A stretch of DNA of 64,000 nt from Daucus carota subsp. sativus. Taxonomy: Eukaryota > Streptophyta > Magnoliopsida > Apiales > Apiaceae. The stretch covers positions 5,034,779-5,098,778 of the forward strand of contig NC_030383.2 in NCBI RefSeq assembly GCF_001625215.2. Reading direction: 5' to 3'. Shown here in pieces: positions 1 through 64,000 of the stretch. Made by a program: the position numbers and the translations under genes. Under the pieces are notes generated by a model, which saw nothing but the letters and a program-made list of their open reading frames with translations, ran no database searches and was not told where the DNA came from. The first letter of the stretch is position 1. The number at the start of each line of letters is the position of its first letter.

Positions 1-1197
1 ACCAGCTTCTATGCTTAACCGAAGCATTTTCTCTTTGTCTTCGTCTACTTGTAATTCTTTCATCCTCTGTAAGCAATCTTAAAGTCAATCATATTGTAGC
101 AAATGATTGCCTAATTAGTTAAATTTAAATGACATTTGAAATTCAATACAAGTCGTTCTGCTATCAAAAATTACTATTGTATGTTCAAAATGTTTTTTGA
201 TAAATCCAACCAAGCTTTAGGCACTAGTTTTCTCAATCTATTCTAGTGGCTGACCAATATTATTGTGGTCTCGACTATGGGGGAGAGTGGATTTAAGCGT
301 CAAATTCTCAATTTTGAAGATATTAGGATTGTGGATATAAATCAAAATTTGGACACTGGTACAGGAATAGTTATTCTACCTTATAGCACACACGAATTTA
401 TACAATCTTAGATATTTTAAACACTTTTAAAGTATAAATTAAATATATTACATTTATTAGATAATATGCATAATACCATGCGGCTTTATCTCAAACAGAT
501 GGACTGCTAACTGCTAGAGAGTGAAGTGTTTGGTACCAAATGGACCCAGCTCAGATATCCTAGCCACACCTATGTCCTATGGACAATACTCGTTTGTGAC
601 AACGAAAATATAGAGTCCGGGAATATTGCATATCAACGCACTAACAAGGACTTATAAGTTGTACCTGTAAGCACCTAATAATGTTACATTGAGCTACATT
701 AAACCTAATTTGATAGAGTAAGATTGTACATATATGTTTCTACTTCAGCCAGGATATATTCAAAATTGTTCCGACTTCTGATTATTCAAGGGGAGAGTAC
801 AAAGAAGATCAATAATTTAAGTTAAGACACATAAACATTACATAAGTTCATTTACACATAATATAGACAACCTGAATTATATTAATCCAAAAACAATCCT
901 ATCATTCGCAAAGCCGAATAAACCAAAGAAGCATAACACCACAATTAGGAATCGAATAATAAAAAATACAATCAAAATTTCAGCAAAAAATAAATAAATT
1001 CATACCCTAACAAAATTATCTGTCATCTGAATAGATTCGGAGGAGGATGATGATTGAGGTTCAGACAGAGGCTCGGTGGAAGAAGATGAATAACATCTTC
1101 CTCTTCTACTAATTATCATCAATCGACTATTCTCACGAATTCGAGATGTAATAAACGGAACCGCGCGATTAATCAACGATCTGGATGAAGAAGACAT
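1..1197 (-). CDS. Mitochondrial IscA-like iron-sulfur assembly protein, 5' part (exons 1 and 2; runs off the left edge)
   Basis: Two exons are visible: 1006-1197 (ATG at 1195-1197, 64 codons) and 1-66, joined in phase 0 across an intron with GT and AG ends. The first 50 or so residues are rich in Ser and Arg with few acids (RSLINRAVPFITSRIRE), as expected of a mitochondrial presequence. The mature part starts QMTDNFVR and continues in exon 2 with RMKELQ, then KMLRLSIEAG at the window edge, which is the start of the HesB/IscA (A-type carrier) fold. These proteins help deliver or build Fe-S clusters in mitochondria through three conserved cysteines, which would lie beyond the window. Identification rests on the recalled similarity to plant mitochondrial IscA-like 2 proteins. 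The later exons and the Cys residues cannot be checked here. Confidence 0.88.
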
Positions 1198-3422
1198 GGT
1201 TGTCTTGGAAAACACAACACAACACAACAGTAGCGGCTTGTCGTGTCTTGTTTGATGTTTTACGGGGGCTTCTGTTGTTGTCGCTGAATCTGAGAAAAGA
1301 AGAGGGAGGAGGTGGGTGGAGATGTTTGAGCAAGATTCTTTTGTGTGGAGGTGTTTCAACGAGAAATGTTTGCCTTCTCTTTCTTTCTTATTTGCCTGCG
1401 TCTGCGTGCGTCTTATGTTTGACACGCGAACTAGTTAAATGCGGTTCGGGATTTGTAGTTTCCAATATATGTATTTTCCAAGTTTCATATTCTCTCGGTT
1501 TTAAAATATAGGACACTTCTAAGTGTATTAACCGCATAATTAAAATTATTATTTTTCAAATTTTTTTCTGAATAAAAATATATGATTAATATTATAATTC
1601 AGAAAAAAAAAATTAAAAATAATGATTTTAACTATCCGTTCAAAGGATTTAGAATTGTGTGTCAAAAAAGCAAGCGAGTTATATTTAAAAACGGAGGGAG
1701 TATCTTGCAAAATGTGTCTTAAAATTTATATATTGCTGGTCATGTTTATTTGAAAAATTTGTTGTTTTTGGATATCTTTATTTATTTTATAAGATTATAA
1801 TTTTATCTGATCATCTTATAATCATCTTTTTAATAATTTTTATAAATTATAATACTTTCTCTCATAAGCTGGTAAATAGTGTAGTTGCTGAAATTAGCGC
1901 ATTAAATAGCCTCAAAATGTTAATGTCACCTCTTCATATTTTTTTGGAGAAAATTATATATGAATATTCAAGTTTTCAATGAATATTCTTGTTTTCTTAA
2001 ATATATATCGTTTAATTGACAAATTTTATGAATTTATAAAATTTATTCTATTATCTAGGTATTTATAATATTGGGATAAAAATATTTAATATTAGATAAT
2101 ATTTGTCTATGAAGTTGCTAGATGGCTTGTGCACTAAATACCTGCAAAAAGTAATCTTAAATCAACAAATTTTATAAATTTTATTATTTATCAAGATCCT
2201 TATTATATTGTTTAAAATAGTTTAATTTATTAATTTTTCAGAAGTTACAGCAATATATGCCTTCGATTTTGGTAAAAATATCTTAGATATAAAAATTTCT
2301 TAGAACTATTTTATATACTTCGTTTTGGTTATGTCAAAAATATATATATATATATATACTTCGTTTTGGTTTATAATTCACGAAAAAATATTCTAGTTTC
2401 GAACAAAGTGGCCCAAAATACTGCAAAGCAGGACGATGCCTCACACACGCATGACCGCACTGCAAAGCAGGACGATGCCTCACACACGCATGACCATGCT
2501 GCGTATCCACTTTAGCATATCACACCCCTGAACGGCTGAACCCATGTAGCCTTCGAAACTGCTAATAAAACATCAATGTCATCATCATCCTCCTCTTACG
2601 GGTGGTTATTCCGTTTCAAGTTATTGACACAAATCGATTCATTGTGTATTGGCATGTGATCATTAGATCAACATGGAATATTATAGCTACACGGCTACAC
2701 CATATCTGTGTATGTTTACAAGTTCAGAAGGAAAGAATTAAAGTCTGTGATCACTTACAAAATGTTTGAACTGATGTCTGTGTATATGTGAATAATTAGT
2801 CAATTGAGAAAGGGGAAGACGATTCTTCAATACTGAGGTAAGTGGTTTCAACTTTCATACAAGCATACTGTTCCATCACTATTTTGATCACTTGTATATG
2901 TAGTCTTTTGCCTTAAGAGTACAAGCACTCCCGTTAATTTCGTGATAATGGTGTATGCAATACTAGCACTAGCAGCACCTAAGTAAACTTACAAGCAAAA
3001 AAATGTGTTATGATTTCCATATAGGCTCATGCACTTGTGGTTCTACTGTTTATGATCTGCCAGTACTGACATTCGCGCATAATTACATGGCCTTTGCGTT
3101 ATATTATTGTTATACATTTTGAGGCTAGGCTGTCTTTAGCATTGTCTTTCTATTGGATTTGAACATTCAATAGTGGTCCAGTGTGGAAGCATTATGCTAT
3201 TTGATTTGCGGAACTTGGAAGGAATCAATATATAGGTGAAACTATGTTTATGTATGAACAGAGGTGAAATATATTTGCCAGATGAGATAATTATATTTGC
3301 ATCATTTGTAAACTACTCAGACTTACTTGGCAGAAACGAAGTAATACTATCTATGACGTTAAATAATACAAATCTCAATACACTTTTCTTATTTACTTTT
3401 GTGGCAAGTAATTAAAATTGTG
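1198..3422. other. Spacer between IscA-like and PADRE genes
   Basis: This stretch is mostly AT-rich sequence with no convincing gene. It should contain the promoter of the IscA-like gene at its left end and the 3' untranslated region of the PADRE gene at its right end. A 39-bp unit is repeated in tandem at 2421-2459 and 2460-2498. A short TA run lies near 2340-2360. Confidence 0.6.
2421..2498. repeat. 39-bp tandem duplication
   Basis: Two adjacent copies of a unit beginning CTGCAAAGCAGGACGATG occur at 2421 and 2460. They differ only at the end of the unit. The unit is GC-richer than its surroundings. No coding role is seen. Confidence 0.85.
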
Positions 3423-3920
3423 TTAGAGAAACTGGTTCACTTCAGGGATACTTTGCAGCACCGGTTTCCATGATTTACAGTTTTCAGGGCCTTCCCTATC
3501 CAGCTTATCGACTGTTTTAGCCCTCTGTATCTTTTGTATCTGGTAAACCATATCGCTGACCGAATCTCCTCCTTTTCTTAACATCAATTCCAACTCATCT
3601 TTTCTAATCACCAGCTTAATCCTTAAAACTCCAGCACTTTTCTTTGACATTACTACTTTCGAATTGGAATGTTGGATATTTTTCTGTTCAAATACTAGTG
3701 AAGAAACCCGAAGTGGTTGAAGATAGTATAACTGACCTGAAAGCATATCATCATCTGGCTGAAGAGGCTTCACCACTGGCATTGTCTTGGATACTGCATG
3801 ACCTGCATATTCTGCTAACAGTTGATGTACTTTCATCGGTGCTTGGTATTCAAGTATTTCACCATCTGCCTTCATGACCTTGATGGACCTGATCTTTTGC
3901 AGATAAAAGCAATTTCCCAT
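3423..3920 (-). CDS. PADRE-domain (DUF4228) protein, complete, single exon
   Basis: An intronless 165-residue protein starts MGNCFYLQ. Gly2 and Cys4 are in the position used for N-myristoylation and palmitoylation, so membrane attachment is likely. The block IKVMKADGEILEYQAPMKV, followed by VHQLLAEYAGHAVS and the MLSGQLYYLQPL motif, is the conserved N-terminal part of the plant DUF4228/PADRE family, whose members often respond to pathogens and abiotic stress. A C-terminal segment with VVMSKKSAGVLRIKLVI and the ending VLQSIPEVNQFL also fits the family. Length is usual for the family. The biochemical role of PADRE proteins is not established, so only the family is assigned. Confidence 0.9.
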   Translation of the reverse strand: MGNCFYLQKIRSIKVMKADGEILEYQAPMKVHQLLAEYAGHAVSKTMPVVKPLQPDDDMLSGQLYYLQPLRVSSLVFEQKNIQHSNSKVVMSKKSAGVLRIKLVIRKDELELMLRKGGDSVSDMVYQIQKIQRAKTVDKLDREGPENCKSWKPVLQSIPEVNQFL

Positions 3921-5187
3921 AGTTATGTTAATATGCTTTGCTCAGTATCTGTATTTCTTAAATATATTCATGTATCACTCGTTTGCTGTAATTGGTTCTT
4001 GTGTGTGTTTATAAAGATAGAAGAAAATCAAGTGTACTTATAGAACCGCTGATAGGAGATTACCCCTGTAATATATTGATATTACAGATTAACCTGGGGC
4101 CTCTAAGCACTTAAACCTCAAACTTATTCTAATCATGATCAGATTGAAACTTGTTTTATTGAATCCTGAAATTTTAAACATGTCAGAGGGCCGACAAAAC
4201 CAATTTGATGTGCATTTATGGATATAATGATGATATTCATGAATGAATAATGATTATTATATCTAGCAAAGTTGTGTTTTTGGATTAATGCCTATCTTCT
4301 TGTTCATTTTTTCTTTACAAAATTAATGACAATATTGAATAGCAAGAAATTATTAACTTCTGTTGTTTCCCATTTCAGATTTTGGCTGCTATTTTGCTGT
4401 AAAGAGCATACTGGCATGTCTGTTACTATTTTACACAAAAATGCAAATAAAGAAATCCACATAGTATGTAAATTTTTAATGTTCTACTTTCCATCAACAA
4501 ATAAGATAGTCAGGGAAGGATCATCATTATATATTTCTTGTCGCAGTTCCTCCACTAAGATCAGACCTCAGCCTCTTATTACTAAGAAAGAGTCTAAGAG
4601 GGCAAGTTTCCCTGACCTCAGTGGTATGCTCATAATTTAGACAATCGTAAAAGCCTACCTTACATTAGGTGTGATTGTGTTTGCCAAAACATGTATTTCA
4701 TTTCAAATGACAAGATTTGAGGTGTCATTTCAAATTCTCAGCTTCATACTAGTATTTAAATGTCCTAGATTTCTAATGAAATTCAAATCCAACCTTTTTT
4801 GTCTATCCAACCATGTCATTTGATCAAATTCAGGATTTCAAATGAAATCCAAGTTCCCAAACAGGGCAATCTCAATATTAGTCCTAAATGGAATACTTTC
4901 CAGCCAATCAAGGTATCCATTAGGGGTCACAGTTACTGACTGTTCCATGCCTGTTTCACAGCAAGTGCGCTATCACCAGAAACCTTTGTCACAGTGGAGT
5001 TAGGATCCGATAGGGCCACTACAACCAACGCGAACCATAACATGCTTATTAACATAAGTCCATTGTTTTACTTTCTGATTCCTCACATGCATGCATGGAA
5101 ATTGAAATTAGCACCAAATAATTAAGAATATGAGATCATACATCTGAGTCTCTGACATCTTGTACGTGGTTCGCGAGAAATAGAGTA
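3921..5187. other. Spacer upstream of the PADRE gene
   Basis: This holds the presumed promoter of the PADRE gene and further AT-rich sequence. An open frame at 4272-4640 (+) has no recognisable domain and no codon bias that I can see, so it is not called as a gene. Nothing else is supported. Confidence 0.5.
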
Positions 5188-5501
5188 CTCCCTCCGTCCC
5201 AATGAATAATATACATTGGGATTGGATACGGAGACCAAGAAAAAGTGTAAGAAATGAGTAAAGTTAGATGGAGAGTGGGTGAAGTGGTGGGTCCCACTTA
5301 TTTTTAATACAATAGATTTGAGATAGTGGAGGAAAGTAGTGGGTGTAATAGTGTTTTTATTATTATAGAATGAAGATAGTGGAAGAAAGTAGTGGGTGTA
5401 ATAGTGTTTTATATTATAAAAAGTTGCTATTTTGGGAATGTATAGAAATGATGTGACATCCAAAAAAGGAAACTGTATACAATTGACTGGGACGGAGGGA
5501 G
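5188..5501. mobile_element. Stowaway-type MITE (314 bp)
   Basis: The ends are inverted copies of CTCCCTCCGTCCC (left, 5188) and GGGACGGAGGGAG (right, ending 5501), flanked by TA on both sides. This is the signature of plant Stowaway elements, which are moved by Tc1/mariner transposases. The interior contains blocks (TAGATTTGAGATAG; GTAGTGGGTGTAATAGTG, twice) that recur in the MITE at 16651-17202, so the two belong to one family. Confidence 0.88.
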
Positions 5502-5983
5502 TATATGCTTGACCGATTGTACCAAGCAACACGAGAAGAATATGTTTTATGACTGGGCAGCAACTAGTGGTGGTAAGTGGTAACTAAAGTTGCGATACTT
5601 TTACCCCATTAGCAGATTTACAGTAGTATGGAAAGCATCAAGTGGAAGACTTGGAAGCTAATAATTAAAACAAAGCAAAAGGTGGTGAATTTAACGAATT
5701 GGAAACAGAGAAAGTGCCTGTTCTATACAATGAGTGGTGGTGGGTAATTGTAGAAAGATTTAGTGAATAATGATGTTAACATTACGAATGCTTCAAAGTT
5801 GAAGCAGAAGGTGCGGGAAGCTCTGTAATGGAGTTGAGGAATACGAATTACCATATGTCACGCCTCATCCCTTGGGCATTCTCATTGCTCCGTTTAACAC
5901 TGTTCAAAGATACTAATTGCGTGCATAGACTATTTTCACCTTCTAAATTTTTAGTTAAAATTTAATAAATTATGTCATAAATA

Positions 5984-6241
5984 CTCCCTCCGTCCCCTTT
6001 TACATGTCTATTTTGCATTTCGAAGAGTCAAATTGATCAATTTTTGACTAAACATTACAAATTATTTACTTATTATTTTTAAAATCTGAAAGTTACATAT
6101 TGAAATACACTAAATATACTTTCTATTGATATAATTTTTATTATTTTTCTCAGTTATCTGATACATGTAAAGTTCAGTCAAAATAAAGTCAATTTGACTG
6201 GCCAAAAGTCAAAATGAACATGTAAAAGAGGACGGAGGAAG
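5984..6241. mobile_element. Stowaway-type MITE (258 bp)
   Basis: Inverted ends CTCCCTCCGTCCCCTTTTAC and GTAAAAGAGGACGGAGGAAG are flanked by TA. Inside the ends the inverted symmetry continues (ATGTCTATTTTG and the matching right-hand sequence), giving a short foldback. It is non-coding. Confidence 0.85.
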
Positions 6242-6314
6242 TAACAATTATAGATTACATTTAAATGATTTCAAATCATCTATTATCACTTTAAAATAAT
6301 ATATTTTATTTATA

Positions 6315-6975
6315 CTCTCTCGGGTTCTTTAAACATTTCTCCTAGTTTTAAGAGATTTTGTACGGATAATATATGTCCAATCCACCATAAATGTTTTCAA
6401 CCAATCAATTTACAAAAAATAATACTGAACAATCAATCAGAACTTACCATTTACATACAGATGGATTATATTAGAATATCATACATATATAGACATAGGG
6501 GTTACTTATTGCTTTTAAGTGATTTCTTGATTAAAAATGAAAAGTAATTTTGTATTTATAAGCTGTTTAAGTGTTTGGATAAATTCATTAAAATTCACGA
6601 CTTAATAGGTATAAAAATTGCTAAAATAATAATAAAATATTATAAACTATCTTTTAGAATGATCATACACATCGTTGTGAAGTTAAATTTCGAAAAAAAA
6701 ATAAGTCAAGAAAAAAGCTAGTATTTCTAACTTCCAAAACTCCAGCTTATAAGTCGCCAGAAGTGCTTATAATTTCTTTACCCAAACACTACGAAATAAG
6801 TAGAAGTTGACTTATAAGCTAGAAGCTGGGCTTAAAAGCCCAGCCAAACACCCCCATAATCTGTAAATATGTGTCTCTGCTTTATTTTTGTTTTTTATGT
6901 ACTGAAATAGAAATGAGAAAAGTTTTTGAATTTCCTTGAAAGGAAAGTAGGAAAAGTTGTAAGAGACGGAGGGAG
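6315..6975. mobile_element. Stowaway-like MITE with a probable nested insertion
   Basis: The left end CTCTCTCGGG and the right end GAGACGGAGGGAG are degenerate Stowaway termini flanked by TA. The element is unusually long for this type. Between about 6494 and 6857 there is a second block with its own inverted ends (GGGGTTACTTATTGCTTTTAAG; right side CTTAAAAGCCCAGCCAAACACCCCC), so I read it as one MITE inserted in another. The nested boundaries are approximate. Confidence 0.55.
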
Positions 6976-8217
6976 TAATAATTTTAAATAAAAATAATAC
7001 TCCAATTTTGAACATAATTTCAGTGTTAAAATCTCGACTTATCATCCAGTCAGATTTAGGACGGGCGAAATTCGATGAAAGAATTCATGTCTTCGACAGT
7101 TCGACTGTTTAAGTTAGGTTAGATTCTGCCTTCGTTGTTCACACGATCATGAATGGATAATTACCCAATATCCACTATCTTTAATTTTCGTGAGAGACTG
7201 TGTATGAATCAGTGCCTGATTTTGACTTTTCACATCTACTCCCTTGAGATTGAGAAAAATAACCCTGCTTGGAGGATCAATGACCATATTACTAGTTTCA
7301 CCCGTGCAAGGCAGCTATTGATTTATTTTTAATCAACAAACGTATATTAAACTAAAAGAACTATAAATACTCTTTCAAAGAAAAAGAACTATAAATACAA
7401 TATAAACCAGAGTGATTAATCAGCCCTTCTTGGAGATATCTGGACTTAAAAGCCTGAGTTTTAAATATTTTTTATTTTAAGTTAGGTTTAGATTCTTTAA
7501 TCACATTTTAATCATATTTTTAATAATTCATAAATTATTAATAAATTAAAATTATCTAAAAAGACCGAGTGACTCCGAGTTATCACATAACTCAATTAAG
7601 TTAAGTCATAAAGCACAGCCACACTCGATCGTAAACTTTTTTCTGTGAGCTCGCCATTTCTATGGATAAATCCGCATTGTGTCGCTTAGGCTTAGAAGCG
7701 TGATTACAGTCCACGGGCACTCATTAACAGGAAAAACGTCTTCACAACTGGCTAGTCCATTCTCATATATTCAATCACAATTTTATAAATAAAATAATTT
7801 CATTTTTATTATTCACTTTTTTCATTTTATGTCTTCATTTCATTTCCAATTATTACTTCATTTTATAAATAAAACAATTTATGTTTTATATGCATTACAA
7901 CTTCATATATTGAGTAATATAGTAGATGACTTTAATATTTAAAGATTAATCACTTCATTTATAAAATTGAAAATGAATAAATATGAAGTTTAAAGTTGTG
8001 ATGAGATTTGTTCCGGTTGTTGCTGTTTTTGTCAAACAAGTTTGTACTGATAAAAAAAACTTTCACCGTCATCAATACACAACAAAGTTACTTTTATTTA
8101 TTAAATTTACTAAATATTTTTTACAAGAGCAGAGAAACCTGACTTTAACATCACAAGCCTGAAATAGTGAAAAATATACACACGGATATTCCGAAATTCT
8201 GGTTCCGTCACCGCAGG
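6976..8217. other. AT-rich spacer
   Basis: No gene, structural RNA or clear repeat family was recognised. The right end should contain the 3' untranslated region of the gene at 8218-8640. Confidence 0.5.
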
Positions 8218-8640
8218 TTAACCAGACTCGAGATTAACCTCGAGTCTGGCAACACCCTCACTCCCCTGCGCAACTTTCGCCACCTCAACACGCCCCACCA
8301 CCTCCTCACCCTCCTCTTCCTCAACATAATTAGGATCATTCTTATCCAAAGCCACAGGTATCGACTCCACATCCTCCTCATTCTCCAACCCTAGCGGCCC
8401 TTCCCACGTATACTTACCACCGTGCCCCCCCTTCGGCTGCCGCCCTATCGGAAGCCCGTCTCTCGGGTGACGATCCATCCTGTGCACGCCTTTGTCTGTC
8501 AGCTTCTTCTCCACGTATCTGATCGTCTCCACGTTCCCCGAGTCCACCTCGATCTTTTCCATGCGCTTTCGGCCTTCTTCGTCGCGGCTCACTGCTGGGA
8601 TCACCACCTTTTCTCTCCTGTGCTCTGATGTTCTCTCCAT
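8218..8640 (-). CDS. Small acidic protein with a PDCD4/MRF-like motif, conserved plant hypothetical
   Basis: An intronless 140-residue frame runs from ATG at 8638-8640 to TAA at 8218-8220. I do not recognise a named gene. Residues around 56-100 contain DRHPRDGLPIGRQPKGGHGG, then GKYTWEGP, and later LDKNDPNYVEEEE. The order GGKxTW then a short spacer then DKNDPNY resembles the conserved segment before the first MA3 domain in plant PDCD4-like translation regulators (MRF proteins), but no MA3 domain follows. The rest is charged and probably disordered, ending with repeated Val/Glu/Ala (GRVEVAKVAQG, GVARLEV). GC content is much higher than in the flanks, which supports coding. The promoter carries heat-shock and ABRE-like sites, listed separately. 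A role as a small translation-linked or stress protein is inference only. Confidence 0.75.
   Translation of the reverse strand: MERTSEHRREKVVIPAVSRDEEGRKRMEKIEVDSGNVETIRYVEKKLTDKGVHRMDRHPRDGLPIGRQPKGGHGGKYTWEGPLGLENEEDVESIPVALDKNDPNYVEEEEGEEVVGRVEVAKVAQGSEGVARLEVNLESG
8222..8249. repeat. Perfect hairpin overlapping the last codons
   Basis: CCAGACTCGAG (8222-8232) and its exact reverse complement (8239-8249) are separated by six bases. The hairpin sits over the last nine codons, directly before the stop codon of the gene on the minus strand, and it encodes the LEVNLES ending. Confidence 0.9.
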
Positions 8641-8688
8641 TTTTATTTGTCAAGATATTTATATGATTTGTTATTGTAGAGCTCTGCT

Positions 8689-8875
8689 TATTTATATCAA
8701 GTGGTGTAGTTTCTGGACAGAACTGTGTGTAGATAGAGGAATTAAGTAGTTGCTGCCTTGCTGGAATGTTCTAGAGGGGTGTTTCAAGAACCTGCTGGAT
8801 TGTTGAGGGATTTGGCAACGTGGCACTCAGAGGTTAAGCCAGCTTTACCAGAATGGACGCGTGGCTAGATAACTT
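8689..8875 (-). promoter_or_regulatory. Candidate promoter with TATA box, two heat-shock elements and ABRE-like sites
   Basis: Reading on the minus strand, TATAAATA lies at 8689-8696, about 50 bp before the start codon at 8640. Further upstream are two HSE-type dyads, TTCTTGAA at 8783-8790 and TCTAGAACATTC at 8764-8775. Beyond them lie a G-box/ABRE-like GCCACGT at 8818-8824 and a CE3-like GCCACGCGT at 8867-8875. The combination suggests heat and ABA or seed control of the downstream gene. This is inferred from motifs alone. Confidence 0.55.
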
Positions 8876-9209
8876 AATATTCGGATTTTTTAGTTATATT
8901 TTGTTCAAAATTCATTAATAATAATATTGGTCACTTGCAGAAATTTCGTAACCAACAAAAATTTTCATGTATTAAAAAAAATAATCAATTTATTTTTAAA
9001 TATAAGTCATTTTATATTTCAATAAAATATTTTAAATATTTAATTACACATTAAAATCACTACTCAAAAATTTACATTTTTAAATTATATTAATTGTATA
9101 TTCTTAGTTAAATATTTTTTAAAGAAAATAATTACATTAACTGTGTTATCAGATATTTAAGTGTTAGTATCAAATAGTTAAGAAATTTTTTTTGAGGAAG
9201 TAACTGTTA

Positions 9210-9549
9210 AGCAAGTCCAACAATGCTGCAATTGGATGAAACGTATGCTACAACAATTTCCTAGTGCCTTCAACTACTAAGAAATCGTGCCTCATTTTTG
9301 AGGCACTTCTAAACATGTATTAAACTAATTTTTTCATTAAAATATTAACTTCCCGTCATTTTAATGTATCTCTCTTCTTACTTTTTCACTTCCTTCCAAT
9401 TCTAATTCAAATAAATTATTAGTTTAATAATAGGCACAATTATAATACATGTTGTTGAAGTTCATGTATGAAAAAAATGTTCTAAATCATTAGAACACTA
9501 TTTTTTATTATATTTATAGTGCATTTGCTAGGACAGCGTTCGACTGCTC
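9210..9549. mobile_element. Probable PIF/Harbinger-type MITE
   Basis: The left end AGCAAGTCCAACAATG and the right end CGTTCGACTGCTCT are imperfect inverted repeats. The interior (CTAGTGCC, TTTTTTATTATATTTATAG) matches the better preserved MITE at 19369-19751. Boundaries are approximate, and TTA flanks the left side only. Confidence 0.55.
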
Positions 9550-11420
9550 TAATATTTTTAGAGTTTCCGAGTGACAGCTTGTATTGGGCCTGGGAAGACG
9601 GATTCCGGCCCATTGGCGCCAAACTTTTTCCAATAGTCCAATAGAGTTAACAAGATGTCCGTTGGATAATCACCAGATGACAGTAAAGATGTTGTAAATC
9701 AATTGAATGCAAAAGATTTTAATTTCCTCAATGAAAACATCACAGTCCCGTTGAATAGTGATTTGTTAAAGATCCTCTCAAACTCAATTTAGTTCAGCAA
9801 ATTGATCTAAAGCATCTCCGATATCAGGGAAATTAAGTATAAACAATTAATATAATCGGGACATAATATTCTACAAATTCGATAAATTTTAAATAACTGA
9901 TACTTTATATAATGTCCCAATACTCTTGTGTCCTGGACTCCTGGTACATGATCACAAAGCTAATGGTGTATAATCGAGTCTCATTGTTTTGTAGTCGTTT
10001 AAGTTAAAGGTACATAGTCATTTAAGTTAAGGGTTCGGGTTAGATCTTGCCCAGAATTTCTTATTCCTTTTGAATGACAGTGCAAAGAAATTTTAGTATT
10101 TTGTTTCTAGCTGTTGTCAATATAATGGCATGTTGAAAAAACTGCATCTTCAGAAGAGTTGTCTACATAACCAAAATGGTCCCTTAAACTTTACTAGTAG
10201 ATGGTCTCTCAGATAGGCCTACCAGTTCGTTTTGGAAGCATATCGATATCCAATTGAAGCTCAGACCAGAACTTTTGGGGTTTCAATTAATGTGTAAACT
10301 GGAGAATTTCTCATGTTAGGTTGTTATCAAATGGGCAATGGATTCCCCCAGACTCGCCTCTTGTAAGCCTGTGCTTTAGGCCAAGCTGAAAAAGGTGGTA
10401 GTCTCCTTTTGGACCATATTCATTTGTGGTGGGGTAAAAGAAGACATGCACTTACTAAACGAGCCGACCATGCATTTGTAAATTGTTTATCTTGCTGATG
10501 ATTTTCTCAATCGCGATTTTAAGAATATCCTAGAATATTCCTAAAGTTAGTTCAGGTTATCATGCTCGATTGTATTCAAGTATTGTTAGGTGACCAGTTC
10601 TCCCAAAACCTCAAGTTGTTATGAGGAGGACTTACCAGGATCATATAATATTCTAACAGGTATGTGTTTCTAAGCTACTTGTTAGCGTTTTCATCTTTTA
10701 TATGTTTACTTCCGGAGCTGTCCCAGAAATTTTAATACACATATCCAGGTAATTTAGAAGTTCGGTCTCAGTCCCAGACATACAAAGATAAAATGCTATT
10801 AGTATTTTATATAATGCTTGAAAAGCAATCTGACACTTCAACATCTTTGTAGGAACTGGAATTTGTTTGAGCAAGCTAGCAGAAGGCTATGTTGTTGAGA
10901 TTGTCATGTTCTTTTCACATTACTCTAATGAATTGCGCTAGACGCAACATATATGGCTCACAAATCTTATACCCACGACACAGATTAAAATTTTCCTATT
11001 AAATTCCGACGAAAACAGATGAACCAACCATAGTGCATTCTGCAGGCACATTCTGGTTGCCTTGATTAGGACAAACAACCAGAACATCTTTAATTATACA
11101 AAGCACTACCATGCAGCAATGTGTTGTGATTGAATTACCTGGTGACACGTTTAGTGTGGGTCTCTCAATTGTGGTATTTTATTCTTGTTATGTCATCAAT
11201 ATCTTATGTACTGACTGCAGGGATAGAAATTTCATTGAAGGGTGAATGCTTAAATATGTTGAAGTCGATAACAAGCCGGGTAACTCTGCAATATCTGTGA
11301 TTTCAGTAATCATTGTTTTACGGCTTTACCTTGTGTTTCATTAATTCTATTCTTGCTCTATAACAAGAATTTAAGTTTTTGCTAATTTTGCCTATAAATC
11401 ATCTGCATTTATGTATGATT

Positions 11421-11620
11421 AATTTCACTGTAACATATTCTACCTTGTCCCATACTTATGCTTTAGCCTCTCATTCGAAGACAAGTGTCTCCAGTAAGTG
11501 ATACCAGTCTCATATATGAAGCTTAATTTTACTGTAATATACTGTGCCCTGTCCCTCACTTCTGCTTTTAGCCTTTTACCTGAAGACAAGTGTCTCAGGT
11601 AAGCGATACCAGCCTGTAGG
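11421..11620. repeat. Diverged tandem duplication, period about 104 bp
   Basis: The first copy begins AATTTCACTGTAACATATTC at 11421 and the second begins AATTTTACTGTAATATACTG at 11525. They share GAAGACAAGTGTCTC and GATACCAG near their ends. Confidence 0.75.
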
Positions 11621-12493
11621 TTGGAAGACCCTGTGCTCGAAAGATCGCAGCAGGGGGAGGTTGCTACTGCACCTGGGAATATGCTACAAGTCTACAAGAC
11701 AATAACTAGAACATGTAAACCACTTATGAGGATTAGGAGGAATATATGTAAAAAAGAAGATATGCCTAACATTACAAAATTTGCCCCACAACTTTTTTCT
11801 TCCTTGGAAGTAATGCTCACCACAGATCTTGTGGCTTCTACAGAAACTCTGCATTAGCTTTCACTATCTTCTACTGCTCATCACAAACTACTATCTGTTT
11901 ATTTTCTGTTCTTCAGTGGAGTTGTCCCTCATCATTGTTAAATGTAGGTCTAGGGTAATGCACACGATTAAAATATTAGGGTTCGAGGAGTGTGGTCATG
12001 CTCAAACCTTGTTCAGATTTGATAACATTTATATGACAGAATAAAATTTCATTAAATTATAATTTCAGGTCATGTTCGAGTTGATACAGTCGTACAGGAT
12101 TTAAAGTTCTGTTTCTAAAAATTATGTCGATAGTCGAGATGACATGTTACTACTGATGTTACCTGATATAACTTTGGATAAGGCAACTTGAAGCTAAAAA
12201 CAAAGGAGAGACTGGCACAATGCAATCACCATGGATAGCATCAAAATTCCCATTATTGAATTAAATTCATCTGCTATTTTTTCAAATAAATATATAAAAT
12301 AGATTTCACCTAAGTTGCTTGTGTCCACTAGTTATCAACATCAGAAAGGACATTAATTAAGTTGTTTCTTGTGATGCTCAATGGCTACACATATATATAG
12401 AGATGGTCCATCCACCAAAATAAGTAGAGCTACCTGGAATCGACTTGCAAAGACGAGAGATTGACTTCATAGTAGGCACTCTGAGGTTCTCAC

Positions 12494-12502
12494 TATATAT
12501 AC
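12494..12502 (+). promoter_or_regulatory. Candidate TATA box of the carbonic anhydrase gene
   Basis: TATATATAC lies about 80 bp before the start codon at 12583. It is the closest TATA-like sequence, but no transcription start is known. Confidence 0.4.
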
Positions 12503-12582
12503 AGGTATATAGTGCATTCTACCCATCAGCAATAACTTGCAGAAGTGTAACATCATAGCTAGCAAGCTCTGGTACGAAGTAA

Positions 12583-14951
12583 ATGGCTTCTTCAGCATTC
12601 TCATTCTTCCTCGCAATGTCCTTTATCATGCTCAACAGTGCATTTTCTGTTCATTACTCTCAAAGTAAGGATCTCTCACCCTCTGTTTCTCTCCCTCGCC
12701 CCCCCCCCTCCCTGTATACACCGGCACTGAAGTGGCCTAGGAGCCTAGGATACTAGGGGCTGCGGCTTCTAATACATGACCCTCTTAGCTATTTACATGA
12801 CTTACATGTAAGGTTATTAGTTATCTATTGGACTAGATCATTAATAACTTATTTCTAAATATATTGTATAGTAAATTTTTGGTATTATTAAGTTCCATGA
12901 GTGTGATGGATATTTCTTATGTAGGAAAATATGAACACACACACACACTAATTCTATCTCCAAGTTTTTCTTTGAGATTGACTCTAAATATTAAACCTTT
13001 CACTCATTTGTGCAAGTTTTTAAATGGATCAGAGATGCAGGAGGCAAATAAATTTGGTTATACTGGAGGTATCGGGCCTAACAAGTGGGCTAGCTTAAAC
13101 CCGAACTTTTCACTATGCTCTCATGGAAAAGCTCAGTCTCCAATCGACATTGCTACACACAAGGCTTTCCTTGATAAGACTCTGAAACCTTTGATTAGAG
13201 TCTATCACGCTTCAAATGCTACTTTGGTCGATAATGGTTTCAATGTTGGGGTTAGTTTGTAATTTGTTTTCCTGCATGTATCATTCATCTTCTTACTATT
13301 CTGTTATCCACTCAATCAGTCACAGATCTCAAGACACCTGACATTATTCAACTTAATTCTTATATCCAACTTGATTCTTATAATGCAGATACGTTTTAAT
13401 GGAAATGTTGGAGGATTTAGCATAGACGGCAAAAAGTACACTCTTCTGCAGATGCACTGGCATTCTCCGTCTGAGCACCGACTTAATGGACGCTTGTATG
13501 TTCATTTTGATTTCACTTTTTCTAAAAAAAATTTTGGACAAGTCTAATGTTACTTAATAATTGTTATTTCATTGGAATCGTTAGAGTTTGTTCTGTTTAT
13601 GAATAATCCAGGTATACTCACACTCATTATTCAACAAGAACTTGAACATTTATATGAGCAAAAAAATAGCCATGTGGTCTGCTCCTGTAACTACATAAGG
13701 TCACAAGCAGAACATGTAAAGAGGGGTATACTTGATCTGGAGTTCAATACTTGTCTACACACGGGTGCACTGTATCTGCAACTTGCAGATATACCCCTTT
13801 GTTTTGTGTGAAGAATTATTTTGACCTGACAAAGCAATTCCTATATATACAGTACTGCTGAATAATTATACATATAAAAATAATGACTTATTTTGAGGTT
13901 TCTGTTAACTAGTTTTGGTTGAGTTGGTAACTTAACATGGCACCAGATCTCAAATTTAGAAGAGGTTTTGCAATCAAATCCTCTGGCCCTATTGCTGATC
14001 CACTTGTCCGAGTCAGGAATTTTTTAAACGATATGGGAATAAATTAGGGGATTATACAAACAATTTGAGAATGATAGTGATCTGACTAATATATTGTCCC
14101 TAATAAAATATTATAAATATTAAGGGGAATGTGTAATATGCACAAGAGAGGAAGTTGTTATAAGAACATAGAGATTATAGACTAGAGCCTCATATTTCAG
14201 ATGTTTATTTTTCTACTTGCAGTTTTATTATGTTAAAATGTTCAGTCATCTCATATACAAAGATGCAGAATCTGTATCTGATTTACAGTTGTGTAACTCG
14301 TCTTGCTAAAACAGAATGGATGCGGAGCTTCATATAGTTCACAAGGCCGATGATGGCAGCATTGCTGTTGTTGCAGTTCTCTACAAGGACGGTGATACTG
14401 ATCCTCTACTCGCGAAGGTACACATCTGCTGTGTATTAATCACAGCACTTGGCCGGATCAAATACATCTGTTTTAGAAAAATAAAGAATTTGAAAGTCTT
14501 CATATTTTAACTAGCTAGCTTGTGATCAATTTTATATATGAAAACAGATACAGAGTAAGTTAGCCGAACTGACATACGATCGCTATGCTAAAAGAGAAGA
14601 GGGTCCTGAAATTGTACTGGCAACATTTAGCACAAAGCAAATGAGGCGAAAGAGCCACAAATATTACAGATACCGAGGTTCTTTCACCACTCCCCCATGC
14701 ACTGAGAACGTCATCTGGAACATTCTTGGCAAGGTACTACTTTTACGCGATTCATCCTGTAGAAGCTGTTCATTCGCTAAATTTCTTATCAATTCATTAA
14801 CATACTCGGGGTTATCCTATAGGTAAGGTCAATATCTAAACAACAAGTAGACGCCCTGAGGGGTCCTCTGGATATTGCTTGCAAGCGCAATGCAAGACCC
14901 GTGCAACCACTAAACGGACGAGTAATTGAGCTCTATGATGAAGATCAGTAA
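12583..14951 (+). CDS. Alpha-type carbonic anhydrase, secreted, complete, six exons
   Basis: Exons are 12583-12664, 13033-13250, 13389-13495, 14315-14417, 14548-14733 and 14823-14951. All introns are GT-AG and the sum is 825 nt (274 residues). The protein begins with a hydrophobic signal peptide (SAFSFFLAMSFIMLNSAFS). The alpha-CA domain follows: YTGGIGPNKW, then a disulfide Cys in LCSHGKAQSPIDI. The three zinc-binding histidines lie in LLQMHWHSPSEH (two) and DAELHIVH (one), the second disulfide Cys in FTTPPCTENVIW, and the C-terminal VQPLNGRVI. The enzyme hydrates CO2 reversibly. Plant alpha-CAs usually enter the secretory pathway and reach the apoplast or plastid. All zinc ligands are present, so it should be active. 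Exon 2 begins at 13033 rather than at a nearer AG because only that choice keeps the frame. The gene is tail to tail with the one ending at 15270. Confidence 0.93.
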
Positions 14952-15269
14952 GGGAGTACTACATATATATGTATACAAAGAGAAATGTAGCGGAGTATAT
15001 GTGTGCTAGCTAATGTAACTTCATCAAAAATAACAAGAATTCGCAAGTGCCTAGAGCTTCTACGAGGCTAATATGAGGCTTTTCATTTTCCAGTTCTGAG
15101 TTCCTTCTTCAACAGGGATTTTTTCTTTGTTAAATTTTCGCAGAATTTGTAAATTTTGGAGTTCAATTACCAAATTCAATAGTAAAACGACAGCAGCTCA
15201 TTCAAAAACAAATCAGTTCCAAGTCACAACAGCTACAAAACAAGCAAAATATTACTAAAACAAATGACT

Positions 15270-16049
15270 TCAATTCCGCCTTGTTGATCCACACCTTTTA
15301 AGTTCCATGCTTCGTCCTGAATCACCGGACAGTCTTGCTCCATCGCCTTGATCCATCTCATAAGACCTCCTGCCAGATGAAAATCGCGCCATTCCTCCCA
15401 AACCAGGCGCCATCACCACCTCATTCCGCCCTACACTCTCCTTGTTTTCTCTTGCCTTCTTCTTGCATGTCCCCGACAATCCATCAGCCTTAATAACTGA
15501 CCGATCACCCCTGTTTAGCCCAAACAACGCCAACAAATTCGCGCAAAAGCCCTTTTTCTTCCCCTGCTTTGCCTTCTCCTCTGCCTCTGGCCTACGACGT
15601 CGACTTCTCTTGGATCTAACTCTGCCTACACAAGACACCTTAGGCGACGACGGCTCCTTCATCTGCGCCCTCGCCTTCTCAATCGACTCAGACCTCTTCG
15701 GAGGAAACAATCTAACATTAGTCACTTTACTTCTCCGCATATCAAACTGATTATTCTTCTGAGTCTTCGGCAATCCTATGATCACAGCTTTAGGCTTCTT
15801 CGCGAACCTCTGCGAGCTTGACTTGGAGTTATTACGAATAGCTGCATTACGTTTAGCAGAATCTTTGCGCTCCAGCACAGCGTTACGGTCTAGCCAATCG
15901 AACTCCGCGTTTCTGGACAACAGAATTGAGTCGGGTAGCTTTTCGACATGGTTGTGATCAGTTTCATCAAGTGGTTCGCATGCAATCTTGCGGCCGCTGC
16001 TCCCGACTCTACAAACTGCAACCAAGGCTTCGAGATCGACCTGCGGCAT
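15270..16049 (-). CDS. Syringolide-induced 14-1-1-like protein, complete, single exon
   Basis: An intronless 259-residue basic protein starts MPQVDLEALVAVC. The segment EPSSPKVSCVGRVRSKRSRR is the hallmark of a plant family related to soybean syringolide-induced protein 14-1-1. A basic run (SKRSRRRRPEAEEKAKQGKK) just after it could serve as a nuclear localisation signal, and GFCANLLALFGLNRG is a short hydrophobic patch. The N-terminal region contains PDSILLSRNAEFDWLDRNAVLERKDS, also seen in the family. The function is unknown; the soybean member was found as a defence-elicitor-induced transcript. GC content is well above the flanks. The stop codon lies 319 bp past the end of the convergent carbonic anhydrase gene. 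Confidence 0.8.
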   Translation of the reverse strand: MPQVDLEALVAVCRVGSSGRKIACEPLDETDHNHVEKLPDSILLSRNAEFDWLDRNAVLERKDSAKRNAAIRNNSKSSSQRFAKKPKAVIIGLPKTQKNNQFDMRRSKVTNVRLFPPKRSESIEKARAQMKEPSSPKVSCVGRVRSKRSRRRRPEAEEKAKQGKKKGFCANLLALFGLNRGDRSVIKADGLSGTCKKKARENKESVGRNEVVMAPGLGGMARFSSGRRSYEMDQGDGARLSGDSGRSMELKRCGSTRRN

Positions 16050-16177
16050 CTAGGCTAACCTAAAGAGAAAATGGATTGGAAATTTTGTAGTTTAGAGAAG
16101 AAAAGAGCGGAGAAAAATAGAGGGGGTGGCTGGTAAGCTTAAAAAGCAATGTGCATGAAGGTGGTTAAGAAGTTAAG

Positions 16178-16438
16178 AGCATTTCCGTGCCTATAAAACC
16201 AATTTGAATGAGCAATCATTCTCGTCTATAATTATATTCAATCTCTTTGGACAACAAGTTTTCAAATCATATTAAAATAATATATTTTATTTATAATTAA
16301 AAATAATTATTATATATCATTTCTAATATATATAACACATATTGTTAGAATATAATCTTTTTTAAATTTTACAAATTTGACATAATATTTTACAAATTCA
16401 ATTTAACTAATTATTTATAATCAAACACCGAAATGCTT
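16178..16438. mobile_element. Probable MITE (about 260 bp)
   Basis: The ends AGAGCATTTCCGTG (left) and CACCGAAATGCTT (right) are near-perfect inverted repeats flanked by TTA/TAC. The interior is AT-rich and non-coding. It lies just upstream of the gene ending at 16049. Confidence 0.6.
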
Positions 16439-16650
16439 TACTTGTGCGTGTTGGGTGAAGAAAATTTGAATTAGTAGCTGAAAGATTATTGTGATTTGTA
16501 GTCTGTGAGATTGACTTATGGAAATTAAGGGGGATAGTCAATACTAGTGGGTGGTGCGATTTGGTTGTATATCAACTTTCCAAGTAAACCCGCTTGCTTT
16601 TCTCTTTGGTGGGGAAGTCAATAATATTTACCAAAATTATTTGTTTCTTA

Positions 16651-17202
16651 CTTCCTCCGTCCCATTTTGTATGAGCTGGTTTGACTTTCACGGAGATTAA
16701 GAAAAAGATAGTAAATGTAGTTGAAAAGTGGGTAAAATGGTGGAACCTATCGATATTTAATACTCCTTCTGTCCCATTTTAACTGATGTTTGACTTTTTA
16801 ACACGTATATTGAGGTGTAAAAAAACAATATCTACACTCAATAAAAAATTTCAATTCTTATATCAAATAAAAGTTTAGACTCTAAACTTTTATTTGATAT
16901 AAATTTTATAAAAAATAATTACGTTTAGATGTAATTTTTTTAACATCTTAAAATGCGTGTAAAAAAGTCAAAAGCAGTTAAAATGGGACAGAGGGAGTAA
17001 TAGATTTGAGATAATGGAGGAAAGTAGTGGGTGTAATAGTGTTTATTTATTAAAAAGAGAGTATAAAATATAGAGGTAGTGGGTGTAATAGTGAAAAATA
17101 GTGTTCAAAAATAGTAAGTATTATGGGTTGATTTTTTTAGGACGTCCCAAAAAGAAATGAGATAAAAAGAAAATGAGGTCACATAAAATGAGACGGAGGA
17201 AG
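16651..17202. mobile_element. Stowaway-type MITE carrying a nested MITE
   Basis: The outer ends CTTCCTCCGTCCC and GAGACGGAGGAAG are flanked by TA. The outer element shares blocks with the MITE at 5188-5501, including TAGATTTGAGATAATGGAGG and GTAGTGGGTGTAATAGTG. Compared with that copy it is interrupted at 16763-16997 by a second element. Confidence 0.85.
16763..16997. mobile_element. Inner Stowaway-type MITE (235 bp)
   Basis: The ends CTCCTTCTGTCCCATTTTAA and TTAAAATGGGACAGAGGGAG are inverted repeats flanked by TA. The central part also folds back (AAAGTTTAGACTCTAAACTTT). The break falls inside sequence that is continuous in the related MITE at 5188-5501, which shows that this is the later insertion. 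Confidence 0.85.
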
Positions 17203-17347
17203 TACTATCTTATTGAGCAAGTAAACTGAGTTATGAAATTCATACCAAGAAGTTTGCGATTTGTTTTGCTGATTTATGAAAGTTGAGGGCTGAGGGTTAT
17301 GATTGCTTGATTGATATAACTGTAAATCGGGAAGACGTTACAACTAA

Positions 17348-17802
17348 GAGAATCTCCAACCATACAAACCCTTTAACTAAAAAGTGAATTGACATTTCAA
17401 ATATAAAAAATTTAGCCAATCTGTTGAAAAAATCATACTCCAACCACATGAATCTATTGTCTATAATTTTAGCCAACCTCCTGTGGATGGTTATATTTGT
17501 CGAACCTGTAAGAACCACATGAACCTATTGTCTATAATTTTAGCCAACCTCCTGTGGATGGTTATATTTGTCGAACCTGTAAGAAATCTGTGAGATGATT
17601 GCACATCATTTTTTACCATATTAAACTGATATATTCTATTTTAACAAACTAAAATATTAATAACATTTTATTTTTAAATTATAGCCAACCAGTATAGCCA
17701 ATACCATTGAAGTACAATCTCTTACAGGTTCAGCAAATTTTACATAATGTTTTACAGGTTCAATTTAGCCAACGATTATAGCCAACACTGTTGGAGATGC
17801 TC
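17348..17802. mobile_element. PIF/Harbinger-type MITE with internal 71-bp duplication
   Basis: Inverted ends GAGAATCTCCAACC and GTTGGAGATGCTC are flanked by TAA on both sides. A 71-bp unit beginning ACCACATGAA is tandemly duplicated at 17443-17513 and 17514-17584, with one visible difference. Confidence 0.75.
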
Positions 17803-19368
17803 TAAAAGCATTTTCAACTTTACAAAATTCTTAGCTAAAAATCATTAAATATATATTATCGATATTCCTCTTGATTATAATGTATATCTATTTAACAATT
17901 TAATATAATAATTATATATTATTTTTATAATATAATCAAGTAATAAAATTAATATTATTTAAGCATAATATGCGACAAGTTTTACATAAACGCTCTAAGA
18001 CCCCGATTCCGAGTTATAAATAGGGAGGAAAAAAACTGAAAAGGAATTAAACTTATATAACTTTTTCACTCCTATTTGTGCTTTCGAGTTTTTTAAAGGG
18101 AGGAAAGCAAGTGAAAATGAATACAAATATAACATAATTTCACTCCAAAATTTTCTTTTTAAAAGTGAGGTGAAAGTTCATTTACTTTCATTTACATTCA
18201 CTTGTTTTCTCTCCTGAAAAAACTCGTGAGCAAGCAGGTACATCAGGCTGAGTCTTTACGAAAAGTAAAACTCAAAACGAATCTTAGACATGTTCAATTA
18301 TTCAACTAAAAGGGTAAAAAAGTTTCTAAAGATTAAAGTTATGTTCAAACTGTTTTGCGGACTTCTTAGCAATCAGATGTATAAGCACTAAATGTAAACT
18401 AAATTACATGCATATTTGTTAAAAGTATAACAGATTCAGACCTTGGTCGAGGAACTCTTTATCCTTGGTCAAGTCCATTTTTTAAAAATAAGTAATACGT
18501 TCCTCACAATCATATAAAATATTTAAACATTAAATGCCTTTTTCCGGTGGCCGATACCAATCTTATAAATGCTTAGAAAATATATACAAAAGGGGTAAAG
18601 TAATGACGAAAAGCTTTGACAAGAAACATCCAAAATGCTACAACTGTTAAAGCCCTGCACGCCAACCAGAAGATGCAAATGGTCTTTGTGCTTTGACGAT
18701 TCTACAACTGCGAGTGGTCTGCGGGTCCGGTGTGGTCCCACAACAAATGAATAATTAAACTATACCTTCCAAATATAAGATTTGGACAATTAGCAATGTT
18801 TACAACATAGCTCAAAGAAGAGTTTCGTTCTAATCGGGTGTTTAGCTCGTTTCGCTTATGTATAAATCGGATAAATTTATATAACGAATTTATAAGTCAA
18901 CTTCGACTTGAAGTCAAAATAAAGTTGAGAATCCTAACTTCTTATTTATAAACAATAAACACTTAACAAACCAAATGGCCTCTAAAATAAACACATTATA
19001 ATGACCTATTTAAACACAGGTGAAATATGCTAATACCATTTTGCTAATTTACTAGAATCCCTAACCCCTTAATAATATGCAATTATCATTTTTGACTTGC
19101 AAGTTGTTACCTCACACGCCTGAACTGTATAATTCGCCAGATAAATGCAATGTTGGCAATCCTAATCTGTTTATAATTTGAGCAAGTTAATTCCTTTTAC
19201 AAACCCGAGGAGTACACAGCGTGCAAGTAAAATTAGTATGAACAATCTGTCCTGGTTTTTACATAAAGGCAGTCCAGTTTGATCTGGTTACTCTAGTTCG
19301 AGTGCACGACAACATCTTACGAAGGTCACAACACTGGGGATTCTCCTCAACTGAACATACATTTCTTA
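17803..19368. other. AT-rich spacer
   Basis: No gene is supported. The open frame at 18523-18741 (-) has no recognisable domain. Parts around 18010-18240 show inverted blocks (CACTCCTATTTG, AAAGTGAGGTGAAAG) that may be a decayed MITE. Confidence 0.45.
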
Positions 19369-19751
19369 GAGAAGTCCAAAGGTGCCCTAAAATCATGTCC
19401 TAAATCAAAATTTAAGGCATTTGAAGTAAAATGGTACTCCAACAGTATCCTAGTGGTGCCTCAAAACACTAGGACATCTAACAAATGCCTTATTTTTGAG
19501 GCACAATCATGCATGCCCTAAACCATTTCTATCAATAAAATATTAGCTTACTCACATTCCAACACACCTCTCTTCTCTTTCTTTTTCACTTCCCTCCAAC
19601 TATAATTCAAATATACTATTATTTAAATAATAAGGCACAATAATAAGGCATATTGTTGGAGTTGTTATATTAAAATGATGTCCTAAATCACTAGGACATT
19701 ATTTTTTATTATATATATAGGGCACTTCCAATGACATTGTTGGACTTGCTC
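19369..19751. mobile_element. PIF/Harbinger (Tourist)-type MITE (383 bp)
   Basis: The ends GAGAAGTCCAAAGGTGCCC (left) and ACATTGTTGGACTTGCTC (right) are inverted repeats flanked on both sides by TTA. The interior contains CCTAGTG and ACTAGGAC palindromic blocks shared with the copy at 9210-9549. Confidence 0.78.
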
Positions 19752-19792
19752 TTAGGAGATGTTAAGGTGAGGTGCTACTATCCTAGAGGGTG

Positions 19793-20647
19793 CAGGGGCG
19801 GAACTAGGGGGGGGGGCAGAGGGGGGCTTGAGCCCCGGCTAGACCAAAAAAATTTAATAATTTTTTTTTATTTTAGTCATAGATATATTATAAAATAAAG
19901 AAAAGAAAATTTTTGAGCCCCGGATAATTTTTTGAGCCCCGGAGATACCTTATAACACATAATTCAGGGCACTTAGAATGTGTCCAGGAGATACCTTATA
20001 ACACATCCTAAGTCATAATTTAGGGTATTTGATGAAAAATGTTGATCCAACAATGTCCTAGTGATGCCTTGTATCATTAGGACAACCTCCTCCGATCTTA
20101 TTTATAAGGCACCTCTCTTTCCTTGCTCTATACTATATTTTCTAATAAATTTTTATGCATACTCTCTTTTTCTCTCTACTTTGGACTTGCTCGTAGTTTA
20201 AAGACAGATTAACAAATACTCCCTTCATCTCAATTTAGATGAGATTTTTACTCATTTCACGTATATTAAAGAGTATCAAAAGATTGTTCTTTTTTCTATT
20301 TCTGCCCATATTTATTGCGTTGACTTTCTATAACATTAGCTAGATAGTATATTAGAAATGCTAAATAAGAAAGGGTAAGAATGGAAGATTGTTGATAAAT
20401 GTGCATGGAAAAAAAAAGAGACCTAACTATTTCGGAATAAAAAATTTTCTCAAAAGGATCATCTAATTTGGGATGGAGGGAGTACATTCAAAAAGATACA
20501 CTCATAAGTCATACGCACTCACTTGACAATCCCCTAGCTCAAAATCTCACTACTATATATTCATTCAGCCGCGAACCCACGACAACTTACTCAGCTGCGC
20601 TTTCGAATTTGAGCCCCCCCTGGAATTTAGTCCTAGTTCCGCCACTG
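19793..20647. mobile_element. Non-autonomous hAT element (855 bp) with 8-bp target duplication
   Basis: The ends CAGGGGCGGAACTAGG and CCTAGTTCCGCCACTG form an inverted repeat. The 8-bp sequence AGAGGGTG directly flanks both sides (19785-19792 and 20648-20655), which is diagnostic for hAT transposition. The interior has repeated GAGCCCCGG blocks and no coding capacity. A Stowaway-type MITE is nested at 20219-20482. Confidence 0.9.
20219..20482. mobile_element. Stowaway-type MITE nested in the hAT element
   Basis: The ends CTCCCTTCATCTCAATTTAGATG and CTAATTTGGGATGGAGGGAG are inverted repeats flanked by TA. It is entirely within the hAT element and therefore inserted later. Confidence 0.82.
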
Positions 20648-20655
20648 AGAGGGTG

Positions 20656-21207
20656 CACCTCTTAAGCAACTCATAAGTATACAACTTGGACCAAAAAGAA
20701 CCACATGACAACATTAATATAAGATTTAATTTACAGATCTCTAACTCTGTTAATTATTAAGAAGTTTCCATCTTACTCGGCAGAATGACTGATACACATG
20801 TATTCAGCATCCACCAAGAAACACTCTATGCAGCATTATTCATAAGTTAACAATTTAACATAGGACTCACTCAGCATGTTAGAACTAGCACAAATGGCAA
20901 AACTTGGGGAAAGCACATTAACAAAATAAACAATATTACAAACAAGCACTTCTCAGACCCAACCCAAATAATGTGAAGTAGTTAACTATGGAACACTATA
21001 ATACCAGAAAGGCATAAATTGTTATACTTGCAGAAATAGAAAAAGCACCATTGATATATTACTTGACAAAAACCGACAAAACCAATATCAAAGATAAGCA
21101 TCATAATAACCTACATTAACATTACCACTATATTCCATCTAAAACACTAGTCTCTTCGTAGCAATCACCACAAGCCCATTACATAAAGTAACAATCACCA
21201 CCTCGCC
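20656..21207. other. Spacer and 3' region of the RPA14 gene
   Basis: AT-rich sequence without a gene. The right part should be the 3' untranslated region and terminator of the RPA subunit gene, whose stop codon is at 21208-21210. Confidence 0.5.
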
Positions 21208-21625
21208 TCAAATAAACAGGTGCTTGTACTCCCCATTCGCAAGCTTGCAAAGCTGATTATAGTTCAGCAAATCTGCCAAAACAACCAAAAAAACAAAATC
21301 ACATACAAACCAAAACCTAATCCCCAAATTCATCGAAATCAAAAAATTATCCCAAATTCTCAATCATACCAAAATTATCCCCAAAATTAGTCCCGATATC
21401 AGCACGAATAGACTGAGCCCCATCAGCAATCCCGATGATCTCGACAAACGTAGTGAGAGGCGCCGGAAGCTGCCCTGTCACTACAATTTGCTGATCATCG
21501 CAGGATTTCCCCACAACGCCACCTCCATCGGTGCGTAAAACCTGAATCACAGTGCGGACTCTCCGTCCCACAAACATCCGGAGAAGCTCTCCGTTAACAA
21601 ATGCCGCTGGATTTGATGTATCCAT
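21208..21625 (-). CDS. RPA3: Replication protein A 14-kDa subunit (RPA3), complete, two exons
   Basis: Exon 1 is 21370-21625 and exon 2 is 21208-21272; the 97-bp intron has GT and AG ends and the joined frame gives 106 residues. The protein starts MDTSNPAAFVNGELLRMFVG and contains VRTVIQVLRTD, DDQQIVVTGQLPAPL and TNFGDNFD, then NYNQLCKLANGEYKHLFI at the end. This matches plant RPA3/RPA14 proteins over their whole length. RPA3 is the small OB-fold subunit of the heterotrimer that coats single-stranded DNA in replication, repair and recombination. The longer frame from further upstream is not used because the family starts at MDTS. A GT donor near 21842 and an AG near 21630 suggest an additional intron in the 5' untranslated region. 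Confidence 0.93.
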
Positions 21626-21842
21626 TTCCTTCAAACACAAACACAAATAAAAACATCAACAAAATACATACAGGCATAATCAAATTGATAGCGCCATTTT
21701 CTTAATTATTTTGTTGTATTACCAATATGTGATTGAATAATTGGTGTTTTAAATGATGAATGAAACCCTAGGTTTGATGATTAAAAATAAATAAAATGGA
21801 AACAATTATAGAGATTAGAGATGCGTATAATTGAGTGATTTA

Positions 21843-22768
21843 CCTGATTAATTGAAGCGTCGTGTGTGATTAAAGTGAGTGAAGAGGAACGTTTGAAAGT
21901 AGCTGCAGATGTGTTTGTGTATATAGATGGAGTGGCTTGGGTGTGTAATGGCGGTAAGAATTCCCGCCTTTGTTATTTCGTATGGGCCGGGTTACTTGCT
22001 TCTTGGACCACTGTCTCGAGACCGAGCTGACCCAAAAAGATGTCAGGATATCAAAGAGAAGCGGAACTGTGTGTTAGGAGGAGTATCTCTTATTCAATCA
22101 GAAAATCATTGTTAGGATCGATTTTTACGCACTAAAATAGAACGATGTTTTGATACGAGAATAAAAAAAATAATAATAATAATTGTTATTATTATTATTT
22201 TAAAATAATAATAATGATAATTAGTTAACTAGATTTAATTTATATATTATTATTACTATTATTATGTTTAACTGAGAATATTATTGTTGAATTATACTTC
22301 TTTATTAAAAATATAGAATATATTCTTTTAGTTTAACAAAAAAACGATGAGAAATAATAACATTTTAATAATAATATTTTGTCAAAACTTTATTATAAAC
22401 TGAATAAGTTTAAATAATTATTTTTGTTTAATAATATTATATTCAAATTTTTATATAAAATCCATATTAGACCAATGTTATAAGAAAGAGGAATATAGAA
22501 AAAACATTATTCAAATTATTTTCTTAATAAATAAAAGTATAATAATTATTTAAAATGTATTAAATAATAAATTTATAATTTAGTTAAACAATATGACGGA
22601 GGAGTACAAAACTCCCTTCTGGTAGCCAAACAAATTTATTGTACTTCCATGTAGTTTCAATGGAAGGAAGGTATAACTTTCTTAGATGTACATATACCAA
22701 ATGGTAATTAAGTCCAAATTCCAAATGCCCTAAAAACGGAGTTTGTACATACCTAACACGTAACTCAG
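21843..22768. other. RPA14 promoter and AT-rich spacer
   Basis: The first part is the presumed promoter of the RPA subunit gene. From about 22150 to 22600 the sequence is nearly pure A/T with runs of AAT and ATT. No gene is supported. It ends at the target duplication of the MULE. Confidence 0.5.
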
Positions 22769-22778
22769 GTAATACGTG
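22769..22778. repeat. Left target-site duplication of the MULE
   Basis: GTAATACGTG occurs directly before the left end and again directly after the right end at 29707-29716. Mutator-like elements make duplications of 8-11 bp, usually 9. Confidence 0.92.
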
Positions 22779-22910
22779 GGCTCCCTCTCATTTCTAACCA
22801 ATTTATTCAACCACTTTTCAAAACTAACCAGTTTTTTTTCGAGCTTTCAAAACTAACCAGTCTAAATGAGGGGAGAAAACGCGACCTGAACGAAAAACTT
22901 TTTACAGCAC

Positions 22911-23132
22911 GGGTCGCGCTTTGAAACAGCGACCCAAACACAAAAAACCCCGTTCAGGTCGCTGTTTCAAAGAGAGACCCAAACACAAAAAACCCCGTTG
23001 GGGTCGCTCTTTCAAAGAGAGACCCATGCTGTAAAAAGTTCCATATGGGTCGCCCTTTGAAAGAGCGACCCATATGGGTTATTTTAAAAAAAAAAATTCA
23101 AAAATCGGAAAATATTATTTCAAAGGGCGACC
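22911..23132. repeat. Hairpin array in the left TIR
   Basis: Four 25-bp near-palindromes of the form GGGTCGC-N2-TTTSAAA-N2-GCGACCC lie at 22911-22935, 22956-22980, 23001-23025 and 23047-23071, with a half unit at 23118-23132. The right TIR has two full units and one half, so the number differs between ends. They are good candidates for transposase binding sites. Confidence 0.85.
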
Positions 23133-23679
23133 CATATTATTTATATTATAATATTTCATAATATAATTTATATAATGATATAATGTAAAAATATTTTATA
23201 TTATATAGTGATACATTATTTGTGATATTATATTTTATATTATTATATTATGTAATGATATAATATAATATTATAGATTGTAATATTATATTTTTTAATT
23301 TAATTTAATTCGGAAATATTTTTTCCTTTATCTAATTTTTACCTAATATTTTTTTATTTACCTAATATTTATAGTTTATTAATTATTTATCTAATATTTA
23401 AAGTTTTATTTACCTAATATTAAAATGTGATGCAGAGAATTATTTTTTGAGGAGTGTGCAAATAATTTTGATTGTATGGTCACATCTAAGGCAGTAGGTT
23501 TTTTAGCTTTTTATTACAAAACATTGATTTAACACTGGACAAAGCTGCCAACTTCATTGAAATCATTCAAGAATTCAATAAGCCAGCCTGTTGTTACTGC
23601 TCAAATATTCACTTTTTTGCTGAGAGGACGTTTTTCTGCAAATCCATTAAGTAGAGAAAGCAATCTGCATCAAATATTC

Positions 23680-24094
23680 AAGCCTGTTTGCAATTATGAT
23701 TTTTTGAAAAGTGTGCATCATCTGTTTGCACTTATGAGCTCGTTTAAAGTCATGCAATTATGTGTTTTTAAACAGTGTGCAATAGCTTTTTTCGTATTGT
23801 CACATCCTCACATTTAACACATAGTGCAGCATGCAATAATATCAATGGATTTATGCAGTAGCTTGTTCAGAGAATCATTCATTACTTTATTGCTCATTGA
23901 TAGATTGACTGCATACCAATAAGTGGACACAAAAATTGCATGCACTATTGAAGCACAGTGGTTAACTTTGAAATTCGTCCTTAAAAGCTGAAGCATTTGA
24001 AATTCATCCTTAAAAGTCTCAATTTAATTTAACGGTTATATAATATAAAATATATAATGTAAATAATAAATATATATATAAATTAAAGATTGAA

Positions 24095-24126
<32 letters not shown>

Positions 24127-24547
24127 TTATTTATATATATATATATTATATATATGTGTGTATATATGTATATTATTTAATGTATTTTTCTAAAGAGTGT
24201 GAAAAAAATTTAAAACGTATGGTCAAATCATCTGTTTGCAATTATGATTTTTTTGAAAGTGTGCATCATCTGTTTGCAATTATGAGCTCGTTTAAAGTCA
24301 TGCAATTATGTGTTTTTAAACAGTGTGCAATAGCTTTTTCCGTATTGTCACATCCTCACATTTAACACATAGTGCAGCATGCAATAATATCAATGGATTT
24401 ATGCAGTAGCTTGTTCAGAGAATCATTCATTACTTTATTGCTCATTGATAGATTGACTGCATACCAATAAGTGGACACAAAAATTGCATGCACTATTGAA
24501 GCACAGTGGTTAACTTTGAAATTCGTCCTTAAAAGCTGAAGCATTTG
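23680..24547 (+). repeat. Direct duplication of about 320 bp upstream of the transposase
   Basis: Copy 1 (about 23680-23999) and copy 2 (about 24228-24547) share nearly the same sequence, from TTTGCAATTATGATTTTT to GAAGCATTTG. A highly AT-rich segment with a long TA run (24060-24180) separates them. They lie between the left TIR and the transposase start, so they may hold its promoter. Confidence 0.85.
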
Positions 24548-24654
24548 TGGTTGCCTATCCACAAAACCATCATCACTTGAAAAAACCTCATTGGCAAGCT
24601 ATCAGAAAACCAAAACCACCAAAAGCAAACCACTCCAAAAAAACCAAAACAAAG

Positions 24655-27511
24655 ATGGACGGTTACGTAAACGTCAATTTCTTCTGGGGAGGTGAAATCA
24701 TAAAACAAGATAACGATGTTCTCTACACCTTAGATCCGAAAGAAATGATGTATGTGAAATTGAGCAGCTCACTTGAAGAACTACGAGATATGGTGTTCGG
24801 GTTGATGCATATAAGTAGGCATCATTGGGATGTCAAGCTTAGTGTGAAATATCCTCGAATCGGGGTTAGTAACCTCGTTTCGGGGTTCTTTGTGAAGTCT
24901 GTTAAATCGGACGACGATGTTCGTAGGATGTTAAGTATCCCCGAGAGATTTCACTTGGGTGGAGACGTATCATTGTTTATCGAGGCCGAGAGTATTGCTC
25001 AACCCAGCCAACACTATGGAGGCGAGTATGGGGGGAACTATGGACAAACCGGACAAACCGCTGCAGGTGGCCAAGTTTCAAATTATGTTGAAAACTACGG
25101 TGGGAGTTTTGGAGGCGATTATGGGGGAAACTATGGACAAAGCCAGGGCATGCAAGGGTGGTCTAGCGGCTACAACTACGGGACGATTGGAGAGTATGGT
25201 GGTGGCTCGAGTAATACGGGTCGTTTTGTTGTTGAAGAGGTTGTGGACGAGGACGATTTGAGTGGTAGACAGCCATCACCGGCTCGTCAAACCCCGAAAA
25301 GAGGTGCAGCTATAGCTCTTGCACTGGAGAACCAGGAGGATGATGAAGAGTATGGCTCGGAAAGAGCCATAAGCAGCAGTGACGATTCGGAGTGGAATCT
25401 ATCACAGGAGGATGTTCCGGAAAGTGAAGATTTTTCGGAGGTTGATTCCGATGAAGAAAGAGAGGGAAACATGCACTTGCAAACACAGGCATTGTCTATT
25501 CATGAACCTAGAGCTGCATGGTTTGGATCCCAGGATTACGAGCCTGTGATTGTGTCCAACAAGGACGCAGTTATGTCACTCGGGTTTGATCCCGCCAACG
25601 ATGAGTTGACCGAAGGAGCTCTATTTGCTACCAAGGAAGTGCTCATAGCTGCTGTGAAACATGCACACATAAGTACAGATCGAAATTTCATCGTGGAGAA
25701 AAGCTCCACGCAAGTCTACAAAGTTAAATGTGTGGTTTCAAACTGCAAGTGGAAGCTAAGGGCCGCGAAGAAGAAGTCCCACGGCCTTTTTCAAATAACT
25801 AAATGTCCAGAGATTCACACATGCCTACTGGATAGACCCACGCAGGACCACCGCAAAATTTCAGCAAAAATGATTGGCTATGTGGTTGCTCCCTACGTAA
25901 GTCCTACAACCTTGGATATCATTATATGTCTAAATATTATCGTTTATTATTCATCGTTAATGTTAATATATTTTGTTTCAACAGATCTCCCAGACCCCTC
26001 AATTGAAGGTAAGCAACATCATCACAATGGTCAATGATGAGTACCACCATTTGGTTAGTTACTTGAAAGCATGGAGGGGGAAGATGGCCGCCATGGAAAG
26101 CGTTTATGGAAGCTGGAAGACAACCTACAACGAGCTCCCTCGGTTCCTTAATGTCATGGCCAGTACAAATGTCGGAAGTATAGTTGTGGTTGAGGTTGTT
26201 CCACATCATAAAGAGAGGGGTACATCGACATTTGTTCGTGCATTTTGGTGCCTAAAAGCAATGATTGATGGTTGGCAGTATGCACGGCCAGTTATTTCCA
26301 TTGATGGTACATTTCTTAAGGGAAAGTATAATGGGAAATTGCTGGTCGCGGTGGGAGTCGACTCTAATAACCACCAATATCCCATATGCTTCGCCCTTGT
26401 TGATGAGGAAACAACTGAAAATTGGTCTTGGTTTCTACGTCTTTTACGTAGACATGTATGCCGAGATAGATTGGGGGTTTGTATTAAATCTGACCGTGCG
26501 ACGGGGATCCTTGCTGCAATGAATGACGAAGCGAGTGGTTTTACCCCGCCGATGGGCTATCACAGATTCTGCCTCCATCATGTTAGGAGCAACTTCTCCA
26601 AGGCATTCCCGGGAAAGGAGCTTAAAATGTTAATGTGGCTAGCCGGCAATATGCCACAGATTAGGAAATATGATGCCTACATGAAGAAGATTGGAGAGCT
26701 TTCGCCTCAAGGCTTGAGGTGGTTGCTAGGGATAAGTCCAGCCCTCTGGACTATTTGTCATGACACAGGCCACGCTCGTTTCGGCCAAGCTACCACAAAC
26801 ATCACGGAGAGCTTTAATGGTAACGTGCGCGTGGCTCGGCACCTACCTGTGACCGCAATGATTGAATTCATGTTTTATAAAACTGTTAGGACGGTCAATA
26901 AGGAGAGGAACGCAGTGCTTGAGGGCATTGGGGAGGGTCATGAACTTTGTCTAAGGACGAGAAATAAGTTGGAGAAGATTGCATCCAAAGCTAACACACA
27001 CCGGGTCGAGACATTTAATAGAGGAACCGGTTTGTTCTCCGTAAAGACGCAAAGGTACATGGTAAAAGGGTGCAATAAGGGCGGGAACACGCAGGTGGTT
27101 GACATAACTCAGCGTACATGCACTTGCGGGAAATGGGCTTGCCACCGCCTACCGTGTTCACATTTGATTGCTGCTTGCAACCACAATCACTTAAACTGGA
27201 AACAGTGGATTGGCCCCTTCCACTACAACTCTACTTTGTTGAAATTGTGGGAGCCAATGATATATCCATTACCAGCAACTGGGTATTGGGATATTGATTT
27301 GCCAGTGCAATGGAGAATGTTTGGAACTGTGGTACCGAACGAGGCCTTGCGAAAGAGAAGGCGTAAACGAGGAGAAAGGGGTCAATCCGTCAGAATACGC
27401 ACGGAGATGGACAGTTCCCGTACAAGTCACAAATGTGGCCGCTGCAAGCAAGAAGGACACACTAGACGTAGTAAAAGGTGTCCATTGTACAATGTTGACC
27501 CTACTGTGTAA
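24655..27511 (+). CDS. Mutator-like transposase (mudrA type), complete, two exons
   Basis: Exon 1 is 24655-25896 and exon 2 is 25985-27511, joined in phase 0 across an 88-bp GT-AG intron, for 922 residues. An in-frame ATG at 24547 could add 36 residues; I prefer MDGYVNV because it starts the PB1-like N-terminal domain. A Gly/Tyr/Gln-rich linker (YGGEYGGNYGQ) and an acidic region follow. Next come the MuDR DNA-binding domain (ALFATKEVLIAAVKHAH, with the CVVSNCKW and IHTC metal ligands) and the DDE core: first Asp in SIDGTFLKGKY, second in IKSDRATG, the CLHHV motif, and Glu in TNITESFN. A SWIM zinc finger (CTCGKW...PCSHL) and a CCHC knuckle (CGRCKQEGHTRRSKRCP) end the protein. No frame damage is visible. 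It catalyses cut-and-paste transposition. Confidence 0.92.
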
Positions 27512-27846
27512 TTTAATTGCCATTTTCTTTTTAGTCCTTGTTTTTAATTGTTAATTTGTATTTTCCTTTTCAGTCCTTGTTTTTTATTGTTACTCTGTAT
27601 TTTTCTTTCGTTTTTTATTGTTAATCCAATTTTGTTAATTAATTTAATGTAATGGTGTTGAAGCAATAAATAAACTTCAAGGAAACAGAAGCATTCGGGA
27701 CAAGATATTACATGCTGGCAAAAGAAAGGCTGTAAAGAAAAGATTCTGCTCAGTTAAAGGACAATATATAATAAAGTAAAGTGATGTGAAAAGAAAGGCT
27801 GTATAGATTAGACTACACACTGGCAAACCATAGCAAGCAACGAAAT

Positions 27847-27994
27847 AATGCTCATATTCACATGATCAACAGTTGTATCTCATAATGCTGATATTCACAT
27901 GATCAACAGTTGTATCTCATAATGCTGATATTCACATGATCAACAGTAGTATCTGATAATGCAGAGGGTCACATGGTGTACAGTAGGTCATAAA
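27847..27994. repeat. 37-bp tandem repeats between the two MULE genes
   Basis: Three units (27847, 27884, 27921) begin AATGCT(C/G)ATATTCACATG and are almost identical; a decayed fourth starts at 27958. They occupy the interval between the transposase stop and the second gene, where a promoter or terminator is expected. Confidence 0.88.
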
Positions 27995-28128
27995 GTAAAG
28001 GTTCTGCAAAAGTAAAGTGCCTCACTGTAAAGATTAGACTGTACAAAGTTTCTCACTTTATAGATTAGACCCACGTTTTCATACTGCCAAACCATAGCAT
28101 GCATTGAAAGAAAAGATTCAGCTCATTT

Positions 28129-28164
28129 AAAGGACTTGTCAATTCAAAAATTGACAAGTCTTTT
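28129..28164. repeat. 16-bp inverted repeat upstream of the second MULE gene
   Basis: AAAGGACTTGTCAATT and AATTGACAAGTCTTTT (one mismatch) are separated by four bases. It lies about 35 bp upstream of the TATA-like box of the second gene. Confidence 0.85.
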
Positions 28165-28196
28165 AAATATATTCAGCTAAACAATAATCCATTCGC

Positions 28197-28205
28197 CTAT
28201 AAATA
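28197..28205 (+). promoter_or_regulatory. TATA box of the second MULE gene
   Basis: CTATAAATA lies about 73 bp before the start codon at 28278. Its position and sequence fit a plant TATA box and support the second gene being transcribed on its own. Confidence 0.6.
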
Positions 28206-28277
28206 GGTCTTCATTATGGTTGATACACATACAAGCAACTAAACAAACACAAAATTCACTCATCACTTAAGCTGAAA

Positions 28278-29039
28278 ATGGATAAGGGCAAGGCACCAAT
28301 GGATAAGGGGAAAGCACCAATGACCCCCGGCTGCGAAAAACGCCTCAAACAGCAACAAGATAGGAGACAGCCGGAGCTTGTGTTGGGAGGGATGCGCAAC
28401 AACCGAAGCAACCAACCTAAACCAGCTCCTAAAAGCAAGGCACCACCGGTCGTGCAACAAAAGAAAACTCGGCCACCGTTGGGACGGATGCGCACTGACT
28501 TTGACATCAAGAAAATGATAGAGGAGACGAGAGAAGAGAGACGTCTCGAGGTTGAACATCAAAAGAACGTGAAGAAGTGGAACAAACTCTTCCGTTATAT
28601 TTGCAGGTATGTTTATAGGAGGATTAGAAGGGGCAAAGATTGGGTGATGACGGAGGCGGAAGATGATATCCATAACAGAAAATTCCCTGAAGTTCACAAA
28701 CTCTATTTTCAACGCCATCGTGAGATGGGTGAGATGGATATCCCATTTGGTGATTCTCGCATGAGGTATTATGCGGCTAAAATCGATGAAGAGTGTGCCG
28801 CACTGCAGGCTAAACTCGAGGGAAGTCAGGAAGCCAGATTTTGGGCCGAGTGGGGAGATGTGGACAATGTAACTTATCAGTGCCGTCGAGTGCAAATGCC
28901 TACCCCGTGGGTCGATGAAGATGAAGTGGAAGGCGGTGTTGCTGATGATGGTGGAGACGATGATGCTCACGCTGAGGACGATGAAGATGATGATGAAGGA
29001 TATGATTCCGACTATATTGTGGACCTCACTCAGGATTGA
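28278..29039 (+). CDS. Second gene of the MULE, unknown function (253 aa)
   Basis: A single open frame of 253 residues lies downstream of the transposase and inside the right TIR. I recognise no family. It starts with a duplicated MDKGKAP, followed by a basic, Gln/Pro/Lys-rich region to about residue 70. Next is a charged, probably helical stretch (MIEETREERRLEVEHQKNVK) and a compact part with many aromatic and Arg residues (KLFRYICRYVYRRIRRGKDW, WAEWGDVDNVTYQCRRVQ). It ends with an acidic tail (GGDDDAHAEDDEDDDEG) closing in YIVDLTQD. GC content and codon use resemble the transposase rather than the flanks. A TATA box precedes it. By analogy with maize mudrB or the anti-silencing VANC proteins of VANDAL elements, an accessory role is possible, but no similarity to either is claimed. 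Confidence 0.75.
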   Translation: MDKGKAPMDKGKAPMTPGCEKRLKQQQDRRQPELVLGGMRNNRSNQPKPAPKSKAPPVVQQKKTRPPLGRMRTDFDIKKMIEETREERRLEVEHQKNVKKWNKLFRYICRYVYRRIRRGKDWVMTEAEDDIHNRKFPEVHKLYFQRHREMGEMDIPFGDSRMRYYAAKIDEECAALQAKLEGSQEARFWAEWGDVDNVTYQCRRVQMPTPWVDEDEVEGGVADDGGDDDAHAEDDEDDDEGYDSDYIVDLTQD

Positions 29040-29440
29040 GAACTTATGTCATGTTCTCATTTTAATCATATGTAATTTCCCTTCAGTTTATGTAAGAGTA
29101 TTGTTTCGTTTAAGTTTATGTAATGCGAATTACCTTTTAAGTACAATCTATATGAGCTTAAATATTTAAATATGACAATCTATAATATTATATTATATCA
29201 TTACATAATATAATAATATAAAATATAATATCACAAATAATGTATCACTATATAATATAAAATATTTTTATATTATATCATTATATAAATAATATTATAA
29301 AATATTATAATATAAATATTTACTAAAACTTCAATTAAATATATAAATATATATATATATATATCACTATATAATATAAAATATTTTTATATTATATCAT
29401 TATATAAATTATATTATAAAATATTATAATATAAATAATA

Positions 29441-29574
29441 TGGGTCGCCCTTTGAAATAATATTTTCTGATTTTTGATTTTTTTTTTTTAAAAATAACCC
29501 ATATGGGTCGCCCTTTGAAAGCGCGACCCATACTTATATATTTATGTTTGGGTCGCTCTTTCAAAGCGCGACCC
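29441..29574. repeat. Hairpin units in the right TIR
   Basis: Two full units lie at 29505-29529 and 29550-29574, and a half unit begins at about 29441. They follow the same GGGTCGC...GCGACCC plan as in the left TIR. Confidence 0.85.
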
Positions 29575-29716
29575 TTACTGGAAATTTTTTTTGGTTTGGG
29601 TCGCGTTTTCTCCCCTCATTTAGACTGGTTAGTTTTGAAAGCTCGAAAAAAAACTGGTTACTTTTGAAAAGTGGTTGAATAGAGTGGTTACAAATGATAC
29701 GGAGCCGTAATACGTG

Positions 29717-30604
29717 CATACCTAAACATTTGTCAGACTCAGCTATACTGCACAGTATACCCCTAAATAAATCAAGAGATTCATAGATAAACCGGATCAT
29801 CTCTCGAGATTTCTAAAAAACCCTCAAATCATATCATTTATATAGTCAGGTGCGATAATAAATTAATAATCATGCACTTCGGGAATCGGACTTAATCGGC
29901 TGAACTACCGATTTAAGGATTAATCGGAAATCGGGGATTAATCGGTAATATTTAGTTATTATTATATTAGCTATTTAGTAACTAATATATTTACTATATT
30001 CATAAACCCTATAATTATTCATATTTAAAGTAATATGATATTTTAATTTTAATAATTTATCACATATAATTCGATTATGAAATATATATAAGGATTAATC
30101 GGATTTCAAAAATCGGATCGGTAACCGACCTTGCAGGGGATTAATCGGGGATTTATCGGTTAAATCGGGGATTTTTAGAACACTGTGCACTGCACGTAAC
30201 ACCCCAGAGGATATGTACAAGATTATATACATAGAAACTCAGATTAACTCTAACTCGTCGTCCTGTGATTTTTCATTTTTTGAAATACTATGATTTTTTT
30301 TAAGATTTTTACGTGAGTATAAAAAGATGTTTATAATTTATATCTATAAAATCGAAAATATACAAAGGAGAATGTAAACATAGCAGAAACACATATCCAA
30401 TTTGTTTTTCATAATAAAATAATTTTCTGCGTACCTGTCCTTTGCCTTGCATTGCAGTTCCATAATCAAGGGAGAGTATCTCGACGAGATTTTGTTTCTT
30501 TTCTGCATTATATACTCTTCTCGATCTCTTCTCACGTATTGACCTAATATGTGTGTATATATACACCCATTGCATGATCATTCGATCATCTACCACACAA
30601 GAAA
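29717..30604. other. Invertase upstream region with CGATTAATCGG-type repeat
   Basis: After the MULE target duplication comes the 5' region of the invertase gene. Between about 29880 and 30185 the motif GGATTAATCGG and variants recur many times at both ends of an AT-rich core, resembling a decayed short element. A related block, in the other orientation, lies in the last invertase intron (about 33080-33170). A TATA-like TATATATA is at 30556-30563, about 45 bp before the start codon. Confidence 0.55.
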
Positions 30605-33408
30605 ATGGCGCTAGTTTTTTCTCGCAACTATACCGTATTAATATTACTATCGATTTTCTTATTCGTCTCGTTAGATATCAATGGCGTGGAATCAACCCAC
30701 CGAGTTTTTCTAGAATTTCAATCTGTTCCTGCTGTAAATGTCAAGCTAGTTCACAAACCTGCTTACCATTTTCAACCTAAGAAGCATTGGATCAACGGTA
30801 TGTTATGTATATAATTAAACACGCTCATGCACGTACATAGCACGTAATTCACATGGAGCGGTGAATCACTAGTTGCCAACAATTGCATAACTTTGGCACG
30901 TAATTCATATGGAGTGGTGAATCAGTAGTTGTCAACAATTGCATAATTAAACACACTCTCAAATGCACCGTAGTTTCTGACAAGGTTTGAATCATCGACA
31001 TCAACCTTATGTGAAGTGGAGAAAAAGTATAATCTGATCATGCATCGATTTAGCAAACAAGTGCACAGTTCGCTCCTAGCATTGTAGTCCTGTTCTGTAA
31101 TCTGCATTGTTCTCTGTTTTTGTTGTTTTATAATCTGCATTTATTTTTTCTCTTCATGAGCTACTAATGAAGAACTCAAGCTCCAGATGATCTAATATAT
31201 CTTGTTCTCTCTTGCATGGTCAATGCTGGTGAATAAACAAAACAAACCACAGATCCTAATGGTAAGCCATATATATTAATATCTTGATTAACAAATTCTG
31301 AAAATTTAAAATTTCGATTAGATGATAAATAGCATGTTTGTCGATTCTGTTTGGACAATTACAGGACCAATGTTCTACAAAGGCTATTACCATCTTTTCT
31401 ATCAGTACAATCCCCAAGGTGCTGTCTGGGGGAACATTGTATGGGCTCACTCTGTTTCAAAGGACTTGATCAATTGGCTTGCACTCGAAACAGCAATTTC
31501 CCCTTCGAAGCCCTTTGACAAATACGGATGCTGGTCAGGATCAGCCACAATTCTTCCTGGTAACAAACCTATCATACTCTACACTGGTATAGTATCCCCT
31601 GAACCTGAGTCCACCCAAGTCCAAAACTATGCTGTTCCTGCTAATTATTCCGATCCATTTCTTCGTGAATGGATAAAACCGGACAACAATCCATTGGTTA
31701 CAGCCCATAGTGAGAACTCGTCTGCCTTTCGTGATCCTACTACTGCATGGTTTGATGGTGGCCACTGGAAAATGCTGGTAGGTAGCAGGAGAAAACATAG
31801 AGGAATGGCCTATTTGTATCGAAGCAGAGATTTCATGAATTGGGCAAAGTCCCCACATCCTTTGCATTCTAAGGCCAACACAGGAATGTGGGAATGTCCT
31901 GATTTTTATCCAGTGGCTCAAGAAAGCACGAAAGGGCTGGATACGTCTGAAAGAGGGGAGAATATTAAGCATGTGTTGAAGGTTAGTCTGGATGAAACTA
32001 GATATGAGTACTACACGATTGGAACGTATGATCGTGTCAAGGATAGGTATGTTCCGGATAATACATCAGTTGATGGTTGGGCAGGATTGAGATATGATTA
32101 TGGTAACTTTTATGCTTCAAAAACTTTCTTTGATCCTCTCAAGAATCGAAGAATTTTGTGGGGTTGGGCTAATGAGTCTGATACTCGGGATGATGATGTT
32201 AAAAAGGGTTGGGCTGGAGTTCAGGTAATTTGTACTATTAGAAGATAAAGATCCTCTAGGTTACAATGTTATAGAACTTGCAATTTTTCTGTTTTGAGAT
32301 TAACTGAGTTCTGATTACATGCATATTCTTTTAGCTAATTCCGAGGACAGTTTTGCTGGATCCAAGTGGAAGGCAACTGATCCAGTGGCCAATCGAAGAA
32401 CTAGAACAACTGCGCGGAGCAAGAGTACAGATGGGAAAACAAAAAATCAACGAGGGAGATCATGTCGAAGTAAAAGGAATAACAGCTGCACAGGTTTGTT
32501 CATGTTCCAAAAATGACATTAAACTTGGTGCATCATTTTCATAATGCTTCCAACAATTTGTGTCTGTTCAGGCAGATGTTGATGCAACGTTCTCATTTGA
32601 GAGCTTAGATAAAGCTGAGTCATTCGATCCTAAATGGATGAACTTAGACGCTCAAGACGTCTGCAACTTGATGGGATCAACTGTTATTGGAGGTCTCGGA
32701 CCATTCGGGCTACTGACTTTGGCTTCAGAGAAGCTCGAAGAATATACTCCTGTCTTCTTTCGGATATTCAAGACTCAAGAGAAGCACAAAGTTCTGATGT
32801 GTTCTGATGCAAAACGGTATACTTGTTTATCAGTATTCCAGAGTAAAGATGTGAACTGGTCACTCCTAAACATATTAATATGGCTATTGATTCACCAAGG
32901 CTATATGTTTGTTCAACAGGTCCTCTTTGGCTAAAGGATTGTACATGCCATCATTTGCAGGATATGTAGATGTGGATTTAACTGACAATAAGATTTCACT
33001 CAGAAGTCTGGTGAGCCCTGTTTTTTGAAGTTCACTTCTGCATGTGTTATATACATTATTCTAGAAGTCGATGATTCCGTAGCTCACCGAACCGATTAAA
33101 TTTCCAATTATTCAATTAATCATCCGATTAATCCTTGTTCCATGTCACCGATTAAGTCCGATTTCCGTTACAACACTCTATATATAATGTAAATTATGTT
33201 TACTGTTATGTTTGTTTTGATGCAGATTGACAATTCAGTGGTGGAAAGTTTTGGGGCTCGAGGAAAAACATGCATATCATCCAGGGTTTATCCAACACTA
33301 GCAATTTCTAAGAATGCTCATTTATTTGTATTCAACAATGGAACAGAGCCCATCACTGTAGATAGCTTGGATGCTTGGAGCATGAACCCTCCTTCAAAGA
33401 TGAACTAA
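30605..33408 (+). CDS. Cell-wall invertase (beta-fructofuranosidase, GH32), complete, seven exons
   Basis: Exons are 30605-30797, 31253-31261, 31365-32224, 32335-32493, 32572-32816, 32920-33010 and 33226-33408, giving 1,740 nt and 579 residues. Exon 2 is the 9-nt mini-exon that completes the catalytic WINDPNG motif, whose Asp is the nucleophile. A signal peptide ([20 protein letters not shown]) leads. Other family marks are [26 protein letters not shown] (transition-state stabiliser) and MWECPDF, where Glu is the acid/base and Pro rather than Val marks the cell-wall type. The C-terminal beta-sandwich has [14 protein letters not shown] and [12 protein letters not shown]. The enzyme splits apoplastic sucrose into glucose and fructose for sink tissues. 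All catalytic residues are intact. The gene is tail to tail with ORANGE, 336 bp from stop to stop. Confidence 0.96.
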
Positions 33409-33744
33409 GATGTAATTTAGTAGAAACTATAAGATTTATTTTTATTATTATACTTATAGCGTAGCAGGGTATATATGATAACCTTTTTTAGCATTTGAAT
33501 AGAAATGACAGAAGATTACAGTTTACACATTCAACAAGAAGTTTAAGTATTTAGCACAAAGACAATTCAAGCTATGCTACAAATTTAAGTGAAGAAACAG
33601 TCTTTAAACACTATATACTGTTTCTTTATTGTATCTCTCGTAGAGTTGCAGTAGCACTATCTTCATCCATTGATTTGATTATCTACTACGATCCGATGTT
33701 GTAATATCATGTGTGTCTATCCGGTGGAATCTCTTCAGTATTCA

Positions 33745-36700
33745 TTAATCAAAAGGATAAAACCGGGGGTCATGTTCGCTTGCCATTAACATTCCAGTGC
33801 ACAGGCATGTTGGGCACATCACCTGAAAGACTTATAATCAGTACCATACTTGCAGTGTTTGAAAGAGTAGGAAGACTATAATTATGAAAACTGGGAAATA
33901 AAGGAATTTGTCAATTTGACAGATACTTCGGGTCTTCCATATCACAAGTATAATGATTCAATACACTACAAAGTAAGTATTTACTTGGCTGGCTTCTTGC
34001 CATCTAATGAAAGCAGCAATGGTAAAATGAATTACCTTTCCTGCTCCTGAGCAGTTTGTACACCTTTTTGTGGTGGGAGCCCGTAATGGTTGATCAGAAG
34101 ACATGGACTCTGAAATGGGTTCAATATTTAAGCACACACCACTTGCAGAACAGCGAGCGCAAGCCAAGTACCCTGCACAGATAATTGGTCATAAACAAAT
34201 AGTAGTTATTTCCTAGCTAAACAAGACAGATTTCCTACTTAAATTGTCCCGGAAAACAAGTAGGTAGCAAAAATCCATAATACCTATGGGTTCATGATTT
34301 AATACTTATCAGCATCAAGAACATGAGACCATGCTAATTTCTAGTATTCATGAGTCATGAACAGTTCAACTGAAACATAACTTTGTGATTCATTATCACC
34401 AAAAAAGCAAAATAAAGTTTTAAACCATACACGATGGCAGCCTTTGGTGTTCTTGGTTAAAAATGAAAAAAACGTGACACCATTTGATATATTTTCTCTG
34501 TCAGACTATCACCTATCCACGATTATCTAACATGTCAACTGTGATTTGATATACATATATTGCTGTGAAAGTTTAATTCTGATACTTTTTCATTGTGTCA
34601 GTAGTTAATCATCTATTGGCAACACAATAACTTTTTCTTCTTTCCAGAAGCTTCATTGCTACATAACAGATCAGCTTCAATATTCAAGGAAGGGCATGTA
34701 GGCATACATTTAGAAAAATTCTGTAATTATGGGGAATTATCTCTCCTGCCACCCCATTGAGATCAACAATAAAGTGATGACATAGGTGCTAAAAATATCT
34801 TAGCTAGTGAAAACCTAATATATACCTACCAGTTCCATGGCAATACTTGCACCTTTTCTTCTCTTGTTGCTCAACATTACTAGCTTCAATCAACATTAAA
34901 GTTGATATGACCCCCACTGCTCCACCTGAAAAAGACGCTACTATGGGGTCCACCTGACTGAATTAAGAAAAAAACAAAACTTTATCTATATATTACAAAG
35001 GACTCCTACTGAACTGGAATTGCATATATTTATGACAGGAATTTATAAATACAATATAAATTATTTAAGATAAGTTAGAGCAAGCTCAATGGTTGTGCTA
35101 AATAGATGGAGCTATTGCTATAATTTAACACCAAAAAGTGATTTTTGATGCTAGACTGACAGCATGTCCCCAATGGCCGGTGCTATATCTTGTTCCAAAT
35201 TTAATTTATTCTCCAAGTACCCTACTCTTTTAAATATAAATTCAATTTTCCCACCTCATTTTACGCCAAGGATCCCACTATATTCACTTTTTGGTGTGGT
35301 GTCAATTATAACTCCATTTATCTTTTGTTCTATATCTAGAACATACTATAGCATTGTTCTATTTTAGCACAAGATATAGAACACCATTGGAGTAGTGAAT
35401 TTTGGTTTTTGTTCCATAAAATAGATATAGAACAAGATATAGCACACCATTGGACTTGCTCTTACATGTTAAAAACATATATTTTATTCCCTGAGGGGGT
35501 CAGGGTTTTATCAGTACCTCAACTGCATAGGTAAGTGCATATTGCGGATGAAGTCTTCATACAACGTGCCGCCAATACCCAATTTTAGTTCAAGCTGCCA
35601 TCAGAAGTGGTATGTGAAAGTGATCACCAATGTGTAGTAGGATATTGCATACATTATTTTATTACTGATACAATTACAGTACATCATACTAAAACAATAA
35701 TCAACAATGCTGCAATGGCACAAATTATAGTACTCCTACTTCAACAGAAAGATAGGATCATTAGTGCATAAATTATTTCTTGCATCTGTTTCCGTGAATG
35801 TAGTTAGACTTATTACCATACAAAACAATATTCATTAGAGGATTACACGCTAAAAGCATTTCTGGAATCCAAACCTGTCACTTAAATGTCAATTACTGCA
35901 ACATCTATATGAAAAGCTATTATAACCATATAAGGTCTTTTCTTTCTTTTGATATGCTTTGCTTGTCAGGCAGAGTGAAGCACATTCTGTCGCTTATAGA
36001 AACAAGAAACATTTTTTGTTGGAGCAACGAGTTCTTGGTTCTATGTCAGTTATACAAGTTTTTTTTGGCATTTAAAAAACAATTTTAAATTATGATTTTT
36101 CCCCCAACTCTTAATTGCCACTAACAAATAAAACTTCACAAGTACAATCCAAACAAAGTTTGACCATGATTAAACAAATAATAAACACGGACGCTAATAA
36201 GCCAAGTGGTATATTCTGCCAGCTGCCACTTCCTCAAGTTCAGAAATTACTATGATACTTAGCTACAAGAGAAAAAGACAGATATATATAGTAATTATGC
36301 TATGGGCCAATAGTGTGAACAATGTGTTGCCTTTTTAAACACTTTGTCGATGGATCACAAATAAGAGACCATTAGTACGGATACCTTAGAATATGATAAC
36401 AGTTTAACCTCACTTACTGGCTGGTTACTACGTGCAAGTTATGTCCATTACCATTCACCATAAGCAACATCAACCCCCAATCAACAATGGTATGCAAGAG
36501 GATGCAAGACTACCAAAAGAATGTTTTATCCCACTTGACACTGACAAACATAGTAGATTGCCCAAGGCCTAAAGCTCTCGAAAGATGGTCTCTTAAGCTA
36601 CAGTCTGAAACGTGCATTAAAAACGCCTTTTTAGCATAATAAACTTACAACTGGTGCGAGAAGACCCCCAAAGACGATGATTCCAGATACAAATGCAAAG

Positions 36701-38912
36701 CTTGTCAGGTAGAGCTGCTTCAATGTAGTTGGCGTCTACAACAAGTTAAAAAAGCTATGAGAAAGAAGCAAAAGATAATAGAAATTTGACTGTTTGAAAT
36801 GAGAGGTCATAAACATATACAAGGGACAGCAAAATATTGACATGCAGCTGTTAGCTGAGATAATTTACCTAAATAACGAAAAACAGAAACGAACCAGCTA
36901 TCCTAAAATATTGAATGACACATTTATTCATCTTCAATGTGGCATACTACAAGCACTTCCTAAATTTGATTAAAAGAAATCCACAGATATATTCCAGCAC
37001 AGTGTGTTCAAGCACTGTGCAGTACTTAAAATATCAGTGATGCTTGTTTATATGAGCTTTAGTTGATGCAAATACTAAAATTGTCAGGAAGAAATAAAAT
37101 GCTACTGGTAGTTAAGTAAATGTGAGCTTTAGTTGCTACAAATATTAAAATTGTCAGAGGTAGAAATAAAATGCTACTGTAGTAGTTATAGAAGAAAGAA
37201 AATAACTCCAGCCTAATATAAATGGCTCCACCTAACAATGCGAGCATATTTTTAACTGCTTATGAAAATGTGTAAATGGAGTTTTTCAAACTTTACAGTT
37301 GTATTTTAGTTAAATTGAAAATAAGTTGAATCCTTTGTGTGCCATGGGTCATCATTGTGCATATGGTTTAATAATAATTCCAGTGACAGATAAATCATTG
37401 CAAACAGAACAACTTTTCACATCTTCACAAAAGCCAAGAGTAAAAATAATGGAAATGTCTTTAAAGATCACTTATAAATTACCATACGAGAGAGGAAGGG
37501 AATAGTTGATGTAATGTCAGGCATCTCATTCTCCTCCATGCTATCACTGTCAAATGCTTTTAAACGTTTGGTGCGTTGTTGTACTCGTAACCTTCGGACC
37601 TAGTGCAACATTTGATCAAGAGTGAGAAAAGTTTCAACAAAAAGAATACAACAGTAAAATGAATGCTTCGGCAAGTAAACAAGTGTCCCTGATACAGAGC
37701 ACAAACTGGCTTGGTGATACCTCTTCCATGAGAAGAAATATTTTATTGCGCCTACTCCTTATGTTGTCTTGGATTTCCTGTGTTTGCATCTGAACAAAAT
37801 CTTGAACAGTTTCCGGCCCTTCTATTATGCAAAAATTGCTGAAAAATTCAACTTGAGGTCAGTTATAAGAACAGAACGTTTCAGAACCACAAAGAATTGA
37901 GAACAATCCTCGCAACCATGGTACTAGAAGCAATACCACTGGGTGTCAACAAACTAGAATCTAGTACTTTAAATATCATAAATCACATGCCATCAGTACT
38001 GCAAATTATTCACCCAAAATCTCACCATAAATCAAAATTTAGACCAGCAACACATCAACATTATCTTCACAAGCCTCCATATAATTACAACAGAATTAAA
38101 TGCTGATAAATCATAGCTTCCCGAGTAGCCTTGTATGTTTGGCATAAAATATTTTACCAGTTTCTTATGTTGATTGCATACATAAGTTAGTCAAAGGCAA
38201 AAGACCAAGGACGCTGAGATAAAAATTTTAAATCTCAAAAAGTTGGGAAAATATTTCCCCACACAGCTTACTTTCCTTGTCTAATATAATCCAGAACACA
38301 AATATCTTAAGCCGCAAAACCTGAGCCTAATAAATAAAGTGTGTTACAAACATTAGCAATTTTACCTCTGGTATTGGTGTTATGCCACATACACACAAAA
38401 GTATAAGTTACATATTAAGCTGTTGTCAATAAGAAAATCAGTACATCTTCAGGATGACAAAAACAAGAAAAATTCAATTGTAATAACTAATAAAATTCAA
38501 TCAAAAACAGCACTTCACATCAAGAACTAAATTACCCCTAAAATGTACAAAGCTTGACCAAATTAATTCTTCAATAATTTTCTTTTTGAACCATAAGTGA
38601 TAATAAAGCAGACACAAGTCCCACAAGTAAGCATAAATTGAATTACAAACTCTACAATAATCACAATTACATAAATTTCCAACTAAAAAAATGTTTATTT
38701 TAAGGGAAATTGGACCTTGGGATGTTATCTCCAGCAGGGAAGGAAGCAGAGTCATCCTTTGCAGAACAGGAAGTGACAAGTCTAAGCTTTGAGTTGTTTT
38801 TCAAGAAAGAAACATGTGTTGGGCTAATAAAAATCAAAGCTTTTTGTGAGTTGGGCTTCAAGGTGTGAATTGATGATGATGGAAGACATGAGTGCAGAGA
38901 GAAAGAAGCCAT
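33745..38912 (-). CDS. OR: ORANGE-family DnaJ-like zinc-finger protein, complete, eight exons
   Basis: Exons on the minus strand are 38716-38912, 37721-37838, 37483-37599, 36649-36735, 35518-35594, 34830-34957, 34036-34172 and 33745-33822 (939 nt, 312 residues). A Ser-rich plastid transit peptide starts MASFSLHSCLPSSS. Then come the conserved FCIIEGPETVQDF and IQDNIRSRRNKIFLLMEE, two membrane segments (SFAFVSGIIVFGGLLAP; PIVASFSGGAVGVISTLMLI), and a Cys-rich domain with CKYC, CARC, CTNC and CPTC pairs, ending SEHDPRFYPFD. OR proteins stabilise phytoene synthase and promote carotenoid build-up and chromoplast formation. The Arg in DNIRSRR, the region altered by the melon golden-SNP, is in the ordinary state. 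Whether this is OR or its paralogue OR-like cannot be settled here. The start at 38912 is the first ATG giving a transit peptide. Confidence 0.94.
35078..35461. mobile_element. Tourist-type MITE (384 bp) in ORANGE intron 5
   Basis: The ends GAGCAAGCTCAATGG and CCATTGGACTTGCTC are inverted repeats flanked on both sides by TTA. It lies in the intron between exons 5 and 6 of the ORANGE gene. Internal CAAGATATAGAACACCATTGG blocks repeat near the right end. Confidence 0.85.
37053..37190. repeat. 72-bp tandem duplication in ORANGE intron 3
   Basis: Two copies beginning GAGCTTTAGTTG(A/C)T(G/A)CAAAT at about 37053 and 37125 share AAAATTGTCAG and GAAATAAAATGCTACT. They are diverged and non-coding. 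Confidence 0.75.
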
Positions 38913-38982
38913 CTTTCTTTCTTTTAGCTCCGCCCTTTGCTTCTCATGAATCTTCAAGAAAGATAGAGAGGGTGGACAGAGG

Positions 38983-38993
38983 ATATATATATA
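38983..38993 (-). promoter_or_regulatory. Candidate TATA box of ORANGE
   Basis: TATATATATAT lies about 70 bp upstream of the ORANGE start codon. It is the best TATA-like sequence in the 240 bp left between the gene and the MULE-like element at 39152. Confidence 0.45.
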
Positions 38994-39390
38994 GACATGG
39001 GTTTGTGCAGATGCTAAGATAGAGAGACACAGTTTAATAGTACTTACAAGTTACAAGGAGACAGGGAGATGCTTTGTCCTGAAGCTGAGTTTGGCCGGTA
39101 GAATATTGAAGGTATCTAATGCTTTTTAACTTTCTAGTATAATTGTCTCCAGGGATCGCGCTCTAGAGAGAACCAAGGCTTAAAATAGAACCATAGAACC
39201 AATTCTCAATCGTTGGATTCATTTGGATTTAATGGCTCAAGATTAACGTAGAGAATCTTTAAAAATAATATGACAATCAGTATAAAATATGTACAATCAA
39301 TTATAAAGATAGTAGTGTAATTTTACATATATTGTCATTTATTGAAAATCAATCAAAATCAATCATAAACAACAATTACAACTTAGTTGT

Positions 39391-40014
39391 ATGTATTACT
39401 TTCATATTGTTTTTCATATTTTTCCATACACCGCATCCTGTGTTCTTTCATTTGGTACTCAATGGAGGGCGTTCATGAAGAAACACGAATGTATACTCAC
39501 GTCTCTTTATTTTAGGTTCTGCTGCTGCACACCAATTCTTATATATTTTGACAATCTACGTGTTTATCTTACATTGTATCTGTTGAAAATAACGGATCAC
39601 AATCTGCTACTCAGCATTCCATGGGAGACTAATGAGCTCAATGAAGATATTTATGTGGATTCGTACAAGTACACATCACCTGACGGAGAAGAATATTGGA
39701 TACCGAAATGTGATAAGAAATCCAAGCCATATGTTAATCAGATGTTTCCAGATGTTGAAGCTGCATTTGAATTTTATACTGAATATGGACGACTATGCGA
39801 GTTTGTTGTACGTAAGAACTCTGCAAAATACAAAGGTGGAGTCATGACACATAAATATGTAGAGTGTAGTAGCGCCGGAAGGTTTGAGGAGAAAACGATT
39901 AAACGTAAAAAGACTAATACTCTTAAGTGTGAATGTGAGGCTAAGATAATTCTCAAGAATTGTCCAACTGGTTACTATACAGGGACTTTTGTATATTGGG
40001 ACTTTTCTACATGA
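39391..40014 (+). pseudogene. FAR1-type DNA-binding domain fragment
   Basis: The open frame encodes a FAR1 domain from about residue 110: MFPDVEAAFEFYTEYG, EFVVRKNSAKYKGG, then the CysX-type KYVECSSAGRFEEKT and the NTLKCECEAKIILKN segment. It stops shortly after TGYYTG, before any MULE transposase or SWIM domain, which full FAR1-related proteins have. The first 90 residues are hydrophobic, unlike the family, and are probably not translated. It is most simply the N-terminal remnant of the element's transposase. A short functional FAR1-like protein is possible but less likely. Confidence 0.65.
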
Positions 40015-40220
40015 CAACTATATTTTTATACATCAGGACTTTGAGGTTCTGCATTAGAACTTAACGGTCGATGGACCTTCAGCTACAATAACCTCTCGTA
40101 CTATAATTCTTACAAAATGAACTCCTCTAATCTTGGCAGCTCTATTATTCTTACACATTTCCTCTTCACATTTTATAATCTCAGTGTACTTTAATTTTAC
40201 CTTTACTTGATTTCTTTTTT

Positions 40221-40432
40221 AAAGTGAATATACACAAAGGTTCTGCTAGAGAACCATTTTTTAAAGTGAATATACACAAAGGTTCTGCTACAGAACCCTT
40301 TTTTATAGTGAATATACACAAAGGTTCTGCTACAGCACCCTTTTTTAAAGTGGATATACACAAAGGTTCTGCTACAGAACCCTTTTTTAAAGTGCATATA
40401 CACAAAGGTTCTGCTACGGAACCCTTATTAAT
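40221..40432. repeat. Five tandem 42-bp repeats with internal palindrome
   Basis: Units start every 42 bp (AGTG at 40223, 40265, 40307, 40349, 40391). Each contains GGTTCTG-CTA-CAGAACC or a one-base variant, a 7-bp-arm palindrome. As 42 is divisible by three, both strands stay open, so the open frames here are artefacts of the repeat. Confidence 0.92.
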
Positions 40433-40719
40433 ACTTGAAGATTTAAAGGGTTCATGGACCAAGGTTTCTAAGAGGAACATGACCCCTTGTACCACGATTA
40501 GGTAATGAGGAATAAAATAAAAATCTCCAAACATAATCATCCCACTATATCTTTGATTCACAAGATCGAAGATACAAAAATTAATAAAGGTAGCTAATAG
40601 AAACTTGTAAGTTTCACATCGGAAATTTAACTTTGGTGATGATATTTCATTCAGATGATCTGTAATGTACCATTTTTTTCCCAATGAACACAAATAATCA
40701 ATCCATCATAACTATGCTT

Positions 40720-41430
40720 AGTTATTTCGAACAACCAAATTGTAAACTTGGTGGATTTGACTTCTTATATACAGAGGTTCAGCATATGAACTTCAATGTT
40801 TGTACCACTTCTTTCCAATTCCACACAAATACTCATCCCACCATAAGTATGCTCAGTCATTTCAAACAACCAAATTGTAATCTTGTTGGATTTGACTTCC
40901 TATATACAGAGGTTCAGCATATGAACCTTTATGTGCCGCTTCAGAATTTTAGAATTGTATTAACACTTCAAATTGAACGCTCTCTACATTACAACCTTCT
41001 TTTTCATATCAACACCAAAACTTGTTGGTGTTGACTTCCAATAGATAGAGGTTCGTACTATGAACTTTACTGTTTGTGCCACTTTTTCCCCAATTCACAC
41101 AAACACTCCTTCCACCATAACTATTCTCAGTCATTTCAAACAACCAAATTGTAATCTTGTTGGATTTGACTTCCCATATACAGAGGTTCTGCATATGAAC
41201 CTTTATGTAGCAGTTCAGTTAAGGTGGAATTTTATGTGCCACTTCAGTTATGGTGGAATTTTATATTTGTAATAACAATTCAATTCGAACGCTCTCTACT
41301 GTACAACATTCTTTTTCATATCAACATCAATACTCATTCCACGATAATTGTTTTTAATCACCTCCGACAACACACTTGAAAACATGGTGGATACGACTTC
41401 CTCTAGACAGAGGTTCAGCATGTGAACCTC
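40720..41430. repeat. Longer diverged repeats with GGTTC-N7-GAACC palindromes
   Basis: Blocks of about 130 bp containing CAACCAAATTGTAATCTTG, GGATTTGACTTCC and AGAGGTTC...TGAAC recur, with the palindrome near 40776, 40911, 41050, 41185 and 41410. Spacing is irregular. They share the GGTTC core with the 42-bp repeats and the element ends. Confidence 0.8.
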
Positions 41431-41900
41431 AATATCCCCACTCGTAACTTTAGCTTTGTGATAAGACTTTCAATCGAACACCAACAAGTTTTGGTAAAAC
41501 ATCTAGTCTTAATCTTATCCATTGTGTTGTTATCGCACAATCTTCGTTTGCACTGTTCTTCGTGCACTGCAAGTATAATCAATGGTTTCGTTAGTTCATC
41601 GACGAGTGTATGTATGTATATGTATAAAACTGTTCTCACCTCTATAGAGAAGCTTGATTCGAAGATGCTGAAGATTTGATGATTCGAGAATGATTCGATG
41701 CTGCTGATGTAGTAGCGCTGGTGAATTTTGGAAAGTTGTCAATCAAATCAAAATTGAGCGATGATTTTTATCCTAAATATTTTGGGTCTATAGTGCCCTT
41801 GGCTATGTAACAAATATATTATATATTTTTTAATTTTAAAAAATTGTGGTTCTATGGTTCTATGGTTAGTGGTTCTCTCTAGAACATGACCCTTGTTTCT

Positions 41901-42579
41901 AGAGTTATATGCAATTGGCACTTTTTATATTTGGATATAATGCAGATTGCACTTAATAGTTTTGGAAAATTCATTTTGCAGCTTCAGACTTTTAACATGT
42001 AGACACTTTGCACCCTTTCCGTTAATTTCTGCCGTTACCGTTAACTTTTGCAGGGGCATTTTGGGAAATTTAATTATATTTAATTAAAATCAGACCTTTA
42101 TTTAAATTTTCTGACTATCTAAACGATATTTTTCGGAAAAACTTAAAGAACGAAAGTTGTAGAGAATAAAAAGATCTTTTTAGAACAATAAGGTTCAAGA
42201 TTTAAATAATTATTTAAAAACGATTGTTCATTTTTACAAGATTTCTAACTTTTGAATTTTTTTAGAATAATTATAAAAAAAAGTTACGAAAATTTTGAAC
42301 CTTATAGTTATAAGAAGATTTTTTTATTCCCTACAACTTTCGTTCTTTAAGTTTTTCGAAAAATATCGTTTGGATGGTTAGAAAATTTAAAAAAGGTCTG
42401 ATTTTAATTAAATATAATTAAATTTCTCAAAATGCCCCTGCAAAAGTTAACAGTAACGGCAGAAATTAACGGAAAGAGTGCAAAGTGTAAGTCTAGAACT
42501 GCAAAATGTATTTTCCAAAACTATTAGATGGAATGTGCATTATGTCTAAACATAAAAAGTGCAAATTGCATATAACTCA
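41901..42579. mobile_element. Foldback element (679 bp), almost entirely one inverted repeat
   Basis: The left arm starts AGAGTTATATGCAATTGGCAC and the right arm ends GTGCAAATTGCATATAACTCA. The complementarity continues through GCCGTTACCGTTAACTTTTG, CCCTGCAAAATG-type and CAACTTTCGTTCTTTAAG blocks, leaving only about 60 bp of loop near 42215-42270. The 8-bp flanks TTGTTTCT (41893-41900 and 42580-42587) match exactly. No coding capacity is seen. An RNA read through it would form a hairpin of about 300 bp, a likely source of small RNAs. Confidence 0.85.
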
Positions 42580-42587
42580 TTGTTTCT

Positions 42588-43747
42588 CATGATTCTATCA
42601 CAACATATTTACAAGCTTAAAATGACTCAAAAGCTTGGTCTAAACTCTGAAGTGTGACTGTAAATAATAACTAAATATAGGTGGTGCAGCCTACCTATAA
42701 GTTAATTAAAGGTTCTAGTTTTTCGATTAATTATTTTTTAAAAATTTAATTTTATAAAAATATAAAAAATATTTTGGAAATAATCTACGATTATATTATT
42801 AATTCTATATCTAATAATTTATAAATATTATAAAAATTATTCAAAATAAAATAAATAATATTTCTTATTTATAAGTAAATTTAAACATCGTTTTTATAAA
42901 TTAACCGAAGTGTCCATGATATGATACTTTTTACTCCGCTCAACTTTAACTTTTCTTTTCGAAGACTTTGACTTTAACAGGCGAAGTTTGTACAAACTTT
43001 TTGAGTTATAAATAAATTATTTCAATTCTTAAATTGTTTATTTTTGTTTTATTTGTTGATTGTGAAAAAATAATTATTAATTTATTAAAATTTATATTTA
43101 TAATATGTTTTATTATATGAGTAATTTCCTCCATATTTATTCAATGTAAATGCAGTAAGACTAACATATAGAATTAGTTATACAATGACATACTTACGAA
43201 AAATATATTAAATAATTATTATTTCCGATTCTTGTGCTTGAATTGGATTTACTATAAATTAAAAAGTAATTCTAATATTCAGAAAATATTATTGATAATA
43301 TTTTCAAATATAAAAGTTATTACATATTGGTTTTAGGTGTGTTCAACATTTTACAAAATACAATTCTTACGCTGTAAATTTTTACAGAGGTTTGACTACT
43401 TTTTGTAAATGTAAAAAAAAAAAAGAGAATCCAAAGTCACATTAATATGAAAATACATGGATATGATGTGCATCTAAATTTTCTCATTTGAGTAGTGTAA
43501 CTTGCATAACTGGAACCAAACAAACATTCCCAACAAGTCAATTCCTAAACAAACTCGCTGGACATGTCTTAAAAACAATGTGAAGGAAAAAATAGTAGAG
43601 CTTTCTTTACATGGTCGAAAATGTTCATTGTTATTTCTATTGTATTTGTCTCGAATATGTTATCATTTTACATCTACTATGCTAAGAAAACACAATAAAA
43701 TGGATAGTGTTACAAGATTAGCATCACTCTTTGGAACTGAGCCCAGC
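42588..43747. other. AT-rich spacer downstream of VPS55
   Basis: Very AT-rich, without a supported gene. The open frame at 43502-43813 (+) overlaps the last VPS55 exon antisense and is not called. The right end holds the 3' untranslated region of VPS55. Confidence 0.5.
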
Positions 43748-46700
43748 TCACCACTCATCATCAAGGCTCGCACGATGAAAACACAAAACGGTGCAAACAA
43801 AAATGAGAAATGACGTGAATTCGATTAACATAGCCCCAGTTTCAATTAACCCTGCATGCCTAAGAATAATGGGAATAGCCATACTTCCCACTGTCGATGC
43901 CCCTGTTAAAAACTTGGCTGCATCAACCCATCTGCCATAACATAATCCAACAAAGAGAAGAAAATTACATCACTCAGACATGTTGATAAGATAAGAGAAA
44001 AGACTTATATGAACTGCAAGTTAACATCTACCAATCCTGCCAGACATTTTTTTGGGTTACACTAGACAACTCTTGGATCACTACATGACGACAGATGAAA
44101 TAATAGGATTAGCATATACTGAAACTCTGATATAATTGGGATCAATCACACATCTAGAAACATACACCAAAAATGCAAATTTCACCATCTCGTTGCACAG
44201 AAGCCAATGTCCATGCGAGACATATTAAAGGGCAAACGGAGGCGCTGTATACACTAAAGTCACTAATATGATCAGTAAATGACACCACCCTCGAAATAAA
44301 TGGATTTTTTTACGAGCTTCCATTGTGTCGTCGGAGATGGAGGAATTGACTTGTTAGCTATCTATATCCAACACACATTTCAGAAAAGTTCACACACTTC
44401 TTTACTCTTGTTACTAAATCATGATCTCATATTTTAACAAAATAATAATCTTCGACTGACATATATATATATATATATATATATGATAGAAATATACTAG
44501 ATTTCACATCTTTAAAGAATATAATTTGTCAATGAAGCAAAAGTATTGAAAGACTTACCCCCCACCATCTCGACTAGTTAGAAATTGAGTGGACCCACCC
44601 CCAAAGAACATACAAGGCATTGGCACCAAAATATACACTAGAGCTGCAATGAGACATCAATAAGCATCATTAATCCTTTCACACATTCTCAGTTGTAAGT
44701 GCAACAAAAACAACATTCGATAACTACACTTACCAGATAGCATTGGCCACCAGTTGCTGTACAATGCACAAGCCTGTAAGATTCAAAAAAGGGGCTCATA
44801 AATATGAATGCATTATAATATTAAGTCTTCAAAACTACAATAGTTGAAGATCAGAGGACCTGAAGTTCCTATAGTACAGCTTAAAAGCAATTTCTGTTAG
44901 GAGTTGTCCCACATCGGTTGTGGGAGGGGCAGAAAGCTAGAATATAAGCCGCTAGAACAACTCCAATTAGAACGAGGCCTTTTGGGTAGTGCCCAAAAAC
45001 AAAGCCGTGCGGGCTAGGACCAAAGCGGGCAATATCGTACTATTGTGGAGTTAGGCTCGCTTAGCAGGCCCAACAAGTGGTATCAGAGCGAGGTTAGAAC
45101 GGTCGGTAACAATCTCAAGTGGGCTCCAGAATGGGCCTGGGAAGAGGCAGATGGGCTACCCAGAATGGGCTTAAGGATAAAGGTAGGTGGGTCATTCCAG
45201 TTTGGGCCCAGGGGGAGCGAGATAGCCAGACGGACTTCCAGTATGGGTTTAAGGGGGAGCCCGATCGCACAACTGGAGGCAGAATTCGACAGGTGTCGAG
45301 CCCGATGTGTGAAGGGGGAGATTGTTAGGAGTTGTCCCACATCGGTTGTGGGAGGGGCAGAAAGCTAGAATATAAGCCGCCAGAACAACTCCAATTAGAA
45401 CGAGGCCTTTTGGGTAGTGCCCAAAAACAAAGCCGTGCGGGCTAGGACCAAAGCGGACAATATCGTACTATTGTAGAGTTAGGCTTGCTTAGCAGGCCCA
45501 ACAATTTCTCCCAGCTCATACACGTTATTTTATTTTTTACGTTATTTTATTTTTTCTTAAAATTTTCTGTCAAAAAAAAAAAAAATTCTTAAAATTTGGG
45601 AGGGAGGAGGAAGATCAGTGCTTTGCTTTGTATTACTTTTTCCTTTTTCTCTATAACCCTACCATATATGGGGACTTGCATTTTGGTGGACGAACTCCTA
45701 CACCTTCCTACTGGTTTTACTCTTGTAACAGTCTCGGTAATTAAAAATGCTTTGTTATTTACCAAGAAGATCTTTCCCCAAGCATACCACCTCACCCTTT
45801 TTACACGAGGAAGCCTTGTCAAAGACAAAAGGGTGGGCATATGTTTTCAAATAACAAAAACAAATGATTTGTTCATTGACATGGAAAAAAGAGTTACCAA
45901 CTGTATACAGCAAGCATGGTGTGTCTGTATGGGGGAATGATAATAGGATCTAGAACAAATATGGTAGGGCAGCTTAGCAAATCAAGTAATAAAAATAATG
46001 CATTATTATGGCGGAAAACGGGCATGCCATTACTTGTTTCAACATTAGGAAATGAGATTTGGACTAAAACCAGGTTGAGGGCATATTTAGTCAATAGCTG
46101 GAATGTTCCAAGCTGAAGTTCTCCAATTCACAAATCAATAGCATTCTTGATAACTAAGTTCTTAAGGTAATAGAAAATACCCAGTCATTCTGTTGACTAA
46201 CTTCTAAAGAACATGAACTTTTACAACTGAAAATCAATAAGCTCATTCCTTTGTTGGAGAGGGAAGCAGTAGCATTAGAATAACTATATTCTTTTTCATG
46301 AAAGAACCACAGTTGTCGCAGTGTCAAATTTAATTACCAAATGGAAATAAAGAGACATGCACCTGCCACTATGCTAAAAACTTACCAATATCTGCAGGAG
46401 TATGCTGGATGAAAACATAAAAGCAAGTCCAGCCAGCCTGCATAAAAGTACTATTCAGAGTTCATGATAAAACTAAAGCAGAAAGAACCAACCAATCTAG
46501 GATAACAAACTTACACTGTAGGTGGCAACGGAGCATCATCGAGGAGTTACACAAACCAACACACCAGGACATAAGATAGTCAGTATCAAATATGCACAAT
46601 AAATTTGTCAAAAATATTAAATACACAGTCATGTACCAGTACCAATAATGCAACTATGTCTAACACCATAAGTACAGAAGTTAATAACCTAAACTGGTAG

Positions 46701-47941
46701 TGTCCAACATTAAAAAATAACCAGTTTGTATATAACTACTTAGACTAGGTTGTATGAGAAGCTAACAAGATTAAAGCATATTAACATCGGTACATTCCTT
46801 TTGATTTATCCTAATTTACAAGAACTTTATTGTAAACTTGCTTGGATGTTTTAAATTATGTTCATAAGAAATGAACGAAAACAGACGTTGCGCACACCAT
46901 TAAGATTAGTTCAGATAATCAAGTCAGCATTGTAACCTCATGCGATATGAGAAACTTCCTTGGCCTAAGTAACATTATTGCTTCATCTTTATGCATGAAC
47001 TGTCATGACTAGTCAAAAAGTGCATTTGTACACTTGTGTTTGTCTTACAAATCTTTTCAAATAAAGGCACTTCCTAAGGATACTAATTAGTCATCCAATA
47101 TAGATGGTGTTATAAATCAAACCTTATAAGAAGGTAAAAAACTCCATCCAGAAAACTTTCAAACTGAGCAACCCTAAACAAGCTTCTACATTCTTAGAGC
47201 TACCAGCTGGTGCACTTAAAATCACAACCGTAACCGGTAACCCAAAAGATGATGCATGAAAAACATGACATCATAACATTTCCAGTTGACTATGCAAAGG
47301 CACATGCACGGATCACTGTTTTGCAAGTGTTAAACCGGATTTATCATTATATATGTTCCAAGTCAATTTATCACTAAATACCGACTCCTATTTGACCAAG
47401 CACCGAGAACCACAAGGCCCACACCCTAAAGAGCTTGTACTTCAGCAAAAACATGGCACAATAGTATATTCCCCAATATGCAATTTACCAAATTATGCTG
47501 CTATCACATAACAAAACAGTAAATACTGTATGGTGAGCAGAAAACTTGTTATCAATCACGGTAATTCTCAATTCTGATATCCTGCATCACCCATAACTTA
47601 TACGCACAGAGTAATGTTATCAAACCCCAATTACAGTAACTTTATCTCGACCCCAACCCAACTGCAAAACTCAAATTCTAGGGATAAAGAAGTACTCAAA
47701 AACCCTATTGTAGAGCTCAATTGAGCCTCAATCAAACATCAAACAAACATGATGACATCAATTTACTGGTACACCACTTTTATTACTACTATTCTAACAT
47801 CAAATTACCCAATATTCTTCAAATTAATAACTAGGCAGAATTATCTTGATACTAAAATTAAATACAACAGAATTACACAAGAGTTCAAGTCATAACATAT
47901 ACATGTGTATATCAATTAGTACCTTCGATAGTCATCGCCAT
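43748..47941 (-). CDS. VPS55: VPS55 / LEPROT-family membrane protein, complete, six exons including one of a single nucleotide
   Basis: Minus-strand exons are 47923-47941, 46515 (one nucleotide), 46386-46437, 44734-44773, 44559-44643 and 43748-43931, in all 381 nt and 126 residues. The protein reads MAMTIEVLAG, LAFMFSSSILLQILACALYS, NWWPMLSALVYILVPMPCMF, FGGGSTQFLTSRDGGGW, KFLTGASTVGSMAIPIIL, and ends with HRASLDDEW. Four membrane segments fit the Vps55/LEPROT family, which acts with Vps68-type partners in endosome-to-vacuole transport. Directly joining 47923 to 46437 would shift the frame. Inserting the T at 46515, which sits between a CCTACAG acceptor and a GTAAGT donor, restores it and gives an N-terminus of family length. 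The intron between exons 3 and 4 carries a TRIM. Confidence 0.88.
44895..45503 (+). mobile_element. TRIM (terminal-repeat retrotransposon in miniature, 609 bp) in a VPS55 intron
   Basis: Two direct LTRs of 181 bp (44895-45075 and 45323-45503) start TGTTAGGAGTTGTCCCACAT and end GCAGGCCCAACA. They differ at about four sites, all transitions. The 5-bp flanks ATTTC (44890-44894 and 45504-45508) are a target duplication. Just inside the left LTR, TGGTATCAGAGC at 45078 matches the usual primer site for initiator methionine tRNA, and a purine run (GAAGGGGGAGA) precedes the right LTR. There is no real coding capacity; the open frame at 45045-45368 is a by-product. It depends on other elements for enzymes. 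Confidence 0.95.
46515..46515 (-). other. VPS55: Single-nucleotide exon of VPS55
   Basis: On the minus strand the context is GCCACCTACAG-T-GTAAGTTTG. The roughly 90 bp before this acceptor contain no other AG, as is usual between a branch point and a true acceptor. The T joins G from exon 1 and G from exon 3 to make a Val codon. The following intron (46438-46514) is 77 bp with GTAAGT and GCAG ends. Confidence 0.75.
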
Positions 47942-48926
47942 GTCGGGAGAGTCCAACAGAACAAAGGGGCCGTGTGTGTGTAAATATATTATATATATTA
48001 TATGTATGAATATATGTAAGTAGATCGGTGATGAATAAGTGGAGTTTTGTAAGTAGGAAACTCGCTTGTGCAAGAATGATAGCTGGTTCGCTTTATGATT
48101 GAAGAAAGAATCATTCAACTAGATGTGTATAAATTTATTTATTTATGTGAAATACATAATCATCTTCAAGACTTCAATCGCTTGATACTCTGAATACATT
48201 ATATTCCAATTTGTTTTTTCTTATTTATATTTTAAATATTTATTGAAATTATAGCATTCAGTTATTTTTATGATATTTATTATTTGTAATGTATTATTTT
48301 ATTAGATATTTCATCAAGGAGATCTCGGTTAAATTTTTTAAATGACTTGTTTTAAATGAATTTTCGATTTCACCTTCCTCGTCCTTTAAAAATTATAATA
48401 TATTCATAATTTTTCTTTTTAATTACGAGCTTGTTGACTCTTTTCCTCTATCATTTTAAATAGTTTTATTATTTCATTATTTGTATGAACTCGTTATGTT
48501 TTTTATATATTGTATTTTTTCAAAATAGGTGAATGGGAAAAAAAATGGCTACCCTCTTATGGGTATTTTTTTTATTGAACATTCAAATTTTATTCTCTAC
48601 GTATTTCAAATTATTTGTGTTTGTCGTGGAGTTAGATGCTAAACTCTGTTAAATAAAAGAAACTCATCACATCAGCTATTATATTCGGATATATTCTTTT
48701 ACACGAGAAAGTTTTGGGATAGCAAGAAAAAAGAAAAAAACCATCTGTTAATATCTCTTGATAATTTACTATCAACGACTCTTTGTATAATTAAATTAAA
48801 TTACTAAGAACTCACCTGAGATCATCAATATTTATTTTTATTAATAAGAATAGATGGTATCAATATTGATATTGAATATATTAAAAATAATTGATTATAC
48901 TCTCTCATTCTATTTAAGTGTTTATA

Positions 48927-48957
<31 letters not shown>

Positions 48958-49364
48958 TTGAACACGAAATTTAAGAAAATATGTAAACAAAAATGAAAAA
49001 AATGTGAAAAATAAGAATGATTACAGCACTTACCAAAAGGACCAATCACAATAATAACAACAAAAATAAAAAGGTGTTACTAGATTTGTCAGATTTTGAA
49101 ACTCATATTTCTATAATTATAACTTTCTAATAAATGCATGTGTATGAAAGTTAATTTTTTATATAACAAAAATTCTAATTTCTTTTATTTTTATTATTTG
49201 ATTTGATATAAAGTGATAATATTTCTATTTTAGAATTTTAAGTTAAACAAGAGTATAATGATTTGTTTAAATATAACGCTTAAATCATGTGAAAAATTGT
49301 GTAAACTAGCCCCGCCCCGCCCCAACCAAAACCAAACAGAGCTCAGTTCGTTTTGATCAATTTG
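47942..49364. other. Shared upstream region of VPS55 and the RRM gene
   Basis: The two genes are divergent, so this AT-rich stretch should contain both promoters. It includes a long TA run near 48925-48950. No gene is supported. Confidence 0.5.
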
Positions 49365-52300
49365 ATGGCGGCGGCGTTGATGATGAAAAGACTGTCGGCA
49401 TCGGGCAGATTAAAGAACACAGGCACTTTTATTACATACTTAAACCCTAACTCAAGCAACGCCCCCCTTTTCATTTCTCGCCGAGGTATTGCTTCCAAGC
49501 TTTTCGTCGGAGGTACCTATTCATTTCTTTAACTCCTTATGTTAATTAATTTGTACGATGTTTAACACCATAGTTATTACAAAACTAAAACGACTTCTTT
49601 AAATTGTTTTAATTTTATCTAAAGCACTTTAAATGTTTTCTTTTCAAATTTATATATTTAAATGTTTTAATTGTTTTAATTTTATCTAAAGCACTTTCCT
49701 TGTTCACAATTTTAATGTTTTCTTTTCAAATTTAAATATTGTAATTGTTGTAGGGAGTCACAGTGAAAATCACAGCAACAATGTATAGAGCAGTTATATT
49801 ATATAAACAAGAGTAGGCCAACGAAACCACAACAATATAGCATGCACGAAGATCGTATATACAATAATCAGTGACTGATAAATTACGAGAAAAGAAGAGA
49901 AAGGCGCACCTTACACCGTCACTAGAATTAGTATAAAGAACAGCTGAGTCGCCTAGCCCTTCGATGAAGACTAGACTGTTCTTGAAGTGATTATTGCCCC
50001 ACTACGCTGTGATGGGTAGTCGCAATATCGCTCCCAGGATAAAACAGCACAGACCGAACCGCTCACAGACACGAGTACGATCAACAGCGATCAACACCTC
50101 AGTTCGCCCGAGAACATTATGTATATGTGTATATATCGGAGCAGAGGGTGAGAGAGTAAGAGAGAAGAATGAGAATGGTGTTTTTTTTTCCCGTGCTCCA
50201 ACTCAAGTGTCGAGGCTCACTATTTATAGTGAGACCAAGCCACCAACACACTGTCCAGATTCATCTGTCCAGGTTCAATGAATCTGTATCTGTCAGACAT
50301 TCTGACCAGATTCATTTGTCCAGGTTCAATGAATCTGTATCTGTCAGACATTCTGACCAGATTCATTTGTCCAGGTTCAATGAATCTGTATCTGTCAGAT
50401 ATACTGACCAGATTCATTTGTCCAGGTTCAATGAATCAGTATCTGTCAGATATATTGACCAGATTCATTTGTCCAGGTTCAATGAATCTGTATCTATCAG
50501 ATATACTGACCAGATTCATTTGTCCAGATTAAATGAATCACATTCTCATTTCAAGCTCTTTCAAGCCACTGTATTCAACTCTATTTCTCAATGGATTTCA
50601 CTAAGAAAATGTCCCGGAAATTACATCAAGAACATATTAAAAAAATATGCTTTAAACTTTCCATTTTCTAACAATCCCCCACAAATCCATATAGATATGC
50701 ATATTAGTCCTCATCATGACTTGTTTTTCAGAGTAGGTACCCTTCCGGGTTTGAACCCTCCTAAGTCCCCTACTTCGATGGCTACCGGATATAGATGGAT
50801 TGTTTCACCTTGAATCTCTATCCGTTGGGTGTAACCACACTCCATAGACGACGACAAGTCAAAGGCTATGGTGCCGATCTACGGCTTTGAGACATTAATG
50901 GTCGTGTCTCGATCCTGTTCGTCGAATGTTTCAAGGAATAACCCTTTCCTCTAATTGCGACCTCACAATTACATTCGCTTAGCTGGGCATCTCCAGAGAT
51001 GTACTGCAACCATCTCGTCAAATGACTTGACCCCATTCAGAGTTCTAAAACTCTTGCTATACTTGCAGTGTCAGTACCTTTTAGGTTTGCAGGGGATAGA
51101 CTCAGATGCATGAGTATCTACATTGTAGTTAAAGGTACTACCGATCCACCCTTACAGCTTGTTTACCACATTGAATACACTTTGAGGGATCTCCTCTCAG
51201 ATGTATTGGGTTCCCGCTGTAGATGAATCATGATGGGTTATCAGTCCCATCCCCAACCTTGACTTAAGGACAACAGCATGCTCAAGCCCTTTAGTCAGTG
51301 GATCAGCTATGTTATCTTGAGTTCCAATGAACTCAATAGCAATAGTCCGATCAGACACCAAACCCCTTATAGACTTAAGTCTAACTTGGATGTGTCTCTT
51401 TGTTTTAGCATTATACTTGACACTTCTGATCTTGTCGATAGTTGTACGGCTATCACAATGAACAGAAATTGCCGGTAGCGGACGACTTACTACAGGTAAC
51501 ACAGACATGAGTCCATGCAACCATTCAGCCTCCGTACCCGTGGCATCCAATGCACACAACTCGGCCTCAAACGTAGACCGAGTTACTATAGTCTGTCTAG
51601 TCGACTTCCAGGATACTGCTCCACCCGCAAGGGTAAACAGATATCCAGTCACTCCATTGGAACCAGACTTCTTAGCTATCCAACTTGCATCACTATATCC
51701 CTCAAGCACACTCGGATATCTCCTGTAGTGCAACCCAAGATATATGGTGCCTTTCAGATATCTAAGTACTCTATCTAGAGCATCCCAATGAGTTCTGTTT
51801 GGACAGCTTGTATATCTTGCTAACTTAGACACAGAATATGTTATATCTGGTCTAGTACCATTAGCAAGATATTGCAAACTACCAATAATCTGAGAATATC
51901 TTAACTGAGACACAGGTACACCTGAAGCATTCTTGATAAGAGCAACTTTTGGATCATATGGTGTACTAGCAATTCTACAATTTGAATAACCATACTTCTC
52001 AAGTATAGATTTCTCTATATAATGAGATTGTGACAAGGTTATTCCCTCAGTTGACTGAGTCAACTTGAGTCCAAGAATCACATTCGCCTCACCCATGTCC
52101 TTCATTTCAAAGTGTTTTTTCAAGAAATTCTTTGTCTCGTTAATAATCTCAATATTGGTTCCAAACAGTAGTATATCATCCACATACAAGCACAACACAA
52201 TATGTTCATTTCCTTTAACCTTATAGTAGACACACTTGTCATTATCATTAACTATAAAATCAAAAGTCAAAACAGTGTCATCAAACTTTTTGTGCCAGTC

Positions 52301-55300
52301 TCTAGGTGCTTGTTTCAAGCCGTAGATGGATTTGACTAACTTACATACTTTGCTCTCATTGCCAGATGCAACAAATCCCTCAGGCTGATCCATATAAATC
52401 TCTTCTTCAAGATCACCATGAAGAAAAGCTGTCTTTACATCCATTTGATGGATGATAAGACCATGTACGGAAGCCAATGCTACAAGCATTCGGATCGTTG
52501 TCAATCTTGCAACAGGAGAGTATGTATCGAAGTAGTCAATACCTTCTCTTTGCCTAAAACCCTTAGCAACCAATCTGGCTTTATACTTATCTATTGAGCC
52601 ATCTGGTTTCATCTTCCTTTTGAAGATCCACCTACATCCTATAGTAGAACACCCAGGAGGGAGGTCAACCAACTCCCATGTTCCGTTAGAAACAATAGAG
52701 TCAATTTCACTCTTCACAGCGCCTTTCCAGTGCCTAGATTCCGAAGAATCCATGGCTTGTCGGAAAGTCAAAGGTTCGTCTTCGACATTGTAAGTGATAA
52801 AATCACTTCCAAAGTCCTTAACTACCTTTGCACGCTTGCTCCTTCTAGGTTCCTCAACTTCATTAGGAGTAGAGCTACTAGTAGGATCTGCCCCCACATT
52901 TGTCATCTTTTCCACATGATCGGGAATAGAACTAGATGTGTGAGTAGGATCAACACTAGAAGAACTTTGAGGTATACCAGTCTTCATAGGGAAGACATCC
53001 TCAAAGAATGTTGCATCACGAAACTCAACTATCGTGTTTGCCACTATACCATCTATGTCAGATTTTAATACTAAAAATCTCATAGCTGTAGTGGTTTCGA
53101 GATAGCCCAGAAAGATACAATCAACAGTTTTCGGCCCTAGTTTCTTTCTCTTCTGTTCAGGGACAAGTACCTTAGCAAGGCACCCCCACACACGAAGATA
53201 CTTTAGACTAGTTTTCCTGCCTTTCCATAATTCGTAAGGTGTCTTGTCCATATGTTTTAGAGGGACTCTATTCAGAATATGGCAAGCCGTATTCAGAGCC
53301 TCCCCCCACATGTACTTAGGCAACCCCGAATTAATCAACATACTGTTAATCATATCTTTAAAAGTTCTGTTCTTTCGTTCTGCCACCCCATTAGACTCAG
53401 GTGTATATGGTGGAGTCACCTCATGAATTATACCATTGCTCTTGCAAAATTCATTAAAGGTGTTTCCCGTATATTCACCACCTCTATCAGATCTCAAACG
53501 TTTAAGTACTTTACCAGTTTGTGTTTCAACTTCAGTTTTAAATCTAATGAATTTTTCAAGTGCTTCATCTTTATGTTTAAGCAAATAAACATAACAATAT
53601 CTACTACAATCATCTATAAAGGTAATGAAATATCTACAGTGTTCCTTAGTCAACACACCACCAAATTCACATATGTCTGAGTGTACTAAATCTAACAAGT
53701 CAGAATCCCTAACAACACTATGAAAAGGTTTCCTTGTTAGTTTAGCTGTCACACATACTTGACATTTAGTTTTCTTATCAATGGCATGCTTTGGAATCAA
53801 CTCTAAGTTCATCATATTCTTTAGAGCACCAAAATTTAAATGACCAAGCCTAGAGTGCCACAGATCGGATGATTCAATATTATTAACAGAAGGAGAAGCA
53901 ATATCATTAATAAAACCGCCTAAAACAGGCTCCACATTTATTAAAAACAAGCCGTCTGACAAGTAGCCCTTGCCAAAAAACACACCAGTCTGAGTAATAA
54001 CTACTTTATTACACTTTAAAGAAAGTTCAAAGCCATTTTTAACTAAACAACTTCCACTAATAATATTTCTACGAATCTCGGGAACATGATGAACTCTAGT
54101 AAGGGATAGAACACGCCCTGAAGCAAACTTCAGGTCCACGTTTCCTATTCCACAAACTTGAGCCGCACTAGCATTCCCCATCGTCACTGTCATCCCATGA
54201 GCCTGTTGATAAGATACAAACAGAGTAATATCAGCACAAATGTGCACATTAGCTCCCGTATCAATCAACCACTCATTAGACAGATAAGTGGAAAATAGTT
54301 CAGGGTTGTACTTAACATACCCGTCATTGGTTTCAGAAGCAACAGCCTCACCAACAACCATGTTAAGCACAGGCCCATCAGTGGTTCCAAGCACAGTATT
54401 TGCTTGTGCTACCACCTCAGCTTTCTTTGCTTTCTTTACAGGACAGTCCTTACTCCAATGACCAACCTGTCCACAAGACCAACATGGTTTGTTGGCCTTT
54501 GATTTCTTAGCCTTGCCCTTGTCAGTTTTGGGCTTAGTGTTCACCTTCTTAGCGACAGACTTTCTTTTCTGTCCCACAGTCACTACATTGACCTTCGAGC
54601 TACCAGATTCAGTTGGCATCACATGTCCCTGTTTGGACTTGTGCTGCTCCTGCACAGAGATGTCCAGCATCAGGCTAGTCCAAGTGATCTCTCCCTTCTG
54701 CCTTTTCAGGGAGAGTGCAAACTCTTCCCAAGACTTAGGGAGTTTTTCAATCACAGACATAACCAAAAACTTTTCAGGAAGGTCCATTCCGGACTCCTTC
54801 AAAGCATGCACCAACGTCTCAAACTCATGCACCTGCTCAGTCATGGATTTTGTATCCACCAGTTTGAAGTCCAGGAACTTAGCCACAGAATACTTTTCCA
54901 ACCCTTGCGAGTCAGTATTGTGTGTCTGATCAAGTTTCTCCCACAAGGTCTTAGCAGTGTAGGAGTCAGATGAGTAAACATCGAACAGAATGTTCGTTAA
55001 GGCTGCTAGAATAGCAGCCCTAGCCACCCCATCCTTTTCCTCCCACATAGCATAGGCCTTAAGGGTTTCAGCCTTTTCCTGTACCACAACTGGTTTCTCA
55101 TACTGCAACACCGGCCATAGACCCTTAACCGTAAGCCACAGTTTCATCTTTTTCTGCCAGCGAGAAAAAGAAACTCCCCCACCGAATTTATCAGGAATAC
55201 CTGATAAATCAATGGGCTGTGGAAAACGATACGTAGTCCAATCGATGTTACTAGTAACACCAGACCCAGAACCAGCACCACCACCAACAACAGAATCCGC

Positions 55301-57219
55301 AATCTCATTAACCATCTTGCTTACTACACAATATAACAGATAATCACTTCAAGATTGTAGGGAGTCACAGTGAAAATCACAGCAACAATGTATAGAGCAG
55401 TTATATTATATAAACAAGAGTAGGCCAACGAAACCACAACAATATAGCATGCACGAAGATCGTATATACAATAATCAGTGACTGATAAATTACGAGAAAA
55501 GAAGAGAAAGGCGCACCTTACACCGTCACTAGAATTAGTATAAAGAACAGCTGAGTCGCCTAGCCCTTCGATGAAGACTAGACTGTTCTTGAAGTGATTA
55601 TTGCCCCACTACGCTGTGATGGGTAGTCGCAATATCGCTCCCAGGATAAAACAGCACAGACCGAACCGCTCACAGACACGAGTACGATCAACAGCGATCA
55701 ACACCTCAGTTCGCCCGAGAACATTATGTATATGTGTATATATCGGAGCAGAGGGTGAGAGAGTAAGAGAGAAGAATGAGAATGGTGTTTTTTTTTCCCG
55801 TGCTCCAACTCAAGTGTCGAGGCTCACTATTTATAGTGAGACCAAGCCACCAACACACTGTCCAGATTCATCTGTCCAGGTTCAATGAATCTGTATCTGT
55901 CAGACATTCTGACCAGATTCATTTGTCCAGGTTCAATGAATCTGTATCTGTCAGACATTCTGACCAGATTCATTTGTCCAGGTTCAATGAATCTGTATCT
56001 GTCAGATATACTGACCAGATTCATTTGTCCAGGTTCAATGAATCAGTATCTGTCAGATATATTGACCAGATTCATTTGTCCAGGTTCAATGAATCTGTAT
56101 CTATCAGATATACTGACCAGATTCATTTGTCCAGATTAAATGAATCACATTCTCATTTCAAGCTCTTTCAAGCCACTGTATTCAACTCTATTTCTCAATG
56201 GATTTCACTAAGAAAATGTCCCGGAAATTACATCAAGAACATATTAAAAAAATATGCTTTAAACTTTCCATTTTCTAACAATTGTGAATTGAGTTCGTTA
56301 GAATTTGAGTGTGTTGGTTGCACAATTTTGAGGCTGGTCATGGTTATTACCGAAGAGTGTTTCGTTGGCTTGTGGTTTCTTCTACATTGTGTTGTTAGTT
56401 TGTTAGATGAAACAACTAACAAGTTGTTGCTTATTCCACAGTTAAAACTTACTCAGTTGTATATCTTGAATAGGTTGCGAGTAGATATAGAACATGGTCA
56501 GCAAACTACGGGGATTGTTATGTTCTATAAAATTACGAGATACTCATGTCCAATCACTATAGCGCGATTTAGAAGTGTATGATAATAAAGGCATTTTATA
56601 TTGTCTCATCATGCGTAAATTATGCTTAATTAAAAACCTGTTTTCTTTTTTGATTCGCTAATTCACAAGTTGTAAAGGATATGCACGTTATTATGCATCT
56701 TCATTCGTTATGGTTAATTAGAGTTTCAGTAGCTTTTTACTTTGTGGATGGGCTTCATGTAGATCTACTTTTTCTTTCAGGACTATCATTCTATACCACA
56801 GACAACGGATTATCAGAGGCATTTTCTCAGTATGGTCAAGTAGTTGAAGGTGCGCTAAGCTTTAGTATTACTTGTGTGCATTTTTTTGTCTAAAAAGTGT
56901 ATTTTGGTGACATTTTTTGCTTTACATATCAGCTAAAGTTGTAATTGATAGAGTTTCTGACCGATCAAAGGGCTTTGGATTTGTTACGTTTGCATCAGAG
57001 GATGAAGCTGACAAAGCTGTTACAGAAATGAATGGGAAGGTTGTGATTACATTTGCCTCCAGATTTAAGTTTCCTATTTAAACAGGACTGACACATTATC
57101 ACTTGCAGCAATTGAATGGGCGTGTTATTTTTGTTGACCATGCAAAACCCAGAGCTCGTTTTGATGATGGCGGGATGCCAATAGCTAGGGGACCCCCTGA
57201 ACCAGCAGCAAACCAGTGA
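49365..57219 (+). CDS. Mitochondrial-type small RRM RNA-binding protein, complete, four exons
   Basis: Exons are 49365-49512, 56781-56849, 56933-57039 and 57109-57219 (435 nt, 144 residues). The first 42 residues ([18 protein letters not shown], ending ISRRGIAS) are basic and Ser-rich, typical of a mitochondrial presequence. A single RRM follows: RNP2 in KLFVGGLSFY, RNP1 in KGFGFVTF, then [20 protein letters not shown]. The tail is short ([13 protein letters not shown]) and lacks a Gly-rich domain. Such organelle RRM proteins take part in RNA editing, splicing or stability in mitochondria; which of these applies cannot be told here. Intron 1 is 7,268 bp because it holds a 6.5-kb Copia element in antisense orientation; without it the intron would be about 730 bp. 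The splice sites are intact, so the gene may still be expressed. Confidence 0.88.
49602..49745. repeat. 67-bp tandem duplication in RRM intron 1
   Basis: AATTGTTTTAATTTTATCTAAAGCACTTT occurs at 49602 and 49669, each followed by AATGTTTTCTTTTCAAATTT at slightly different distances. It lies directly before the Copia insertion site. Confidence 0.7.
50216..50233 (-). promoter_or_regulatory. TATA box of the LTR inside a palindrome
   Basis: CTCACTAT-AA-ATAGTGAG is a perfect 8-bp-arm palindrome that contains TATAAATA. The same sequence occurs at 55823-55840 in the 5' LTR. Confidence 0.7.
50262..50545. repeat. 51-bp tandem repeats in the U3 of the LTR
   Basis: About five and a half units of 51 bp, each with GATTCATTTGTCCAGGTTCA, ATGAATC and TCTGTCAGA, lie directly upstream (in element sense) of the TATA box. 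GATTCAT and ATGAATC pair as an inverted repeat within each unit, and TGTCAGACA is a palindrome in some units. An identical array is at 55869-56152. The period is divisible by three, which opens spurious frames. Confidence 0.92.
51197..55315 (-). CDS. Copia gag-pol polyprotein, intact (1,372 aa)
   Basis: One uninterrupted frame covers all domains in Copia order. Gag starts [10 protein letters not shown], with [11 protein letters not shown] and the [15 protein letters not shown] zinc knuckle (about residues 280-295). The protease active site is [11 protein letters not shown]. Integrase has HSRLGHL...CQVCVTAK (HHCC), then Asp in [11 protein letters not shown], Asp in [11 protein letters not shown], and Glu in [12 protein letters not shown]. 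Reverse transcriptase has [26 protein letters not shown] and the catalytic YVDDILLFG. RNase H has [11 protein letters not shown] and [12 protein letters not shown], and the family-typical ending HIQVR...ADPLTKGL. No stop or frameshift is present, so it should be competent. Start ATG is at 55313-55315, about 40 bp inside the 5' LTR; about 520 bp separate the stop from the 3' LTR. Confidence 0.97.
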   Translation of the reverse strand: MVNEIADSVVGGGAGSGSGVTSNIDWTTYRFPQPIDLSGIPDKFGGGVSFSRWQKKMKLWLTVKGLWPVLQYEKPVVVQEKAETLKAYAMWEEKDGVARAAILAALTNILFDVYSSDSYTAKTLWEKLDQTHNTDSQGLEKYSVAKFLDFKLVDTKSMTEQVHEFETLVHALKESGMDLPEKFLVMSVIEKLPKSWEEFALSLKRQKGEITWTSLMLDISVQEQHKSKQGHVMPTESGSSKVNVVTVGQKRKSVAKKVNTKPKTDKGKAKKSKANKPCWSCGQVGHWSKDCPVKKAKKAEVVAQANTVLGTTDGPVLNMVVGEAVASETNDGYVKYNPELFSTYLSNEWLIDTGANVHICADITLFVSYQQAHGMTVTMGNASAAQVCGIGNVDLKFASGRVLSLTRVHHVPEIRRNIISGSCLVKNGFELSLKCNKVVITQTGVFFGKGYLSDGLFLINVEPVLGGFINDIASPSVNNIESSDLWHSRLGHLNFGALKNMMNLELIPKHAIDKKTKCQVCVTAKLTRKPFHSVVRDSDLLDLVHSDICEFGGVLTKEHCRYFITFIDDCSRYCYVYLLKHKDEALEKFIRFKTEVETQTGKVLKRLRSDRGGEYTGNTFNEFCKSNGIIHEVTPPYTPESNGVAERKNRTFKDMINSMLINSGLPKYMWGEALNTACHILNRVPLKHMDKTPYELWKGRKTSLKYLRVWGCLAKVLVPEQKRKKLGPKTVDCIFLGYLETTTAMRFLVLKSDIDGIVANTIVEFRDATFFEDVFPMKTGIPQSSSSVDPTHTSSSIPDHVEKMTNVGADPTSSSTPNEVEEPRRSKRAKVVKDFGSDFITYNVEDEPLTFRQAMDSSESRHWKGAVKSEIDSIVSNGTWELVDLPPGCSTIGCRWIFKRKMKPDGSIDKYKARLVAKGFRQREGIDYFDTYSPVARLTTIRMLVALASVHGLIIHQMDVKTAFLHGDLEEEIYMDQPEGFVASGNESKVCKLVKSIYGLKQAPRDWHKKFDDTVLTFDFIVNDNDKCVYYKVKGNEHIVLCLYVDDILLFGTNIEIINETKNFLKKHFEMKDMGEANVILGLKLTQSTEGITLSQSHYIEKSILEKYGYSNCRIASTPYDPKVALIKNASGVPVSQLRYSQIIGSLQYLANGTRPDITYSVSKLARYTSCPNRTHWDALDRVLRYLKGTIYLGLHYRRYPSVLEGYSDASWIAKKSGSNGVTGYLFTLAGGAVSWKSTRQTIVTRSTFEAELCALDATGTEAEWLHGLMSVLPVVSRPLPAISVHCDSRTTIDKIRSVKYNAKTKRHIQVRLKSIRGLVSDRTIAIEFIGTQDNIADPLTKGLEHAVVLKSRLGMGLITHHDSSTAGTQYI
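55341..55355 (-). promoter_or_regulatory. Priming-site position of the Copia element, complementary to its own leader
   Basis: In element sense the bases after the 5' LTR read A, then TCTTGAAGTGATTAT. This does not match the usual initiator methionine tRNA site (TGGTATCAGAGC). The exact reverse complement lies within R/U5 of the same LTR, around 55587-55601, so the leader can pair with the priming site over 15 nt. Confidence 0.7.
55356..56280 (-). repeat. 5' LTR of the Copia element
   Basis: 925 bp. In sense orientation it has U3 with five to six 51-bp repeats (about 56132 down to 55860), then TATAAATA at 55828-55835, giving a predicted start of transcription near 55800. About 445 bp of R and U5 follow. 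Confidence 0.95.
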
Positions 57220-58321
57220 ATACTACTACAAATGATCAGGAACAGCATTGTTAGAAGTACACCTTCCGTAAACTACCATGATTTTGCTCTTGCAGAGTAA
57301 AGAGTGTCAATTACGGTTCTAGATGGCTCTAATGGTTTTCTGACATATCTTTGAAAGAAAGAGGAGTGGGTTCAGCAAAACATCAAGACAGGGTCTTTAA
57401 TGGGAGAAGTAGTTGCTCTATGTTCTAAATTATGGTACTGAGTTAAAACTGAAGTTCTATAATCATCAATTCTTATATATATAAATTGCCAGCGTTATCT
57501 ATATAAATTGGCCACCTGTATAAAAACCTGCACGTGTATTAAATTCAATGCTCTGTCTTTTATCATAACATTATTAACCTTTACCTGTCTATCATAATTT
57601 TCGTAAGTAATTTTTTTTGGGTTATTAGTCCATTCTAAGTCCTGAGAGATCCTGGTGGTGTTATGATCATCTGTTTGTGGTTTTATAATGAGGGGCTTTT
57701 TTAATTTGGTATTTTTATCATTCTCACTAATTTCTCCAACAAATAGAGTTCCCAGTTGTAAACACACATGAATAGAGAGTCTAGTCTAAGATCCGTTAAT
57801 GAAATGAGTTTTGAACATTCATTAGAATTTGGACGAACTTTCATGGCATATCCCTTGTAGATTCTATCACAAGATAACTAGACTATCATCTATACATTCA
57901 CCAATCTTAGCAAGATCTCTATCCACAAAAAATGTAAGTTCCTTGATGCGACTTCTCTCTTTGTCTTGACTAATATAAAACAAAATCCGAGTCTTCATAT
58001 CCTGTAGTTTACTGCAGTCGACAATGCAAAAATGTTGGCAACAGTTAAAGATATAAGCCAGCATTGGTTCGTTCTTCTGCTGTGGTTTTCTTGTCTATGC
58101 TTTCAAAAATGAATCTCTATAGGTGCTATGAGTTGTCTGTTGCACAGATTCTGTATACATGGATCAGAAAGGGTAGATTTCTTCAGGCAGCTTAAAAGCC
58201 TGAAGAACATACGGAAACCACTATGGTGAACCTGGGTGGAGTTCCAAATGATTCATCATGAAGGAACAAAAAACCTTAAGAGCCATAAAATTAACGAGGT
58301 TCCTCTGACACTAATTTCTAT
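57220..58321. other. 3' regions of the RRM and TBL genes
   Basis: The two genes are convergent. This 1.1-kb stretch should contain both 3' untranslated regions. Short open frames at 57495-57767 and 57867-58064 show no domain. Confidence 0.5.
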
Positions 58322-61300
58322 TCACTTTAGGTTGGTTCTAAAGCCCTTTGACAGAAGATGAGCATAAATAATTTGATTCCAAGTGTCTGGTATTCCAGGT
58401 AAGCACCAATGGCTGCAATCCTGTGGTGCATCAACTGGAGTGCCTGGTTCACGATGGAAGGAAGGGTGACCATCGTTCCTCAACTCTGTCAGATATGTGA
58501 TATTTAGGAAGTATGCCTTTCTCCTTTTGTTTTCTATCTGTTTGATTACATTGGAAACAAACAGATTATTTGATGTCTCAGGTTCCAGTTTTGAGTAGTT
58601 TGTTTCCGGTGAGGTATTACTATCACAATGACCTCCTTCATTCCATGTTCCATCCCTGCACAAAAAAAAAAAAAACTTTGTTTAAGCAGAATCATCCATC
58701 TTTAAAGTCTGTGCCGCTGAACTCAGCATGCAGTGTTTAATTTACAGACATGATGTTATGTTATTCTTGGTGGAGGCAAGCAATGGTATTAACACTGGGG
58801 TCCTGAGTTCCAAAATGAGAAGAAAAGAATAGAAAGCTTGTGAACTCTATTTAAGTCATGCACCCAGGTTTTTTTCACGGGAGGAGAAATTTTCTCAGGT
58901 TCCTTTCAATTCTGTTTCCTACTTTTCTGTTCTGTTCTGTTCTGTTCTCTTGTTAAAGGATTTGGAATGAGGTCATGAGCAGCACACTAATTGATATATT
59001 CAAGAAATGAAACTTAATGTGGATCTAAATGTTAAGCTTATTGTTATACATTTCAATGTTAAGGTAAACAATTAGCACTTATTTGTGATTTACCTGTAAT
59101 GGACCGGGGAATAGCTCCTGAAGAAGACGTGGCTGGCTTCAGGATCTAAACTCCGCATCACCCATGATTTCCATGTTTCTATGGACCTCTGAAATGCTTC
59201 CGTGATATCCATTGTCATGTTAATACTCTCATTTTCTCCAAAATAGAATCCCCTGGAAATTTATGAAAGCTGTAAGGGCAAATTCTTTCTTTTCACAGTC
59301 CATAACTTTATGATAATAACTTTGTCGATATGAGAAATAGAAAGAAACAAATGCATACATCTTTACAGTTTTGTCTTCATTCCACCAGTGTCCTGTATTG
59401 AATACAAGAACATCAGCTGTAGTCCATCTGGTACTAAACCAGTGAAGCTTGTCAACCTTGATGAAGCCTCGGACCCCCTCTGGCGCGTTTTTAGGTAAGT
59501 GTCCGATAACTACCAGGAATGGTTCGCGGTAGTACTCTACTGTCAGGTTGTAGTCTTGAAATCGCATTGAGAGAAAGCCTTTGTGTTTGCTTATAGGGAT
59601 TCCATGTTCTTCATATATTGTTGAAATGTTTGAAACTCCTTGTGCGAGCATGCATATTAGAGATTCCCATTGGTTCCTACCAATGGAGTCACCAGCAAAT
59701 ACTATACGTCCATTTCGACTCCTCTCCAGAAAATCAGTCGCGTTGAATCTGGACAAAAATTGTAGTTGCATCAACGCGAAGTCTGAATAATGAGATTGTT
59801 AATTCTTTTCTTTCCTCTTTTTTTTTTTTCAAATTTATATGACAATTTAGGTGTAAATAACATGTGATAAACAAATTATATAAAAGCGAGAGTCACGTAG
59901 ACTGACCAAACATTTCATTTAAATTACTATTCCTTCAATAATTTTTTTCATATGCTCGAAAATTGTATATCTTTTCCTATTCAAAAGGCCAAAATTATCT
60001 TCCGGTCAACTGTTCAGTAGAAATTACTAAAAGGGGAATAAATGAGGAATTGAATAATAGAATGTTGTATTCTCCCTTCGTTTTCTTGAATAGTATATAT
60101 ATGTGAGAGAAGATCGACATGTATTTTATGTCTTTCACAAAATATCATTTTATAAATTGTTTTAGAACATATAATCTTTTAAATAAATTTAATGTTTAAA
60201 CTTATATTCAGAAGTAAAATTTATTTAAAAATATATTATAAAACTATATTTTATAAAGAAAATTATAATATGTGTCAAATAATGAAAAAAAGATTGAAAT
60301 GATTAAAAGTTAGTTCACTAGCTATAAATTAAATATGATATAATATTATAATACGTTAACTGTAATTTCCATTATACACTCCAGATCTTTAGTAAGTTAT
60401 AGCGGGGATAATTATGAAGGCTTTAGATTTAGCAAAACAGATAAGACAAAAGTGATAATCAACTTAATAAGTCGAATCCAAAAGATAAACGTAGCGACGT
60501 TATTCACGTGGTTTTAGATTTAGCCAAAATAGAAAAGACAAAAGTGATAATCATTCTAAGAAGTCGAATCCAAAGTATAAACGTAGCGAACTGTATACCG
60601 TTATTCACATGGCTTTAGATTTAACCAAAACAGATAAGACAAAAGTGATAATCACCCTAATAAGTCGAATCTAAAAATGTGGTGAACTTATTCACATGAA
60701 AGTACGTATTTGATGCTAAAAATATGAATTAAAATTTGGATGGATATACCTAGACTGCAAAATCACGTTGTGATGATATGTTTTGGGTGTCACAGTATTA
60801 CCTTTATTAATTACTGTGATACTTCTTGTAGATGTACTTAAAACATATGTTTAATGCTAGCGATCTACTCTCATTCTCAACTAAAACAGCTCCATCCAGA
60901 AATATCAGCATTTTGTAACAAACGAGTAAATTCTTTTTCATTTGAAATTAACATCAAATCTTTTAACAGTCCGAAGATTACGCTAATGAAACACATTGAC
61001 ATGAAGCTGTAAGAGAAGATAACGCCTAGGTTCAAATAAACCTAAATAATCATTTCAAGTTCATATATATGATTAATTATAGTAATGCAGATTCTTGATG
61101 TGTGTGTCAAAAAGTCAAACGACCTATATTTCAAAACGGATGGAGATGGAGTAGTACCTAGGAAGATGACATCCTTTAGGCTGCCACCGCCAGTTAAGAT
61201 AGTCCACGTCTGATCGTCCATTTCTCCGACATCGAAAACCTGGATCAAGGAAAGGACATTCCTCCGTGTACAACCGGTTAGAATAATTTTCGTCCCGAAC

Positions 61301-61570
61301 CCAATTCCCATTCGAATAATCACACGTATAATCATTATTATTTACGGCATCATTGGAACCAGAGTAGTTCTGGTTTCTTGGTAAGATTCGGGAAAAGAAA
61401 GCGAAACTAGTTAGAGAATGCGAAGGTGAGAAAATAAAAATAGAAGTAATAACGAGGAGAAAGAAGAGAAAAAGAGAGGAATGTGTGAGTTGTTTCTTGG
61501 TGAAGAATGAGTGATGGAAAGAGTGGTGTATGTGGTGTGGTTGATGAGAATTAGGGTGAGGAAGATCCAT
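58322..61570 (-). CDS. Trichome birefringence-like (TBL) polysaccharide O-acetyltransferase, complete, four exons
   Basis: Minus-strand exons are 61158-61570, 59359-59748, 59094-59252 and 58322-58655, giving 1,296 nt and 431 residues. A short His-rich cytosolic tail and one membrane anchor (SSLFLFFLLVITSIFIFSPS) make it a type II Golgi protein. The TBL domain follows: CDYSNGNWVRDE, LDPGFRCRRNGR, WRWQPKGCHLPRF. The catalytic GDS motif is in RIVFAGDSIGRNQWESLICM. DADVLVF-type and GHWWNEDKTVKMGFYFGE segments follow, and the C-terminal DxxH motif is DCSHWCLPGIPDTWN. TBL enzymes transfer acetyl groups to cell-wall polymers (xylan, mannan, pectin or xyloglucan, depending on the member). The middle part (FGENESINMTMDITEAF) reminds me of the TBL10/TBL11 group, linked to pectin acetylation, but that assignment is tentative. 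Confidence 0.93.
59749..61157. other. TBL intron 1
   Basis: A 1.4-kb intron with three imperfect direct repeats of about 95 bp between 60421 and 60700, described separately. The remainder is AT-rich without recognisable features. Confidence 0.6.
60421..60710. repeat. Three direct repeats of about 91-101 bp in TBL intron 1
   Basis: Units start at 60421, 60512 and 60613 with (C/T)TTTAGATTTA. Each contains AGACAAAAGTGATAATCA and AAGTCGAATC. The first two also have ATAAACGTAGCGA, and TTATTCAC(G/A)TG follows each unit. Confidence 0.88.
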
Positions 61571-63487
61571 AATAACAGGAATGATAGAGGAGCTTAATTA
61601 GTATGTCAGGTTGTCTAGTTCAGAGATTTTTGTGGCAGAGTCTAGGGAATCATCTTCTCATTATAACACTGTTTATTTCTTAAACTCTTGTTTCGATTAT
61701 GGGATTAGATCCGGATTTATTTAAAAATCATCTATTAATTTTTAAAAAATATTTTATTAATTTAATAATATAACTATTTTTTTTTGATTTATCGCAAAAA
61801 ATCTATGATAAATCCTAGTAAATCCTCAATCTCAATCAGTTGGTCGGTTGAATTGTTTCGATTTCTGATTTCTGCAACTATGTCTACTAGTAATATACAT
61901 ATTTATTTTTAATTTTAAAATTTAGGACAGAGTGATGTAAATTATGCATGATAGTTAATTTTTAAATGACTTTTACTGATAAAAATTGAATATCAATAAT
62001 TTAGATTCAAAAAACTTATTAGTACTATTGTTAGTTTTCTTATTAGGTGAGCTTATGGGGATTTGGATTTTAATATCCGGGGGTATCGGTAATTCCGTGT
62101 ATCGGTACTGAAACTTGTATTTTATATTCGTACACCATGTGCATGCATTACTTGCATTAATTATCCCTAACTTGCATTAACATTAAAAAGAATTCATGTA
62201 TGTTAACCCCACAATTATGACACATTTTGATGAGCGTAGTTCATCGTTTAAATTTTCTGTATATATCTATATAGAAAATTGGAATATTTCATGCTTTCTA
62301 CGATTTGATACTATCAATATATAATTTTAATATATTAATAGATAATATTCTTACAGTTTAGGTTTGATAACTTATTTATAGTCAGAAAAATATATATTAA
62401 AATGAACAATTTTGTCACAACTTTTGTTTATTTTATTTACGATTGTTACCGAAATTCCACCTCTAAGATGCCGTATTTTTTGCGCAATTAGCAGCACCGA
62501 CGCAAAGAAATCTTGCTGCCCTCCGTGGTAGGAGTATAATTTTAGGCATGGTCATCTGGCATTTAATGCACAGATATGGACTGTCGTTGAATAGATCACA
62601 GATAAAGCATATTGAATGTGATATATAAAGAATGCATCAACATACAAAAGAAAAAAAAAATAATCATTTTTATACCTGATAAACTGATGATGCAAATGTC
62701 GAGAATCGAAACTAATCGGTTGATGTACTGATAATATATCGGAGATTTTTTGAATAATCAGAGATTTTTTTTTGACAAAAAAACTGATATATTAAGAACG
62801 TAAATCATCCATCATCCAACAGAATAGAGATTTTTTTTTTGACAGGAAAGCTGATATATTAAGAACGTAAATCATCCATCATCCAACTGAATACACCTTA
62901 AATTGATAGGAGCAAATTAGAGATTTTTAGTCAAATTAAAAATGTACTCAATCAATAAATCGGTAAGATATTTTTTAAAATTTAATAAAAAAATAATCGT
63001 TAATTTTTAAATAAATCAGAGATATCTAGAAAAATGTCTAAACTATTTTCAGACTTCAAACAATGTATATTCCATTTCGATATATGGAGCTAAATACACT
63101 ACTTTATTTTTTTGACATAATAATACACTACATGTTACCAAGTTCAAGTATAATATTTCTAGTGTGAAATTCAAAGAAAATTGATATTACAGATTTTCCC
63201 TTCTTAGAAAAGAGAACTGTTGCCAAACAGTTTATATTCGAAAATAAAAAACAAAAAATCTACCCAGGTCTAACACCTTTTTGTTGCTGTGTATAAATGA
63301 TGTAGGGAGTTTTCATCAATGAATATTTACTGTTGAGTTACACAATGTATAGAGTAAATCCCTGCAGGTTCATGTGCAAAGTTATGATAAAATGGTTTCT
63401 GAGATTTATCCAATAGTGCCTAGAGAGCTTTGACAAATATATGTGCATAGTCTGTTGTTCTTGACAAATATATGTGCGATTGTTCAG
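61571..63487. other. AT-rich spacer at the right end
   Basis: This contains the TBL promoter. A unit of about 65 bp is duplicated in tandem at about 62761-62893 (both copies have CTGATATATTAAGAACGTAA). No gene is supported. Confidence 0.5.
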
Positions 63488-63890
63488 CTTCCAAGCAACG
63501 AGGTCGTGGACCAGGTATCAACAATATGATAAATTCTCAAGAACCTCTCCTTGCTCCTCGCAAAGCGCCATTAGTTGGTAATTTTTTTAAGGTTAGTATG
63601 AAGGATCATGTACACTGCCAAATTTCACGGTGTTTATATCATCTACCGCTCTAGACGCACAAGTAGAGGTCAAGTGTTGAAAAACTGTTGGCACTGAAAT
63701 TTGCGACGAAACTGGCAACACAAACAAAAATATTACAGGAACAGAAGAAGGTGTCATTTACCTCTACGCAGTATTATACTCAAATTATACCATATAACTA
63801 AAAAAAAATTTCACTTCTCCTTTTCATTTGCAGCTTATGTGACTTATCCGTATACTAATGGTGGAACTCACGTGTCTCCGAACACTTCCG
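63488..63890 (+). CDS. Two candidate exons of an unidentified gene running off the right edge
   Basis: Exon candidates are 63488-63577 and 63834-63890. Both have AG before and GT after, and both start with two bases completing a codon and end with one spare base, so they join in frame. They would encode SKQRGRGPGINNMINSQEP, LLAPRKAPLV and AYVTYPYTNGGTHVSPNTS. I recognise no family. The compatible phases and sensible amino-acid composition argue for real exons or a recent gene fragment. No start codon or further exon upstream was identified, so a transposon-carried fragment is also possible. Confidence 0.4.
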
Positions 63891-64000
63891 GTTAGTAGTC
63901 TATCATTCTTTTATCTTATATGATCCGATACTAATTTCAATCATCATGTTCACTTAAGAGTGTAGGACTCCAAGTAGCACTCTAACGTTCCGGGGATCAA

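Follow-up and report, generated by a model that had tools for sequence, protein, structure and literature searches.

A VPS55 gene of carrot very likely carries the one-base exon already published for plant VPS55-1

How is the start of a protein assembled when the first coding exon of its gene does not share a reading frame with the exons downstream? The question is raised by a VPS55 gene in carrot, Daucus carota subsp. sativus, located on the minus strand of a 64,000-nucleotide stretch of DNA (hereafter the window; contig NC_030383.2, positions 5,034,779 to 5,098,778). A preliminary description of this locus held that the 19-nt exon 1 and the exon at 46437-46386 are out of frame with each other, and joining the two directly bears this out. 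In our model the gene comprises six exons, the second of which is a single T at position 46515. The coding part of exon 1, ATGGCGATGACTATCGAAG (47941-47923, 19 nt), extends from the ATG to a split Val codon and ends at the donor AAG/GTACTA. Intron 1 (46516..47922, 1407 nt) closes with CCTACAG, and its last 138 bases contain no AG except that of the acceptor. The T would supply the middle base of the Val-7 codon (G-T-G), as a counterpart of the published VPS55-1 microexon, and intron 2 (46438..46514, 77 nt) follows at once, beginning with GTAAGT and ending with GCAG; the immediate context thus reads CCACCTACAG/T/GTAAGTTTGT. Exon 3 (46437-46386, 52 nt) holds Met-14, the start that remains if the T is missed, and is succeeded by exon 4 (44773-44734, 40 nt), exon 5 (44643-44559, 85 nt), and the coding part of exon 6 (43931-43748, 184 nt including the stop), all on the minus strand. 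All five introns start with GT and end with AG, and four of the five donors read GTAAGT, the exception being the GTACTA of exon 1. The claim that the T lies between a good acceptor and a good donor therefore holds, and so does the claim that no other AG occurs in the preceding 90 bp, since the nearest further AG 5' of the acceptor begins 140 bases before the T.

Inclusion of the T has a clear effect on the reading frame. With it, the coding sequence measures 381 nt, or 127 codons with the stop, exactly as had been described, and encodes 126 amino acids. This product matches the Pfam Vps55 family (PF04133) over profile positions 2-115 with a score of 114.2 bits (E 4.2e-33), above the curated cut-off of 24.6 bits. 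When the T is skipped, the frame is reduced to 38 amino acids and its product has no Pfam Vps55 match; retention of intron 1 stops the frame after 9 amino acids and retention of intron 2 after 7. By joining exon 1 to exon 3 and completing Val-7, the T would yield the 126-residue Vps55 protein and leave its first hydrophobic segment intact. No relatives of this protein were found in prokaryote genome contigs (35 pattern matches) or in viral contigs (4 pattern matches), where plants are not expected, and none among solved structures up to an E value of 0.1.

The sequence by itself is suggestive; we accept the one-base exon because the published VPS55 case settles the matter. A microexon 1 nt long was described by Yu et al. 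(2022) for flowering-plant VPS55-1 and also in other land plants, and the one in the Arabidopsis gene AT3G11530 was confirmed by RT-PCR (PMC8831610). Arabidopsis VPS55 made without the microexon loses 13 N-terminal residues, and its predicted helices drop from four to three (PMC8831610). The carrot gene belongs to the same family as AT3G11530, has its 1-nt exon likewise near the start, and would also lose 13 residues if the exon were missed, 13 being the number that stand before Met-14 in the 126-residue protein. The GTAAGT donor of the carrot exon agrees with the published GTRAGT, of which the GTAAGT form occurs in ferns and flowering plants (PMC8831610). In gene family, exon size, place near the start, number of residues lost and donor, no difference emerged between the carrot exon and the published one. 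The same gene with an exon of the same size, a 1-bp microexon of cluster 2, is reported in the Zygnema genome paper, the host in that case being a streptophyte alga (PMC11096116).

We conclude that the carrot gene is very likely a plant VPS55 of the VPS55-1 kind carrying the published microexon, with the T joined between exons 1 and 3 so as to complete Val-7 and the two flanking introns most likely removed in succession. The frame problem and the splice sites are read directly from the carrot DNA, and conservation and the spliced product in other plants come from Yu et al. (PMC8831610); that carrot includes the T, that its gene belongs with VPS55-1, and in which order its introns leave are inferred. 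The proposal that a 1-nt exon completes the start of VPS55 agrees both with the gene structure in the DNA and with the case confirmed by RT-PCR (PMC8831610). What does not stand is the novelty implied in the preliminary description, which cited APC11 as the sole precedent: the one-base exon of VPS55 itself is already known, having been reported in 2022 (PMC8831610), and carrot is a further instance of it. The APC11 exon of Guo and Liu (2015) is also a one-base constitutive plant exon, in a gene unrelated to VPS55 (PMC4674806). Another coding exon of 1 nt, again the middle base of a codon, is known from the fungal P450 gene CYP621A of Fusarium (PMC12940212); in the text of that paper as available, APC11 is the sole precedent named and VPS55 is absent. 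The MEPDB paper, as far as its main text goes, likewise mentions APC11 and lacks VPS55 (PMC12409088). With carrot, the VPS55 one-base exon becomes readable in the DNA of a further genome, and the VPS55 gene model of this species is worth checking. Splicing of a one-base exon is still mechanistically striking, even though the case has been published.

How might a single base be spliced at all? Guo and Liu considered exon definition very unlikely for one base and suggested that the two introns may go successively (PMC4674806), and according to Yu et al. the introns 5' of plant microexons tend toward later removal (PMC8831610). Among 69 microexons, 16 had reads for splicing of the downstream intron alone but none for the upstream intron alone, four showed the reverse, and 49 had both kinds, with downstream reads outnumbering upstream ones in 32 of these 49 (PMC8831610). 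Given these counts and the sizes of the carrot introns, 77 nt downstream versus 1407 nt upstream, removal of the downstream intron first is the likeliest order at this locus. The introns flanking the T would be removed successively by intron definition, the 77-nt intron usually going first; the T would then stand at the head of an exon of 53 nt, and the 1407-nt intron 1 would be spliced out only afterwards. No 20-nt stretch with more than 80% T occurs in any of the five VPS55 introns, so one published type of enhancer is absent; this T-rich type was found in only 14.1% of such introns (PMC8831610).

Another reading is mixed splicing, in which mRNA containing the T would be accompanied by a share that keeps an intron and encodes a shorter protein. 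This reading is compatible with our own, and we regard it as unlikely. VPS55 transcripts that keep an intron and give a shorter protein have been published for spikemoss, hornwort, and liverwort (PMC8831610). In carrot, keeping intron 1 while removing intron 2 gives the VPS55 frame 10 open codons ahead of the V of VLAGL, but this stretch has no in-frame ATG and hence Met-14 would be the only possible start. The carrot donor also speaks against mixed splicing, since GTAAGT is the form reported from ferns and from flowering plants, in which a second VPS55 copy without the microexon exists (PMC8831610). Less probable again, indeed improbable in our view, is that the one-base exon works as a switch, with delayed removal of intron 1 producing mRNAs whose translation starts at Met-14 and whose protein lacks the first membrane segment. 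If that were true, one gene would supply both forms that in flowering plants are reportedly split between two gene copies.

Another alternative dispenses with the one-base exon, taking Met-14 in exon 3 as the regular start of translation and the upstream ATG as noncoding, as in gene models that omit the exon. In its favour, the form starting at Met-14 retains a Pfam Vps55 score of 108.7 bits over profile positions 8-115, and the N-terminus contributes a small gain of 5.5 bits. Nevertheless, six profile positions are lost, and the first peak in hydropathy, which covers residues 7-25 (2.04), is absent from the Met-14 form at cut-offs of 1.6 and 1.3; a weak peak at 14-32 (1.19) is left when the cut-off is lowered to 1.0. 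Four clean helices were not seen even in the full protein by this simple hydropathy scan. A start at Met-14 also leaves the well-placed, good YAG-T-GTAAGT unexplained. Finally, VPS55 models without the 1-nt exon are regarded as misannotation in the work that saw the exon by RT-PCR in Arabidopsis (PMC8831610). We therefore consider translation from Met-14 without a one-base exon highly improbable, and return to the T at 46515 as the means of restoring the frame.

How much of the argument can the splice-site motif itself bear? Taken alone, it is weak evidence and at chance level: the window has two copies of YAG-N-GTRAGT where 1.31 would be expected, a number attained in 40 of 100 shuffles. Its weight comes from its place, because the interval requires 1 mod 3 extra bases, contains a single GTRAGT (at 46514), and offers in the T the best of 48 frame-restoring candidates. 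For the 1485 bases separating exons 1 and 3 we generated dinucleotide-preserving shuffles (n=2000). YAG-N-GTRAGT appeared in 67 of the 2000 and its GTAAGT version in 35, whereas a frame-restoring microexon of 1-51 nt with YAG and GTRAGT was present in 503. Since shuffled intervals so often hold such a microexon, sequence alone would not decide; on that basis the one-base exon would be likely, short of proof. In the real interval, a search for microexons of 1-51 nt flanked on each side by an intron of 60 nt or more gave 48 frame-restoring candidates, five of them 1 nt long (25 of the 48 were listed, plus all five of 1 nt), and the T at 46515 is the sole one that has a YAG acceptor together with a GTRAGT donor. 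That a longer microexon or another first exon restores the frame and the T is there by chance can be dismissed as scarcely credible: 47 further candidates exist, as do 45 other first exons that run from an ATG to a donor in less than 400 nt and meet exon 3 in frame without a microexon, but none of the 47 combines a YAG acceptor with a GTRAGT donor, and the donors of the best 15 of the 45 first exons match GTAAGT at never more than 4 of 6 bases.

A second known plant microexon lies elsewhere in the window. The GH32 invertase gene at 30605-32248 (plus strand) carries the 9-nt microexon ATCCTAATG at 31253-31261, between exon 1, which ends at 30797, and exon 3, which starts at 31365; its inclusion yields WINDPNGPMFYKG, and this microexon is among those named by Yu et al. 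(PMC8831610). The window thus contains two published plant microexons, one of 1 nt in VPS55 and one of 9 nt in the invertase gene. An Rfam scan of the window at gathering scores returned no matches. Further genes encode PMR5/PC-esterase and PADRE proteins, and MuDR/MULE-type transposase domains occur in two overlapping frames at 24520-27511 (plus strand). A Copia-type LTR retrotransposon occupies 49748-56282, with a single long open frame at 51197-55348 (minus strand) and 928-base direct repeats that contain internal repeats; as these direct repeats are 100% identical, a recent insertion is suggested. Within VPS55 intron 3, two 182-nt direct repeats with 4 mismatches, 428 bases apart, span 44895-45504. 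The repeats start with TGTTAG, and TGGTATCAGAGC follows the first of them. The arrangement resembles that of a TRIM-type miniature LTR element antisense to VPS55, with TGGTATCAGAGC presumably serving as its primer site.
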